A stretch of 54,874 nt of DNA from Halococcus salifodinae DSM 8989 (GTDB lineage: Archaea > Halobacteriota > Halobacteria > Halobacteriales > Halococcaceae). Positions 1 to 54,874 of this stretch are shown here, piece after piece. Positions within the stretch are counted from its first letter, which is position 1; each line of letters begins with the position of its first letter. The translations under genes were made by a program, and so were the position numbers. The stretch is from the NCBI RefSeq assembly GCF_000336935.1, contig NZ_AOME01000051.1:334720-389593 (forward strand), in the 5' to 3' direction. The notes below the pieces were generated by a model that searched no databases, had not been told where the DNA came from, and saw nothing but the letters and a program-made list of their open reading frames with translations.

Positions 1-384
1 GAGACCGTGATCCGACTCGACGACGAGCGCTACTGGCTGTACGCCGTGGTTGATCCCGAGTCGAACGAACTGCTGCACACGAAGCTTGAACCGACCAGAA
101 ACACCGCTCTCGCTCATGGCTTCTTCGCCGAACTCCGTCAGAAGCACCACGTCGATGACGCCACGTTTCTCATCGACGGCGCGACACCGCTACATGAAGC
201 CTGCCGCCGCCACGGCCTCGATTTCCGCTCCGAACGACACGGAAATCGTAACAGCGCCGGACGTGTCTTCTGTGAGGTGAAACGACGTACCGCCTCGTTC
301 TCGAACTGTTTCAGTCATGCCGGCGCAGCAACTGCCGACGAGTGGTTGCGATCGTTCGCCGTCGCATGGAATCTGCTTGTCTGA
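1..384 (+). CDS. IS6-family DDE transposase, C-terminal part
   Basis: The frame is open from base 1 and ends at TGA 382-384. The catalytic domain of an IS6-type DDE transposase is visible. After the stretch starting ETVIRLDDERYW comes the second aspartate in LIDGATPL, then the glutamate in VFCEVKRRT, with the usual conserved tail ending SFAVAWN. The first catalytic Asp (in VDET) would fall just before the window start; it is present in the copy at the right end. The protein would cut and join IS ends by replicative cointegration. Its N-terminus is missing here, so activity cannot be judged from this piece alone. Confidence 0.85.
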   Translation, partial: ETVIRLDDERYWLYAVVDPESNELLHTKLEPTRNTALAHGFFAELRQKHHVDDATFLIDGATPLHEACRRHGLDFRSERHGNRNSAGRVFCEVKRRTASFSNCFSHAGAATADEWLRSFAVAWNLLV

Positions 385-392
385 ACACTACC
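1..392 (+). mobile_element. IS6-type insertion sequence, 3' part
   Basis: The right portion of an IS6-family element of the haloarchaeal ISH14/ISH15 kind. It contains the C-terminal two thirds of the transposase and ends in a terminal inverted repeat: positions 378-392 read as the reverse complement of 54496-54510, with one mismatch. The left part lies outside the window, or, if the window wraps on itself, at 54496-54874. A shorter, diverged copy of the same end sits at 19013-19240 in the same orientation. Confidence 0.88.
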
Positions 393-706
393 GATGGAGA
401 ACACGCGCGTAGCAACACGCCCATGTGCAGATGTGTCATTCTTGAGCGAGACTTCTCCGTGACGATCCATACCACTACCAACACCAAACTGAAAATTCCA
501 CCCAGCGAATGGTTACTATGGATTCGAACCGACTCACCGGAATCGGGTTCACTCTTTTCGGCGTATCACCCCTCTACGCTTGCGGATGCACAGCCGTACT
601 GAGGGTGTTCACATGATTCTGGGAGGGACCATGTGGCAGGTGAAACCAGCATCATAGACCGACTGCCCGACCCGATGGATCGATAATCGACACTACCTCC
701 CACGAT
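393..706. other. Gap without a recognisable gene
   Basis: This roughly 310-base stretch lies between the IS end and a convergently placed lipoprotein gene. Short open frames exist, but none has haloarchaeal codon bias or a recognisable motif. No target-site repeat can be identified because the other IS end is not adjacent. Confidence 0.5.
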
Positions 707-1282
707 TCAGTTGAGTTGATTTGCTTGCAACCGAGCGATTTGGGTCAGTTCCTCGATCCGGGCATCGCGAGAGGGGATTTCTTGGGTGGATTCAACAGCA
801 GGCATATGCGTGAGTCGGAACACATTGTTTGCAGTGACGACTTCGATATCCGTGTTCACGCCACTCCACCAGAGGAAGGCGTTTTCTCCGAACGAGCGAT
901 CTGCCGTCTCAACGCTTTCGTTGGCCCGCTTTTGGTCTGGAAGATTACCCAACGAACAGGATCCGAGTGCGTCAAGCGTCTCACCCTCACAGGGCCACAG
1001 GCGAAGCCTCACAGCCCGTGAATACGGGTCACTAGCACGGTATTCTGCAACGACAGTACCGTTGTCAGCGACTGTCGGCGTCCCAGACTCGGTGAATGTC
1101 CACGCTTCACCGATATCTCGAGCCTGAATGGCTCGGGTTGCCATCCCGGTCACGTTCGCCGATGCATTGCCACCTGTGCTGTCGGCTCCGTTTCCACCTG
1201 TTATGTTGGAGAGACATCCCGAGACTCCACTCGCGATCAACGGGACGCTTCCAAGCACTCGAAGATAGGTTCGTCTTTCCAT
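707..1282 (-). CDS. Haloarchaeal lipoprotein of unknown function
   Basis: The 191-residue protein begins with a short charged segment (MERRTYLRVLG), then a hydrophobic stretch and the lipobox VSGC at about residues 20-23. It is therefore probably exported and anchored by a lipid on that cysteine. A Gly/Asn/Ser/Thr-rich linker of about 25 residues follows, as is usual for haloarchaeal lipoproteins. The rest is a compact acidic domain with one Cys pair (WPCEGETLDALGSCS) that could form a disulfide. No enzyme motif is recognised. It stands alone; the neighbouring zinc-ribbon gene is divergent. Confidence 0.72.
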   Translation of the reverse strand: MERRTYLRVLGSVPLIASGVSGCLSNITGGNGADSTGGNASANVTGMATRAIQARDIGEAWTFTESGTPTVADNGTVVAEYRASDPYSRAVRLRLWPCEGETLDALGSCSLGNLPDQKRANESVETADRSFGENAFLWWSGVNTDIEVVTANNVFRLTHMPAVESTQEIPSRDARIEELTQIARLQANQLN

Positions 1283-1468
1283 CAGTCACTTCGGTCGGTA
1301 TTGGCTCTCGTGATCATACTCAGGGATCCAGTTACTGAACTCTAATTAGTCCCAGAGTGATACGATTTCGGGGTCGAGTGTCTCTGAGATCTATATACGA
1401 TCTCCCTGCACTGATCGGTCTGTGGGAGGGGAACGAGAATGCGCGAACTCTGATGTGCTTTCCCACAA

Positions 1469-1478
1469 TATATAAAAA
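1469..1478 (+). promoter_or_regulatory. TATA box upstream of the zinc-ribbon gene
   Basis: An A/T-only stretch (TATAAAAAAT and flanks) in otherwise GC-rich DNA, about 40 bases before the ATG at 1515. It fits an archaeal TATA element with a short leader. Confidence 0.5.
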
Positions 1479-1514
1479 ATTTTATGGTCGTATGTTACTG
1501 TATAGCTACGGGTC

Positions 1515-1778
1515 ATGGGGATGCTCACCAATCGAAAACAGGTGGATGGAGCCGATCCCGTGTACATCTGCCGTGGCTGCGGTGAAGCGCTCGAGCTGGA
1601 GCAGTACATCTGTCCGGAGTGTGGTGGGTATAGCGTTGAACGAGCGCAAGCCGGTCGCTCGGCTGGTCTCGATATACACTCTGGAACGTTAGTTGGACGA
1701 GTAGTAATGGGACTCAAGCGGCGGTTGACCATCGACCAGTCGTTTACCGAGAGCAATACTGCGAGAGTGAGGCGATAA
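1515..1778 (+). CDS. Small zinc-ribbon protein
   Basis: An 87-residue protein with a clear zinc ribbon near the N-terminus: CRGC at about residues 19-22 and CPEC at about 33-36, separated by a short acidic hairpin. Such single-ribbon proteins are common in haloarchaea, and this one resembles the ribbon parts of small regulatory or RNA-binding proteins, but no specific family is recognised. The part after residue 45 has no motif and could be extended by decay. A TATA-like element lies about 40 bases upstream. The start is the first ATG; a second ATG is two codons later. Confidence 0.55.
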   Translation: MGMLTNRKQVDGADPVYICRGCGEALELEQYICPECGGYSVERAQAGRSAGLDIHSGTLVGRVVMGLKRRLTIDQSFTESNTARVRR

Positions 1779-1870
1779 GGTGGGCGTTCGAAACCTGGAC
1801 GGTGCCCACCCTGGTGTACGGATCGGTGTGAGTCGGTAGGCTCATCAGAGCGCTGTGAGAGCACCCGGAC

Positions 1871-2029
1871 ATGCCGGAGTGCGAGAACTGTGGTGACTTC
1901 GTGACTGAACAGTACGTGCGAGTGTTTGCTCCGCCCGAGATGGCTACCGTGCGGGTGTGCCCGAACTGTCCGGATATGATCCGTGAGAACGGCGGTGTTC
2001 GAGAGGCGAAGTCCCAACGGCGCAACTGA
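1871..2029 (+). CDS. 52-residue double-CxxC zinc-finger protein
   Basis: This small gene is easily missed because of its length. The protein starts MPECENCGDFVTEQYVRV and has a second knuckle CPNC at about residues 30-33, then a basic tail ending SQRRN. The pattern CxxC-x23-CxxC with this opening matches the small haloarchaeal zinc-finger family usually labelled DUF7563, whose members are thought to be regulators or nucleic-acid binders. The cysteine spacing and codon bias support a real gene. It is alone on this strand between the ribbon gene and the CoA-transferase. Confidence 0.75.
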   Translation: MPECENCGDFVTEQYVRVFAPPEMATVRVCPNCPDMIRENGGVREAKSQRRN

Positions 2030-2251
2030 CACGCACGAGTAGCAGACGGGTGTAGGGACGGAGGGCTGGTGAGGAGTTTCGACGTCTCCGCGACGGTAGT
2101 GACAACCGAACCCCGTCCCCCAGCGAAGGCCGACTCACCGTTCCACTGATTACGGGGATCCACCAGGAGACCGTTTCTCATGTCCGTTTTCGAGATCAAA
2201 ATGTTACCCCATCAACGTGCAAAACTGAGCTGAATCTGCTGGACAGCAAGG

Positions 2252-2257
2252 TATATT
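2252..2257 (+). promoter_or_regulatory. TATA box of the CoA-transferase gene
   Basis: TATATT lies about 25 bases before ATG 2280. This is the spacing expected for a leaderless haloarchaeal transcript and favours 2280 over the TTG at 2256 as start. Confidence 0.55.
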
Positions 2258-2279
2258 GGCCACCGACAAACAGGGAAAT

Positions 2280-3845
2280 ATGATGGATATCGTGTGTTCA
2301 GTCGACGAAGCCGTCGAACAAGTCGATACGGGTGACACCATCGGAGTTGGTGGCTTCGTTGCCGTTGGTTTACCAGAGTATCTTCTTGAGGCGCTGGGGA
2401 CCCGCTACAGTGAAACCGGATCGCCCGGTGATCTCACGCTGTATCATCCCGCCGCTGAAGGTGACCGGCAGGGACGGGGAGTCTCACATCTCACCCATGA
2501 GGGGATGCTCGAACGCGTTTTCGGAAGCCACTGGGGATTCGTTCCACAGCTAATGGAACGCATTGCCGCGGGTGACGTTGAGGCATACAATCTCCCATTC
2601 GGGGTGATGGACCACCTGCTCCGTGACACAGCCGCCGGAAAACCAGGGACGATCACGAACGTCGGATTGCGGACGTTTGTCGACCCGCGACAGGACGGTG
2701 GCAAGGTGAACGACGCCACGACGGAGGACCTTATCGAGGTCATGGAATTCGGCGGCGAGGAGTACCTTTTCTACCGTTCGATTCCGCTCAACGTGGCCCT
2801 CGTACGTGGGACAACGGCCGACGAGAATGGGAACATATCGATGGAACGTGAGGCACTCACGGCGAATATGCTCGCGACTGCACAGGCTGCACACAACTCC
2901 GGGGGAACGGTCATTGCACAGGTCGAGCGTGTAACCGAAGCGGGGACGCTCCCCCCGCGTGAGGTGGATCTTCCGGGTGTTCTCGTGGATGCAGTCGTTG
3001 ACGCTCCGTTGTCCCACCACCGCCAGACGTATGGTGAAGACTACAGTGGTGCACTGAGTGGTGAAATTCGAGTCCCCGAGAGCGATAGCGATGGGGATCG
3101 GCCAGCACTCACCGAACGGAAGGTCATCGCACGCCGTGCGGCGATGGAGCTGGTTCCGGATGCTGTTGTCAACCTCGGGGTCGGGGTCCCGGAACTGGTC
3201 CCGACGGTCGCGACCGAAGGTGGCGTCGGCGATGAGATCACACAAACCGTCGAAGCAGGCCCTATCGGCGGGTCACCGTCGGGTGGTATCAACTTCGGGA
3301 CGGCTGTCGACCACGACGCACTCGTTACTTCGCCCGAACAGTTCGACTTCTACGATGGGGGTGGGCTGGATATCGGGTTCCTCGGGATGGCACAGATCGA
3401 TGCCGTTGGCAACGTCAATGTCAGCCGCTTCGGTGCCGACATCCCGGGCTGTGGAGGGTTCATCAACATCACACAGAACGCAGAACAGGTGGTTTTCTGT
3501 GGAACGCTCACGACAGGTGACCTCGACGTTGCTGTTGGCGACGGTGAGATAGACATTCGAAGTGAGGGAACGAACCGTAAGTTCGTCGAGCAGGTCGAGC
3601 AGGTAACATTCAGTGGCGAGTACGCTGTTGAAATCAACCAGCCGATTACGTACGTCACCGAGCGGGCGGTCTTCGAACTGACCGACTCGGGCCTTGTATT
3701 GGTTGAAGTTGCCCCGGGAATCGACATCGAGACGGAGGTGCTTGGAGAGATGGGATTCGATCCAATCATCGCCGATGAGGTTTCAGAGATGCCGCAGGCG
3801 CTGTTCGAGGAATCGGCGTTTGCCCTTCGGGGCTACGTCGAGTGA
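2280..3845 (+). CDS. Acetate/3-oxoacid CoA-transferase, fused alpha and beta subunits
   Basis: A 521-residue family I CoA-transferase in which the alpha and beta halves are one chain, like YdiF or propionate CoA-transferase. It would move CoA between a carboxylic acid (acetate, propionate or an oxoacid) and an acyl-CoA in the cytosol. The N-terminal half has the glycine-rich GDTIGVGGF motif. The C-terminal half has NLGVGVPE and the catalytic glutamate in TVEAGPIGG, at about residue 325. The length is normal and the frame is intact. An in-frame TTG at 2256 would add eight residues; ATG 2280 is preferred because of the TATA element 25 bases before it. No pathway partner lies alongside, so the physiological acyl donor is unknown. 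Confidence 0.85.
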   Translation: MMDIVCSVDEAVEQVDTGDTIGVGGFVAVGLPEYLLEALGTRYSETGSPGDLTLYHPAAEGDRQGRGVSHLTHEGMLERVFGSHWGFVPQLMERIAAGDVEAYNLPFGVMDHLLRDTAAGKPGTITNVGLRTFVDPRQDGGKVNDATTEDLIEVMEFGGEEYLFYRSIPLNVALVRGTTADENGNISMEREALTANMLATAQAAHNSGGTVIAQVERVTEAGTLPPREVDLPGVLVDAVVDAPLSHHRQTYGEDYSGALSGEIRVPESDSDGDRPALTERKVIARRAAMELVPDAVVNLGVGVPELVPTVATEGGVGDEITQTVEAGPIGGSPSGGINFGTAVDHDALVTSPEQFDFYDGGGLDIGFLGMAQIDAVGNVNVSRFGADIPGCGGFINITQNAEQVVFCGTLTTGDLDVAVGDGEIDIRSEGTNRKFVEQVEQVTFSGEYAVEINQPITYVTERAVFELTDSGLVLVEVAPGIDIETEVLGEMGFDPIIADEVSEMPQALFEESAFALRGYVE

Positions 3846-4125
3846 GGGCGTTGCTCTCGATTGAGACGGCCATACAGGGGTAGCGAACGAGCGTCTGAGT
3901 CCGGATGCGAGCTCGAATCGTAGAGGATGGCGCGGGCGTAGATAGCGGCTGAATTCGTTCCCTTCTGATGCCCTTGATGGCCATATGAAAATCAGGGGTT
4001 CTGGACTGGGGTCAGGAAGGAATTCCTTCTGGACACCGCTCGAATGAAAATCCCACGGCATTTCTGCTCACTCCCTCTGACAATGAAGGCACCAAACTAC
4101 AGACGAACCCTGTGGGGTTGAGGCG

Positions 4126-4599
4126 ATGAGCGCCGAAACTAAGACCTCCGGCAGCGCGACAACGGATATGGACGTCCCGGCGGGAGATATCGCCCGACAG
4201 ATCCGTCGGGCATACAATCGACTCGGGTATCCACCGAGCGGGGCCGAAGCTGCCGAGTACGGCCCACACAACCGCTCGACGCTCGATCACCGTCACGACA
4301 CCGACACCTCGTGGAATGACGTCCTCATTGCCGCGGGCGTTCCCACCGCTCGCGAGGTGATACTCACGGACCTCCGCGCACGCTACGCGGATCGTTACGA
4401 GTGGGACGGCGACCGGATCCGTGTCAAGTCCTACGAGATCGAGGACGCAACCGGTATCTCTGCCCAGCGCGTCGGCAGAGTTCTCACGGCGATCGCCGAA
4501 GGCGACTGCCCCCAGCCCGACGACCTCACGATCGAGCGGGACCAGACCGCACGCCACTGGATGTGGATCGTTTGCGACGGTGGTGGTGAGAGTGCATGA
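4126..4599 (+). CDS. HNH-associated repeat protein
   Basis: A 157-residue protein with a repeat of the type found next to homing endonucleases (PF18780-like). Residues of about 25-70 run IRRAYNRLGYPPSGAEAAEY and on through SWNDVLIAAG, the typical signature of a small DNA-binding helical unit. The C-terminal half looks like a winged-helix segment (YEIEDATGISAQRVGRVLTA). No nuclease residues are present. It therefore probably binds DNA as a regulator or an orphan domain of a mobile element. It stands alone in a stretch of decaying genes. Confidence 0.6.
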   Translation: MSAETKTSGSATTDMDVPAGDIARQIRRAYNRLGYPPSGAEAAEYGPHNRSTLDHRHDTDTSWNDVLIAAGVPTAREVILTDLRARYADRYEWDGDRIRVKSYEIEDATGISAQRVGRVLTAIAEGDCPQPDDLTIERDQTARHWMWIVCDGGGESA

Positions 4600-4764
4600 A
4601 CGCCGTTAGTCGCATCCACCCTGAGGACGCGGTGACGTTGTCAAGCGGACCGTTGCGGGCGAGTATGCCACTGTTTCCCCTCACGAGATGCGTGATGAAC
4701 ACGCTCAGGCACGCTTTCTGGGTGAGCCAGTGATGATTCGCCCGGTTTCTCTGGAACTGTCGGG

Positions 4765-4926
4765 TTACAATCGAAAGCTGGTGTCCGAGTCGGCAAGCGG
4801 TATCGCACCCTGTTCGACTGCCTGCTCGGCCGACAACCGGTCCTGCATCACGAACACGGTGTTACTTCCTCGGCTCGTGTGGTACACCGAGTTGCGGAGG
4901 ATGTCTGCGTGGTCGGTGTACTTCTC
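4765..4926 (-). pseudogene. Gene stub, C-terminal fragment of an unrecognised protein
   Basis: On the minus strand, 53 codons bounded by a TGA at 4927-4929 and ending at TAA 4765-4767 read like a genuine acidic haloarchaeal protein: it starts EKYTDHADILRNSVYHTS and continues FVMQDRLSAEQAVEQGAI. There is no start codon or upstream domain, so this is read as the tail of a lost gene. The family is not recognised. Confidence 0.35.
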
Positions 4927-5298
4927 TCACACTCTTTCCTACCAGTGTTTCAATGCTAATTGGCAACAAGAACTAAGAAATAGGAATCTGTATAGAGACG
5001 TGCAGGTGTGTTTGCCTGTGCTACGTGCGGTCAACACGGGAATGCCGTGCGTAGGAGCATACGCGAACCACGGGCCGGGGGTCAAACCGACCGGCCCATT
5101 TTCCAGTCAGCCACCCGTTAGGGTCCTCTTCGGAAGCAGGCCGACGCACTCATCGTGGCTTCGATCTCGAGGATTTACTGTGCTGTTCACGGAGCGCAGA
5201 GCATACTGACTACTGGGAGGTGAAGGAGATATTTTGTAGACTTCTGTTCCGCGTAGAACCCAGCGTACCTCTCTCGTATCTTCACCTTGTCGCCAGAA

Positions 5299-5478
5299 CT
5301 ACTTAAAGAGACATAGCGACGTCTCGTCTACGCTTTGCAGAACGTCCTTCTTCAGTCGACTGGGTTGGCGTTTAGCCCACTCGCCGGTTCGGAGTCCAGT
5401 GTTGATACCGTGAAGAGCGATGCCGTCCTCGCCGGACTGGCTACTGAGTTCGGTGAGGTCGTGAGGTTCCCATTACTT
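5299..5478 (-). pseudogene. Gene stub, C-terminal fragment of an unrecognised protein
   Basis: A second minus-strand fragment of about 59 codons ends at TAG 5299-5301. It reads [20 protein letters not shown] and then GEWAKRQPSRLKKDVLQSV, with the amphipathic, charged character of a real C-terminus. An in-frame TAA interrupts it upstream. It lies antisense to the first part of a weak plus-strand frame that I do not call. The original family is unknown. Together with the stub at 4765-4926 it shows that several genes have decayed here. Confidence 0.35.
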
Positions 5479-5504
5479 ACCCGTTTGGCGGGCGAAACCG
5501 AGTT

Positions 5505-5927
5505 GTGCCTCCAGCAGAAGACTCCCAGCAACAGCACGAAGACTTTCAAAGTCATCCGCCCATCCCGTGTGATGCGTGCGAGTCTGCTCTCCACTCTCAC
5601 AGAAGTCACACGATCTCATTCCTCCTCTTGGATCACCTCACGCTCCCTCTCATTGGCTGTGACAACCATCTCAAACAGTTCATCGACGTCTGTGGACTCA
5701 CTACTGAACACACAGCTGAACTCCTGGATCACCGACCAGCCGGCGGTATCAGTTGTCCCAGCTGTCACCTCGCGCCCCACAACCCGAATCAACCCCTGAT
5801 CCCGGTGCAGGACGGAGCAGTTGCCGCCCTTGCGTGTCCGGAGCACCAAGTAGAGATTGTTGATCGATTTCACGCAGGCCTTGACGCACAGCAGAAGCTG
5901 ACGGCTTCCCTTGATACGCCGCAATAG
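5505..5927 (+). CDS. Cysteine-rich haloarchaeal protein of unknown function
   Basis: 140 residues from a GTG start. The protein has a CDAC pair near residue 22, single cysteines around 52 and 63, a CPSC pair near residue 84 and a Cys/His pair (CPEH) near residue 110. This suggests one or two structural zinc sites. The text is acidic and histidine-rich, without hydrophobic segments, so the protein is likely cytosolic. No family is recognised. The start is uncertain because no ribosome-binding site or TATA box is convincing; an ACTTAAA element near 5301 is about 200 bases away. Confidence 0.45.
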
Positions 5928-6341
5928 GTGTCATCACCATCTGTATTCGCTGACGGCGGTGGATCGCAAGACGACTCCCTGTGACCGTAGCGATGTAAAT
6001 GAATCACAAGCAGAGATGACAGCACAGTATCTATCGGAGCAGCCCTTAGCCTACAAAAATGATGGATCGGGCCTGTTGGCGGGCGATCCCGCGCTTACGC
6101 GAGGCGGTCGGCGATCGAGAGAAAATCGCGAATGATCTCTCCCTCCTGACGTGAGACGGTCTGTGACAGGGGTGACTCCCGTATTTATGGATTACGGATA
6201 ATCTGTAATAGGTTTGTTGAACAGGCGACGGTAGATGAGGCTACCTCTCGATGTAGACGATTCGAGCTATCGTGGTATTATTCGAAACCGAACGCTATCG
6301 CGTCAGTACGTACGCTGGCGAGTCAGCGACTCCGATTCGGA
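5928..6341. other. Gap with a possible short gene relic
   Basis: No intact gene is seen. On the minus strand around 6078-6175 about 30 codons end in the coding-like string GEIIRDFLSIADRLA followed by a stop, which may be the tail of another decayed gene. Local base composition (TATTTATGGATTACGG, around 6181-6196) is A/T-rich compared with the core region. Confidence 0.35.
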
Positions 6342-6785
6342 TTAGAATTCTTCCGTATCGGTGAAAAGAATCTCCTCGAAGAGTTCACTACAGCACTCCC
6401 AGAGGAGTTTCGGAGGCGACTCTGCTTCGAAGACGACTCCTTCGTGGTGTGGTGTCTCCATCGACGCTGTCTGGTACTGAAAGTGCGCTGCGCCGAGGTT
6501 ACTGTGATCTTCGTCCTGATGCCAGCCACAGTGAAAATCGAGGTTTGGATCGGCGTAGTCAACCCGAAAGACGTCATGCGGCGGCGTAAGCTTCCAATGG
6601 ACCCCAAGTCTTGGAGACTCTGGACCGGTTGAGGGAACGACGCGCTGTGGGTCGACCTCGGCAGCCAGGTACCGTTTTTGAATCGCGTCTGGCTCGAACC
6701 AGACTGAAATCACCTCGGCTTGGCGGTTCAGGATATCCTTGAGCGTCCGATAGAGGGCTTGATTTTCTGCTCCTGGTTCATTCAT
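6342..6785 (-). CDS. Small acidic protein, possible toxin of an HTH-linked pair
   Basis: A 147-residue protein whose start overlaps the end of the HTH gene upstream by four bases (ATGA, 6782-6785), so the two are probably translationally coupled. It has an acidic N-terminal helix, then a beta-rich core with repeated aromatic and histidine residues (VFRVDYADPNLDFHCGWHQD, then HFQYQ) and a C-terminal helix (LLWECCSELFEEI). The layout recalls the DUF6516 family of toxin-like proteins, but I cannot confirm membership. No transmembrane segment or classical RNase motif is visible. Role inferred only from the pairing with a DNA-binding partner. Confidence 0.55.
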   Translation of the reverse strand: MNEPGAENQALYRTLKDILNRQAEVISVWFEPDAIQKRYLAAEVDPQRVVPSTGPESPRLGVHWKLTPPHDVFRVDYADPNLDFHCGWHQDEDHSNLGAAHFQYQTASMETPHHEGVVFEAESPPKLLWECCSELFEEILFTDTEEF

Positions 6786-7297
6786 GCGGAGGCAGAGCGC
6801 GGTTCACCAGGGAAGCGGTCGTAGAGTCGAAGGGCATCTTCGACGAGCCGGCGACGCGTGGCGAGGTGGTCCCACTCACGTGCGGCCTGACGGCGTTCAC
6901 GCTCGTCTCCGATATCTTCGCTTGCGAGGCTTGCTCGCAGCTGATTGGATGTTTCGGCATCGTATTCGGATTTCCACGCGCGAATCTGCTCGTTCATCTC
7001 CTCAAGACTCCGAGCGAGCTCATCTGGCGAGTAGTGCTCGTAGAGTTCGCGCATTTCGATGAGGTACTGACCGACGGGATCGGGCTCGTAAGTGGTTTGT
7101 TGACCCTGTGAATCGGCGATCAGATTTCCGTCGTCTGCGAGTTGGCTGAGGTACTTCGTTGCGGTCTCGTGGGCAACTTCTGCTTCTGCAGCGACCCAAT
7201 TGGCTGTTTGTGGTTCGCTGACCGTGAGCGCGACAGCTTCGACGCGCTCGGCCGCGGACAGGCCTTCGGTCCAGTCGCGGTTCGGATCACCACTCAT
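6782..7297 (-). CDS. Winged-helix regulator (DUF7342-like), partner of the small acidic protein
   Basis: 171 residues. The N-terminal half is a winged helix-turn-helix: WVAAEAEVAHETATKYLSQL at about residues 34-53 is the recognition region and YEPDP the wing. The second half is a long charged coiled-coil-like helix (about residues 85-160), with a conserved arginine-rich segment (ERERRQAAREWDHLATRRRL). This architecture matches the haloarchaeal DUF7342/TrmB-like regulators often found as the first gene of two-gene units. It overlaps its downstream neighbour by four bases. An autoregulating antitoxin is a plausible but unproven role. Confidence 0.65.
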   Translation of the reverse strand: MSGDPNRDWTEGLSAAERVEAVALTVSEPQTANWVAAEAEVAHETATKYLSQLADDGNLIADSQGQQTTYEPDPVGQYLIEMRELYEHYSPDELARSLEEMNEQIRAWKSEYDAETSNQLRASLASEDIGDERERRQAAREWDHLATRRRLVEDALRLYDRFPGEPRSASA

Positions 7298-7525
7298 GTC
7301 TCTGCCTACGCACTCCTAATGGAAATAAATTGAGGCGGATCGGATTATATCTACCCATCAGCTTGAAGCCAACGCGTTCGATAGCGTCATTCGATTTAAA
7401 TCGTACAGTAAAGACGCTCGATGAGGGAGACAATCCATTTCGAATTCCGAGAGTGGTAGTTGCGACTGGTGATTTCAATGCATGGCCCGCATTCTCCGTG
7501 TCGTCAAGCAGGATACGATCGTCGG

Positions 7526-8232
7526 TTACAGAGCCGCCAGACAGAGTCGATGCATCTCGGTCGGTGAGCCATCCGCGCGTTCGGCGACGCTCGTAATTGT
7601 TCCCTCGTCGACGCTGGCATCAAGCATATCGAAGCCATTGCGACCAATCAACTCGAGGTCACGAGTCGTCCAGGTCGGTACATCGACCGAGCAGACCCGC
7701 CCGGAGAGATCCCCATCAGCGAGAGTGAGATCACCTCTCCCCGACTGCGTGGAAGTGACGAATATGTCAACTCCACGGTCAAACTGGGCCTTGACCGGGT
7801 TGGCGACGTACACTTGCAGGTCGTCCAGGATGGCGTGAAAATCGTCGTAGAGGACGGCAACCTCGCCAGCGCGAAAAACGTCCTTCACGACTCGCATCTG
7901 GTCTCTGAGTTTGTCACGTACCTGCTCGATTCTCTCCTCGGATGGCGTCAACGTCGGCGGGACAGCACTGCCCTCGGCGATGAGGTTGGCGAACAACTGT
8001 CTCGCAACATCGTCCTCCTGACTGATTTCGCTTCCTCGGATCGTGAGAAGTGGTTGATCTGCTGTTGTATGCTTGGCGAGACTCGTCTTCTCGCTATCGG
8101 CCGGGTCGACTAAATGGACCGGTGCAGCTGTTCACTTCGTCCACTGGATTGTTTCCTCCAGTTGGTGCTCTTCACGGGGATGAAGTTGTTCTCCGGATAG
8201 CGATCTGGGGTGAAGACGTCTTCTGGATTCAT
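7526..8232 (-). pseudogene. Haloarchaeal AAA-type ATPase, frameshifted and shortened
   Basis: An ATG at 8230-8232 begins MNPEDVFTPDRYPENNFIPV, a typical N-terminus of STAND/ORC-like ATPases, but that frame stops after about 40 codons (TAG near 8112). A second frame then carries on with PVHLVDPADSEKTSLAKHT, where a Walker A loop would be expected but is not intact. It continues through a normal-looking P-loop ATPase core: Walker B-like VAVLYDDFHAILDDLQ, then DIFVTSTQSGRGDLT (sensor I). The protein stops at 7526-7528, well before the usual C-terminal domain. Loss of the Walker A region, the frameshift and the early stop point to a dead gene. Its original function (regulatory or defence ATPase) is unknown. 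Confidence 0.6.
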
Positions 8233-8800
8233 AACTCAACCACGACGTTTCTCCACGAAAACAGTTCGTGGTCGTTCAAGTTCACGCACCGACCCACCGA
8301 ATTTCTTTAGGGTTAGCGTGAGCGTATCGACGGTGACGAACTGATTCATTACGGCGCGTGGAACCCCGATAAGACCCCGGCGACCGGCCCACAGTCAAGA
8401 TACTCGACTGATGACTGAACGGTTACCGGCGATCGCACGGAATACGTGATCTGGTAGCCTGGTCGGCCCCTCTGCTTCTGCTGCCGCGATCACTCGCCGA
8501 TCTTGCGCGAAACCTCGAACCGCGATCTGCCACGGCATCACTTGGATCTGGAACCATTGGGTTATTTTAGGCTAGCCTATAGGGATTCGCAGTGGTGTCC
8601 ATACTTTCTAACGTACCAAATCCATCTGGCTGAGACCAGCGTGCGAGATACAGAGCGTGTAGTCAGCAAAAGGGCCATGAGGGCACCATCTACTCGATTT
8701 CTGCTGGTGTAGGGCTATTGCGACAGATCATTCGTCCTGTCGAATAGCAGCTATTTACTGATGAACGGTAATCAAACGTTACGGGGTAGTCACTACACCA
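8233..8800. other. Gap containing an isolated iron box
   Basis: No gene is supported in these 570 bases. The only clear signal is the palindromic TTAGGCTAGCCTAT at 8567-8580, described separately. No gene follows it on either strand within 200 bases, so a formerly regulated gene may have been deleted. Confidence 0.5.
8567..8580. promoter_or_regulatory. DtxR/IdeR-like iron box without a target gene
   Basis: TTAGGCTAGCCTA is a near-perfect palindrome and closely matches the half sites of the DtxR/IdeR consensus (TTAGGTTAGSCTAACCTAA). The same core occurs twice upstream of the siderophore operon about 1 kb away. The regulator would be a metal-dependent DtxR-family repressor, which is not in this window. 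Confidence 0.6.
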
Positions 8801-9223
8801 TCAACAGCAGAAAGAGGGAGTGGACGCTGACCCTTCAAGCGGGGTCGGATCGGGAACATCTTCGACAGCGACGTTGAAGTTCAGCGAAACCGTGCTGCCG
8901 CCCACAACGGTAACGATTTTCGTGGTTCCGCCGGCTTCCACATTATACGATCCCGCTGACAGGTTGGTTTCGATCTGACCAGCGTTGTTGGTGGCCCCGT
9001 TGAACACCTGCTCGCCCGTGATAGCATCCGTAATGACGACCGTCTCGTTCCCGACACCAGCGCCGTTCTGGTCGGTGATGTCCACGATCAACGACCCTGT
9101 ACTCGGATCAGAATCCACTACCCCTGCAGCACTCACCCTGAATTCCTCAGCTATGACGAAACTTCCGCTGAGTACCAACGCTGTGCAGGCGAAAACACCT
9201 CCCCAGCGAATCCAGTTTGTCAT
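8801..9223 (-). CDS. Secreted protein with a carboxypeptidase-regulatory/Ig-like domain
   Basis: 140 residues. An N-terminal hydrophobic segment (about residues 8-25, GVFACTALVLSGSFVIAEEF) acts as signal peptide or anchor. It is followed by a beta-sandwich of the carboxypeptidase-regulatory or SpaA/CNA-B type: GSLIVDITDQNGAGVGNETV, then VFNGATNNAGQIETNLSAG and YNVEAGG. Such domains are structural parts of cell-surface proteins. The protein ends with an unusual FCC. It lies just before the siderophore promoter region on the opposite strand, with no visible functional link. Confidence 0.65.
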   Translation of the reverse strand: MTNWIRWGGVFACTALVLSGSFVIAEEFRVSAAGVVDSDPSTGSLIVDITDQNGAGVGNETVVITDAITGEQVFNGATNNAGQIETNLSAGSYNVEAGGTTKIVTVVGGSTVSLNFNVAVEDVPDPTPLEGSASTPSFCC

Positions 9224-9579
9224 AGCTCAATACATTCACTGATCTCCTCCTCCAATAATGTTTCTAGAAAGATATTTGTGTTTATGATATATAGCTTGAA
9301 AACTGCGTTCTGTCCGTGCGATTCTCTCGGACAAATTCTGGACTACTCTCACTCTTTGGCGAACCGTATCCAAATTCGGATACAGTATTGAGCGCGGGCG
9401 ATTTACAAGATACGCGCCCTGTATCTCGCACGCTGCATCTCTCAACTGTTGGAGGGGACTCGTGCAAAACTACGGATTGCTCCGATAATCCCTATAACAA
9501 ACTCCCGTCGGAGTCTCCGCGACCTCCCGTCCGAACGGGTTTCATGTCAACTGTCACTACGAGATTTGGATCCGGGTTG
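9224..9579. other. Divergent intergenic region
   Basis: About 355 bases between the secreted protein and the siderophore operon. An A/T-rich patch (TTATGATATATAGC, 9282-9295) and a purine-rich CCTCCTCC complement at 9244-9251 lie on the side of the secreted-protein gene. The remainder has no coding signal that I can defend. Confidence 0.45.
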
Positions 9580-9598
9580 TTTTAGGCCGGCCTGAAAA
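9580..9598. promoter_or_regulatory. Upstream iron box of the siderophore operon
   Basis: TTTTAGGCCGGCCTGAAAA is a near-palindrome with the TTAGGC...GCCT half sites of DtxR/IdeR operators. It is centred about 35 bases upstream of a second, better site. Together they form a likely two-site iron-responsive operator. Confidence 0.7.
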
Positions 9599-9605
9599 TC
9601 GACGG

Positions 9606-9612
9606 TTTTATG
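9606..9612 (+). promoter_or_regulatory. TATA element of the siderophore operon
   Basis: TTTTATG lies about 29 bases before ATG 9638. If used, transcription would begin about at that ATG, making the leader ORF leaderless. The downstream iron box then lies between TATA and start site. Confidence 0.5.
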
Positions 9613-9617
9613 CATTT

Positions 9618-9632
9618 TTAGGTTAGCCTAAG
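9618..9632. promoter_or_regulatory. Iron box overlapping the siderophore promoter
   Basis: TTAGGTTAGCCTAAG matches the first fourteen positions of the DtxR/IdeR 19-mer consensus. It sits between the presumed TATA element (9606-9612) and the presumed transcription start near 9636. A bound metal-loaded repressor would block initiation, so the operon should be expressed when iron is low. Confidence 0.8.
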
Positions 9633-9637
9633 AATAT

Positions 9638-9712
9638 ATGCGACAACCAGATACGCGAGCACCCGCACTCCGTGCAACGGTTTCGACTCGTCGTGGAGGT
9701 GGAGCACGATGA
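9638..9712 (+). CDS. 24-residue leader ORF coupled to dat
   Basis: The first ATG after the predicted transcription start opens a frame of 24 codons (MRQPDTRAPALRATVSTRRG and on), very rich in arginine. It ends at TGA 9710-9712, overlapping the dat start codon as ATGA. The peptide has no similarity that I recognise. The strong ribosome-binding site for dat lies inside its last codons. It may be a translated leader that couples or attenuates dat translation, or only a fortuitous frame. Confidence 0.35.
   Translation: MRQPDTRAPALRATVSTRRGGGAR
9695..9704 (+). promoter_or_regulatory. Strong Shine-Dalgarno site for dat
   Basis: GGAGGTGGAG ends five bases before ATG 9709. It supports that start and shows that dat is not leaderless, unlike many genes in this window. 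Confidence 0.7.
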
Positions 9713-11082
9713 GCTATCTCGAGCAGGATAACAGCGCCATCCTCTCCCAGCAAGCCGGGCGTGAATCGAACGCGCGGACGTATCCCCGCCATCTCCCGCT
9801 GGCTATCCGCGAGGCACAGGGAGTCACCGTAACGGACATGGACGGGAACGAATACTACGATTGTCTTGCCGGGGCGGGGACGCTCGCCCTCGGCCACAAT
9901 CACCCGCGAATCGTCGAAGCGATGGAGCGCACGCTCGAGACCAGTCGACCGCTCCACACGCTCGACATCTCCACGCCCGCGAAAGAGCGGTTCGTCGACT
10001 CGCTGTTCGAGAGCCTGCCCGACGAGTTCAGCGAGCGAGCGAAGGTGCAGTTCTGTAGTCCGGCCGGAACCGACGCCGTCGAAGCGGCTCTCAAACTCGT
10101 CAAGACGGCCACCGGGAACCGGAGCATCCTCGGATTCCAGGGCGCCTACCACGGGATGACGAGCGGGGCGCTCTCGCTGATGGGCGACACCGACGCCAAG
10201 GAGCCCATTCCGGGACTGATGAACGAGGTCCACCACCTGCCGTTCCCGTACGACTATCGGTGTCCGTTCGGCGTCGGCGGCGAGACCGGTCACCGGATCG
10301 GAAGCGACTACGTCGAGAACCTTCTCGACGACGATGAAAGTGGAATCACCGACCCTGCCGGGATGATTCTCGAACCCGTTCAGGGAGAAGGGGGAACGAT
10401 CCCCTCACCCGATGCGTGGCTCCGAGAGATTCGTCGCATCACGCGCGAGCGCGACATCCCGCTCATCCTAGACGAGATTCAGGCGGGTCTCGGGCGGACC
10501 GGCGAGACGTACGCCTTCGAGCACGCCGGCATAATACCCGACGTAGTCACGCTCTCGAAAGCCATCGGCGGCGGGCTCCCGCTCGCCGTCGTCGTCTACG
10601 ACGAGGAGCTCGACGTCTGGGAGCCGGGCGCGCACGCAGGAACGTTCCGCGGAAACCAGCTCGCGATGGCGGCCGGAGAAGCGACCATCGACTACGTACT
10701 CGAGAACGATCTCGACGCCCACGCTGCCAACGCGGGTGCACGTCTCCGAGAGCATCTCGAATCGACGGCCGAGCAGTTCGGTTCGATAGGAGACGTCCGT
10801 GGTCGCGGGCTGATGCTGGGCGTCGAGTTCGTCGACACCGACGCCGACTGGCAGGGTCCGGGTCCGCACGCTCCGGACGGCGATTTCGCGGCGGCAGTTC
10901 AGGCCGAGTGTTTCGACCGCGGACTTATCGTCGAACTCGGTGGCCGCGAGAGCGCGACCGCCCGGTTCCTCCCGCCACTGATCGTCTCCGTGTCCCAGAT
11001 CGACGAGATCGCCGCCATCTTCGAGGAGGCCGTCGCCGCCGTCACCAAGACCGACGCGGAACCAGCCGAGGTGGCCGCATGA
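9709..11082 (+). CDS. dat: Diaminobutyrate-2-oxoglutarate aminotransferase
   Basis: A 457-residue class III PLP aminotransferase that makes L-2,4-diaminobutyrate from aspartate semialdehyde with glutamate as amino donor, the first step to 1,3-diaminopropane for siderophore assembly. Visible features are the CLAGAGTLALGHNHP motif typical of this subfamily, FCSPAGTDAVEAALKL (cofactor phosphate pocket), LDEIQAGLGRTG with Asp255, and the Schiff-base lysine Lys284 in LSKAIGGGLPL. It is the first enzyme gene of the operon and overlaps ddc by four bases (ATGA). It is equivalent to rhbA of Sinorhizobium and to the dat gene of the Haloferax siderophore cluster. Expression is expected to follow the iron boxes upstream. 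Confidence 0.92.
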   Translation: MSYLEQDNSAILSQQAGRESNARTYPRHLPLAIREAQGVTVTDMDGNEYYDCLAGAGTLALGHNHPRIVEAMERTLETSRPLHTLDISTPAKERFVDSLFESLPDEFSERAKVQFCSPAGTDAVEAALKLVKTATGNRSILGFQGAYHGMTSGALSLMGDTDAKEPIPGLMNEVHHLPFPYDYRCPFGVGGETGHRIGSDYVENLLDDDESGITDPAGMILEPVQGEGGTIPSPDAWLREIRRITRERDIPLILDEIQAGLGRTGETYAFEHAGIIPDVVTLSKAIGGGLPLAVVVYDEELDVWEPGAHAGTFRGNQLAMAAGEATIDYVLENDLDAHAANAGARLREHLESTAEQFGSIGDVRGRGLMLGVEFVDTDADWQGPGPHAPDGDFAAAVQAECFDRGLIVELGGRESATARFLPPLIVSVSQIDEIAAIFEEAVAAVTKTDAEPAEVAA

Positions 11083-12563
11083 GCGGGGACGAACTGTTCC
11101 TCGGCTCCGAGACAGGTACTACCGCGTACCGGGAGGCCATGGAGCGGGCGACCGACGCCGTCGTGAGTAGCTTCGACAGCACCGATAACCCCTACTCCGG
11201 GCGGTCGCCAGAAGCGCTCTCCGGGGCATTCGAAGACCCCGTCATTCCCGAAACCGGGACGGGTCTCGAGGCCGCTATCGACGAGGCCGCCACGAGGATT
11301 CTCGCACATTCCGTCGCGACCTCGAACCCGCGGTGTGCGGCTCACCTCCAGTGTCCGCCCATGATTCCGGGGCTCGCTGCGGAGGCGATGCTCACTGCGG
11401 CGAATCAGTCGCTCGACTCCTTCGATCAGGCGCCCGCCGCGACCGTCCTCGAAGGAGAGGTCGTAGATGCCCTTTGCGGACTGTTCGATCTTCCAGACGT
11501 CTCGGACGGCGTCTTCACAAGCGGCGGGACGCAGTCGAACTTCCAGGCCCTCCTGTTGGCCCGCGACCGTTACTGTCATCGACAGTTCGGCCGCGACGTG
11601 CAGTCGGGCGGACTTCCACCAGAAGCCGAATCGCTTCGCGTTCTCTGTTCGGAGGAAGCCCACTTCACGGGTAAGCAGGCGGCCCATCACCTCGGACTCG
11701 GCGAAGACGCGGTCGTCACTGTCCCCATCGACGAGGACCGCCGGATGGATACGGACGCGCTCGACGCGATACTCGCCGAACTCGACACCGGTGACGCGAA
11801 CCCCTTCGCGCTCGTCGGGACTGCCGGGACCACCGACTTCGGCAGCATCGATCCGCTAACCGAACTCGCTGACCGGGCGGCTGAGTACGACCTTTGGTAC
11901 CACGTCGATGCCGCATACGGCGGTGCCCTCGCTCTGACTGGCCACGCCGACCTGCTCGACGGCATCGAGCGCGCCGATTCTGTTGCCGTGGACTTCCACA
12001 AACTGTTCTACCAGCCCATCAGCTGCGGCGCGTTCCTGCTGGGCGACGGGGATGATTTCGGGTGGATGGCGCGCAATGCTGCCTACCTCAATCCGGAGGA
12101 GCACGACGAAACCGGCGTTCCGAACCTCGTCGCGAAGTCCGTCCAGACGACGCGTCGGTTCGACGCGCTGAAACCCTACGTCGCGTTCCGTGCAATCGGT
12201 CGCGAGGGAATGGCAGCTCTCGTCGAGGAGACCCTGAATTTGGCCCGAGACGCTGCATCGCTCATCGAGGAGGCGACCGATTTCGAACTGTTGCACGAGC
12301 CGACGTTGAACGCGGTCGTCTTCCGCTATCGCCCGCGCGAAGCGATGTCCGACGCCGCTGTGAGCCGGTTGAACGCGAACGTTCGAGAACAGTTGCTCCA
12401 CGACGGTCGGGCCGTCGTCGCCAGGACGGAGGTCACGGGCGTGACCAGTCTGAAGTTCACGCTGCTGAATCCGACCGCGACGCTGGACGACGTCGCCGAG
12501 ATGTTAGACGTCATCAGGGACTGCGGCGCGGCGGTCGTCCGAGACGAGGAGGTGGTCGCATGA
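11079..12563 (+). CDS. ddc: L-2,4-diaminobutyrate decarboxylase
   Basis: A 494-residue group II PLP decarboxylase that converts diaminobutyrate to 1,3-diaminopropane. Motifs include TSGGTQSNFQALL (cofactor binding, about residues 147-159), YHVDAAYGG with Asp277, and the PLP-binding Lys308 in DFHKLFYQP. The frame stays open upstream into dat, but the ATG at 11079 overlaps the dat stop and gives the family's normal length. It also overlaps iucA by four bases at its end. It corresponds to rhbB (bdb in some haloarchaea). Confidence 0.92.
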   Translation: MSGDELFLGSETGTTAYREAMERATDAVVSSFDSTDNPYSGRSPEALSGAFEDPVIPETGTGLEAAIDEAATRILAHSVATSNPRCAAHLQCPPMIPGLAAEAMLTAANQSLDSFDQAPAATVLEGEVVDALCGLFDLPDVSDGVFTSGGTQSNFQALLLARDRYCHRQFGRDVQSGGLPPEAESLRVLCSEEAHFTGKQAAHHLGLGEDAVVTVPIDEDRRMDTDALDAILAELDTGDANPFALVGTAGTTDFGSIDPLTELADRAAEYDLWYHVDAAYGGALALTGHADLLDGIERADSVAVDFHKLFYQPISCGAFLLGDGDDFGWMARNAAYLNPEEHDETGVPNLVAKSVQTTRRFDALKPYVAFRAIGREGMAALVEETLNLARDAASLIEEATDFELLHEPTLNAVVFRYRPREAMSDAAVSRLNANVREQLLHDGRAVVARTEVTGVTSLKFTLLNPTATLDDVAEMLDVIRDCGAAVVRDEEVVA

Positions 12564-14374
12564 CACTGTCGTTCGACGGTCGTGCGGACCGGGACGTCGA
12601 TCCCGCCGAACGGGCCGACGACGCCGCGATACACGCGTTCCTCAACTGTTACCTCCGCGAGACTGGCGACTATACGGTCTCCGACGAGTCCGTTGCAGAC
12701 GTCGCGCCCGGTCCCGAGGGCCTGCTTCGGACTCGGCTTCTCGAACAGCGGATCGACGTACTGGCACCCCTCGAGTACCGGTCGCCGACCGAGCGCCATC
12801 TGTTCGACATGCCCGTTCGGTATCGTCTCCCCGATGGGACCGTCTGCCGGGCCGACGCCGCGACCCTCGCATCACTCGTAGTGAAAGACCTCTCGCTGGA
12901 CCGACCAGACGGCTCCGCTCCGGACGAGCTCTTAGAGCGAGTCCTCCGGAGCAAGCGAAACGTCGAGACCTTCGTCCGAGCACGTGAGGGTGACGACGCG
13001 CGACTCTACGGCGAGCGGCTGTCGTTCCGCGACACCGAGCAGGCGCTCGTCTTCGGGCATCACCGTCATCCGACGCCCAAGAGTCGTCAGGGCATCGCTA
13101 CCCGGAACCAAGACACGTTCGCGCCCGAGCTTCGCGGGTCGTTCCCGCTTCACTACTTCCGTGCCGATCCCGACCTCATCACGTCGGACTCGGCGCTCGA
13201 TCGGTGCGCCACGACCTGGGTGAAAGATGCCCTCCGCGACGACGACAGCGTGCCCACGTCGTTTGTCGAGGAACACGTCGACAGCGGAGACGCCTTGTTG
13301 CCGGTCCACCCCTGGCAGGCGGAGTACCTCCTCGACCAGTCACGCGTCCAGCGGCACCTCGGAGACGGAATCGAGCACCTGGGTGCCGTCGGGCAGGAGT
13401 TCTATCCGACGACCTCGGTCCGGACTCTCTACGCTCCCGACGCCCCGTTCATGGTGAAATCGTCGTTGCACGTGAAGATCACCAACTCCGTGCGGACGAA
13501 CAAACGCCCGGAGCTCGACCGAGGCGTGGCCGTCGCGGAACTTCTCGACACCGCGTTCGGCGACGAACTCGCCGATGGGTTCCCGAACTTCGATATCGTT
13601 CGCGACCCCGCCTTCCTCGCGCTCGACATCGGCGACGAACGCGAGTCCGGACTGGAGACGGTTCTCCGGGCCAATCCCTTCCACGGCGATCTGGCAGAGC
13701 GTTCTACACCCCTGGTATCGCTCTGTCAGGACGCTATTGTGGGTCGATCTCGTCTCGGTCGTCTCGTCACGACCATCGCCGAACGCGATGGACGTGATAC
13801 CGAAGCGGTCAGCGAAGAGTGGTTCCGCCGGTATTTGGAAATCGCTATTCGCCCGGTGCTGTGGCTCTATCTCGATCAGGGCGTCGGTGTGGAGGCGCAC
13901 CAACAGAACTCCGTACTCACGCTCGACGAGGCCGGCTACCCGAGCGAGTTCCGCTATCGCGACAACCAGGGGTTCTACTTCCCCGAATCGCAGTATCCCG
14001 AGGTCGACGCCTACCTCCCAGGCGTCGGCGAGCGCGCCGATACCGTCTGTGCCGATTCCATCGCCGACGAGCGGCTCCGCTACTACGTTGTCCTGAACAA
14101 CGCACTCGACGTCGTCAACGCCTTCGGAAGCGCCGGGCTCGTCGACGAGCGGCAGCTGTTGGCGCTCCTCCGCGACGAACTCGAACGGGCTCGCGACCGC
14201 TACGACCGTCCCTCGTCGGACTTTCTCGCCCCGCTGCTGGAGTCGCCGACCGTCCCCTGTAAAGCCAACTTACTGACGCGCTTCCGGGGACTGGACGAAC
14301 TGGAGAACGACCTTGAGAACCAGTCCGTCTACACGGACGTGAAGAACCCCCTCGTCACCGAACTCGATTCATGA
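12560..14374 (+). CDS. iucA: NIS siderophore synthetase, IucA/IucC family (first)
   Basis: A 604-residue ATP-dependent NRPS-independent siderophore synthetase. It adenylates a citrate carboxyl and joins it to a hydroxamate amine. Family signatures are FGHHRHPTPKSRQG near residue 168, LLPVHPWQAEYLL, SLHVKITNSVRTNK, VGVEAHQQNSV and DNQGFYFPES. The start overlaps the ddc stop (ATGA) and the end overlaps the acetyltransferase start in the same way. A longer frame runs upstream in the shadow of ddc and is not used. It corresponds to rhbC. Which citrate end it modifies cannot be read from the sequence. Confidence 0.9.
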   Translation: MTLSFDGRADRDVDPAERADDAAIHAFLNCYLRETGDYTVSDESVADVAPGPEGLLRTRLLEQRIDVLAPLEYRSPTERHLFDMPVRYRLPDGTVCRADAATLASLVVKDLSLDRPDGSAPDELLERVLRSKRNVETFVRAREGDDARLYGERLSFRDTEQALVFGHHRHPTPKSRQGIATRNQDTFAPELRGSFPLHYFRADPDLITSDSALDRCATTWVKDALRDDDSVPTSFVEEHVDSGDALLPVHPWQAEYLLDQSRVQRHLGDGIEHLGAVGQEFYPTTSVRTLYAPDAPFMVKSSLHVKITNSVRTNKRPELDRGVAVAELLDTAFGDELADGFPNFDIVRDPAFLALDIGDERESGLETVLRANPFHGDLAERSTPLVSLCQDAIVGRSRLGRLVTTIAERDGRDTEAVSEEWFRRYLEIAIRPVLWLYLDQGVGVEAHQQNSVLTLDEAGYPSEFRYRDNQGFYFPESQYPEVDAYLPGVGERADTVCADSIADERLRYYVVLNNALDVVNAFGSAGLVDERQLLALLRDELERARDRYDRPSSDFLAPLLESPTVPCKANLLTRFRGLDELENDLENQSVYTDVKNPLVTELDS

Positions 14375-15027
14375 CCGGACCCGACGCAACCATCGCGACT
14401 GATTACGACTACCAGACCTACGACCCGACGATCGAGAAGACCATCTCGCTCCGGCAGGCGACGTTCGACCGCGACCTCGGTCGGCTCCACGCCTGGCTGG
14501 CGAGCGACCACGTGAAACCGTACTGGGAGCTCGATCTGCCGTTGCCGGCGTTCTGCGACCGCCTCACCGGGAAACTCGCGGATGGTCATCTGACGCCCTA
14601 CATCGGGTGTTTGGACCACGTTCCGATGAGCTACTGGGAGTGCTACTGGGCGGCCGAGGACGACGTCGCGAACCACTACGACGCCGAGCCGACCGACCAG
14701 GGCGTCCACCTGCTCATTGGCCCCGAGGAGTATCTGGGACAAGGCTACGCGGTACCCCTGATGCGAGCCGTAGTCGGGATACAGTTCCGCCACCCCGAGA
14801 CCGACTGCGTCGTCGCGGAACCGGACGCTCGCAACGAGCGCGTCATCCACGTCTTCGAGCAGTGCGGGTTCGAACCGCGACGGGAGTTCCGCTTCGACGA
14901 GGCCGAGAAAGACGCCGTACTGATGGTCTGCGAGCGAGAGCGGTTCGAGACCGATGTACTCGTTGACGCGACCGCTGCGCCCCGAACGGGGGCGGACGAC
15001 CGCAGCGAGGTGAGTCCCGATGACTGA
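14371..15027 (+). CDS. iucB: GNAT acetyltransferase of siderophore hydroxamate formation
   Basis: 218 residues. A GNAT domain of the IucB/RhbD kind, which acetylates the hydroxylated amine (here probably N-hydroxy-1,3-diaminopropane) with acetyl-CoA to give the hydroxamate that binds iron. Seen are the N-terminal LRQATFDRDLGRLHAWLASD, SYWECYWAAEDDV (substrate side), GPEEYLGQGYAVPLM (acetyl-CoA pyrophosphate loop) and VFEQCGFEPRREFRF near the end. It overlaps iucA by four bases and iucD by eight. The last 30 residues are a polar tail without structure signals. Confidence 0.85.
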   Translation: MTGPDATIATDYDYQTYDPTIEKTISLRQATFDRDLGRLHAWLASDHVKPYWELDLPLPAFCDRLTGKLADGHLTPYIGCLDHVPMSYWECYWAAEDDVANHYDAEPTDQGVHLLIGPEEYLGQGYAVPLMRAVVGIQFRHPETDCVVAEPDARNERVIHVFEQCGFEPRREFRFDEAEKDAVLMVCERERFETDVLVDATAAPRTGADDRSEVSPDD

Positions 15028-16390
15028 TTCGGACCTCGTACACGATGTCGTCGGCGTCGGACTGGGACCATTCAATCTCGGTCTCGCAGCCCTGTTGGAC
15101 GGCGTCGAGGAATCCGTTGATGCCGCGTTACTCGAACGAGAGCCCGAGTTCAACTGGCACGAAGGAATGCTGCTCGAGGGAACGACCCTCGAGGTGCCGT
15201 TCCTTGCCGACCTCGTGTCGCTCGCGGACCCGACGAACCCACACAGCTATCTCAACTACCTGCGGGAAACGGGGCGCATCTACGAGTTTTACTTTTACGA
15301 GACGTTCCAGACGCTCCGTCGCGAGTACAACGACTACCTGCAGTGGGTCTGCGAGAACGTTGACAGCTGTCGGTTCAGTCGCGAGGTGACCGAACTCCGG
15401 TGGGACGAGGAGCGCGATCACTACGTCGTCACGGCCCGCCATCCTGAGACCGGCGACCGGTTCGAGTACCGCGGCGAAAACGTCGCGCTCGGGATCGGAT
15501 CGCGGCCTCAGATTCCGGAATCGCTCCAGGGCCATCCGGACGAGGACGTCTTCCACACGGCACGCTACCGCGACAACCGCGAGCGTGTACTGAATGCCGA
15601 GTCGGTCACCGTCGTAGGATCAGGCCAGAGCGCCGCCGAAGTCTTCCAGGACCTGCTGGAACGACAGCCAGAGGGACGGTATCGACTGGACTGGTTGACG
15701 CGCTCGGACGGCTTCTTTCCGATGGAATACTCCAAGCTTGGGCTGCAACACTTCACGCCCGAGTACGAGCAGTACGTCTACGACCTTCCTCAAGGAGTGA
15801 AAGACGACCTCATTCCGAACCAGGAGCTGCTCTACAAGGGCGTCGACCCGGAAACGAGCGCGGAAATCTACGACCTCCTCTATCGGCGCTCGATCGGCGA
15901 CTGTGATCCCGACGTCGGTCTCTTCGCGATGACCGAGGTGCGGGACATCGCCGACACGGGTGAGGCATACGCCCTCGACTGCCACCAGTGGCAGGCTGAG
16001 GAGTCGTTCGTCCACGAAAGCGAGGTCGTCGTCCTCGGGACCGGATACGAGCGCCCGATTCCGGGCTTCCTCGAACCGCTCAAGGAAGCGATCAACTGGG
16101 ACGACAAGGGCCGATTCGAGGTGACGCCGAACCATCACCTCGACATCGACGTGACGGGCGACGTGTTCCTCCAGAACGCCGAACTCCACACCCACGGGGT
16201 CGGTGTTCCCGACCTCGGGCTCGGTTGCTATCGGAACACGAAGTTCGTCAATCGCCTCGTCGGCCGGGAAGCCTACCCCGAAGACAACGACACAGTCTAT
16301 CAGGACTTCGCAGTGGAGCAGTTCGTCGAACGCGCACCGTCCGCCTCCCGGCAGCCCGGGAGCGAAGCAACTCCCACCAACGACAATTAA
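15020..16390 (+). CDS. iucD: Diamine/lysine/ornithine N-monooxygenase
   Basis: A 456-residue flavin monooxygenase that N-hydroxylates the diamine, with FAD, NADPH and O2, as the committed step to the hydroxamate. The FAD motif GVGLGPFNLGLAAL is at about residues 12-25, the NADPH motif VVGSGQSAAEVF near residue 197 and the family's third motif GTGYERP near residue 337. DWLTRSDGFFPMEYSKLGLQ is the typical PvdA/IucD substrate and NADPH segment. It overlaps the acetyltransferase by eight bases. It corresponds to rhbE. Confidence 0.92.
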   Translation: MTDSDLVHDVVGVGLGPFNLGLAALLDGVEESVDAALLEREPEFNWHEGMLLEGTTLEVPFLADLVSLADPTNPHSYLNYLRETGRIYEFYFYETFQTLRREYNDYLQWVCENVDSCRFSREVTELRWDEERDHYVVTARHPETGDRFEYRGENVALGIGSRPQIPESLQGHPDEDVFHTARYRDNRERVLNAESVTVVGSGQSAAEVFQDLLERQPEGRYRLDWLTRSDGFFPMEYSKLGLQHFTPEYEQYVYDLPQGVKDDLIPNQELLYKGVDPETSAEIYDLLYRRSIGDCDPDVGLFAMTEVRDIADTGEAYALDCHQWQAEESFVHESEVVVLGTGYERPIPGFLEPLKEAINWDDKGRFEVTPNHHLDIDVTGDVFLQNAELHTHGVGVPDLGLGCYRNTKFVNRLVGREAYPEDNDTVYQDFAVEQFVERAPSASRQPGSEATPTNDN

Positions 16391-16392
16391 CG

Positions 16393-18234
16393 ATGGATCC
16401 GAACGACACGATACGACGGCACGCACTGGACAGCGAAACGTGGGAGACGGTCGAATCCCGGCTCCTCACGAAGATGCTCGAAGAGTTCACGTACGAAGAG
16501 ATTATCGCACCTCGAAAGGTCAATGTCGACGACGAGCCTGCTACCTACCGCTTCGACCTCGGCGAGGCATCGTACCGATTCGAAGCGACGGAGCGGTTGA
16601 TGGACGGCCTCCACGTCTACGGCGACACCGTCGAACGTCGCGACGGGAGCGACGACTGGACCGCGTTCACGGATCCGCTCGGACTCGTTCACGATCTCGG
16701 CGAAACCACTGATCTCGACGGTCTGACTGAGGGGAACCTCGTTCGCGAGTACAAGCGAACGCTTCTCGCCGACGCCCACATCGAGGCACGCAAGCGAAAC
16801 CGCGACGACGTCAATCTACTCGACTTTGACTATGCCGAACTCGAGGGCGAGATGGAGGGTCACCCCTGGATCACGTACAACAAAGGTCGTCTCGGCTGGG
16901 GGTACGACGACTACCAACAGTTCGCACCCGAGCGGAAAACCCCCGTGACGCTCTCATGGGTCGCCATCTACAAGGAAAAGGCGACCTTCGTCGCTACGGA
17001 AAACGTCGATCACGACTCGCTCGTCCGGCGCGAACTCGGTTCCCGTTACGAGGAGTTCCGCGACCGGCTGGCCGCACGGGGCCTCGACCCGGACGCCTAC
17101 TACTTCCTGCCGGTGCACGACTGGCAGTGGGAGAACAGTATCGTCCCGCTGTTCCCCGATCACATCGCGGCCGAGGACATCGTGCCACTCGGTGAAGGAC
17201 CGGACGAGTACCTGCCACAGCAGTCGGTACGTACCTTCGTCAACGTCGACAACGAGGAGAAACACCACGTCAAAGTCCCAATGCGGATCCTCAATACCCT
17301 GGTCTGGCGCGGTCTCCCCGGGGAGCGGACTGAACTCGCTCCCACCGTCACCGAGTACGTCAAGGGTATTTACGAGGAAGACGAGTTCCTGCAAGAGCAG
17401 GGGCTCGTCCTCCCGGGTGAGATCGCGGGCGTCAACTACGACCACTCAGATTTCACCGACATCGAGGGCTCGCCCTACCAGTACCACGAACTGCTCGGCG
17501 CTGTCTGGCGAGAGTCGATCTACACGTTCCTGGACGATGACGAAGAAGCCATCACGCTCTCCGCGCTGATGCACGTCGACGGCGAGGGCGAACCCTACGT
17601 CTCGCAACTCGTCGCGGAGTCGGGACTCACGCTCGACGAGTGGCTTGCGGAGTTCTTCGAGACTGTGCTTCCGCCGCTCTTGCACTTCCTCTATCGCTAC
17701 GGTACGGTCTTCTCCCCGCACGGACAGAACACGATCCTGGTCGTTGAAGACGCGGTTCCATCCCGCCTCGCGGTCAAGGACTTCGCCGACGACGTGAACG
17801 TGAGCGACCGGCCGCTTCCCGAACTGGACGCGCTCGCAGATGAGATGCACGACGTTCTCCGAAAGGAGCCCCCCGAGGGACTCTGTCAGTTCATCTTCTG
17901 TGGACTGTTCGTCTGTGTGCTCCGATACGTCGCGGACCTCCTCGTGGAACACGAGGAGTACTCCGAAGATCAGTTCTGGACCCACGCGCGGGAGACGATA
18001 CTTGACTACCAGTCGCAGTTCCCCGAACTGGAAGAACGGTTCGAGCTCTTCGACCTGCTTCAGCCCGAGTTCACGAAGCTCAGCCTCAACCGGAACCGAA
18101 TCTTCGACTACGGCTACGACGACGCGCCCGGTCGTCCCCACGCCACCGAGCACGGCACGGTGACGAACCCCCTCTATGAGGTCGCAGCCGACACGCCGGA
18201 GCACGCGAAACGGTCGAGCCGCGCTGACGACTAG
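16393..18234 (+). CDS. iucC: NIS siderophore synthetase, IucA/IucC family (second)
   Basis: A 613-residue second NIS synthetase, expected to add the second hydroxamate arm to the citrate monoamide and so complete a schizokinen-like product. Signatures are MEGHPWITYNKGRLGW (about residues 155-170), LPVHDWQWEN, LPQQSVRTFVNV, KVPMRILNTLVWRGLPGE, VFSPHGQNTILVVED and LAVKDFADDVN. The frame is open upstream into iucD; ATG 16393, two bases after the iucD stop, gives the family length. It corresponds to rhbF, so the operon order equals rhbABCDEF. Confidence 0.92.
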   Translation: MDPNDTIRRHALDSETWETVESRLLTKMLEEFTYEEIIAPRKVNVDDEPATYRFDLGEASYRFEATERLMDGLHVYGDTVERRDGSDDWTAFTDPLGLVHDLGETTDLDGLTEGNLVREYKRTLLADAHIEARKRNRDDVNLLDFDYAELEGEMEGHPWITYNKGRLGWGYDDYQQFAPERKTPVTLSWVAIYKEKATFVATENVDHDSLVRRELGSRYEEFRDRLAARGLDPDAYYFLPVHDWQWENSIVPLFPDHIAAEDIVPLGEGPDEYLPQQSVRTFVNVDNEEKHHVKVPMRILNTLVWRGLPGERTELAPTVTEYVKGIYEEDEFLQEQGLVLPGEIAGVNYDHSDFTDIEGSPYQYHELLGAVWRESIYTFLDDDEEAITLSALMHVDGEGEPYVSQLVAESGLTLDEWLAEFFETVLPPLLHFLYRYGTVFSPHGQNTILVVEDAVPSRLAVKDFADDVNVSDRPLPELDALADEMHDVLRKEPPEGLCQFIFCGLFVCVLRYVADLLVEHEEYSEDQFWTHARETILDYQSQFPELEERFELFDLLQPEFTKLSLNRNRIFDYGYDDAPGRPHATEHGTVTNPLYEVAADTPEHAKRSSRADD

Positions 18235-18237
18235 GAA

Positions 18238-19012
18238 ATGAGTAGCGCGCTAACACGGCGGCTCAAGACAGCATTCATCGCCGACGAGGAGCCACCGCTG
18301 TGGACGCGTGCCTTCCTGCTCGGTTGCGGGACACAGTTTCTCGCCTGCAGCGGCTACGCGGCGATCCATCCGACGTTTGCGGTGTATATGGAAACGGTCA
18401 CCCAAAGCGAGTCGCTCATCGGCCTCGCGTTCGGCACGTTCACCTTTGCAGCCACGGCCGATAGCCGGGTGGCTGCTTGACCGCTTCGGCCGGCGCGGCG
18501 TCCAGGCGATAGCTGCTGTCGCGTTCGTGGCTACGACCCTCTCGTTCACGTGGGTGACCGCTATCTGGGTCGCGATCGGCCTTCGCATACTGCACGGACT
18601 GACCTGGGATGCCAGCAACACCGTGATGCCGACGATCGCCGCAGACGTGGTTACCGGACGCCCGTCAATCGGAGGGATTCGCGTACTTCGATGTGGTTCC
18701 GAACGTCGCGCTCGTGGTGCTACCACCAGCCGGGCTCTGGGTAGCGCATCGTTACGGGTTCGCCGTGCAGTTTGCCGGCGCAGCCCTGGTCACGTTCGCG
18801 GGCATTCCGGTTGGCGCAATCGACGCGTTGGTGCCACTCTACGCACCAACCGTCGGACTCGACAACGCCGGCTTCCTTTTCACGGTCATGGGCGGGGCGA
18901 TCGCCTTCGCACGCACGGTTCGTGGACGACTCTCAGGATCGATACCGACCTTGCTTTCGGCGTCGTTCGTCTGTCGAGCTGCCGGACTGGCACTATTTGC
19001 CCTCGCCAGGCG
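18238..19012 (+). pseudogene. MFS transporter (probable siderophore exporter), broken
   Basis: ATG 18238, three bases after iucC, opens an MFS permease. Frame 1 gives TM1-TM2 (WTRAFLLGCGTQFLACSGYA) and stops at 18480. The next piece, in another frame from about 18455, has the MFS loop WLLDRFGRRGVQ and further helices. A third frame from about 18665 carries SEGFAYFDVVPNVALVVLPP and more helices up to LALFALA. At about 19013 it is cut by an IS6 remnant, losing the last few helices. Two frameshifts plus truncation make it non-functional. Its position suggests it exported or imported the siderophore. Confidence 0.8.
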
Positions 19013-19240
19013 ACGTTTCTCGTCGACGGTGCAACACCGCTACACGAAGCCTGCCGCCGCCACGGCCTCGATTTCCGCGACGAACAGCATGGAAATCGTA
19101 GCGGCGTCGAACGTGTCTTCCGCGAGGGAAAACGACGCACCGCCTCGTTCTCGAACTGTTTCAGTCATGCCGATCCAGCAACTGCCGACGAGTGGTTGCG
19201 ATCGTTCGCCGTCGCATGGAACCAGCTTATCTGAACACTA
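19013..19240 (+). mobile_element. IS6-type remnant, 3' end only
   Basis: 228 bases closely similar to positions 164-390 of the window. They encode the last 75 residues of the transposase, with the second Asp in FLVDGATPLHE and the Glu in VFREGKRRT, and end in the terminal repeat (19228-19240, an exact complement of 54498-54510). The 5' two thirds and the left repeat are missing, so it cannot move alone. It is in direct orientation with the element at the window start. The IS end lies only 50 bases before the ahcY start codon. Confidence 0.85.
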
Positions 19241-19290
19241 TCGAAGTAGGGTCCGGTAGCGTTTTGAGCGCGCTGGCTCTCGGTTCACCC

Positions 19291-20568
19291 ATGACCGACG
19301 CCGCGCCGATCACCGACCGTATCGACGATCCCGAGAGCGCCCGCGAGTCGGGCCGCCAGAAGATCGACTGGGCACGCGAGCACATGCCGATCATGCGCGC
19401 GCTTCGTGAGGAATTCGAGGCCGAACAACCTCTCGCGGGCGAGCGGATCGGGATGGCGATGCACGTCGAGGCCACTACTGCTGTGCTCACCGAGACGCTC
19501 GCCGCCGCCGGCGCGGAGATCGCGATCACAGGCTGTAACCCGCTTTCGACCCACGACGACGTGAGTCGGGCGCTCGACGCCCACGAATCGATCACTTCCT
19601 ACGCCGAGCGCGGCGTCGACGACGACGCCTACTACGCCGCGATCGAGGCCGTGATCGGCCACGAGCCCACGATTACTGTGGACGACGGGATGGACATGGT
19701 CGCCGCGATCCACGACGACTATCCCGAACTCATCGACTCCATCGTGGGTGGGTGCGAGGAGACGACGACGGGCGTCCACCGCCTCCGCGCGATGGACGAC
19801 GACGGCGCGCTGGAGTACCCCGTGTTCGCGGTGAACGACACGCCGATGAAACGGCTGTTCGACAACGTTCACGGCACGGGTGAGTCCGCGCTGTCGGCGA
19901 TCGCGATGACCACCAACCTCTCGTTTGCGGGGAAAACGATCGTCGTCGCAGGGTATGGTTACTGTGGCCAGGGTGTCGCGAAGAAGGCCGCCGGCCAGAA
20001 CGCCCATGTCGTCGTTTGCGAGGTCGATCCCCGGCGCGCGTTGGAGGCTCACATGGAGGGGTACGAGGTCCTTCCCATGAGCGAAGCCGCGGCGAAAGGC
20101 GACGTGTTCGTCACCACGACCGGCAACCGCGACGTCATCACCGCCGAGCACTTCGAGCGGATGGGCGACGGCGCGCTGCTCGCGAACGCGGGCCACTTCG
20201 ACGTCGAGATCGACCTCGACGGGCTCTCGGATCTCGCGGCGAGCACCCGTGAGGTGCGGCCCGGGGTTCAGGAGTACGAACTCGACGACGGCACGCGGCT
20301 GAACGTGCTCGCCGAGGGCCGACTCGTCAACCTCGCCGCGCCGGTCGCGCTCGGCCACCCGGTCGAGGTGATGGACCAGAGCTTCGGCGTCCAGGCAGTC
20401 TGTGTGCGCGAACTCAGCGGGGCAGCGTACGAGCCGGGCGTCCACGACGTTCCCGACGATCTCGACCGTGAGGTCGCCGAGATCAAACTCGACGCCGAGG
20501 GGCTCGCGATCGACGAACTCTCCGACGAACAGACGGAGTACATGGGAAGCTGGGATCACGGAACGTGA
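19291..20568 (+). CDS. ahcY: Adenosylhomocysteinase
   Basis: 425 residues. It hydrolyses S-adenosylhomocysteine to adenosine and homocysteine, clearing the inhibitory product of methyltransferases. Family features: [31 protein letters not shown] (substrate domain), [12 protein letters not shown], and the NAD-binding [16 protein letters not shown] near residue 220. [20 protein letters not shown] completes the cofactor site. The frame extends upstream into the IS remnant; ATG 19291 is the correct start by homology and starts [13 protein letters not shown]. Its promoter region is squeezed into the 50 bases after the IS end. The gene overlaps hjc by four bases. Confidence 0.93.
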
Positions 20569-20990
20569 GCAACGCCAAGGGCGATCGTCGGGAGCGCGAA
20601 CTCGTCAACGAGCTCGACGATGCCGGGTTCGCGGTGATGCGCGCGCCGGCGAGCGGCAGTGCGACCGACCGCGAGCTCCCCGACGTGCTCGCCGGTAACG
20701 ACGGTGATTTTTTCGCGATCGAGGCGAAATCCTCCGCGGGCGACCCGATCTATCTCACCGGCGAGGAGGTCGAAGCGCTGGTCTACTTCGCCCAAAACTT
20801 CGGCGCGAAACCCCGTATCGGAGTACGGTTCGACCGCGAAGCGTGGTACTTCTTCCATCCGGGCGACTGCTACGTCACCGACGGTGGCAACTACCGCGTC
20901 AAAAAGGAGACCGCGCTCGAAGAGGGCACCGACTTCGACGAACTCACCGGCCAGTCGACCCGCACGCAGCTGGACCAATACGACGTCTAA
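20565..20990 (+). CDS. hjc: Holliday junction resolvase Hjc
   Basis: 141 residues from a GTG that overlaps the ahcY stop (GTGA). Archaeal Hjc cuts four-way DNA junctions as a dimer. The active-site residues are all present: Glu in [13 protein letters not shown], Asp in RELPDVLAG, and Glu and Lys in FFAIEAKSS, with the SGSATDR loop between them. The length is normal with a short acidic haloarchaeal tail. The operon with ahcY is a known haloarchaeal neighbourhood only in part, so co-expression is inferred from the overlap. Confidence 0.9.
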
Positions 20991-21223
20991 GCAGGATGTG
21001 CCGGGGGAGCCGGCGGTGGCGCAAGGCTGCCACGACCCCGATCTGGCGTTCGTCACGCGGATGTCTGACGCAGATTTAAGTATCAACCGATCGTCGATCT
21101 ATCCGGGCGCGCCGACGGCCTCGAATCCCCCCATCCTCCCACTCGCGCGCCCGGCGACGGTTCCCGCTGCGACGCCCTCCCCTCCTCGTGCTCTTTCGAC
21201 GCTGTCTTCGATCGACTGACTCG

Positions 21224-21892
21224 CTAGGCCTCGCCTGTGTCCCCGCGGAGCCGGTCGCGGACGACGCTCACGGCGTCCGGTTCGGCGACGACCGCGAGCT
21301 GGTCGCCGGCCTCGATCGCGGTTCGCGGCAACGGGATATCCATCGCTTCGCCCGCCCGACCGTGGGCGTAGATCCGCACACCCTCCGGGACGTCGAGACT
21401 GACGACGCGTTCGTCGATCGCCGGTGATCCCTCGGGAACGGTGAGCGTGGTCGCCGCGAGCTTCTCGGTGATGTCGGCGAGGACGTTGAAATCGCCCCCG
21501 AGGAGTGCGGTCTTTGCCCCTGCGGCTCCCAACTGCTCTGGGTAGACGATCTCGTCGACGCCCTCGCTGTACTGCTGGTAGACCGCCTCGCTGAACTCCT
21601 CGCTGATCCGTAACACCGTGCGACAGCCGCGCTCGTTCGCGGCCGTACACACCGTGAAGTTGGTCTCGGGATCGCCCGTGAGTCCGCCGACCGCATCGGC
21701 AGTGTCGAGGTCAGCCTCGGCGAGGACATCGTCGGTCGCGCCGTCGCCCTCGATGACCGCAAAGCCCGCCTCGCGGGCGCGTTCGACCTTCGCCGGATCG
21801 TTGTCGATCACGAGAACGTCGTGGCCCTCTTCGGCGAGGATCTGTGCGGTCCGAATCCCGACGCGACCGTACCCGACGATCACACATCTCAT
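21224..21892 (-). CDS. trkA: TrkA-type K+ uptake regulatory protein
   Basis: 222 residues. An N-terminal RCK domain starts with the Rossmann motif CVIVGYGRVGIRTAQILAEE and has the adenine-binding acidic end VLVIDNDPAKVERA. A C-terminal TrkA-C domain (DERVVSLDVPEGVRI and on) follows from about residue 145. Such proteins bind nucleotide on the cytosolic side and gate a Trk K+ channel, which is central to haloarchaeal osmoadaptation; the channel subunit is not in this window. The frame stays open upstream; the ATG at 21892 gives the usual N-terminus. Confidence 0.88.
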   Translation of the reverse strand: MRCVIVGYGRVGIRTAQILAEEGHDVLVIDNDPAKVERAREAGFAVIEGDGATDDVLAEADLDTADAVGGLTGDPETNFTVCTAANERGCRTVLRISEEFSEAVYQQYSEGVDEIVYPEQLGAAGAKTALLGGDFNVLADITEKLAATTLTVPEGSPAIDERVVSLDVPEGVRIYAHGRAGEAMDIPLPRTAIEAGDQLAVVAEPDAVSVVRDRLRGDTGEA

Positions 21893-22018
21893 GCGGCCCG
21901 GTACGCCACCCGGGATTAAAAACACTAACCCCCTGCCGAGGATCGCTCGCACCGATCGTCGTCTCATGGGGCGGTCGTCATCCCTCGAATTTTTGCCGCT
22001 GCTCGTCGATGTCGTGAT

Positions 22019-23095
22019 ATGGAGATCGAACCGTTCACGCTCGAACGCTGGTTCGACGAGCACGAACACGACGCCGACATCATGCTCGCCGAAAGCGGTA
22101 TCCGGAGCCTCGATTCCTCGCGGTTCGACACCGATCCCGGCGAGCTCGGCTACGTGATCCCGACCGATGGCGACCCCGAGTTCCGGGCACAGGTCGCCGA
22201 CCGCTACGACCGCTCGGCCGACGACCTCCTCTTTACCTGTGGCACGCAGGAGGCCAATCTGCTCGCTGTCCTCGCGACGCTCGACCCTGACGATCACGCG
22301 GTGGTCGTGACCCCGACCTACCAGTCCCTCTACGCGCTTCCCGAGGCGATCGCGGATGTCACTCGCGTCGAACTCACGCCGCCGGACTGGCGCCTTGACG
22401 TGGATGCGGTCGCCGACGCGATCGAACCCGACACACGACTCGTGGTCTGCAACAACCCGAACAACCCCACCGGACGATACCACTCGGGCGAGCGGATCGA
22501 GGCGCTCTACGATCTCGCGGCCGACAACGACGCCTACCTCCTCTGTGACGAAGTGTACCGGCTGCTCGCCGACGATCCCCTTCCTCCTGTCGCGAGTCTC
22601 GGTGAGTGGGGGATCAGTACGACGAGTCTCACCAAGGCCTACGGCCTCGCCGGCCTCCGGTTCGGCTGGCTGTGTGGCCCGCCCGAGATCGCCGATGCGG
22701 CGCGACGCTGGAAGGATTACACCACGATCTCGCCTTCGATCTTCGGCCAGCATATCGCGCGCCAGGCCCTCGGCGAGCAGGAGAAGACGATCCTCGACGA
22801 GAACCGCAAGCACGCCCGCCGGAACCACGAGGTCGTCCGGGAGTTCGTCGACGAACACGGTCTCGACTGGCACGACCCCGTCGGCGTCAACGGGTTTCCG
22901 ACGGTTCCATCGGGGTTCACGGACGCCCGCGAGTTCTGCCGGACGGTGGTCGAAGAAGAGAGCGTGGTGCTCGCACCGGGCGACGTCTTCGGGTTCGACG
23001 ACCGGTTTCGGATCGGGTTCGGGCTCCCGGCCGACGAGCTCGACGAGGGGCTCGAACGGGTCGGTCGGGTGATCGAAGCACACACGACCGAGTAG
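22019..23095 (+). CDS. Class I/II PLP aminotransferase
   Basis: 358 residues, fold type I. Cofactor residues: [17 protein letters not shown] (about 75-91), [14 protein letters not shown] with the conserved Asn-Pro-Thr-Gly, [12 protein letters not shown] with its Asp, the Schiff-base Lys in [17 protein letters not shown] and a late Arg in FRIGFGLP that would hold the substrate carboxylate. The amino acid used cannot be told; the family covers alanine, aspartate and capreomycidine-type enzymes. It is divergent from trkA. The next gene, eIF-5A, has its own promoter. Confidence 0.82.
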
Positions 23096-23131
23096 CGGCC
23101 ATCGGGGAACGACAGGGCTGCTTCCAAACCG

Positions 23132-23137
23132 TTTATA
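23132..23137 (+). promoter_or_regulatory. TATA box of eif5A
   Basis: TTTATA lies 26 bases before ATG 23161, the expected spacing for a leaderless transcript. Confidence 0.65.
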
Positions 23138-23160
23138 CTGCCGGGTTAGCAATCACGGCT

Positions 23161-23535
23161 ATGGCCAGAGAGCAGACGCAGGTGCGCGACCTCGGCGAGG
23201 GTAGCTACGTGATGATCGACGACGCGCCGTGCAAGATCACGGCGTACAGCACGGCGAAACCGGGCAAGCACGGCAGCGCGAAGGCCCGTGTCGAGGGCAC
23301 GGGCGTCTTCGACGGGAACAAGCGCAACTTCACCCAACCCGTCGACGCGAAGGTCTGGGTCCCGATCATCCACCGAAAGCAGGGCCAGGTCGTGAGTGTC
23401 GAGTCCGACGACGTCTCCCAGGTGATGGCGCTCGACACCTACGAGACGTTCACGATCAAGACCGGCGACGCCGACCTCGCGCCCGACGACGAGATCGAGT
23501 ATCTCGAGATGGACGAGCAGCGAAAGATCGTCTGA
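23161..23535 (+). CDS. eif5A: Translation factor aIF-5A
   Basis: 124 residues, the normal archaeal size. The N-terminal SH3-like barrel holds the exposed loop [13 protein letters not shown], whose Lys (in GKHG, about residue 40) is converted to deoxyhypusine or hypusine. The C-terminal OB fold follows from about residue 70. The factor relieves ribosome stalling at proline-rich stretches. A TATA element 26 bases upstream indicates leaderless transcription. The agmatinase-like gene begins eight bases after its stop. Confidence 0.95.
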
Positions 23536-23543
23536 GGACTGCG

Positions 23544-24359
23544 GTGTTCCCCGACGCGAGCGCCGAACGGGACGACGCCGACTACGTCCTCGTCGGCGCG
23601 CCGCTCGACCGCTCGACCACGTTTCAGCCCGGCGCACGCTTCGGTCCCCGCCGGGTGCGCCAGTTCGCGAAAACGTTCGACGACTACGATCGACGAACTG
23701 ATCGCCGCTTTTCGGCCCTCGGCGTCCACGACGCCGGCGATCTCGACACGTTCACGGACGTCACGGAGTATCTCGACTTCCTCATGGGGTTGCTCGGCGA
23801 CGCTGCCGACGACGGAGCCATCCCGCTGCTCGTGGGTGGCGAACACACGGTGAGCGTCGCGGGCGTGCGCGCGACCGAGCCCGACGTGTTCGTCTGTCTC
23901 GATGCCCACCTCGATCTCCGGGAGTCGTACGCGGGCGACGAGTACAGCCATGCCACCGTCACGCGTCACGTGCTCGATATCGCCGATCGAGCCGTCGTCC
24001 TCGGCGCGCGCGCCGGCAGCGAAGCCGAGTGGGAGCGCGCCGACCGCGACGACGTCACGGTGGTCCCGCCCGGCGACGTGGCCGACTGGGAGCCGGATTT
24101 CGACGACGGGACTTCGGTCTACTGTAGCGTCGACATCGACGCCGCCGATCCCGGATTCGCACCGGGGACCGGCACGATGGAACCGTTCGGGCTCGAACCG
24201 CGCGAGCTCCGATCCGTCGTCCGATCGGTCGCGCCGTCGACCGTGGGGTTCGATCTCGTCGAGGTGAACGACCGCGACGACGGCCAGGCGGCCGCGCTCG
24301 GAGCGAAACTCCTCCGGGAGTTCGTCTACACCCACGCTCACGCCCGAACCGACGACTGA
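23544..24359 (+). CDS. speB: Agmatinase-like ureohydrolase, probable deoxyhypusine-pathway enzyme
   Basis: 271 residues from a GTG start eight bases after aIF-5A. Metal-binding motifs of the arginase/agmatinase family are complete: VGGEHTVSV (His), CLDAHLDLRE (Asp-x-His-x-Asp) and SVDIDAADPGFAPGTGT (Asp-x-Asp). Known work on Haloferax (the aIF5A-linked agmatinase-like protein) showed that haloarchaea build deoxyhypusine from agmatine and need an agmatinase-like enzyme to remove urea. The tight pairing here fits that role. A plain agmatinase making putrescine is the alternative. Confidence 0.85.
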   Translation: MFPDASAERDDADYVLVGAPLDRSTTFQPGARFGPRRVRQFAKTFDDYDRRTDRRFSALGVHDAGDLDTFTDVTEYLDFLMGLLGDAADDGAIPLLVGGEHTVSVAGVRATEPDVFVCLDAHLDLRESYAGDEYSHATVTRHVLDIADRAVVLGARAGSEAEWERADRDDVTVVPPGDVADWEPDFDDGTSVYCSVDIDAADPGFAPGTGTMEPFGLEPRELRSVVRSVAPSTVGFDLVEVNDRDDGQAAALGAKLLREFVYTHAHARTDD

Positions 24360-24559
24360 CGGTCCCGACACGGTCTCGAACGGTCCACGGCAATTTTCAC
24401 TTTCACTCCCCGAATCGAGCCCGGGAACAGCGGTGCGATCGCCCGTCCCGTGACGTGCCGGCCCACAGTATATCCTCGTGCTCCTCGTAGCGGGTGTACC
24501 GTGTCCGGTCAGAGAATCGTCGTCGCTCGGTGTGACGGCTCGCTGTCGGAACGCCGATC

Positions 24560-25345
24560 ATGAACGAGCGACTCGCCGCCGCAGCCGCGACTGTCCGCCG
24601 GATCGTTCGTCACGTGACCGGGAACTACGTGCCCTTTCTCGCGGGGAGCCTCGCATACCACGTGTTCGTCGCGCTGGTTCCCGTCTCCTTGCTCTCGCTC
24701 GTCGTGGTTTCGGCGGTCGGCGGCGAGGCCGGCGTCGACTATCTCGTCGAACTGACACAGCCGTATCTCACGCCGCGGGCGCGGGCGCTGCTCGCGAACG
24801 CCATCACGGGCGCGGCGGATCGAACAGGACTGGTGGTGTTGGGTGCTGGTGCGCTGGTCTGGAGCCTGTTCAGGATCTTCCGCGGGCTCGACATCGCCTT
24901 CGCGACGATCTACGACGCTCCGACTCACGACTCGCTCGGGCGACAGTTCGGCGACGGCGTCGTGGCCGTGCTCGCGGTGACTGGTGGCCTCGCAGCGTCG
25001 GTGGTCGTCGGGGCGATTGTCGCGGTAGTGCCGCTGGGGCCGCTCGCCCGGCTCGCCAACCCGCTGCTGTTCGTGGTCGTGCTGGCGGTCGTGTTCTTCC
25101 CGCTGTACTACGTGTTTCCGAACGTCGAAGTGACGCCCCGCGACGTGCTCCCTGGCACGGTGGTGGCCGCGATCGGCTGGGCACTCTTTCACGTCATCTT
25201 TCAGCTCTACGCCACCTACGCGATCACGCAGGAGGCCTACGAGGTGCTCGGTGTGGTGCTCTCGGTGCTGATCTGGGTGTACGCGAGCATGTTCATCCTC
25301 CTCACCGGAGCGGCCGTGAACGCCGTTCTCGGGGGCCACGGCTGA
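24560..25345 (+). CDS. YihY/UPF0761 family membrane protein
   Basis: 261 residues with about six hydrophobic segments (about 25-50, 95-105, 130-160, 165-190, 205-225 and 230-255). The family signature FLAGSLAYHVFVALVPVSLL near the N-terminus and ITQEAYEVLGVVLSVLIWVY near the end match YihY, formerly misnamed RNase BN. The proteins are integral membrane proteins of unresolved transport-like function. It stands alone; the 200 bases before it hold no gene. Confidence 0.82.
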   Translation: MNERLAAAAATVRRIVRHVTGNYVPFLAGSLAYHVFVALVPVSLLSLVVVSAVGGEAGVDYLVELTQPYLTPRARALLANAITGAADRTGLVVLGAGALVWSLFRIFRGLDIAFATIYDAPTHDSLGRQFGDGVVAVLAVTGGLAASVVVGAIVAVVPLGPLARLANPLLFVVVLAVVFFPLYYVFPNVEVTPRDVLPGTVVAAIGWALFHVIFQLYATYAITQEAYEVLGVVLSVLIWVYASMFILLTGAAVNAVLGGHG

Positions 25346-25443
25346 GTCGTTCGACGTCATCGACCCGGGGACGCCGACGACGAGAACGATCCCACTGGGC
25401 CGCTGTCCGGGTGCTTTTCACGGTCGCTCCCGTGGACCCCCGC

Positions 25444-25764
25444 ATGCAGTTCTGCGACGAGTGCGGATCGATGATGCACGCAGACGGCGACGAGATGGTG
25501 TGCGCCGACTGTGGCGAGCGCGTCCCGAAGGACGGCGAGCGCGCAGCGGCGTTCGTGAGCACCGAATCCCAGACCACCGACGACGTGATCGAAACCAGCG
25601 AGGACGCCGCCGACGAGGGCAAACCCACCGCCGAGGTCGAGTGCGACGACTGTGGCAACGATCGTGCGTGGTACACCATCAAGCAGACCGGCTCGGCCGA
25701 CGAGCCGCCGACGCGATTCTTCAAATGTACCGAGTGCGGTCATCGCTGGCGTGGGTACAGCTAA
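25444..25764 (+). CDS. tfs: Transcription factor S (TFIIS/RPB9-like)
   Basis: 106 residues. The N-terminal zinc ribbon (CDECGSMMHADGDEMVCADC) is followed by an acidic linker. The C-terminal TFIIS-type ribbon has CDDCGN, then ADEPPT carrying the Asp-Glu pair that activates RNA cleavage by RNA polymerase, then FFKCTECGHRWRGYS. The protein rescues backtracked polymerase. ATG 25444 is the homologous start. The gene is single and follows yihY by about 100 bases. Confidence 0.92.
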   Translation: MQFCDECGSMMHADGDEMVCADCGERVPKDGERAAAFVSTESQTTDDVIETSEDAADEGKPTAEVECDDCGNDRAWYTIKQTGSADEPPTRFFKCTECGHRWRGYS

Positions 25765-25788
25765 GAACCGTTCGCCGTCACGAACCGA

Positions 25789-26604
25789 CTACAGTCCGAG
25801 TTTCCCAGCGAGATCGTCGTCGAGATCGCCGCCGATGGCGAACAGATCGCGCATCTCGTCGTCCGTGAGTTCGAAGTCGAACACGTCGGCGTTCGCCCGG
25901 ACGTGCTCGGGGTTCGATGACATCGGGATCGGCGACACCAGCGGCTGTTGGAGCAGCCACCGGATCGCGACCTGGGCGGCCGTCTTGTCGTGGTCGTCGG
26001 CGATCCCCGTGACCACCTCGTTGTCGAGGCAATCGCCGACCCCGAGCGGGCTGTAGGCGGTGAGCATCACGTCCTCGTCGAGACAGAGCGAGAGCAGGTC
26101 GTCCCGGCGCTCGTGGACGTTGTACTCGACCTGGTTCGTGAGGATCGGCGCATCGGAGTGCTCGATCGCCGCGCGCGTCTCTTCGACCGAGAAGTTCGAG
26201 ACACCGATGTTCTCCACCGTTCCCTCCTCGACGAGTTCGTTCATCGCGTCAAGGGTCTCCTCGTGAGCCACCTCCTGATCGGGCGAGTGGATCAGGAGGA
26301 GATCGACGTACTCGGTGTCGAGGCGGTCGAGGCTGTCGCGGGTCGACTCGATCACCGCGTCGTGGGCGCGATTCTCGCCCAACAGCTTCGTGGTGACGAA
26401 CACCTCCTCGCGGTCGATTCCGGAATCACCCATCGCGTCGCCGACCGCCGATTCGCTCTCGTACATCTGTGCGGTGTCGACGTGGCGATAGCCCGCGTCG
26501 AGCGCGGCCGAGACGGCCCGATACCGCTCGTCGTCGGTGTCCATTCCCGACGTGCCGAAGCCGAGTGCGGGGACCGTCGTGCCATCCACGGTGATCTGTT
26601 GCAT
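25789..26604 (-). CDS. Aldo/keto reductase
   Basis: 271 residues, a TIM-barrel NAD(P)H-dependent oxidoreductase. The catalytic tetrad is visible: Asp in GYRHVDTAQMYESE (with the Tyr of QMYESE), Lys in VFVTTKLLGEN and His in LLLIHSPDQ. VENIGVSNFSVEE and NQVEYNVHERR are family motifs, and SPIPMSSNPEHVRANADVFD is the cofactor tail. The substrate is unknown; many haloarchaeal members reduce sugars or aldehydes. It converges on the TFS gene. Confidence 0.88.
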   Translation of the reverse strand: MQQITVDGTTVPALGFGTSGMDTDDERYRAVSAALDAGYRHVDTAQMYESESAVGDAMGDSGIDREEVFVTTKLLGENRAHDAVIESTRDSLDRLDTEYVDLLLIHSPDQEVAHEETLDAMNELVEEGTVENIGVSNFSVEETRAAIEHSDAPILTNQVEYNVHERRDDLLSLCLDEDVMLTAYSPLGVGDCLDNEVVTGIADDHDKTAAQVAIRWLLQQPLVSPIPMSSNPEHVRANADVFDFELTDDEMRDLFAIGGDLDDDLAGKLGL

Positions 26605-26770
26605 CCCGAGAGACGTGTTTGCGGCCAGGCTTCAAGATTCGGTTGCCGGCGATGGCTGGTGTGCCCGCCTCGCGACTCCCGACAGGGATCCAATTCTCGG
26701 TGAAACGGTCGCGAACGACCGGCGTGACGCCGACCGAAAGCCTTTGTCCGCCACAGCACGGATCTCGTTC

Positions 26771-27277
26771 GTGAACGAGCCACGCCGCGTCGAGGTCCAT
26801 CCCGGCTGTGAGGCGGTCGTGGCGTTCGATCCCGACCTCACCTTCGAGTGCGTCGACTCGTGTACGTGGTGCTGTGGCCACGGCGTGTTGCTCTACGATC
26901 ACGATCTCCTCGGCCTCGCCCAACGCGCGAACCTGAACGACGCCACCACGACCGCCCACGGCGAGCAGTTCGTCCGCCGTGAGCAAAAGGACAGAGACGA
27001 CCACACTGGCGACGACGGCGCGGCGTGTTACTTCCTCGGCGAGGACGGCCTGTGTTCGCTCCACGCCGAACACGACTGGAAGCCCGCGCGGTGTTCGGTG
27101 TTCCCGCTCGAAGTCCACTACGAGAACGGTGAGATCCGCGTGACGGTACGCGACGAGGCCGAAGAACACTGCGAGGGTCTCGACGTGAGCGAGCGCCGCG
27201 TGATCGACAACCTCGACGCCTTTCTTCCCGAGGTGCTCTGGTCGCTGGAAAACCCCGAAACGAAGATCGAGCTGTAG
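26771..27277 (+). CDS. YkgJ-family cysteine-cluster protein
   Basis: 168 residues from a GTG start. The family's CxxxCxxCC-type cluster is seen as CVDSCTWCCGHG near residue 27, then CYFLGEDGLCSLH near residue 81 and KPARCSVFPLEV. It is expected to bind zinc or an iron-sulfur cluster. The function of the family is not settled. The start is chosen because it precedes the conserved core by about 25 residues, and no good ATG exists upstream. The N-terminal context is divergent from the aldo/keto reductase. Confidence 0.78.
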   Translation: MNEPRRVEVHPGCEAVVAFDPDLTFECVDSCTWCCGHGVLLYDHDLLGLAQRANLNDATTTAHGEQFVRREQKDRDDHTGDDGAACYFLGEDGLCSLHAEHDWKPARCSVFPLEVHYENGEIRVTVRDEAEEHCEGLDVSERRVIDNLDAFLPEVLWSLENPETKIEL

Positions 27278-27331
27278 CTACCCGAGAGTACCGAAGAAAG
27301 CGGCCGGCTGTGGGTCGGCGTTCGTACGAGC

Positions 27332-27808
27332 TTACGCCGCGGCCTCGGCAGCCTCGTGGACCGCGTCGTAGTCGGGCTCGTTGGTCGGATCGTCGGCGAC
27401 CCACGAGTACGTAATCGTCCCGTCGCCGTCGATGACGAAGATCGCGCGCTCGGCCACGCCCTGGAGCCCGAGATCGTCGATGTCGAGGCTCACGTCGTAG
27501 GCCTCGATGGCCGCTCGATCCATGTCGCTCACGAGATCGAACTCCAGACCGTGTTCGTCTTGGAACGCGGCCTGGGAGAACGGCGAGTCGGCGCTGATCC
27601 CGTACAGGGTCGCCCCGGTCCCGCGAAGAGCGTCGAGGTCGTCCTGAAACGCCACCATCTCGTTGGTACACGGCGGCGTGAACGCACCCGGGAAGAAGGC
27701 GAGCACGAGCGGTGCCTCGCCGAACTGTTCCGAGAGCGTGAATTCCGCCGGCTCGTCGCCGGCGAGCTTTGCGGTGAAGTCAGGGGCGGAATCGCCATCA
27801 GAAACCAT
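27332..27808 (-). CDS. Peroxiredoxin (AhpC/TSA, AhpE-like)
   Basis: 158 residues. Thioredoxin fold with the peroxidatic cysteine in AFFPGAFTPPCTNEMVAFQD, the usual Pro-x3-Thr-x2-Cys context. No second conserved cysteine is seen, so it is probably a 1-Cys type. VAERAIFVIDGDGTITYSWV is the typical C-terminal strand. It reduces peroxides in the cytosol. The frame is open far upstream; ATG 27808 (MVSDGDSAPDF) is the family start. It converges on the YkgJ gene. Confidence 0.9.
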   Translation of the reverse strand: MVSDGDSAPDFTAKLAGDEPAEFTLSEQFGEAPLVLAFFPGAFTPPCTNEMVAFQDDLDALRGTGATLYGISADSPFSQAAFQDEHGLEFDLVSDMDRAAIEAYDVSLDIDDLGLQGVAERAIFVIDGDGTITYSWVADDPTNEPDYDAVHEAAEAAA

Positions 27809-28019
27809 CACTTCTGGGTACACACGCCGGAAACAAGAGCATATGGTTCGCTGGTTGAGAGACTGCCATTTCGGCCGATTCCGGGCACGATGGGGGACGA
27901 AAACGGTGGGGCGGTCGAGTATGCGATGCCACGCAACGGAACCCGCCCCGAAGGACGATCCCCGACCGCCGATAGGCAATCGCTCGACTAAACGATTCGC
28001 GATGACATAGCAAGCACCT

Positions 28020-28664
28020 TTAGCCGAACAGATCGCCGACGAGCCGCGCACAGCCGCGACGGAGCCGTTCGGAAACAGCCTGGTTCGAGACACCGAGATC
28101 CTCGGCGAGGTCGCCGAGAGTGGCCTGACGTGGGATGTCGAAGTAGCCGCGTTCGTGGGCCAACTGGAGGGTTTCGCGCTGGCAGGACGTGAGCCGATCC
28201 CGCGGTGGTCCGTCGCTGGGATCGGTGTCGTACAGTCGGTCGAGTCGGAACTCGAGTCCGTGCTCGTCACAGAACCCACTGAACGTGGTCAGTGCTTCGC
28301 GATCGGGAAACCGCATTCTTGTGTGCCATCGTCCGTCGGTGTAGCACATTTCGAGGCGGGCTGCCCCGAGATCGATCCACGCGTCGTAAGTCATGACGGG
28401 AGCTGTGCCAGTCAGTCGCACGCGATAGAGTCGTCGGTCGTCCGATTCGCTCAGCCGTTGGATGTCGGTCACGGTCTCGTCGCGTTCGAGTCCGCGATCG
28501 AACGTCGCGAGATCGTCACCGCGCGCCCAACAGAACGCGACCGGCGTTGCCGAGCGCGTCCCGTACTCCCGCTCGATTTCGAACTCGACCGACGGTGCGG
28601 CCGAGAGCGCCGTCGCGAACGAGAGTTTCTCCGGCGCGAGACTGAACTCGGCGATGACGCCCAT
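28020..28664 (-). CDS. Bat/HTH-10 type transcriptional regulator
   Basis: 214 residues. The C-terminal HTH_10 domain (from about residue 160: LTSCQRETLQLAHERGYFDI, then ATLGDLAEDLGVSNQAVSER) is the archaeal Bat-type helix-turn-helix. The N-terminal part is a small ligand-binding-like domain (GVIAEFSLAPEKLSFATALS and on). It lacks PAS or GAF motifs. The start ATG 28664 (MGVIAEFSL) is preferred over an upstream TTG or GTG because homologues begin there. The target genes are unknown; the ZIP transporter gene lies next to it in the same direction, upstream. Confidence 0.8.
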   Translation of the reverse strand: MGVIAEFSLAPEKLSFATALSAAPSVEFEIEREYGTRSATPVAFCWARGDDLATFDRGLERDETVTDIQRLSESDDRRLYRVRLTGTAPVMTYDAWIDLGAARLEMCYTDGRWHTRMRFPDREALTTFSGFCDEHGLEFRLDRLYDTDPSDGPPRDRLTSCQRETLQLAHERGYFDIPRQATLGDLAEDLGVSNQAVSERLRRGCARLVGDLFG

Positions 28665-28767
28665 GCGTGACGGTATGGTACTGAATAGCAAAACACTTCC
28701 CCTTCCGTCGGTCATTCGACACGAGATCGGAACCAGGCCGGAATCGACTGGAGACCGGCGCGACGCG

Positions 28768-29631
28768 TCAGGCGGCGAGCGCCAGCCACGCGAGAAACAC
28801 TGCCCCCGCGCCGACCGCGGTGCTCGCCACCGCGTGAACCCGGAGGCGGTCGAGCAGCGCGTGGTCGTCGCCGGTGAGCGCCGCTACCTCACCGACTTCG
28901 CCACCGACCTCACACTCCGGCAGGAAGTCCATCGCGACGTGAAGGAAGAGTCCGGCGGCGAACCCGAAGACCGCGGCCGAGACCGCCATCGACGACGGCG
29001 GCTGGAGCAACCCCGCGAGGAGCGCCGCGACCCCAACCCCGGCCGCCGGGAGCACGACCATCCCGACCGGCATGTCGCGCCGCTGGAGCCGCTGTGCGGC
29101 GGCGTAGCCCGCAGGTCCCTTATGTGAGACGATTCCGAGTCCCAGCAGGAGGCCGAGATCGGGCAGCAGCGTGTAGACGGTCCCGATGACGATCCCGGCC
29201 GTCAGCGAATGCGCGGTGAGCTGGGCGGTCGTGGTTTCTATGGGGAGATCACGGTGGGCGAATCGGTGGCCGACGGTGTGGCCGGTGTAGCCCGCGAGCA
29301 GCCCGGCGGCGATCCCGAACCCGCCGATCTTCGGGTCGTACCCGATCGCCTGCGGGACGAGGAAGACGGCGGCACTCGTGACCATCGCGCCGCTCGCGAG
29401 ACCGTACCCCCAGACCAACCGCTCCGCGTGGGTGTCGGCGGTCGCCGAGCGTGATCCCACGAGTGCCCCGCCGGCCATCGCGGCGAACGCGACCCAGCCG
29501 ACGACGAGCACTTTCCAGAGGCCCGCCGTCGCCCCGACGACCGAGAGGCACACGAGCGCGCCCGTTCCGGCAATGCCGAGCCACGGGACTGACCCGAATT
29601 CAACACCATCGTCTGTCTCGTTGATACCCAT
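28768..29631 (-). CDS. ZIP-family metal transporter
   Basis: 287 residues with about eight hydrophobic segments. ZIP signatures: LTAHSLTAGIVIGTVYTLLP (TM4 with metal-binding His) and IVSHKGPAGYAAAQ (TM5 with His). FLHVAMDFLPECEVG near the end is also typical. ZIP proteins bring Zn2+, Fe2+ or Mn2+ into the cytosol; which metal is used cannot be read from the sequence. The open frame runs further upstream to the neighbouring gene, but only the part from ATG 29631 is membrane-protein-like. Confidence 0.85.
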   Translation of the reverse strand: MGINETDDGVEFGSVPWLGIAGTGALVCLSVVGATAGLWKVLVVGWVAFAAMAGGALVGSRSATADTHAERLVWGYGLASGAMVTSAAVFLVPQAIGYDPKIGGFGIAAGLLAGYTGHTVGHRFAHRDLPIETTTAQLTAHSLTAGIVIGTVYTLLPDLGLLLGLGIVSHKGPAGYAAAQRLQRRDMPVGMVVLPAAGVGVAALLAGLLQPPSSMAVSAAVFGFAAGLFLHVAMDFLPECEVGGEVGEVAALTGDDHALLDRLRVHAVASTAVGAGAVFLAWLALAA

Positions 29632-29707
29632 TCGATTAGCAACGAGGTGTTGGTCGTTAATATGCCCGTCGGGTGGCGGACGACCACTCACCACTAGGAC
29701 TACCGTC

Positions 29708-30427
29708 TCAGCGAGTCGCTTGCCGCCACGCGCGGAGGTCGAGGATCTCGCCGTCGAGATCGTCGGGCTCGATGACAGTCGCCGCCCAGACGAACATCTC
29801 GGCGATCTCCTCGGGATCACGTCCCTGATCGCCCGCGAGATCAGTCGCGACCTGACCCGGATCGACGACGCCCACGGACTGGTCGATCTCGACCGCGAAC
29901 CCGCGCGCGAGCGCCTCCGCCGCGGCCTTCGAGACGGCGTACGAACCCATGCCGGACCGTGCTTCCCGGGCGACTGATCCCGAGGGCACCAGTACGCGGC
30001 CGTTGGTTGCGAGGTGGGGAAGCGATTCTCGGACGGTGGAAAAAACGCCACGGGCGTTCGTCCGGAGATGCTCGTCGACAGCGGCGTAGCTCTCCTCGTC
30101 GAGCGGCGTTTCGCCCGCCGAACCGTGATAGACGCCCGCGTTCGCCACCACGAGATCGATCCCGTCGCTTTCACCAGCTCTGGCGGCGGTCTCCACGAGA
30201 CGTTCGACGTCGTACTCGTCACGGACGTCCGCGCGCTGGACGGTGATCCCGCCGTTCGCGTCGTCCGTGTCGTCGCTGCCCGCTCGGATCTCCTCGGCGA
30301 GCGTTTCGAGCGCGTCGGCGTCGCGCGCACAGCCGACGACGTGTGCGCCTTCGGCGACGAACCGTCGCGCAAGTGCCGCGCCGATCCCGCGACTGGCGCC
30401 GGTAACGAGTGCGGTGGTGTCGTCCAT
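29708..30427 (-). CDS. Short-chain dehydrogenase/reductase
   Basis: 239 residues, classical SDR. The NAD(P) loop TGASRGIGAALARRF is at about residues 9-23, VVANAGVYHG has the Asn-Ala-Gly motif, and the catalytic Ser (PSGSVAREARSG) and Tyr-x3-Lys (SYAVSKAAAEAL) are present. The C-terminal VVDPGQVATDL is standard. The ADR after VVGC (CARDADALE) suggests NADP preference, but this is only an inference. The substrate is unknown. The frame extends upstream; ATG 30427 is the correct start. Confidence 0.87.
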   Translation of the reverse strand: MDDTTALVTGASRGIGAALARRFVAEGAHVVGCARDADALETLAEEIRAGSDDTDDANGGITVQRADVRDEYDVERLVETAARAGESDGIDLVVANAGVYHGSAGETPLDEESYAAVDEHLRTNARGVFSTVRESLPHLATNGRVLVPSGSVAREARSGMGSYAVSKAAAEALARGFAVEIDQSVGVVDPGQVATDLAGDQGRDPEEIAEMFVWAATVIEPDDLDGEILDLRAWRQATR

Positions 30428-30563
30428 ACACTCAGTGAAGCCGGCAACCCGATACCCGTTTCCGTCCCGGCGGCATCGACCGCTGATCGTCGGCCATCGT
30501 CCGGCGGGAGAGGCGTCGATCGTCTCGACGGACTCAAGACGTGCTGGCTGCTGGATCGGGTTC

Positions 30564-31142
30564 ATGACCCATCGAGAGATCAATCTCGACGAAATCGAGC
30601 GCCGTCGCGATCGGCTGTTCGATCGCTTCGGCGAAGCGCCCGTCCGCGAGCGCCACGATACACCGGACGCCGATGAGTTCGAGGAGTGGAGCGAACTGTC
30701 CACTACCGGCTACATCGGAAGTGCGTACGCGCTCGTCCATCGGCCCCCGGAACGACTACCCGAACTCACCGAGTCGATGGCCGTCGACGGCGACGAGCGG
30801 GAGCGCGTGCTCCTCATCCTGGGACGGGGCGGATCGAAGTGGGGCGTGCCTGGCGGCGGCCAGGAGGGCGACGAGACGATGGAGGCGACTGTCCGGCGAG
30901 AGTTGCTCGAAGAGGTGGGAATCGCGGCTTCGCCGACGGGGCTGAACCACCTGCGCCACGAGGTCGCCACCTGTGAGGGGTACGACGAGCGTCTCCACGT
31001 GCTCCGCGCGTTCTTTCACGCCGAGTACGAGGGCGGCTCGATCGCGATCCAGCCAGGCGAACTCAACGGGGCCGCGTGGTTCGCCGAGCCACCGAGCGCC
31101 GATCGACTGCTGCCATCCACGAAACGATTGCTCGAAGAGTGA
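30564..31142 (+). CDS. NUDIX hydrolase
   Basis: 192 residues. The complete NUDIX box is GGGQEGDETMEATVRRELLE followed by EVGI, with all conserved Gly and Glu residues. The N-terminal 75 residues are an extra domain with charged helices. Such enzymes split nucleoside diphosphates linked to another moiety; the substrate is not predictable. It is divergent from the SDR gene and precedes the carotenoid cluster by 91 bases; no link to carotenoids is implied. Confidence 0.85.
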   Translation: MTHREINLDEIERRRDRLFDRFGEAPVRERHDTPDADEFEEWSELSTTGYIGSAYALVHRPPERLPELTESMAVDGDERERVLLILGRGGSKWGVPGGGQEGDETMEATVRRELLEEVGIAASPTGLNHLRHEVATCEGYDERLHVLRAFFHAEYEGGSIAIQPGELNGAAWFAEPPSADRLLPSTKRLLEE

Positions 31143-31201
31143 CGGACGGAGACGGGACGAACCGAACGCTTCGGCTCCCTCGACGCCGGCGGGTCCGGCG
31201 G

Positions 31202-31209
31202 TTTTTATG
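31202..31209 (+). promoter_or_regulatory. TATA element of the carotenoid operon
   Basis: TTTTTATG is centred about 28 bases before ATG 31234. This supports a leaderless transcript beginning there and argues against the in-frame ATG 31207, which lies inside the element. Confidence 0.55.
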
Positions 31210-31233
31210 CGCCGCGGCCGTGTGAACGAGTAC

Positions 31234-32763
31234 ATGGATTCGCTCTCGGGCGGAACGAGTACGACAGGAGTGGGGTCGGACGACCCGCTCGCCGGGCGAT
31301 CGATCGCCGTGGTCGGCAGTGGCTTCGGCGGGCTGTCGGCGGCGTGCTATCTCGCCGATGCAGGGGCCGACGTCACCGTGCTCGAAAAGAACGATCAACT
31401 GGGCGGGCGCGCCTCCCAGTTCGAGACCGAGGGCTTCCGGTTCGACATGGGACCGTCGTGGTATATGATGCCCGACGTCTTCGAGAGATTTTTCGGTCAC
31501 TTCGGGAGAGAGCCGACCGACTACTACGGTCTCTCCCGTCTCGATCCCCACTACCGCGTGTTCTTCAAGGACGGCGACCGGGTGGATCTCACACCCGATA
31601 TGGATCAGGTCCGGGCGACGTTCGAATCCTACGAGGACGGCGCGGCCGAAGCCTTCGACGACTACCTGGCCCAGAGCGAGTCGACCTACGAGGCCGCGAT
31701 GGAGCGGTTCGTCTACACTGATCGCCCCCGCTTGCGGGACTGGGTCGACAGCGAGGTGTTTCGATCCGCGCCGGTCGGGCTGAACCTGCTCCGCTCGATG
31801 GAGGGGCACGTCTCGAACTACTTCGAGCACCCGAAGCTCCAGCAGATCATGCAGTACACCCTCGTCTTCCTTGGCGGGTCGCCGAAGAACACGCCCGCGC
31901 TCTACACCATGATGAGTCACGTCGATTTCAACCTCGGCGTGTACTACCCGGAGGGTGGGTTCGGCGGCGTCGTCGACGGAATCGCCGATCTCGCCCGGGA
32001 GCTCGGTGTCACGTTCGAGACCGGCGCAGAGGTCACCGAGATCACCAGGCGGCGGGGCGAGTTCCTCGTCGACACCGTGGCGGGAACCCACAGCCCAAAT
32101 GCGGTCGTCAGCGATGCCGATTACGCACACACCGAGCAGGAGCTCCTGCCCGAACACGAGCGCCAGTACTCGGAGAGCTACTGGGACGATCGCACGCTCG
32201 CGCCCTCCGCCTTCCTCCTCTATCTCGGCGTCGAGGGTGATGTCGACCCGCTCGCGCATCACACTCTCGTGCTGCCGACTGACTGGGACGGCCACTTCGC
32301 TCAGATCTTCGACGAGCCGGCGTGGCCCGACGATCCGGCGTACTACCTCTGTGTCCCCTCGAAGACCGACGATACCGTCGCGCCCGACGGTCACTCGAAC
32401 CTCTTCGCGCTCGTGCCGATCGCGCCAGGCCTCGACGATTCGCCCGAAACACGGGAGCGCTATCGCGAGACCGTGCTCGACGACATCGCCGCGAACACCG
32501 GCGTCGATCTCGAAGACCGGATCGTGGTCGAGGAAACCTTCTCGGTCTCGGACTTCGCCGAGCGCTACAACAGCCGCCAGGGGACCGCGCTCGGTCTCGC
32601 CCATACACTCCGCCAGACCGCGCTGTTCCGACCGCCGCATCGCTCCGAAGCCGTCCCGGACCTCTACTTCACCGGCTCGTACACCACACCGGGGATCGGC
32701 GTCCCGATGTGTCTGATCAGCGGCGAGCACGCCGCGAACGCCGTGATCGACGACCACCGATGA
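31234..32763 (+). CDS. crtD: CrtI-type carotenoid desaturase, probably the 3,4-desaturase CrtD
   Basis: 509 residues. The FAD motif GSGFGGLSAACYLADAGADV is followed by LEKNDQLGGRAS, and the C-terminal signature FTGSYTTPGIGVPMCLISGE is typical of phytoene-desaturase-family enzymes. In Haloarcula japonica the gene in this position, before the elongase and the hydratase, is CrtD. It desaturates the C-3,4 bond of the lycopene-derived C50 intermediates on the way to bacterioruberin. A general phytoene desaturase is the alternative. The next gene overlaps by four bases (ATGA). Confidence 0.85.
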   Translation: MDSLSGGTSTTGVGSDDPLAGRSIAVVGSGFGGLSAACYLADAGADVTVLEKNDQLGGRASQFETEGFRFDMGPSWYMMPDVFERFFGHFGREPTDYYGLSRLDPHYRVFFKDGDRVDLTPDMDQVRATFESYEDGAAEAFDDYLAQSESTYEAAMERFVYTDRPRLRDWVDSEVFRSAPVGLNLLRSMEGHVSNYFEHPKLQQIMQYTLVFLGGSPKNTPALYTMMSHVDFNLGVYYPEGGFGGVVDGIADLARELGVTFETGAEVTEITRRRGEFLVDTVAGTHSPNAVVSDADYAHTEQELLPEHERQYSESYWDDRTLAPSAFLLYLGVEGDVDPLAHHTLVLPTDWDGHFAQIFDEPAWPDDPAYYLCVPSKTDDTVAPDGHSNLFALVPIAPGLDDSPETRERYRETVLDDIAANTGVDLEDRIVVEETFSVSDFAERYNSRQGTALGLAHTLRQTALFRPPHRSEAVPDLYFTGSYTTPGIGVPMCLISGEHAANAVIDDHR

Positions 32764-33659
32764 GCGTCGGCGAGCGCGTCCGCCGGACGGTCGACCGGCT
32801 CGGAGCGCTCGCGCCGCCCGAATCCACATGGTTGGGCTACCTCCTCCGGCTCTCACGCCCGCGTTTTTGGCTCTACCTCGCCGGTCCGGTGATCGTCGGC
32901 GTGGTCTACGCCGCCGACGCGCCCACCGACGTCCTCTCACCCGTCGCCGTCGCGCTGTTTGCGTACTTCCTCGTCCCCGCCAACGTCTTCCTCTACGGCG
33001 TCAACGACGTTTTCGATGCCGACATCGACGCCGAAAACCCGAAGAAGGACGACCGGGAGGTGCGCTACTCGGGCGATCAGGGCGTGCTCTGGGCGGTGCT
33101 CGCGAGCGGCCTCCTCGGGCTGGCGTTCGTTCCCGTCCTCCCCCCGAGCGAACTCGCGGCGTTCGCCGTCTTCGGCTTCCTCGCGGTCGCGTACAGCGCG
33201 CCACCCTTCCGATTCAAGACGACTCCGCCGCTCGACTCGGTTTCGAACGGGCTGTACGTCCTCCCAGGGGTGGTCGGCTACATCGCCGTCGCTGACGCCG
33301 TGCCGCCGCTCGCCGCCGTACTCGGTGGCTGGCTCTGGACGATGGGGATGCACACCTTCTCCGCGATCCCCGACATCGAGCCCGATCGCGAGGCAGGCAT
33401 CCGGACAACCGCCACAGCATTGGGCGAACGCCGAACCTACGCCTACTGTGGGGCGTGCTGGCTCGCGGCGGCGATCCTGTTTTTCGTCGTCCACCCGTTC
33501 TTCACCCTGCTCCTGCTCGCGTACCCCGTTCTGGTGTTCTCGATCGCACGGTCGTCGGTCGCGGTCGAGCGCGCGTACTGGTGGTATCCCGCGGTGAACA
33601 CGCTCGTCGGAACGATCATGACCCTCGGCGGGATCTGGACCCTGATCTATGGCGGCTGA
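32760..33659 (+). CDS. lyeJ: Lycopene elongase/1,2-hydratase (UbiA family)
   Basis: 299 residues with about eight hydrophobic segments. UbiA-type aspartate motifs: NDVFDADID near residue 81 and the second, DIEPDREAG, near residue 207. The enzyme adds C5 units to lycopene and hydrates it, giving dihydroisopentenyldehydrorhodopin-type intermediates in the membrane. It overlaps crtD by four bases and cruF by eleven, so the three are an operon. The order and overlap fit the bacterioruberin operon of haloarchaea. Confidence 0.88.
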   Translation: MSVGERVRRTVDRLGALAPPESTWLGYLLRLSRPRFWLYLAGPVIVGVVYAADAPTDVLSPVAVALFAYFLVPANVFLYGVNDVFDADIDAENPKKDDREVRYSGDQGVLWAVLASGLLGLAFVPVLPPSELAAFAVFGFLAVAYSAPPFRFKTTPPLDSVSNGLYVLPGVVGYIAVADAVPPLAAVLGGWLWTMGMHTFSAIPDIEPDREAGIRTTATALGERRTYAYCGACWLAAAILFFVVHPFFTLLLLAYPVLVFSIARSSVAVERAYWWYPAVNTLVGTIMTLGGIWTLIYGG

Positions 33660-34488
33660 GACAGCGACCCGCCGACGGATCGAAGCGCGACTCGACGATC
33701 TGGTGGCCGACAACCGATTCACCATCGCGGTCGTGTTCCCGATCGTCGGCGCAGTCCTTCTTCTCGCGAGCGCCGAGGCCCTCGTCGGCCCGCCGTTGCG
33801 CTACAACCCCGCTCTCATCCTGCTCGGAACGGTCGTGATGCGCCTCCCCCTCGTGGCGGGACTCGTGCCGGTGCTCGATCGCCGGGCGTCGCTCGGTCTC
33901 GCTGTGCTCGTCGCCTACGCCTTCGGGATCGAGCTGATCGGGGTGACGACAGGGTGGCCGTACGGCACCTTCGAGTACACCATCGCGCTCGGGCCGATGC
34001 TGGCGGGGGTTCCGCTCGGCCTGCCGGTCTTTTTTCTCCCGCTCGTCCTGAACAGCTACCTGCTCTGTCTTCTCGTGCTCGGCGACGCAGCCAGACGGCG
34101 TGCCATCCGACTCGTCGTGGTGATCGCGACGGTGCTCCTCGTCGATCTCGTGCTCGATCCAGGCGCGGTCGCGATCGGCTTCTGGAGCTACGGTGAGGGG
34201 GTCTACTACGGCGTTCCCGTCTCGAATTACTTGGGATGGGTGCTGTCGGCCACAGTTACAGTATTCGTGCTCGATCTCACCTTCGATCGCACGGCGCTAC
34301 GCGCTCGGCTCGACGAGTGTGGGTTCATGCTCGACGATCTCGTGAGCTTCGTCGTACTCTGGGGCGGGATCAACGCCTACTTCGGCAACTGGATTCCAGT
34401 GGCGCTCGCGCTCGTTCTCGCTGGTGGTCTACTCAAAACCGATCGGTTCGATTTCGCCGTCGGCTCGATTGCCGACTCACGATCCTGA
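33649..34488 (+). CDS. cruF: C50 carotenoid 2'',3''-hydratase
   Basis: 279 residues, seven to eight hydrophobic segments, and motifs typical of CruF: EYTIALGPMLAGVPLGLPVF and LVLDPGAVAIGFWSYGEGVY, followed by YYGVPVSNYLGWVLSA. It hydrates the end groups of bisanhydrobacterioruberin to make bacterioruberin. It is the last gene of the crtD-lyeJ-cruF operon. The start overlaps lyeJ. It converges with crtB; only 64 bases separate their ends. Confidence 0.88.
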   Translation: MAAETATRRRIEARLDDLVADNRFTIAVVFPIVGAVLLLASAEALVGPPLRYNPALILLGTVVMRLPLVAGLVPVLDRRASLGLAVLVAYAFGIELIGVTTGWPYGTFEYTIALGPMLAGVPLGLPVFFLPLVLNSYLLCLLVLGDAARRRAIRLVVVIATVLLVDLVLDPGAVAIGFWSYGEGVYYGVPVSNYLGWVLSATVTVFVLDLTFDRTALRARLDECGFMLDDLVSFVVLWGGINAYFGNWIPVALALVLAGGLLKTDRFDFAVGSIADSRS

Positions 34489-34552
34489 CTGTGTTCGGCA
34501 CAGCAGCCGTTCTGGGTTTCGACTGAGATTCGACGCCAAAAGTGCCGACGGC

Positions 34553-35506
34553 TCAGCCCATCGGGCGCGGCTCGCCAACCCCCGAATCCGGCCGCGTCGC
34601 GCCCGGCATCGGCACGGTACTCACTTTCGCGAACACCGCTTCGGGGTCCTTGTTCCAGAGCCAGTGCCATCGGGTGCGTGCGAGTAGGGAGAGCTTTCGC
34701 GTGGTGCTCAGCTCGGGCGTCGTCGAGAGCACGTCGTAGTCGTGCGCGCGGATCAGCCGGTGGTGGTCGGCGTAGAGCACGGCGGCAAGGAGGACGGGGA
34801 ACTGGCAGTCGTCTGGGAGGTACTTGATCCCGGCGACGCCCTCGCGGTAGCGCTCCTCGGTGCGTTCGAGCTCGCTCGCCACCGCGGCGGCGAAGTTCTC
34901 GTCCGTCTCGCGGCGCTCGATCTGCCCTTCCGAGACGCCGTGCTCGTCGAGCGTCGTTTGTGGGAGGTAGATCCGGTCGCGCTCGACGATGTCCTCGCCG
35001 ACGTCCCGGAGGAAATTGGAGAGCTGGAACGCCTCGCCGAGCGCGCGGGCGTGCGGCCTCGCGGTCTCTGGATCGTCGGGATCCATGACGGCGGTCATCA
35101 TCTCGCCGACCGCGGCCGCCGACCCGCCCATGTAGGTTTCGAGTTCCTCGTAGGTCTCGTATCGGCGTTTCGTGATGTCGGTCGCCATCGCATCGATGAA
35201 CTCCGTGACTACCTCGTCGGGAATCGAGTACTGCTCGCGGAGCTCACTGAACGCCGCGAGCACCTGGTCGTCGGTCTCTCGACGACCGAGCGCCGCCTCG
35301 CGGATGCGATCGAGCTCCGTGCGCTGGACGTCCGGCGGCGGGCCGTTCGGATCGTCGACGATCTCGTCGGTGACGCGGAAGAAGGCGTACAGAACGTACG
35401 TGGCGTGCCGGACGCGTTCGGGGAGTAGCCGTGTCGCGACATAGAACGTGGTCCCCGTCCGACGGTGGATTGCCTTGCTTTCCGCGAGCTGCGTGTCGTC
35501 AATCAT
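34553..35506 (-). CDS. crtB: Phytoene synthase
   Basis: 317 residues. It joins two geranylgeranyl diphosphates to phytoene, the first step of carotenoid synthesis. The aspartate-rich motifs are FFRVTDEIVDD near residue 43 and the second, NFLRDVGEDIVERDRIYLP, near residue 163. Length and fold are normal. It is transcribed toward cruF, and an A/T-rich promoter region (CATAAGTTTC on the opposite strand) lies about 30 bases upstream. Together with the operon on the other strand it supplies the C40 backbone. Confidence 0.93.
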   Translation of the reverse strand: MIDDTQLAESKAIHRRTGTTFYVATRLLPERVRHATYVLYAFFRVTDEIVDDPNGPPPDVQRTELDRIREAALGRRETDDQVLAAFSELREQYSIPDEVVTEFIDAMATDITKRRYETYEELETYMGGSAAAVGEMMTAVMDPDDPETARPHARALGEAFQLSNFLRDVGEDIVERDRIYLPQTTLDEHGVSEGQIERRETDENFAAAVASELERTEERYREGVAGIKYLPDDCQFPVLLAAVLYADHHRLIRAHDYDVLSTTPELSTTRKLSLLARTRWHWLWNKDPEAVFAKVSTVPMPGATRPDSGVGEPRPMG

Positions 35507-35605
35507 GAGGACGTCACCCCTTCGTGCGTGCGAAACTTATGTGTTTGTCCGCCGAAACATCTAAGCAAAAATTATAGTTGAAGCATCATTTGCACGCGAC
35601 ACAAT

Positions 35606-35628
35606 CGTTTTATCCGTACGGGGAGGAG
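35606..35628 (+). promoter_or_regulatory. TATA element and Shine-Dalgarno site of the small helical gene
   Basis: CGTTTTATCC (35606-35615) is about 26 bases upstream of ATG 35636, and GGGAGGAG (35621-35628) stands eight bases before it. Both signals fit the start. Confidence 0.5.
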
Positions 35629-35635
35629 AGCGTCT

Positions 35636-35905
35636 ATGACACGCGATCAACTCCGGACCGCCGGGGAGCTGCTGGCCGACGCGAGACGGGACACCGACGG
35701 CGATCTGCGCGAGCGCATCGACGGGCTCGCGGAGCAGCTCGACGACCTCGCCGACGCCGACCGCGGCCCCGACCACGGCCGGATCGCCCGGATGGAGAAC
35801 GCGCTCAACGAGATCGAAGCCCAGATCGACGGCGACGCCCGCGAAAACGTCCAAGAAGCCCACGAACACCTTTCCGAATATCGTTCGACGGTCAGCGGCG
35901 TTTAG
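35636..35905 (+). CDS. Small helical haloarchaeal protein (DUF7553-like)
   Basis: 89 residues, almost wholly charged and helical (LRERIDGLAEQLDDLADADR, then RIARMENALNEIEAQIDGDA). It has no cysteine or membrane segment. It resembles the haloarchaeal family labelled DUF7553, of unknown function, probably a helical bundle or coiled coil. It stands alone and is divergent from crtB. Confidence 0.7.
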   Translation: MTRDQLRTAGELLADARRDTDGDLRERIDGLAEQLDDLADADRGPDHGRIARMENALNEIEAQIDGDARENVQEAHEHLSEYRSTVSGV

Positions 35906-36202
35906 ACACCCACTGTTTACACGGAGTCCTCCTCGCGCCTCCGACGCTCGGTCGAACCCCGTCTAAAACCGGTTCTCCTGAGCGAAGTCGTTCGAAACGG
36001 CTTCACCGTTTCGTGGTGACGAAAACCGTCGGCTTTCGGACTACGAACGCAGGACGCCAGGACTGCGCCGCTTTGACGCGAGAAACCCGCTCTCGCACAA
36101 TCCGGTAGCCAGCACGCTACCCCGAGAGATCGCACCACTCGTCTTGCGCTTGCGGGCTGCAACCTCTTGCCCGGTCGATTAGCAACGAATCGGTGCCTTC
36201 GC

Positions 36203-37969
36203 TCACTCCTGCTTCGCGCCGGGGTTCGTCACCGCGCCATCGGCCGCCGAACCGAACATCACCCCGTACTTCGCGAGCACGCCAGAAGTGTAGTCGGGGT
36301 CGGGTCGCTCGCGCTCGGTCAGGCGGGATTCGATCTCCTCGTCGGTGAGGTCGATTTCCAGGACCCGCTCGGCGACGTCGATCGTCACTCGGTCGCCGTC
36401 CTCCAGCGCGGCGATCGGCCCATCGTCGAAGGCCTCGGGTGCGACGTGACCGATCGAGAAGCCCCGCGTCGCCCCCGAGAAGCGTCCATCGGTGAAGAGC
36501 GCGACGTCCTCGGCGTGGCCCTGGCCCGCAACCGCCGACGTGACCCCCAACATCTCGCGCATCCCCGGCCCGCCCTTCGGCCCCTCGTTGCGGATGCAGA
36601 GCACGTCGCCCGAGTCGACGTGGCCCTCCTGGACGTACTCCATCGCACCCTCCTCGCGTTCGAACACTCGCACGGGACCCTCGTGTCGGAGGCCCTCCTC
36701 GCCCGTGACCTTGATGACCGCGCCGTCGGGCGCGAGATTTCCCTTCAGGATACGAATCGCTCCCTCCTCGTAGAACGGGTCCGCAACGGGTCGAAGGAAG
36801 TCGGCGTCGATCGACTCGTCGGCGGGCAGATCGAGTTCCTCCAACTCCTCGGCGATCGTGCGCCCGGTGACGGTCATCGCATCGCCGTCCATGTACCCGC
36901 CCTCGACGAGCCGGCGGACGACGACCGGGACGCCCCCGGCGTCGTGGAGATCCTTCATCACGCGCGTGCCGCCCGGCTGGAGGTTCACGATCTTCGGCGT
37001 CCGACGGGAGATCTCGTCGAACGTGTCGATGTCGAGATCGATGTCCGCTTCGGCGGCCATCGCTAGGATGTGGAGCACGGCGTTCGTCGAGCCGCCCATC
37101 GCGACCTGGAGCGCGATCGCGTTCTCGAAACTCGCCCGCGTCAGAATGTCCGACGGTGTGCGGTCCTCGGCGACCGCATCGAGCGCGATCTCGCCGGCCT
37201 CGCGGGCGACCTCGCCACGTTCGTCGCTCTCGGCTGGTGGGCTCGCACTCCCGAGCGGCGCGAGGCCGATCGCCTCCGCGATCGAGGCCATCGTGTTCGC
37301 AGTGAACATTCCACCGCACGACCCCGCGCCGGGGCAGGCGTTGCGTTCGAGGTCGTCCAGCTCCTCGCGGCTCATCTCGCCCTCGGCGTACGTGCCGACG
37401 CCCTCGAAGACGTCCTGGACGGTGACTTCTCGGCCTCCGTGTTCGCCGGGCAGGATCGATCCGCCATAGCAGAAGACGCTCGGGAGATCAGTACGAATAG
37501 CGGCCATCATCATCCCGGGGAGGTTCTTGTCACAGCCCGCGACCGTGACGAGGGCGTCCATCCGCTCGCCAAAGGCCACCAGCTCCACGGAGTCGGCGAT
37601 CACCTCCCGGCTCACCAGCGAGGCCTTCATCCCCTCCGTGCCCATCGAGATCGCATCGGAGATCGTGATCGTGCCGAACTCGATGGGCATTCCATCCGCG
37701 GCGTCGACGCCCTCGATGGCGCTCTCGGCGACCGAGTCGAGGTGGACGTTACACGGCGTGATGTCGGCGGCGGGGTTCGCTATGCCGACCATCGGCGAGT
37801 CGAGATCCGTATCGTCGAACCCCATCGCCCGGAACATCGCCCGGTGGGGTGCGCGCTCGGGGCCGTCCGTGACTTCGCGGCTCCGAAGATCGTCGGGCGT
37901 TCGTCGTTCTGGGTCGTCCTGGGGCTCGTCGTCACTGGCGGCCTCGGGCGATTTCGACTGTTGACTCAT
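36203..37969 (-). CDS. ilvD: Dihydroxy-acid dehydratase
   Basis: 588 residues. It dehydrates 2,3-dihydroxy-acids to 2-keto acids in valine, leucine and isoleucine synthesis. The iron-sulfur cysteines lie in [28 protein letters not shown] and [16 protein letters not shown]. The family's [14 protein letters not shown] and [20 protein letters not shown] are also present. The length is normal. It is transcribed alone, divergent from the glycosyltransferase. The nearly 300-base gap after its stop holds only a short hairpin (35993-36013). Confidence 0.94.
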
Positions 37970-38087
37970 ACACTCGCCTCGGTGGCCAGCGGCTTAACTT
38001 CGGGTGGCGGGACGATTGCTTGCCGCTTCACGCGGGAGTGGAACCGAGTCGAACAGGTTTTGTGGCCGCCGGTGGCAGGAACGGGCA

Positions 38088-39053
38088 ATGCAACCCACTG
38101 TGGCCGTCGCCCACTACCCCGAGGGAGCGGGTCACGCGACCCGGATGCTGGCGGTCGCACGGGCGCTCGAAGCCCGCGGTGCGACGGTCACGCTCGCCGG
38201 CGGCGGTCACGGCGCACGCTTCATCGAGTACAACGGGTACGAACAGTTCGAACCCGCCCCCGTCGACTTCATCGGCGATTATCAGGGTGGCTCGCTCGGC
38301 CACGTCCTCACGAACAGCCTGCCGAGCAGCGCGCGGCGGGTGTACGACTACGTGGGCTGGCTCCGGCGCGAGCAGCCCGACGCGCTCGTCACCGACGACA
38401 TGTTCGCCGCGATGGCGGCCGAGTTCGCCGACACGCGGCTGTTCGTCTGCACCCACAACGCCTCGGCGTACTACGACGCGGTCATCGAGCAGGGGTTCAC
38501 GTGGCTGCTCAACCGCCACCAGCTGTTCGCCGCCGAGGCGTTTCTCTATCCGTCGATCTGGCCCGCTGATCCCGGCGACCCGCCGGGCGTGACGCGTGTT
38601 CCACCGATCGCGCTCGACGCTCCGGCCGACGAGCAGGAACGAAAGCCGGTCGAGACCGACGTCCTCGTGGTGCCGAGCGCGTACTCGACCGGATACGACG
38701 ATCTCGCGGCTCGGCTCCGAGACGCAGGCCACGAGGTGACGTTCGTCGGCGGACCGGACTGGGAGTGTGTTCCGGCACTCCTCCCCCATATACGGGCGGC
38801 CGACAAGGTGGTGTGTTCGGGCTACTCGACCGTGATGGAGGCCGCGGTCGCCGGCACGCCCTGTATCGTCTACCCGTTCACCGACGAACAACACGGCGTC
38901 TCGCGAGTCATCGAGCGCACAGGAATCGAAGGATTTCAGGTCGAACACTCACCCGCCCACGTCGTCCGGGCGGTCAGTCAGCCGCTCGAATCGCCGGCCT
39001 ACGAGAACGGCGCGGACCATGCGGCGGCGCACGTCCTCGGCGACCGATCGTAA
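38088..39053 (+). CDS. GT-B glycosyltransferase (UGT/MurG-like)
   Basis: 321 residues. The N-terminal Rossmann half begins VAVAHYPEGAGHATRMLAVA, with the Gly-His motif of this class, and has TLAGGGHGARFIEYNGYEQF. The C-terminal half has the donor-binding motif VVCSGYSTVMEAAVAGTPCI followed by VYPFTDEQHGVSRVIE, typical of UGT/GT28 enzymes. Donor and acceptor are unknown; a membrane lipid or cofactor glycoside is possible. It precedes the beta-RFAP synthase homologue by 32 bases, so the two may work together. Confidence 0.8.
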   Translation: MQPTVAVAHYPEGAGHATRMLAVARALEARGATVTLAGGGHGARFIEYNGYEQFEPAPVDFIGDYQGGSLGHVLTNSLPSSARRVYDYVGWLRREQPDALVTDDMFAAMAAEFADTRLFVCTHNASAYYDAVIEQGFTWLLNRHQLFAAEAFLYPSIWPADPGDPPGVTRVPPIALDAPADEQERKPVETDVLVVPSAYSTGYDDLAARLRDAGHEVTFVGGPDWECVPALLPHIRAADKVVCSGYSTVMEAAVAGTPCIVYPFTDEQHGVSRVIERTGIEGFQVEHSPAHVVRAVSQPLESPAYENGADHAAAHVLGDRS

Positions 39054-39085
39054 CCGACTTTCGCAGACGGACCGAGGGGTCGCCA

Positions 39086-40060
39086 ATGGCGAAGGTCACG
39101 GCCGGCGCGCGGCTCCACTTCGGGTTCCAGAGCCTCTCGCTCGCCCGCGAGCGCCTCTACGGTGGCGTCGGGGTCGCGCTCGCCGAGCCACGGATCGTCC
39201 TCACGGCTCGGCCCGCCCCGACCGTTCGCGCGGACGATCCCCGCACCGCCGAATACGCCGAACGTGCGGTCGAACTCCTCGATGTCCCGGGCGTCGAGAT
39301 CGAGTGCCGCAAGCGGTTCCCGCGTCACGTGGGTCTCGGCAGCGGCACCCAGCTCGCGCTCGCAGTGCTCGCGGCGGTCGCGCAGGCGCACGACCGCAAA
39401 CCCCGAGTTCGAGAGCGCGCGCCGGCGCTCGGCCGGGGCGGCCGCAGCGGGGTCGGCTGTGCGGCGTTCGAGCAGGGCGGGTTCGTCGTCGACGCGGGAC
39501 ACCACACCGAGCGGTTCACCGCCGATCCACCGACGGACGGCGAGTGGACGGTCCCGACGCCGGTCGCCCGCCACACGCTCCCGGACTCGTGGCGGTTCGT
39601 GGTCGCGATCCCCGATCTCGATCGGGGTCGGAGCGGCGACCGCGAGGAGCGAAGCCTCGAACGCGTCGCGGCCCAGGCCGATCCCACGATCACCGACGAG
39701 ATCGCGAAGCTGGTCGCGCGGCGGTTGCTGCCGGCGGCCGCCGAGGGGTCGCTCCAGCGGTTCGGCAGCGCGATCGCCGAACTCGGTCGGCTGAACGGCG
39801 CGTGGTACGCCGACGAGCAGGGCGGCGTCTACCGCCCGCCGCTCGGCGACCTCATCGACGACCTCGGCGCATCGTCGGCGATCACGGGCGCGGGGCAGTC
39901 GTCGTGGGGTCCCGCAGTCTACGGGCTGGTCGACGACGAACGCGCGGACGACGCGCGCGATGCAGCCCACGACGCACTGTCGTCGGTCGGCGTCGATGGC
40001 GAGGTCCTCGTGTGCCGCCCACGAAACGAGGGCACACGGATCGAGCCGAGCGACGAGTGA
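39086..40060 (+). CDS. Beta-RFAP synthase homologue (GHMP superfamily)
   Basis: 324 residues. The N-terminus AGARLHFGFQSLSLARERLY and the GHMP phosphate loop HVGLGSGTQLALAVLAA are characteristic of beta-ribofuranosylaminobenzene 5'-phosphate synthases. Those enzymes condense PRPP with 4-hydroxy- or 4-aminobenzoate for methanopterin. RSGVGCAAFEQGGFVVDAGH and ITGAGQSSWGPAVYGLV are further family signatures. Haloarchaea use folate, so the true product here is not known. It lies directly after a glycosyltransferase gene. Confidence 0.85.
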   Translation: MAKVTAGARLHFGFQSLSLARERLYGGVGVALAEPRIVLTARPAPTVRADDPRTAEYAERAVELLDVPGVEIECRKRFPRHVGLGSGTQLALAVLAAVAQAHDRKPRVRERAPALGRGGRSGVGCAAFEQGGFVVDAGHHTERFTADPPTDGEWTVPTPVARHTLPDSWRFVVAIPDLDRGRSGDREERSLERVAAQADPTITDEIAKLVARRLLPAAAEGSLQRFGSAIAELGRLNGAWYADEQGGVYRPPLGDLIDDLGASSAITGAGQSSWGPAVYGLVDDERADDARDAAHDALSSVGVDGEVLVCRPRNEGTRIEPSDE

Positions 40061-40365
40061 ACTCGGACGGTCGCTCCGGAGGCCACCGCCGATGCGGTAG
40101 CGATGGTCGCGGGAACGCACGACGGCCCACGTCTCGCTTTCCGGGAAAATCGGCGCTATCGGTTCGACGAGTCGTCGTCGCGGCGAACGACGCCGCGTAC
40201 TTTCCGTTTGATACGTCGCTGGGTCTTGCGTGGTAGTCGTCGCCACGCTCGTAGTGCTTTCCTGAACTTGCCCATCGTCGATCACCTCGCGTGTCGTTCG
40301 CGGATCGCAACAGCGGTCACTGTTCGACGCACACGTTCTTAACGATCGGGCCTGAAGCGGCCGGG

Positions 40366-41145
40366 GTGAACCTCTCGACGTTCTGCGAACGGCTCGACGA
40401 ACGGCTCCGCACCGACGCCTACGCCGACCTCGACGCGAGCGCGAACGGACTCCAGGTCGGTCCTGGCGGCCCAGCAGAAGCCGATCCCGACATCGATCAC
40501 GCCGCGTTCGCGGTGGATGCGGCGGTCGAGACGGCCGAACGGGCTGCCGACGCACAATCTGACGTGCTCTGTGTCCACCACGGGCTGTTCTGGGGCGAGT
40601 TCGAGCGCGCCACCGGCCCGACCTACGACCGACTCGCGCCGTTTTTCGAGAACGACCTCGCGCTCTACGTCTCGCACCTCCCGCTCGACGGCCATCCCGA
40701 GATCGGCAACGCTGCCGGCCTCGCCGAAACGCTCGGCCTCGAAGATCGAGAGGCGTTCGGCACGCTCGGGGGCGAACACATCGGTCTTCGTGGACGTTCG
40801 CCCGACGAGTTCGCGCCCGACGAACTCCGCGACCGACTCGCGACTGAATGCGACCCGGAGCAAGGAGTCAAGCACCTCGACTTCGGCCCCGAACGGATCG
40901 AAAACGTCGCGATCGCCACCGGGAGCGCGGCGGACTGGCTCGACGAGGCTGTCGCGGCCGGTGCGGACGCGTTCGTGACCGGCGAGGGCAAACAGGCGGT
41001 CTATCACGAGGCGCGAGAGGCCGGCATCCACGTCTATCTCGCGGGCCACTACGCGACCGAGACGTTCGGCGTGCGGTCGTTGCTGTCGCTGGCCGAGGAG
41101 TGGGGCGTCGAGACAACGTTCGTCGACTGTCCAACGGGGCTGTAG
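40366..41145 (+). CDS. Nif3/YqfO-like metal-binding protein
   Basis: 259 residues from a GTG start. The family's metal ligands are visible: VLCVHHGLFWGEFER (His-His), YVSHLPLDGHPEIGNAAGLA, TGEGKQ and HYATETFGVRSLL near the end. Often annotated GTP cyclohydrolase 1 type 2 homologue or dinuclear metal-binding protein; the biochemical role is not established. Homologues start at the equivalent of LSTFCERLDERL, so the GTG is favoured over a longer frame. Confidence 0.85.
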   Translation: MNLSTFCERLDERLRTDAYADLDASANGLQVGPGGPAEADPDIDHAAFAVDAAVETAERAADAQSDVLCVHHGLFWGEFERATGPTYDRLAPFFENDLALYVSHLPLDGHPEIGNAAGLAETLGLEDREAFGTLGGEHIGLRGRSPDEFAPDELRDRLATECDPEQGVKHLDFGPERIENVAIATGSAADWLDEAVAAGADAFVTGEGKQAVYHEAREAGIHVYLAGHYATETFGVRSLLSLAEEWGVETTFVDCPTGL

Positions 41146-41274
41146 CCGACCCGAAATCAGCCGATCCGAGAGAGTTCGGGAGGATCTGGGACGACTGTCG
41201 ACGAGGCCATCGGGGCGTGCGGCGAATCCATCGAAGGTCAGCGAACGGATCGCCGACCGTCGTTCGAGTCGGAA

Positions 41275-41688
41275 TCAGCTCTTGTAGTCCTTCTGTGGGA
41301 CGTCGACGACGTCACCGCCGGATTCCTGCCACGCGGTGAACCCACCGTCGAGATGGGCGACGTCGGTGTAGCCCATTTCAGCGAGGCGTTTCGCTGCGAG
41401 CGCCGACCGGCCGGCCTCGTTGCAGTAGAGGACGTATCGCCGATCGGGATCGAAAAAGTCCTTGTAGTAGTCGGTCTCGGGATCGGCCCAGAACTCGATC
41501 ATACCTCTCGGAGCGTGCTCGGCGTCGGGGATCGATCTCTCGATCCAGACCTCACGGATATCGCGGATGTCGAGGGCGATCGTTTCGCCTTCGGCGAGTT
41601 CGGCTTCGAGTGTCTCGACCGAGATCGATTCGACGTCGCGTTCGGCCTCCTCGACGAGTCCCCACGCGGATCGTTCGAGCGTGCTCAT
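41275..41688 (-). CDS. Single-domain rhodanese
   Basis: 137 residues. Rhodanese fold with the catalytic Cys in YVLYCNEAGRSALAAKRLAE, the six-residue loop C-N-E-A-G-R. The CH2A motif IALDIRDIREVWIERSIPDA and the terminal HLDGGFTAWQESGGDV are standard. It carries sulfane sulfur between donors and acceptors in the cytosol. The open frame extends upstream; ATG 41688 is used. It is divergent from the cupin gene. Confidence 0.88.
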   Translation of the reverse strand: MSTLERSAWGLVEEAERDVESISVETLEAELAEGETIALDIRDIREVWIERSIPDAEHAPRGMIEFWADPETDYYKDFFDPDRRYVLYCNEAGRSALAAKRLAEMGYTDVAHLDGGFTAWQESGGDVVDVPQKDYKS

Positions 41689-41793
41689 ACCGCCACGTTC
41701 GTGGTTTCGGTGATAGCTCTTTGGCCGGTGGACGAAACGCGGTCGCCGGACGGTGGAGCGAACGCTTTTGACCGTGACGGCGGTGGTGTGGGC

Positions 41794-42279
41794 ATGGAAA
41801 AAGTCGCGATCGACGAGGTCGACGTCGTCAACAATCCACTCGGCGTGCATTCGGTGCGCAAACCGGTCTCGGGGGCGCTCGGGACCGAGGAGTTCGCGAT
41901 GAACTACTTCGAGCTCGAACCCGGCGAGTCCTTCTCGGGCGGGCTCCACACCCACCACGATCAGGAGGAGGTTTTCTACGTTCAGGAGGGCGAGACGACG
42001 TTCGAGGTTGGCCGCGAGCGCGAGGAAGTGTCGGTCGCGGCGGGCGAGTTCATCAGATTTGCCCCCGGTGAGTTCCAGATGGGGACCAACGAGTCCGACG
42101 AACAGGTAGTGGGGTTCGCGCTCGGTGCACCGAAGGCCCGCCACGACTTCGAGGAGATGGAGTCGCTCGTCGCGTGTCGCGAGTGCGGCGAGGAGACCGC
42201 CCACGAACTCGATCTCATCGAGGAGGGAGCCTTTCATCTGACCTGCACGGAGTGTGGCACCGAGTTCACGATGGGGTAG
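41794..42279 (+). CDS. Cupin with C-terminal zinc ribbon
   Basis: 161 residues. The N-terminal cupin has metal ligands in LHTHHDQEEVFYVQEG (His, His, Glu) and FIRFAPGEFQMG. A zinc ribbon follows from about residue 126: CRECGEETA and CTECGTEF. This fusion suggests a metal-dependent or regulatory function, with the ribbon binding a partner or nucleic acid. No substrate is known. It lies divergent from the rhodanese gene. Confidence 0.78.
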   Translation: MEKVAIDEVDVVNNPLGVHSVRKPVSGALGTEEFAMNYFELEPGESFSGGLHTHHDQEEVFYVQEGETTFEVGREREEVSVAAGEFIRFAPGEFQMGTNESDEQVVGFALGAPKARHDFEEMESLVACRECGEETAHELDLIEEGAFHLTCTECGTEFTMG

Positions 42280-42389
42280 TCGGATCGTGGCTGAGAACTG
42301 GATCGTAGACGCTCTCGACGGCGCTTCGCAGCACGATCGAACGACGACAGTGCTAACGACGTGGCTTGTGATCCGAACGTTGATAAACT

Positions 42390-42407
42390 CGTATAACTGA
42401 GTATACG
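42390..42407. promoter_or_regulatory. Palindromic operator of vapBC
   Basis: CGTATA-ACTGAG-TATACG is an exact inverted repeat with 6-base arms. It ends eight bases before ATG 42415, across the expected transcription start and close to a TATA element. A VapBC complex binding here would autorepress the operon. Confidence 0.6.
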
Positions 42408-42414
42408 GAAACCC

Positions 42415-42645
42415 ATGAGCAAGTCGGTCCGCGTCTCCGAGGAGTTCCACGAGTTCGTCGCCTCGCACAAGCGCGACAGTGAGACGATGGAGGACGCGCT
42501 TCGCCGGCTCATCGGTGGGCCACACCCCGAAGACGTCGCAGGCATCCTTTCCACAGAGACAGCAGCGGCGATGCGCGAGCGAATCGGTGCGAAGCGAGCG
42601 ACCGAGGCCGACGCGAAGCGTGACCTCAGGGAACGCTTCGAGTGA
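42415..42645 (+). CDS. vapB: VapB-type antitoxin
   Basis: 76 residues. The N-terminal beta-strand and helices (MSKSVRVSEEFHEFVASHKR, then TMEDALRRLIGG) form a ribbon-helix-helix DNA-binding domain. The charged C-terminal helix (MRERIGAKRATEADAKRD) would wrap and inhibit the PIN toxin. The stop overlaps the toxin start (GTGA). A palindrome lies just before the ATG. Confidence 0.8.
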   Translation: MSKSVRVSEEFHEFVASHKRDSETMEDALRRLIGGPHPEDVAGILSTETAAAMRERIGAKRATEADAKRDLRERFE

Positions 42646-43034
42646 TACTCGACACCTCGTTTCTGATCGATCTCTTCGCCGGCCGCGACGCCGCCTTCGA
42701 GATGGGGGTGGCGCTGGTCGAACGACGGGCCGTCCAGCGCGTGCCGACGCCGGTCGTGGCGGAACTGTCCTACGGCGTGGCCTTCGGCGACGAGGACGAG
42801 CGTCGGAACCTCCGGAACGCACTCCGGATGTATCCAGTGGTCGAGCAGGACGCGGCACTCGCCCGTCGTGCGGGGCAACTGCTCGCGCAGGCGGACATGG
42901 ACGCGGGCGGGGAGAGCGGGATCGGCAGAATCGACCCGATGATCGCCGCGGTCGCGGACCGATACGACGAGCCGGTCGTGACCGACAACGCCACTGACTT
43001 CGAAGCGCTCGGCATCGAGGTTGTGTCCTACTGA
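42642..43034 (+). CDS. vapC: VapC-type PIN-domain RNase toxin
   Basis: 130 residues from a GTG start overlapping vapB. The four acidic PIN residues are visible: Asp in ILDTSFLIDLFAG, Glu in TPVVAELSYGV, Asp in IGRIDPMIAAVAD and Asp in VTDNATDFEALGI. VapC toxins cut tRNA or rRNA and stop translation when freed from VapB. The protein is full length. Confidence 0.88.
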   Translation: MILDTSFLIDLFAGRDAAFEMGVALVERRAVQRVPTPVVAELSYGVAFGDEDERRNLRNALRMYPVVEQDAALARRAGQLLAQADMDAGGESGIGRIDPMIAAVADRYDEPVVTDNATDFEALGIEVVSY

Positions 43035-43363
43035 GGTCGTGGATCGCGACGGAGCCACGACTGCGAGGCGACAGCGTATCCTCCTCACGCCCGGCGAAGC
43101 AGACGCGGTACAGGTCCCGCCGGGACCAGCGCGAAAGCGTCATTTCTCCGTGGGGCGTAGCGCCGCCGGCCGATGACGAGGCGCGGTTCCGAGCCGGACT
43201 CGGCACCTGGTGACGACGAGCCCTATGAGTACCGAGGCCGACACTCGTGCCGCGTCGATTTCGATCCCTGGCGTCGGACACGAGTTTGAGACGGTGGACG
43301 AACAGTCAAACGCATGGCTGCCGACATCTTGCTAACCGAACGGTCCTAATCAGGAATCAGAAC
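43035..43363. other. Gap without a recognisable gene
   Basis: About 330 bases between vapC and a cupin gene. Open frames on both strands are fragmentary and run into neighbours; no RNA gene or repeat was recognised. Confidence 0.45.
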
Positions 43364-43726
43364 ATGGAACACGAGAAAGTCGATCTCGAAGCGAAACTCG
43401 CCCAGTTCGACGAACAGTGGTCGCCGAAGCTCGTCGGTGAGCTCAACGGCCAGGCGGTCAAGCTCGCCAAAATGGAGGGTGAGTTCGTCTGGCACCACCA
43501 CGACGAGGCCGACGAGCTGTTCCTCGTGCTCGACGGCCATCTCACGATCGAACTTCCAGAAGAGAGCGTCGATCTCGACGAGGGCGAGTTCTATATCGTC
43601 CCGCACGGCGTCGAGCACAAGCCCGTCGCGGACGGCGAGGCGCACGTCCTGCTGTTCGAACCCGCCGAAACACGGAACACCGGCAACGTCGAGAACGAGC
43701 GCACCGCCGACACCGAATCGATCTGA
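43364..43726 (+). CDS. Single-domain cupin
   Basis: 120 residues. A small cupin with the metal ligands in WHHHDEADELFLVLDGHLTI (His, His, Glu) and a second motif FYIVPHGVEHKPVADGE. The C-terminal tail (about 20 residues) is polar and unstructured. The substrate is unknown. The ATG at 43364 is used; an in-frame GTG upstream adds a non-conserved extension. Confidence 0.8.
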   Translation: MEHEKVDLEAKLAQFDEQWSPKLVGELNGQAVKLAKMEGEFVWHHHDEADELFLVLDGHLTIELPEESVDLDEGEFYIVPHGVEHKPVADGEAHVLLFEPAETRNTGNVENERTADTESI

Positions 43727-43795
43727 CCGCTGTCCCTTCGCAGGTATGTCAGCCACCCCCATAGAGGTTTATTCGATGGGCTCTTTGTAGCACAT

Positions 43796-44308
43796 ATGAC
43801 GGGTCGCTACGCGTTCGAGGGGACGGAGCCCGACATCGATCCCGCTGCCCACGTCAGTCACGGGGCGACGCTGGTCGGTGACGTCGCGGTGGGCGCGCAC
43901 GCGAGCGTCTGGCCTGGCGTCGTGCTCCGGGGCGACGTCGCGCCCGTCCGGGTCGGCGAGCACTCTCACATCGGTGATAACGCGGTGCTCCACGCCTCGA
44001 CCGCGGGCGATCGAGTGATGATCGGCCACGGCGCGGTGCTCAACGACGCCGTCGTGGAGGACGGCGCGCTCGTGGGGTTCAACACCACCGTGAACTCCGA
44101 CGTCACGGTCGGGGCCGGAAGCATCGTCGCGAGCGGGACCACCGTGCCGGAGGGGTACGACATCCCACCGGAGTCGTTCGTCCGCGGCGTCCCCGCGACC
44201 GTGACTCCGCTCGCCGAGACCACGCTCGATCCCGAAGCGATCTTCGAGGCCCACTCCTCGGGAGCGTACACCGATCTCGCCGAACGCCACGACGACCTCT
44301 TTTCTTGA
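43796..44308 (+). CDS. Gamma-class carbonic-anhydrase-like hexapeptide protein
   Basis: 170 residues, a left-handed beta-helix of hexapeptide repeats with Zn ligands in the expected context: HSHIGDNAVLHAST (His) and MIGHGAVLNDAVV (His). GFNTTVNSDVTVG and VASGTTVPEGY continue the coil, and RGVPATVTPLAE is the cap. Family members include carbonic anhydrases and non-catalytic hexapeptide proteins; activity is not certain. A TATA-like GTTTATTC lies 26 bases before the ATG, so it is probably leaderless. Confidence 0.85.
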   Translation: MTGRYAFEGTEPDIDPAAHVSHGATLVGDVAVGAHASVWPGVVLRGDVAPVRVGEHSHIGDNAVLHASTAGDRVMIGHGAVLNDAVVEDGALVGFNTTVNSDVTVGAGSIVASGTTVPEGYDIPPESFVRGVPATVTPLAETTLDPEAIFEAHSSGAYTDLAERHDDLFS

Positions 44309-44320
44309 TTCTAGCTCGTC

Positions 44321-45028
44321 TCAGGCAGAGGCGTCGACTTCCTCGACGAGTTCCGACGAATCGTTCGCGGGGCTGTTCACGGCGGTCGAGACCGGGTACG
44401 CGCGCATCTCCTCGGCCGGGTACGGTTCGAGAAGTTCCTTCCCGTCGGCCTCGCCAGCGAGCCACTGGCGTTCGCTGTCGGGCGAGAGCACCACAGCCAT
44501 CCGGTCGTGGAGCGGCTCGATCACGGAGTTGGGTTCGGTCGTGACGATCGTGAACGTCTCGATTGGATCAGCCTCGCTGTCGGGTTCGCCGTCGCCGAAC
44601 TCGTCGAGACCCGTCTGTTTCTGTGGGGGATGCCAGCGTTCCCACAGTCCAGCGAGCGCGAACGGTTCGCCGCCGTCGATCGTGACGCGGTAGGGCTGTT
44701 TGCCGGCGTCGGTTTCGGTCCACTCGTAGAACCCGTCGGCGAGCACGAGACACCGCCGGCGCTCGTACGCCTCCTTGAAACTCCGCTTTTCGTCGACGGT
44801 CTCCGCGCGGGCGTTGATGAGGCGGTTCCCGATACTCGGGTCGTCGGCCCATCCTGGGATCAGTCCCCACTGGAGGTGGTCGATGGTCTCGGGCGCGTCG
44901 TTCGTGATGACCGGTAGCTTTTGGCCGGGTGCGGCGTTGTACCGTGGCTCCAGCGACCGTCTGGTGGTTACACTGAATCGGTCTTCGAGGGTGTCTGGTG
45001 GCGTGAAGATGGTGTAGCGTCCGCACAT
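44321..45028 (-). CDS. SRAP domain protein (YedK/HMCES-like)
   Basis: 235 residues. It begins MCGRYTIF, so the conserved Cys2 becomes the N-terminal residue after Met removal and can form a thiazolidine bond with abasic DNA. The conserved PRYNAAPGQKLPVI, GLIPGWADDP, LINARAETVDEKRSF, ADGFYEWTET (catalytic Glu) and PLHDRMAVVL (His) are all present. The protein protects single-stranded DNA abasic sites. It converges with the hexapeptide gene by 12 bases. Confidence 0.92.
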   Translation of the reverse strand: MCGRYTIFTPPDTLEDRFSVTTRRSLEPRYNAAPGQKLPVITNDAPETIDHLQWGLIPGWADDPSIGNRLINARAETVDEKRSFKEAYERRRCLVLADGFYEWTETDAGKQPYRVTIDGGEPFALAGLWERWHPPQKQTGLDEFGDGEPDSEADPIETFTIVTTEPNSVIEPLHDRMAVVLSPDSERQWLAGEADGKELLEPYPAEEMRAYPVSTAVNSPANDSSELVEEVDASA

Positions 45029-45181
45029 ACTCGAACCACGCTACCAGCGTGAATAACGCCATCGGCCCCCAACTCGTTCGCCTCGGTTCGCGACAGAGAG
45101 GCCCTTCCCGAAAGCGACGGTCGTGCGCCGTCCGTGCCAGTTCGGGGGAGGGCTATACTCGCGCCGGCCGTGGGTTCTCTC

Positions 45182-46087
45182 ATGCAGATTGATCGGCGGG
45201 CGTTCCTCGCGAGCGCCGTGGCGGCCGGCGCGCTGGCCGGCTGTCTCGGTAGTGGTGGGGGGACCGGTGGAAATGGTGATGAGAACGGAAGCGATACCGG
45301 GGGCGCTGACGACGGAAACGACAGTGGTACGGCGAGTACGACGGCTGGCAGCCAGGCGAGCGGCACGACCGCATCCGGGTCGACGAACGCTACTGGGTCG
45401 ACGAACGCTACTGGGTCGGGACGATCCACGTCGTCAGGTGAATCCACGTCGAACGGCAACGGGTCGTCGACCACTGTCGGATCGGCAACGAACGGGACGG
45501 CCACCGGAACGCCACCAGCCGCGAGCATCGACCATCCGGCGGTCGCGGCGCTCGCGGGCCAGCCGTACCGCGGTCCGACGCCTGGTGCGGCCCCAGGCCT
45601 GATCGTCGCCTTCGAGGACCCCTCGTGTACGAACTGCGAGCGGTTCAACACCGGCACGCTCCCGACGCTCGAAGCGGAACTCGTCGAACCCGGCGAGGCG
45701 ACCTACGTCTATCGGAACTTCCCGTATGCCTACGAGTGGGGCAAGCCCGCGATGCAGGCGCTCGAAGCCACCGACGCCCGGAGCGAGGCGGCGTTCTGGG
45801 AGCTGAAGACCCACTATTTCGAAACGCAGAGTGAGTTCTCGAACTCGAACGTGCTCGACCGGACCCAAGAGTTCCTCGCGAGCGAGACGGATCTCGACGC
45901 CGCGGCGGTCGTCGCGGACGCCGAGGCCAAAAAGTTCGACGCGGCGGTCCAGCGCGACATCGACGCCGGCGAGAACGCTGGCGTGGTGAGCACGCCCACC
46001 TTCTATCTCTTCCGTGACGGCGAGTTCCTGACCGAGATCCGGGGTGCACAGAGCTACGACGTGTTCGAGCAGGCGCTAGGGGTCTGA
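45182..46087 (+). CDS. Tat-exported DsbA-like lipoprotein
   Basis: 301 residues. It starts MQIDRRAFLASAVAAGALAG and has a Cys directly after, giving both a twin-arginine motif (Arg-Arg) and a lipobox (LAGC). The region up to about residue 115 is a Ser/Thr/Gly/Asn linker with a short tandem repeat. The thioredoxin-like domain has the redox motif FEDPSCTNCERF and a cis-proline context in VVSTPTFYLFRDGEF. It would be an oxidase or isomerase anchored outside the membrane. The membrane-protein gene after it begins two bases later. Confidence 0.85.
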   Translation: MQIDRRAFLASAVAAGALAGCLGSGGGTGGNGDENGSDTGGADDGNDSGTASTTAGSQASGTTASGSTNATGSTNATGSGRSTSSGESTSNGNGSSTTVGSATNGTATGTPPAASIDHPAVAALAGQPYRGPTPGAAPGLIVAFEDPSCTNCERFNTGTLPTLEAELVEPGEATYVYRNFPYAYEWGKPAMQALEATDARSEAAFWELKTHYFETQSEFSNSNVLDRTQEFLASETDLDAAAVVADAEAKKFDAAVQRDIDAGENAGVVSTPTFYLFRDGEFLTEIRGAQSYDVFEQALGV

Positions 46088-46088
46088 G

Positions 46089-46688
46089 ATGGCGGCGACT
46101 CGCTCGATCCGACTGCCGACCCGAGCGCGCGACTGGCGACTGATGGCCCGTACTGCGAGGCTGGTCGTCACTATCCCGCTGTACGCCGCGATCGCGCTCG
46201 TCGCCGCCGTGTGCGGGCTGACGCTGTTCGTGCTCTCACAGAACCTCCCGCTCGCGGAGTTCATCGTGACGAGTTCGTTGCCGCTCGACAGCCGACTGAT
46301 CATCCTCGCCGAGCAGTACCCCTTCATCGGGACGAACTACGGCACGCTTCAAGGTGTGCTGCTCGTCGTGACCGCAGTGCTCGTCGGGGTGAACGTCGCG
46401 ATGGTGATCTACCATCTCCGCGAGCACGCGCTCTCGGCCGCCCAGGGCACCACGAGCGTCGCGGGCGTCGTGCTCGGCACGCTCGGTGCGGGCTGTGCGG
46501 CCTGCGGCTCGGCGGTGCTCGCGGGCGTGCTCTCGCTCTTTGGCGTCACGGCGTCGCTCGCCGTGCTGCCGTTCGACGGCCTGGAGTTCGCTGCGCTCGC
46601 GCTGGTGGCGCTCGTGTTTTCGGTGTTCTGGCTCGCACGCGGAATGCGCGGCGGTGAGATCAACGGCTGTCCGGTCGAGCTCGACTGA
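46089..46688 (+). CDS. Membrane protein with CAAC motif, partner of the DsbA-like protein
   Basis: 199 residues with about four hydrophobic segments (about 20-55, 85-110, 125-150 and 155-185). The conserved-looking CAACGSAVLAGVLSLFGV lies in the third and forms a Cys-x-x-Cys pair at a membrane face. A late single Cys (NGCPVELD) is present. The gene follows the thioredoxin-like lipoprotein by two bases, so it may hand electrons to or from that protein, as DsbB/CcdA-type proteins do. No family name can be given. Confidence 0.6.
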   Translation: MAATRSIRLPTRARDWRLMARTARLVVTIPLYAAIALVAAVCGLTLFVLSQNLPLAEFIVTSSLPLDSRLIILAEQYPFIGTNYGTLQGVLLVVTAVLVGVNVAMVIYHLREHALSAAQGTTSVAGVVLGTLGAGCAACGSAVLAGVLSLFGVTASLAVLPFDGLEFAALALVALVFSVFWLARGMRGGEINGCPVELD

Positions 46689-46755
46689 GCTACGGCGGGA
46701 CAGTGTGCGAGTGGGGTTCGAGGCCGGGCTCGGAACCTGTTTCGAGGACTGACCG

Positions 46756-47055
46756 ATGGCATACGCTCGCGGCATGGTCGTGAAGCGTCCCGATTTGTTC
46801 GGCTCACACAGTCACTGACCGTACGTCTGTTTGAGCGACGATACCCATCCATTCAGCGAAGAGGAGGCGCTCTACGCCGCGGTGACGACCACACGGCGCT
46901 CGGTGGCGATCCCGTTGGCTGACGATGACTTCACGACCGGCGGTCTCGACCACGAGAGCTACGTCAACCCGTGGACCGTCACCTCGGTTCGACACGCCGA
47001 CATCCGGACCGAGGCGGTCGCTCGGGAAGCAGCCGGCTACCTCGGCGTGCAGTGA
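46756..47055 (+). pseudogene. MazF/PemK-type toxin gene with in-frame TGA
   Basis: ATG 46756 opens MAYARGMVVKRPDLFGSHSH, the usual N-terminus of haloarchaeal MazF/PemK proteins, then meets TGA at 46816-46818. After it, in the same frame, the protein goes on as PYVCLSDDTHPFSEEEALYA and VAIPLADDDF, ending at TGA 47053-47055. One base change (CGA to TGA) would explain the break. Without the N-terminus the RNA-binding groove would be incomplete. A TTG at 46831 could start a shorter product. No antitoxin gene is next to it. Confidence 0.7.
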
Positions 47056-47162
47056 GGTGGCGTTCCGTCGCCGTAGCACACAATACGTCTCTGTCCATCT
47101 CGTCAAACGTGACTGACGGGACGGAATACACGTTCCGACGGCTCTGAACCGTTTGGCCGCAA

Positions 47163-47170
47163 GTATAAAT
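47163..47170 (+). promoter_or_regulatory. TATA element
   Basis: GTATAAAT is a strong TATA match about 65 bases before ATG 47231, so the transcript probably has a leader of about 35 bases. Confidence 0.6.
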
Positions 47171-47230
47171 CGGAGAGCGCCGTACCCGAGGCCAGTCGGC
47201 CGGACGCCGGACCGTCAGCCCTCCAACATC

Positions 47231-47623
47231 ATGTCGGACGCATCGCCCGATCCGTCGTTCGAGATCCCCCACCCGCCGGAGCGACGCTATTCTCGCCACG
47301 ACGGCCTCGAATACGGCGGTGGGACCGTCTTCTCGCTGACACCCGGCGACGACATCGGGAACGACGAGTTGAACGCGCTTCTCGTGGGCGTACTCGACGG
47401 CGAGGCGTACACCTACGGCGACTGGTTCGACCTGCCGATGGCGCTGTACCTCGTCCACGACACCGAGACCGGCGACGTGTTTCGTGCGGCCGTTCGAGAC
47501 GGGACCATCGAGTTCCACGTTCTTCCCGAGACCGATCCTGCGGGGCTGCGCGGGCTCTACCGCCGGTTGTGTGCGGTGAGTGACGCGACGTGGCGCGTCG
47601 AACGCCGAACCGACGCCGAGTGA
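47231..47623 (+). CDS. Haloarchaeal hypothetical protein
   Basis: 130 residues. The sequence is acidic and aromatic-rich (GGGTVFSLTPGDDIGNDELN, then YTYGDWFDLPMALYLVHDTE), with a C-terminal LRGLYRRLCAVSDATWRVER. No cysteine motif or membrane segment is seen. The pattern suggests a single folded cytosolic domain. The family is not recognised. It is followed by the ornithine cyclodeaminase gene, which has its own TATA element. Confidence 0.65.
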   Translation: MSDASPDPSFEIPHPPERRYSRHDGLEYGGGTVFSLTPGDDIGNDELNALLVGVLDGEAYTYGDWFDLPMALYLVHDTETGDVFRAAVRDGTIEFHVLPETDPAGLRGLYRRLCAVSDATWRVERRTDAE

Positions 47624-47702
47624 GTTCGGCCTCACTCGCACCCACGACGCCAACACTCGCGGCACCCGCAACCGACTTATTCACCCCACGGTATCCCCGA
47701 CT

Positions 47703-48986
47703 ATGACCGTTTCGCGCGAGGTCGAACTCTCGGGCCACATCATCGACTCGGGGATGATGCAGGCGTGTTTCGGCGCGATCATGGATCTCGGGGGATCGTT
47801 CGAGGTCGAGGAGTTCCAGATCGGCCGGAGCGAAGTCGAGGAGTCCTACGCCCGGCTCACCGTGTTCGCCGAGGACGAGGCCGAACTCCGCTCGATCGTC
47901 CACGAACTCCATCAGAACGGCGCGAACCCCTCCCATCCGGTGGATGCGAGCCTCGAACCCGCACCCGACGACCAGGTCGTCCCGCCCGACTTCTACTCCA
48001 CCACCAACCACCCGACCGAGATCCGCTACGATGGCGAGTGGCTCTCCGTCGACCGGATCGAGATGGACTGCGCCGTCGTGGTCGAGGAGGGAGCCGGCGA
48101 CGGGGACGATGTGGATGGCGACACTGGTGGTGACGACGCGGGCGGCGACGGTGGGCCACGCGCGTACACGAAGGTGTTGAACGGGATCGAGGCGGGCGAT
48201 CTGGTGGTCACCGGCGAGACCGGGATCCGGGTCCGCCCGCCCGAACGCCCGCGAGACAAGGAAGGTGCGTTCGGGTTCATGCAGGGCGGGGTTTCCTCGG
48301 AGCGCCCCTCCGAATCGACCATCACGAAGGTCGCCGAGGCGATCGCCGAGACCAAGCGCGAGGGCGGGTCGGTCCTTGCCGTGTGCGGACCGGCACTGAT
48401 CCACTCCGGCGCGCGAGAGGACCTCGCTCGCCTCGTCCGCGAGGGGTACGTCGACATGCTCTCGGCGGGCAACGGATTCGCGGTCCACGACCTCGAACGC
48501 GATCTGTACGGCACTTCCTTGGGGATGGATACCGAATCACTCGACCACCCGCGAAAGGGCCACAAACACCACATCTACACCATCAGCGAGATCATCCGCG
48601 CCGGCGGAATCGAGGAAGCGATCGACGCGGGGCTGGTCGAGTCGGGTGTGATGTACGAGTGTGTCGAAAACGATCGTCCGTACGTGCTCGCGGGCTCGAT
48701 CCGCGACGACGGCCCGCTGCCCGACACGATCACCGACGCCGTCGAAGCCCAGAACGCGATCCGCGAGCAGGCCCACGAGGCCGACCTCGTGCTCATGCTC
48801 TCGACGCTGCTCCATTCGGTCGCGGTCGGGAACTGTTTGTCCTCGACGACGCGGGTGATCTGCGTCGACATCAACCCCGCGACCGTGACTCAGCTCCTCG
48901 ATCGAGGCAGCGCCCAGGCGGTCGGGATGGTGACCGACATCGGGACGTTCGTGCCGATCCTCGCCGAGCAGTTGCTCGACGAGTGA
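47703..48986 (+). CDS. Archaeal-type ornithine cyclodeaminase (LOR/SDH-like, TIGR00300 family)
   Basis: 427 residues. The N-terminal LOR/SDH-like domain (LSGHIIDSGMMQACFGAIMD) and the C-terminal Rossmann part (VLAVCGPALIHSGAREDLAR, then LSAGNGFAVHDLERDL and VGMVTDIGTFVPILAEQ) match the family shown in methanogens to convert ornithine to proline with NAD. A run of about 25 Gly and Asp residues (about 130-155) interrupts the usual link between the domains. It is probably a flexible loop. The TATA-like ACTTATTC 25 bases before the ATG suggests a leaderless transcript. Confidence 0.82.
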   Translation: MTVSREVELSGHIIDSGMMQACFGAIMDLGGSFEVEEFQIGRSEVEESYARLTVFAEDEAELRSIVHELHQNGANPSHPVDASLEPAPDDQVVPPDFYSTTNHPTEIRYDGEWLSVDRIEMDCAVVVEEGAGDGDDVDGDTGGDDAGGDGGPRAYTKVLNGIEAGDLVVTGETGIRVRPPERPRDKEGAFGFMQGGVSSERPSESTITKVAEAIAETKREGGSVLAVCGPALIHSGAREDLARLVREGYVDMLSAGNGFAVHDLERDLYGTSLGMDTESLDHPRKGHKHHIYTISEIIRAGGIEEAIDAGLVESGVMYECVENDRPYVLAGSIRDDGPLPDTITDAVEAQNAIREQAHEADLVLMLSTLLHSVAVGNCLSSTTRVICVDINPATVTQLLDRGSAQAVGMVTDIGTFVPILAEQLLDE

Positions 48987-49132
48987 GCACCGGAGTGGTT
49001 GCGGTAGCGGTGCGGCGGCAGAGCGGACCGAGCGCCCTGCGTTCGTGGTCCGAAAACCGAAGATTTTCGAACGACAGCAAACGGTGGGTGAGGAGTCGCA
49101 AAGGTTTAGCGGGCGGGTACGCTACCGCGAGC

Positions 49133-49597
49133 ATGGCGGACTGTCCACTCGCCGACGAATGTCCCAGCTTCTCCGAGCGGGTCGCCGGGATGGGGTGTCA
49201 ACACTACGGTAACCGGGGTGGTGCGGAGTGGTGCAACCACTACAGCCAGCCCATCCGCGAACTCAAATCCCAACCCGTGCAGATCGGCGAGGAGCTCATC
49301 GTCGACGTGACGGACATCCACGAGAGCGGAGCCGGCGTTGGTCGGACCGACGACGGGTTCATCGTCTTCGTCGACGGCGTGCTCCCCGACGCACGCGCCC
49401 GGGTGAAGGTCACCAAAGTCCGTTCGAACCACGCTCGCGCCGACGAACTCGAACGTCTGCCGATGGACGACGAAGACGAGGAATCGGGCGACGTGACGGA
49501 CGGCGAAACCGACGACGATGACGACGAAAACGGCGGCGACGACAGGCCGAAGCGCCGCCAGCGGCTGGGGAGTCGGGAGAACTTCTGGGGCGGGTAG
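49133..49597 (+). CDS. TRAM-domain RNA-binding protein
   Basis: 154 residues. The N-terminal 40 residues hold a cysteine cluster (MADCPLADECPSFSERVAGM, then a CQHYG and CNHY pair) that may bind zinc. A TRAM domain follows at about 50-108 (EELIVDVTDIHESGAGVGRT, then ARVKVTKVRSNHARADEL). The tail is strongly acidic and then basic (RPKRRQRLGSRENFWGG). Haloarchaeal TRAM proteins are RNA-binding regulators or chaperones. It lies between the cyclodeaminase and DUF7091 genes. Confidence 0.82.
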   Translation: MADCPLADECPSFSERVAGMGCQHYGNRGGAEWCNHYSQPIRELKSQPVQIGEELIVDVTDIHESGAGVGRTDDGFIVFVDGVLPDARARVKVTKVRSNHARADELERLPMDDEDEESGDVTDGETDDDDDENGGDDRPKRRQRLGSRENFWGG

Positions 49598-49639
49598 GAC
49601 GGTTCGGCGACCGAGTGGACAGCTTTTCTCGACGCGGTT

Positions 49640-49912
49640 TCACCACGTCTCGACGGTGCCCTCGCGGACGTCTTCGAGACAGCCTTCGCAGTCGGGATGG
49701 CCAGCCTCGAAGCAGTCGGGGACGTAGCCGTCGAGCATGACGGTGCGCTTCTGGGCGTGTCGACGACACACTATTTTGGCGTGTTCGTCGTAGGGTCCCT
49801 CGGCGTCGGCGCGTTCCTGACCGCGGCTGTAGGCGCGCTTCGCCGCCGCGAACCGCCGCCCCGCTGCACGCGCGGTCGCCCCGAGGAACCCGCTGCGCCC
49901 CTCGTCGCTCAT
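49640..49912 (-). CDS. Small cysteine-containing haloarchaeal protein (DUF7091-like)
   Basis: 90 residues. It starts MSDEGRSGFLGATARAAGRR and has a helical basic N-terminus. A zinc-like arrangement follows: CRRHAQKRTV, then CFEAGHPDCEGC near the end. The pattern matches a haloarchaeal family labelled DUF7091 of unknown role. It is read on the strand opposite to its neighbours and starts about 140 bases before the rpa start, so the two promoters face apart. Confidence 0.72.
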   Translation of the reverse strand: MSDEGRSGFLGATARAAGRRFAAAKRAYSRGQERADAEGPYDEHAKIVCRRHAQKRTVMLDGYVPDCFEAGHPDCEGCLEDVREGTVETW

Positions 49913-49987
49913 GGGTTCGATTGCGCGGCGCGCTACAAAGGCCCGTCGGCTGCGCCGGGGGTTCACTTTCACCTCGCTCGCGGAACT

Positions 49988-49994
49988 TTTTATA
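49988..49994 (+). promoter_or_regulatory. TATA element of the rpa operon
   Basis: TTTATAC with flanks, about 60 bases before ATG 50055, the only A/T-rich box in this gap. It implies a leader of about 35 bases. Confidence 0.55.
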
Positions 49995-50054
49995 CCATCG
50001 GGGGCCAACCCACGTGTGTCTCCCACCGAAAACAAAGCGGAGACAGGAACACCA

Positions 50055-51293
50055 ATGACGGACGTACAACAGCACGCAGAGCAGATACACGACCAGTTTT
50101 CGGATACGCTAGACATCACCGTCGCGGACGTCGAGGAGCGCCTCGACACCCTGGTGAACGAGTACAAGGTCCCCGCGGAGGAGGCCCGCCGGAGCGTCAC
50201 CAGCAGCTACCTCGACGAGGCCGGGATGGACAGAGACGAACTCGGTGGCGAGAGCGAGGAACGCACCCTCGAGACCATCGCCGCGCCCGAGGAGTGGGTC
50301 GATATCACGGTGGAGGTGCTCCAGCTCTGGGAGCCCCGCAGCGAGTCGATCGCTCAGGTCGGTCTCCTGGGTGACGAGACGAGTACGATAAAGTTCACCG
50401 CGTGGGCGACCTCCGAACTGCCCGAACTCGAAGAGGGATCGGTCTATCGGCTGGAAAACGTGGTGACCGACGAGTACGAGGGCCGCTTTTCAGTAAAGCT
50501 CAATCGAACGACGACGATCGAGGAACTCGACGAAGAGCTCGACGTGCCCGAGTCGGGCGGCGACAGCGAGGACCGCGAGATCGGTGCGATCGATGCGCCC
50601 GAGGAGTGGGTGAACGTTACGGCGAAGATCACTCAACTCTGGGACCCACGCAGCGAGTCGGTCGGCCAGGTCGGCCTGCTCGGCGATCCCTCCGGCACTC
50701 TCAAGTTCACCAAGTGGGCGAAGTCGGATCTCCCCGAACTCGAAGAAGGGTCGGTCTACCGGCTGGAAAACGTGGTGACCGACGAGTACGAGGGGGATTT
50801 CTCGATCAAGCTCAACCGGACGACGACGATCGAGGAGCTCGACGAGGAGATGGAGGTCGGCGACGACGCCATCACCGTGGAGGGCGCGCTGGTCGATATC
50901 CAGCGCGGCAGCGGTCTCATCAAGCGGTGTCCCGAGGAGGGCTGTACGAGAGTGCTCCAGAACGGCCGGTGTAGCGAGCACGGCGAGGTCGAGGGCGAGT
51001 TCGACCTCCGGGTGAAGGCCGTGATCGACGACGGCAACGCGGTCCACGAGACCATCTTCGATCAGGAGGCGACCGAGGAGCTCGCCGGCATCTCGCTGGA
51101 CGAGGCGAAGGAGATGGCGATGGACGCGCTCGACACCTCCGTGGTCGCCGACGAGATCCGAGAGGAGGTTCTCGGTGGGTACTACCGCGTGGAGGGCCCC
51201 ACCCTCGGCCGGTACGTGCTCGCGAACGAGTTCGAGCGACTCGGCGGGCCGACGGATGCCGAGGAGACGCTGATCAAAGCGAGGTCGCTCTAA
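50055..51293 (+). CDS. rpa: Replication protein A, duplicated OB fold with zinc finger
   Basis: 412 residues. It binds single-stranded DNA in replication and repair. An N-terminal helical segment is followed by two almost equal OB folds: residues of about 77-160 and 181-264, both opening APEEWV and sharing VGLLGD, then LPELEEGSVYRLENVVTDEY. The zinc finger CPEEGCTRVLQNGRCSEHGE follows near residue 295. The C-terminal OB/dimer segment ends KARSL. The stop overlaps the RPAP start as TAATG. Haloarchaea carry rpa1, rpa2 and rpa3; which paralogue this is cannot be settled here. Confidence 0.92.
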   Translation: MTDVQQHAEQIHDQFSDTLDITVADVEERLDTLVNEYKVPAEEARRSVTSSYLDEAGMDRDELGGESEERTLETIAAPEEWVDITVEVLQLWEPRSESIAQVGLLGDETSTIKFTAWATSELPELEEGSVYRLENVVTDEYEGRFSVKLNRTTTIEELDEELDVPESGGDSEDREIGAIDAPEEWVNVTAKITQLWDPRSESVGQVGLLGDPSGTLKFTKWAKSDLPELEEGSVYRLENVVTDEYEGDFSIKLNRTTTIEELDEEMEVGDDAITVEGALVDIQRGSGLIKRCPEEGCTRVLQNGRCSEHGEVEGEFDLRVKAVIDDGNAVHETIFDQEATEELAGISLDEAKEMAMDALDTSVVADEIREEVLGGYYRVEGPTLGRYVLANEFERLGGPTDAEETLIKARSL

Positions 51294-51886
51294 TGAGTGG
51301 AGCACCCACCCGTGAGGTCGCCCAGCGCGTGTTCGCGAGGGAGTTCAACGACGGCAGCGAGACGTTCAAGGAGAGCGACGAGGAGCGCGCGCCGGTCTAC
51401 CTCCTCCTCCCGACGGGCGAGCGCGCGAACCGGATCTTCTTCGTGGGCACGCTGACCGAGACCGAAGACGTGGGTTCGGATTCGGAGTACTGGCAGGGCC
51501 GCGTGGTCGATCCGACGGGCACGTTCTACGTGTACGCCGGCCAGTACCAGCCCGAGGCCGCGAGCGCGCTTCGGGAAATCAATCCTCCGGAGTACGTCGC
51601 AGTGGCGGGCAAACCTCGAACGTTCGAGACCGACGACGGCGAGACCAACGTCGCCGTTCGTCCGGAATCGATCACCGTGGTTGACGATGCCGCCCGCGAC
51701 CGCTGGGTGGTCGAGGCCGCCGAGCGGACGATCGAACGGATCCAGGCCTTCGACGACGACACCAACGAGTACGCCCGGATGGCGACCGAACGCTACGATC
51801 TGCCGGTCGAGAACTACCGACGCGCGGCGGTGTCGGCGCTCGAAAGTCTGGAGGAAGACGACGAGGTCGCGGTCGACGCTGACTGA
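51293..51886 (+). CDS. RPA-associated protein (COG3390)
   Basis: 197 residues. Starts MSGAPTREVAQRVFAREFND and contains an OB fold (VYLLLPTGERANRIFFVGTL, then RVVDPTGTFYVYAGQYQPEA). Known from Haloferax to be encoded with, and to act together with, an RPA subunit in ssDNA binding. The overlap TAATG with rpa indicates a shared transcript and coupled translation. Length is normal. Confidence 0.9.
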   Translation: MSGAPTREVAQRVFAREFNDGSETFKESDEERAPVYLLLPTGERANRIFFVGTLTETEDVGSDSEYWQGRVVDPTGTFYVYAGQYQPEAASALREINPPEYVAVAGKPRTFETDDGETNVAVRPESITVVDDAARDRWVVEAAERTIERIQAFDDDTNEYARMATERYDLPVENYRRAAVSALESLEEDDEVAVDAD

Positions 51887-51984
51887 CGCGGCGTCGATCC
51901 GCGGCTCGTTTTCGGCCTGCCGGACCGCCAGTGCCAGCGTCTGACAAAGGGTTAAGTCGACGGGGGCGAAAGACGCGTATCCAG

Positions 51985-52401
51985 ATGGGCAACAAGAACA
52001 AGACGATCTCGTTTCGGGTGAACGAGGACGCCTTCGAGACACTCCGCGAGATCGCCGAGGAGCGCGATATTTCCCTTTCGGCGGTGTTTCGCAACTACGT
52101 CGACATGCTGGTTGCCCACGACGGCCAAGTGCAGGTCGTCCCCGAGCACGAGGTCGACGACGAATCCACAGAGAGCGGGTCGAGCTTTCCGCCGAAGGTC
52201 GAGGTGCCCAAAAGCTACGTCCGCGAGCACGAGCGCCTCGAACTCGAAGCCGAACATCTCCGCGATCAGCTCGATGAGCACCGGCGGTACGTCACCCAGT
52301 TGAGTCAGCGTCTCGAAGAGGAGGAGGGCGGCGAGGACGTGATCCAGCTCGAAGAGCTCGACGACGAGGTCGACAGCGAAGAGCCGTTCAAGTTGGGTTA
52401 G
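51985..52401 (+). CDS. Ribbon-helix-helix regulator with coiled coil
   Basis: 138 residues. The N-terminal RHH domain (TISFRVNEDAFETLREIAEE, then SLSAVFRNYVDMLVAHDG) would bind DNA as a dimer. From about residue 85 a long charged coiled coil follows (EHERLELEAEHLRDQLDEHR), ending in an acidic tail. The layout recalls the longer RHH proteins linked to cell-cycle control in haloarchaea, but the neighbourhood (RPA) does not confirm that. It ends four bases into the convergent gene. Confidence 0.75.
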   Translation: MGNKNKTISFRVNEDAFETLREIAEERDISLSAVFRNYVDMLVAHDGQVQVVPEHEVDDESTESGSSFPPKVEVPKSYVREHERLELEAEHLRDQLDEHRRYVTQLSQRLEEEEGGEDVIQLEELDDEVDSEEPFKLG

Positions 52402-52850
52402 AGCAGGTCGCGTTTCCGTTCGCTCACTCGTTGTTCCATCTCGCGGTCGTGTTCGACGCTCGCGAGGTCCTCCATCGCTTCGAGCGTGCGGACCGAGTTG
52501 TCGAGAAAGGAAAGCACGTCGCCCGGATAGGCCGTCACGAGGTACTCGTCGCCCATCACGTCGACGATGGCGTCGGGACCGAGCCCCTGGGCACGGAGAT
52601 CGAGCAGGTAGCGCATGAACTTGCGTTCGGGGTGGCCACAGTAGGGGTTCGACTCGCAGTCACAGTCGAGAAAGTCCTCGGCGAAGTCGAGCACCCGTTC
52701 TTGCGTTGCGTCGTCGAGCTTCGAGAGCCCCTCGCCGGAGTAGAGGATATCGAGGGTCGCGCCGCTGAACGCGCTCCGCGGGATCCGGGTTTCGAGCTGA
52801 GACCCGATCCGGCGGTGGTTCTTGACGTAGATCTTGTCGGTGATGGCCAC
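52398..52850 (-). CDS. DUF5814-like haloarchaeal protein
   Basis: 150 residues. Starts MAITDKIYVKNHRRIGSQLE and has a cysteine cluster CDCESNPYCGHPERKF near residue 63, likely a metal site. Helical stretches follow (YLLDLRAQGLGPDAIVDVMG, then VRTLEAMEDLASVEHDRE). It matches the domain usually named DUF5814 in haloarchaea, sometimes linked to helicases. It stands alone and its 3' end overlaps the RHH gene's stop by four bases. Confidence 0.78.
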   Translation of the reverse strand: MAITDKIYVKNHRRIGSQLETRIPRSAFSGATLDILYSGEGLSKLDDATQERVLDFAEDFLDCDCESNPYCGHPERKFMRYLLDLRAQGLGPDAIVDVMGDEYLVTAYPGDVLSFLDNSVRTLEAMEDLASVEHDREMEQRVSERKRDLL

Positions 52851-52963
52851 GCGTAAGGGGAGCGTACGGGCGAGGCGGCAAAAAGCATCGCGGAACCGTA
52901 TCGACGACTCGGCGGCCCGAGTCGTAACGTACTTTATTCGCTGGGGGTAACTCTCGCTTGCGT

Positions 52964-53037
52964 GTCCGGGTTGGGGTAGTGGTCATCCTTCAGCCTTGTG
53001 GAGGCTGAGACGCGGGTTCGATTCTCGCACCCGGACC
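52964..53037 (+). tRNA. tRNA-His (anticodon GTG)
   Basis: A full cloverleaf folds: acceptor arms GTCCGGG (52964-52970) and CCCGGAC (53030-53036), anticodon arm CAGCC/GGCTG with loop TTGTGGA and anticodon GTG at 52998-53000, and T arm GCGGG-TTCGATT-CTCGC. Position 73 is C as in His tRNAs. The base before the acceptor stem is T, so the G-1 typical of tRNA-His is not encoded here and CCA is not encoded either. A copy of its 3' end lies at 53971-53996. Confidence 0.95.
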
Positions 53038-53038
53038 A
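53014..53038 (+). repeat. attachment-site-like repeat, tRNA end (attL)
   Basis: The T-arm and acceptor 3' strand of tRNA-His. It pairs with the repeat at 53971-53996; the core TCGATTCTCGCA-CCGGAC differs at one base. Such duplications mark where a mobile element integrated into a tRNA gene. Confidence 0.55.
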
Positions 53039-53145
53039 TGACAATTCTCTTTCGCTAATTCGACCAACGCACTCGTACAGTACACCCGCCAAATCCACCG
53101 ACTCGACGCCGTAGGTTCATCAACGGTGACACAGCAGCTTCGACC

Positions 53146-53943
53146 ATGTCGTTCGAGTGTCCGACGTGCAGATCTGCGTTCGACACCAGATGAGGGCTTG
53201 GAGTCCATCACAGTCTCGTTCACGACGAACGACTACCGAACAGAGAGTGTGCGAACTGTAGCGGCGAGTTTTACTGCTCGTATGCGAAGAAGTACTGTTC
53301 CGTGGAGTGTCGTTGTGAGGGGGGTATCGTTCGAGGATGAAGCAAATCCGAACTATCGAGGGGAAAAGAGGATGCAGAATGTCGGATCTGTGGAACCGAG
53401 TTCGAATATTATTTTTCAACGAAGAAAGGTCTGTACTGTCCGGATTGCGTCGCAGACGAATCGTGGCGGATAACGCCCGATATCAAAGGACTCAGCCATC
53501 CATTGTGGGGCGGTGGAAAGATGGAACGAGAGTGTGCGATCTGCGACACGGCTATCGAACGGTATCCGAGCAACTTCACTGGCGACGTGGCTGTATGTAG
53601 CGAGGACTGCCGTCGGACGTGGTTATCGGCGGCTTTCACCGGCTCTGATCATCCGAACTGGAAAGGAGGCGGTAACGAATCGTACGGGACTGGCTGGCGA
53701 AACGTTCGAAAGCGAGCGCTGAAACGCGATGGACACGCGTGCGTTCGGTGTTCGAAAACGAAACACGAACTCGGTCACAATCCGGACGTCCATCACATCG
53801 TGCCCGTTCGATCGTTCGATGAATCGGAAGATCACAAAAAAAGGACACGCACTGTCTCGAAAACGTGGCTTCACTCTGTATCGCGTGTCATCGGACGGCC
53901 GATTTCGGGAAGATCTCGAAGGGATCGCTTTGGACATTGATTG
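53146..53943 (+). pseudogene. Zinc-finger HNH endonuclease gene, decayed
   Basis: Starting at ATG 53146 (MSFECPTCRSAFDT), the frame is stopped by TGA at 53191, then continues with CANCSGEFYCSYAKKYCS. A shift near 53320 and one back near 53362 follow, then CRICGTEF, CPDC, then CAICDTAIERYPSNFTGDVA (an array of treble-clef or C4 fingers) and finally HNH motifs: HACVRCSKTKHEL, VHHIVPVRSF. At the A7 run 53836-53842 another shift moves the last part, CLENVASLCIACHRTADFGK, to a different frame. The full text is typical of haloarchaeal HNH proteins with several zinc fingers. Four lesions make it inactive, unless the runs are sequencing errors. Confidence 0.75.
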
Positions 53944-53970
53944 CTGAGTGATGTTACGATGTCAAAACAT

Positions 53971-53996
53971 AGGCTCGATTCTCGCATCCGGACTCC
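53971..53996 (+). repeat. attachment-site-like repeat, distal copy (attR)
   Basis: Starts AGGCTCGATTCTCGCATCCG and matches the 3' end of tRNA-His (53014-53038), about 960 bases upstream. It lacks the rest of the tRNA. It is the expected right boundary of an element that used the tRNA 3' end as target. Confidence 0.55.
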
Positions 53997-53999
53997 ATC

Positions 54000-54495
54000 C
54001 CCTTTGCGGCCACTTCCTGACTCGATAGCGGAGAGGAAAACCATCCTGCGAGACGACGGGAGGTGATCTTTCAGAGTTCTGAAAACCACCCGAACGGTGA
54101 AACCCAGTTACCCCGCACTACTGTGGCTCTGATGCCTTCAACGGACGCTATATTGATGTCCTTAGAGCGCCTATATGTGTCAGAGGTGCGGCCTTCAGTT
54201 CCGCGTGGCATCACCCAAGAGGCCGTACCTCGTCCATTTCGACCTTGAATTCGACAGTTCTCCTTGGGTGGCGGTGACAAACTTGGATACAGGACTGTGT
54301 GTCGCAGATCGGTCGATTGAGTCCCTGTTCTGCAACGACCCACGTTCATCTGGCCAGTGGGTGTGATACCAGCGGAGGGGGAGGGTGGACCAACGGGGCG
54401 GCGGTTACAAGGTGATGCCACGCAACGGACCGCCCATCGTTGGTCCTATGAGACAATCCATGGTACGTTGTAATAAGTTTTGTGCGTGCTTTATA
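54000..54495. other. Gap without a recognisable gene
   Basis: About 500 bases between the attR-like repeat and the IS. Frames exist on both strands (for example one starting MCQRCGLQFRVAS at 54175), but none has convincing codon bias or a conserved motif. Probably degenerate accessory DNA. Confidence 0.45.
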
Positions 54496-54874
54496 GGTAG
54501 TGTTCAGATACGGCTGAAAAGTGAGGCGCGGTGTGATTTCAGTGCTCTATGCGGAAATCCACCCGCCTCAACGGTTGTTTGGACGAGATCGAGTGAGGTT
54601 TTGTGGAGCGAGAAGCAACGCCGCGACTGTTGATGAAGCTCGGAATCCAGTTGCATCTCGCCGGTCTTTCGCTTTCGAACACTGTCTCGATTCTCGACGT
54701 ATTCGGCGTTAGTCGCGCTCGATCCACGATCAATAACTGGGTTCACGAGGCGGAGTTACAGCCAGAGTCCGGCAAGACGCCGGAGCACGTCGCGGTCGAC
54801 GAGACCGTGATCCGACTCGACGACGAGCGCTACTGGCTGTACGCCGTGGTTGATCCCGAGTCGAACGAACTGCT
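54496..54874 (+). mobile_element. IS6-type insertion sequence, 5' part
   Basis: Left end of an element of the same kind as at 1-392. The terminal repeat GGTAGTGTTCAGATA is at 54496-54510. The transposase N-terminus follows, and the window ends inside the catalytic domain. Bases 54801-54874 are identical to bases 1-74. Joined to the first fragment it would make an IS of about 700 bases. Confidence 0.88.
54549..54874 (+). pseudogene. IS6 transposase, N-terminal part, with an early stop
   Basis: From ATG 54549 the frame reads MRKSTRLNGCLDEIE and then TGA at 54594-54596. The same frame continues GFVEREATPRLLMKLGIQLH, the standard N-terminal helix-turn-helix of this family. Further on, at the window end, it has the first catalytic Asp in EHVAVDETVIRLDDERYW. 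Members of the family usually have a Leu or another sense codon at the TGA. A GTG at 54603 could start a shortened protein lacking about 18 residues. The gene runs off the window. Confidence 0.7.

Follow-up and report, generated by a model that had tools for sequence, protein, structure and literature searches.

The interval behind the tRNA-His gene of Halococcus salifodinae DSM 8989 is interpreted here, at a little better than an even chance, as the remains of a free-standing HNH nuclease gene of the homing type, which was parked at this tRNA as a single-gene insertion (53037-53993) and has since decayed. According to this interpretation, tRNA-His would be the target of the nuclease. All positions refer to the window, which is the whole stretch of 54,874 nucleotides that was analysed. 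The features concerned are as follows.

52965-53037, forward strand: intact tRNA-His (anticodon GTG), the putative target locus (ARAGORN; Rfam RF00005, 52.9 bits)
53015-53036, forward strand: proximal copy of the direct repeat, which is the tRNA 3' end from the T-loop to base 73 (sequence comparison)
53037-53145, forward strand: spacer between the tRNA and the HNH relic; its first part (53037-53100) is like the sequence of genome G002 after its second tRNA-end copy
53146-53951, forward strand: HNH nuclease pseudogene, disrupted by two TGA stops and one frameshift; it has an N-terminal C2H2-like finger, more Cys pairs and an HNH at the C-terminus
53972-53993, forward strand: distal copy of the tRNA-His 3' end, 20/22 identical
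53972-54493, forward strand: distal copy and flank, defining the empty site (81.5% identity to genome G008 over 530 aligned bases)

The last 22 bases of tRNA-His recur in the distal copy with 2 mismatches, and the spacing between the two ends is 957 bp, in agreement with the initial annotation, which had placed the second copy about 0.95 kb after the tRNA. The repeat core given there, TCGATTCTCGCA-CCGGAC, is also present, and the common stretch is slightly longer, extending from GGTTC in the T-loop to base 73. On both strands of the 54.9 kb window, these two copies are the only matches at up to 3 mismatches, and 100 shuffles yielded 0 chance matches. The junction of the empty site described below coincides exactly with the repeat. 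On these two grounds the idea that the repeats are only chance matches, which had been raised as a way of refuting the initial annotation, was rejected, and the probability of a chance repeat beside an unrelated pseudogene is regarded as practically nil.

Between the two copies, nothing was found besides the HNH relic, so that the earlier description of a single broken HNH gene is correct. Compared with the intact HNH protein of genome G356, the relic shows 60.5% identity over 228 residues with two in-frame TGA stops; the frameshift lies at an A-run, and the C-terminal part resumes in another frame with 74% identity over 35 residues. In the search of Halobacteria at E <= 1e-8, the relic is the sole match in its own genome. 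As the copy in the window is itself broken, the domain assignment is taken from intact relatives, which match the HNH profile PF01844 at 25.0 and 23.8 bits (cut-off 21.4). The N-terminal C2H2-like finger of these relatives scores below the profile cut-off, and additional Cys pairs are conserved. An AlphaFold model from three sequences reached a mean pLDDT of 51. The best profile matches of the intact relatives are phage HNH families, for example phrog_1271 (E about 1e-34), and 30 records of a phage collection contain a related HNH, all below 60% identity; most of these are haloviruses and some are not. Matches to known nuclease systems are confined to the nuclease domain. With the IscB profile of NCBIfam, 24.2, 23.6 and 31.4 bits were obtained against a cut-off of 175, from the HNH part only. 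This domain alone is shared with the RNA-guided IscB nucleases, the rest of IscB being unmatched and the scores far below the family cut-off. Similarly, profiles of Zorya type II ZorE and other defence proteins match the HNH domain only (NCBIfam, 16-20 bits against 600; PADLOC, up to 22.5).

G008 is the sister of the window's species (support 0.992 in a small tree) and is 93.5% identical to the window over the 1048 bases up to the tRNA. In this genome tRNA-His, present with one tRNA end only, runs directly into the sequence that comes after the distal copy in the window, and the alignment begins inside the tRNA. This is the empty site for which the initial annotation had proposed to search among relatives, and the other outcome considered there, a spacer conserved in all relatives, was not seen. 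Because G008 has an empty site, the interval is, judging from this alignment, an insertion; the segment from the tRNA end to the end of the distal copy was either gained by insertion in one lineage or cleanly deleted in the other. In G002, the species branching off next in the same genus, tRNA-His is followed by a 107-bp unit and a second, exact copy of the tRNA end. About 64 bp after this second end are like the spacer that precedes the HNH relic in the window (77% over 86 aligned bases, including the tRNA end). This similarity suggests that the HNH insertion predates the three species and was lost in G008.

Several observations were made in the surroundings of this tRNA. A GC-rich block at 54376-54487 (GAGGGGGAGGGTGGACCAACGGGGCGG...) is also found near tRNA-His in G002 (92% identity) and G006 (85%), falls within the G008 match and has no match in Rfam. 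At the right edge of the window lies a transposase-like gene (54603-54874) with a weak IS240-type DDE match, and the same observation covers 2323-2847 and 14100-15254 of locus L032. The window ends at an N in the contig that is flanked by repeated sequence on either side, an arrangement resembling a scaffolding artefact; comparable doubled ends with N occur close to the contig end.

The intact HNH protein of G016 was used as the query against 391 Halobacteria genomes, and 237 of them contain a relative at E <= 1e-8. The loci examined are the complete set of 70 places listed down to E = 2e-76, without counting the window, and 20 of the weaker listed places. Group 1 comprises 72 loci (the 70 and two partial matches), which were found by protein similarity alone. 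The HNH gene was located 3' of tRNA-His in all 72 (30/30 and 42/42), on either strand and at a gap of about 60-180 bp. Halomicrobium katesii, Haloarcula vallismortis and Halorientalis salina are named carriers at tRNA-His. The address count uses these 72 loci; the other counts use a set of 74, to which the window and G035 were added and from which L082-L084 were excluded as duplicates of L056, L079 and L110. The gene is on the opposite strand in 13 of the 74 loci. An intact HNH gene beside tRNA-His, another of the checks proposed earlier, has thus been found, with 64 of the 74 copies intact.

More distant relatives occupy another address. In 17 of 18 such places, the gene is situated just 5' of a tRNA called Gln(TTG) or Glu(TTC) by ARAGORN, one "Stop(TTA)" call among the 17 being presumably a miscall; the remaining place is behind tRNA-Glu(CTC), on the opposite strand. 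A second HNH subfamily (L125, L127-L129, L131-L143), about 45% identical to the first, can be recognized 5' of tRNA-Gln/Glu in the same orientation as the tRNA. The spacer word AAAAGTAACACTATTGTG, possibly the promoter region of the tRNA, recurs in several of the loci inspected. Since group 2 is found 5' of a different tRNA, the subfamilies differ in their placement rule, which counts against the homing interpretation. Of 13 even weaker relatives from near genomes, 9 have a tRNA inside the 1.5 kb that was fetched and 4 have none, one of these 4 being truncated by a contig end. Scans of genome contigs and of viral contigs with one protein gave 3 loci each.

Among 33 pairs with at least 80% identity, dN/dS ranges from 0.06 to 0.26. 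These values, together with the proportion of intact copies, indicate that the HNH gene is normally kept under purifying selection and that the decayed copy of the window is an exception. Strong purifying selection may equally be compatible with a host function. A resident host gene, serving housekeeping or defence (e.g. against incoming tRNA-targeting elements), could have been inherited vertically and died in the lineage of the window; the low dN/dS, the many intact copies and the near-universal address at tRNA-His all fit such a gene. Phylogenetic tests also leave room for it, as the clades of the families are not clearly broken. When the copies of one family were forced into a single clade, the AU test rejected neither f1 (p-AU 0.635) nor f5 (0.289) and rejected f4 only at 0.037; opposite-strand copies placed as one clade (p-AU 0.708) were compatible with one lineage. 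The carriers are mostly f4 genomes, where the HNH gene could be old and vertically inherited.

Other observations speak against a resident host gene, which is considered unlikely overall. Intact, relic and absent states are found inside single genera, and 3 of the 22 genomes without a full copy retain remnants (G143 and G291) or a trace (G126). The empty site of G008 is clean. Both orientations of the HNH gene occur at the one site, within each of the families f1, f4, f5, f7 and f17, for which vertical descent would offer no easy explanation. Furthermore, the best profiles are those of phage HNH proteins, and the defence matches are weak and limited to the nuclease domain. At 9 of the 74 loci, as noted for some f4 genomes, the HNH gene separates tRNA-His from a cinA-like gene, which directly follows tRNA-His in G003 and G009. 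In genus g22, a tRNA allele linked to the presence of the HNH gene was looked for and not seen: each of the two alleles is found in carriers as well as in genomes lacking the gene. Because the AU tests mostly fail to reject single clades, horizontal transfer between families is graded as plausible at most and weakly supported.

A displaced tRNA 3' end is also a feature of elements integrated by tyrosine recombinases. In archaea, these elements resemble the locus in the window by the restored tRNA, the copy of the 3' end on the far side and the existence of empty sites; unlike the window, they carry an integrase, and at tRNA-His their copies are 43-44 nt long and start in the anticodon arm. The repeat of the window, from the T-loop to the 3' end, could thus represent attL and attR of a minimal element moved in trans, and archaeal integrases use tRNA 3' ends with varied 5' limits, according to a published account (PMC8371274). 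This origin is nevertheless judged very improbable. No PF00589 integrase was found near tRNA-His in G000, G035 or G078, the three genomes with a clear distal copy behind the HNH gene, none lies in the interval, and the nearest one on the contig of the window is about 257 kb away. Integrase elements that do occur at tRNA-His served as a positive control. In G058, the tRNA is at C6:91355, a 43-nt copy from tRNA position 31 is at C6:133313, and the integrase ends 0.5 kb before the copy. This would make the G058 element about 42 kb long. A copy of this kind also exists in G241 (C3), with an integrase 0.5 kb away, and in G011 (C68, C126) integrases lie within 1 kb of both tRNA-His and a 44-nt copy; G017 (C32) has a 44-nt tRNA-His copy and no integrase listed on that contig. 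Integrase scars at tRNA-His thus have another border than the repeat of the window.

The distribution of distal copies is also at variance with a recombinase-moved element. When the 450 bp after each HNH gene were searched at the 74 loci, a clear second tRNA-His end was detected in only 3, namely in the window (957 bp), in G035 (994 bp) and, on the opposite strand, in G078 (1036 bp); all three copies begin at the T-loop. Two more loci (L072 and L081; G197 and G382) have weak second ends with 5-6 mismatches. With 71 of the 74 loci having no clear second copy, the distal repeat was rejected as a general mark of HNH insertion, and its rarity also counts against the homing interpretation. In addition, the HNH family also occurs 5' of tRNA-Gln. 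An integrase scar was accordingly discarded as the main reading, as no integrase is near and the true integrase copies have other borders. The initial annotation had compared the two copies to attL and attR and had regarded the locus as the probable remnant of a tRNA-targeting element or as a very small element mobilised by the nuclease. The direct repeat and the empty site are borne out and the integrase element is not; of the two origins, the one by the nuclease is strengthened by the fixed address of the family.

Displaced ends of tRNA-His also exist in another context. With a strict pattern requiring two tRNA-His ends at a distance of 95-125 bases, tandem units were detected behind tRNA-His in at least 76 of 391 genomes, and in 0 with the reversed pattern as control. 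The 76 genomes are a lower bound, because the strict tRNA-end pattern misses many f4 tRNAs. The units are hairpins of 95-140 bp, in each of which the tRNA 3' end, from the T-loop to base 73, is exactly reproduced as the last segment (e.g. L168, L175, L178, L196); they also hold this end as an imperfect inverted copy, and up to four occur in a row (G241). In G241 a unit array also follows the integrase-type tRNA-His copy. Of 58 distinct units folded as single sequences, 56 formed a hairpin at the 5' end, and 57 had no fewer than 10 bases of the closing tRNA copy paired to the imperfect inverted copy within the unit. The median z of the folds is -2.9 relative to 40 shuffles. RNAalifold gave no useful consensus on a MAFFT alignment of the units, presumably because the alignment breaks the hairpins, and Rfam contains no family for the units of the four loci searched. 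In the tRNA-Gln region (L129, L131, L133, L138), exact tRNA-Gln 3' ends are 102 bp apart with similar hairpin sequence between them. Because of these like copies and hairpins, the units are probably not confined to tRNA-His.

These units offer another source for the repeat alone, one that is compatible with the homing interpretation: the HNH gene may have landed in or beside a unit array, the distal copy being the end of a unit. The chance of this is put at slightly less than even. The units are frequent and include G002 of the same genus, where the second copy is followed by the spacer-like 64 bp, and all unit copies start at the same T-loop base as the distal copy of the window. The 35 bases that precede the distal copy in G078 correspond to the second hairpin of a unit (0/200 shuffles as good), and because of this match the HNH gene of G078 is, by sequence comparison, inside a hairpin unit. 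Less favourable are the flanks in the window, where the 90 bases before the distal copy hold no significant unit remains (p=0.93) and the sequence after it shows weak similarity (p=0.055). The corresponding values in G035 are p=0.18 and p=0.04. Moreover, among the genomes with a group-1 HNH, 21 have a tRNA end that the strict pattern can match, and 0 of these 21 have units, compared with 76 of the other 370, a difference that is uncorrected for kinship. A bolder proposal would unite both components in a two-part system at the tRNA end. The hairpin units would be a new class of repeats or small RNAs, the zinc-finger HNH protein would read the same tRNA end, and the two would be mutually exclusive, with units carrying the nuclease target or the nuclease gene inserting into units (in forward orientation at the tRNA end and in reverse orientation at the inverted copy within the unit); the window would then be a late, decayed stage. 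This proposal is speculative and is considered quite improbable.

The homing interpretation, in which the gene would be a selfish one directed at tRNA genes, remains the preferred one, and its steps can be outlined by analogy. In a cell without the gene, the zinc-finger part would recognise the conserved tRNA-His locus, where the HNH domain would cut. Repair from a gene-bearing donor would copy the gene in beside the tRNA, leaving the tRNA undamaged. Such copies would then decay, as in the window, and finally be lost; recombination between the 22-bp copies of the tRNA end could delete the insertion cleanly and produce the state of G008. The data show the insertion with its empty site, the fixed address of the family, purifying selection where the gene is intact and the decay of the copy in the window; the recognition and cutting of the tRNA locus, the repair-driven spread and the way in which copies are lost are inferred. 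The distal copy could be the far side of the cut target that remained after the tRNA end of the donor had been introduced, or it could be where a hairpin unit ends, and the two origins appear about equally probable.

The closest parallel is provided by the seg and mob homing endonucleases of T-even phages, which are likewise lone nuclease genes in intergenic positions beside conserved genes. SegB, whose gene is flanked by tRNA genes, acts on the intergenic DNA of this tRNA region, and the mob genes encode HNH nucleases (PMC2988022). Unlike SegB, a phage-borne GIY-YIG enzyme, the family described here is chromosomal, archaeal and tied to one tRNA gene, and consists of HNH proteins with zinc-finger-like Cys pairs, whose cutting is assumed by analogy. 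The HNH or "five-Zn-finger" proteins of haloviruses are homologous over most of their length, with 27-43% identity among the 15 records listed; these relatives are located in virus genomes. A literature search, which covered few subscription papers, returned no description of a tRNA-adjacent HNH family or of the hairpin units.

These findings call for caution in the interpretation of displaced tRNA ends, which need not be scars of integrases, because copies are common in Halobacteria in hairpin units that contain no element. If the homing interpretation is true, Halobacteria would possess a large chromosomal family of archaeal HNH nucleases addressed to single tRNA genes, and the evolution of target choice among tRNA-His, tRNA-Gln and others would become directly testable.
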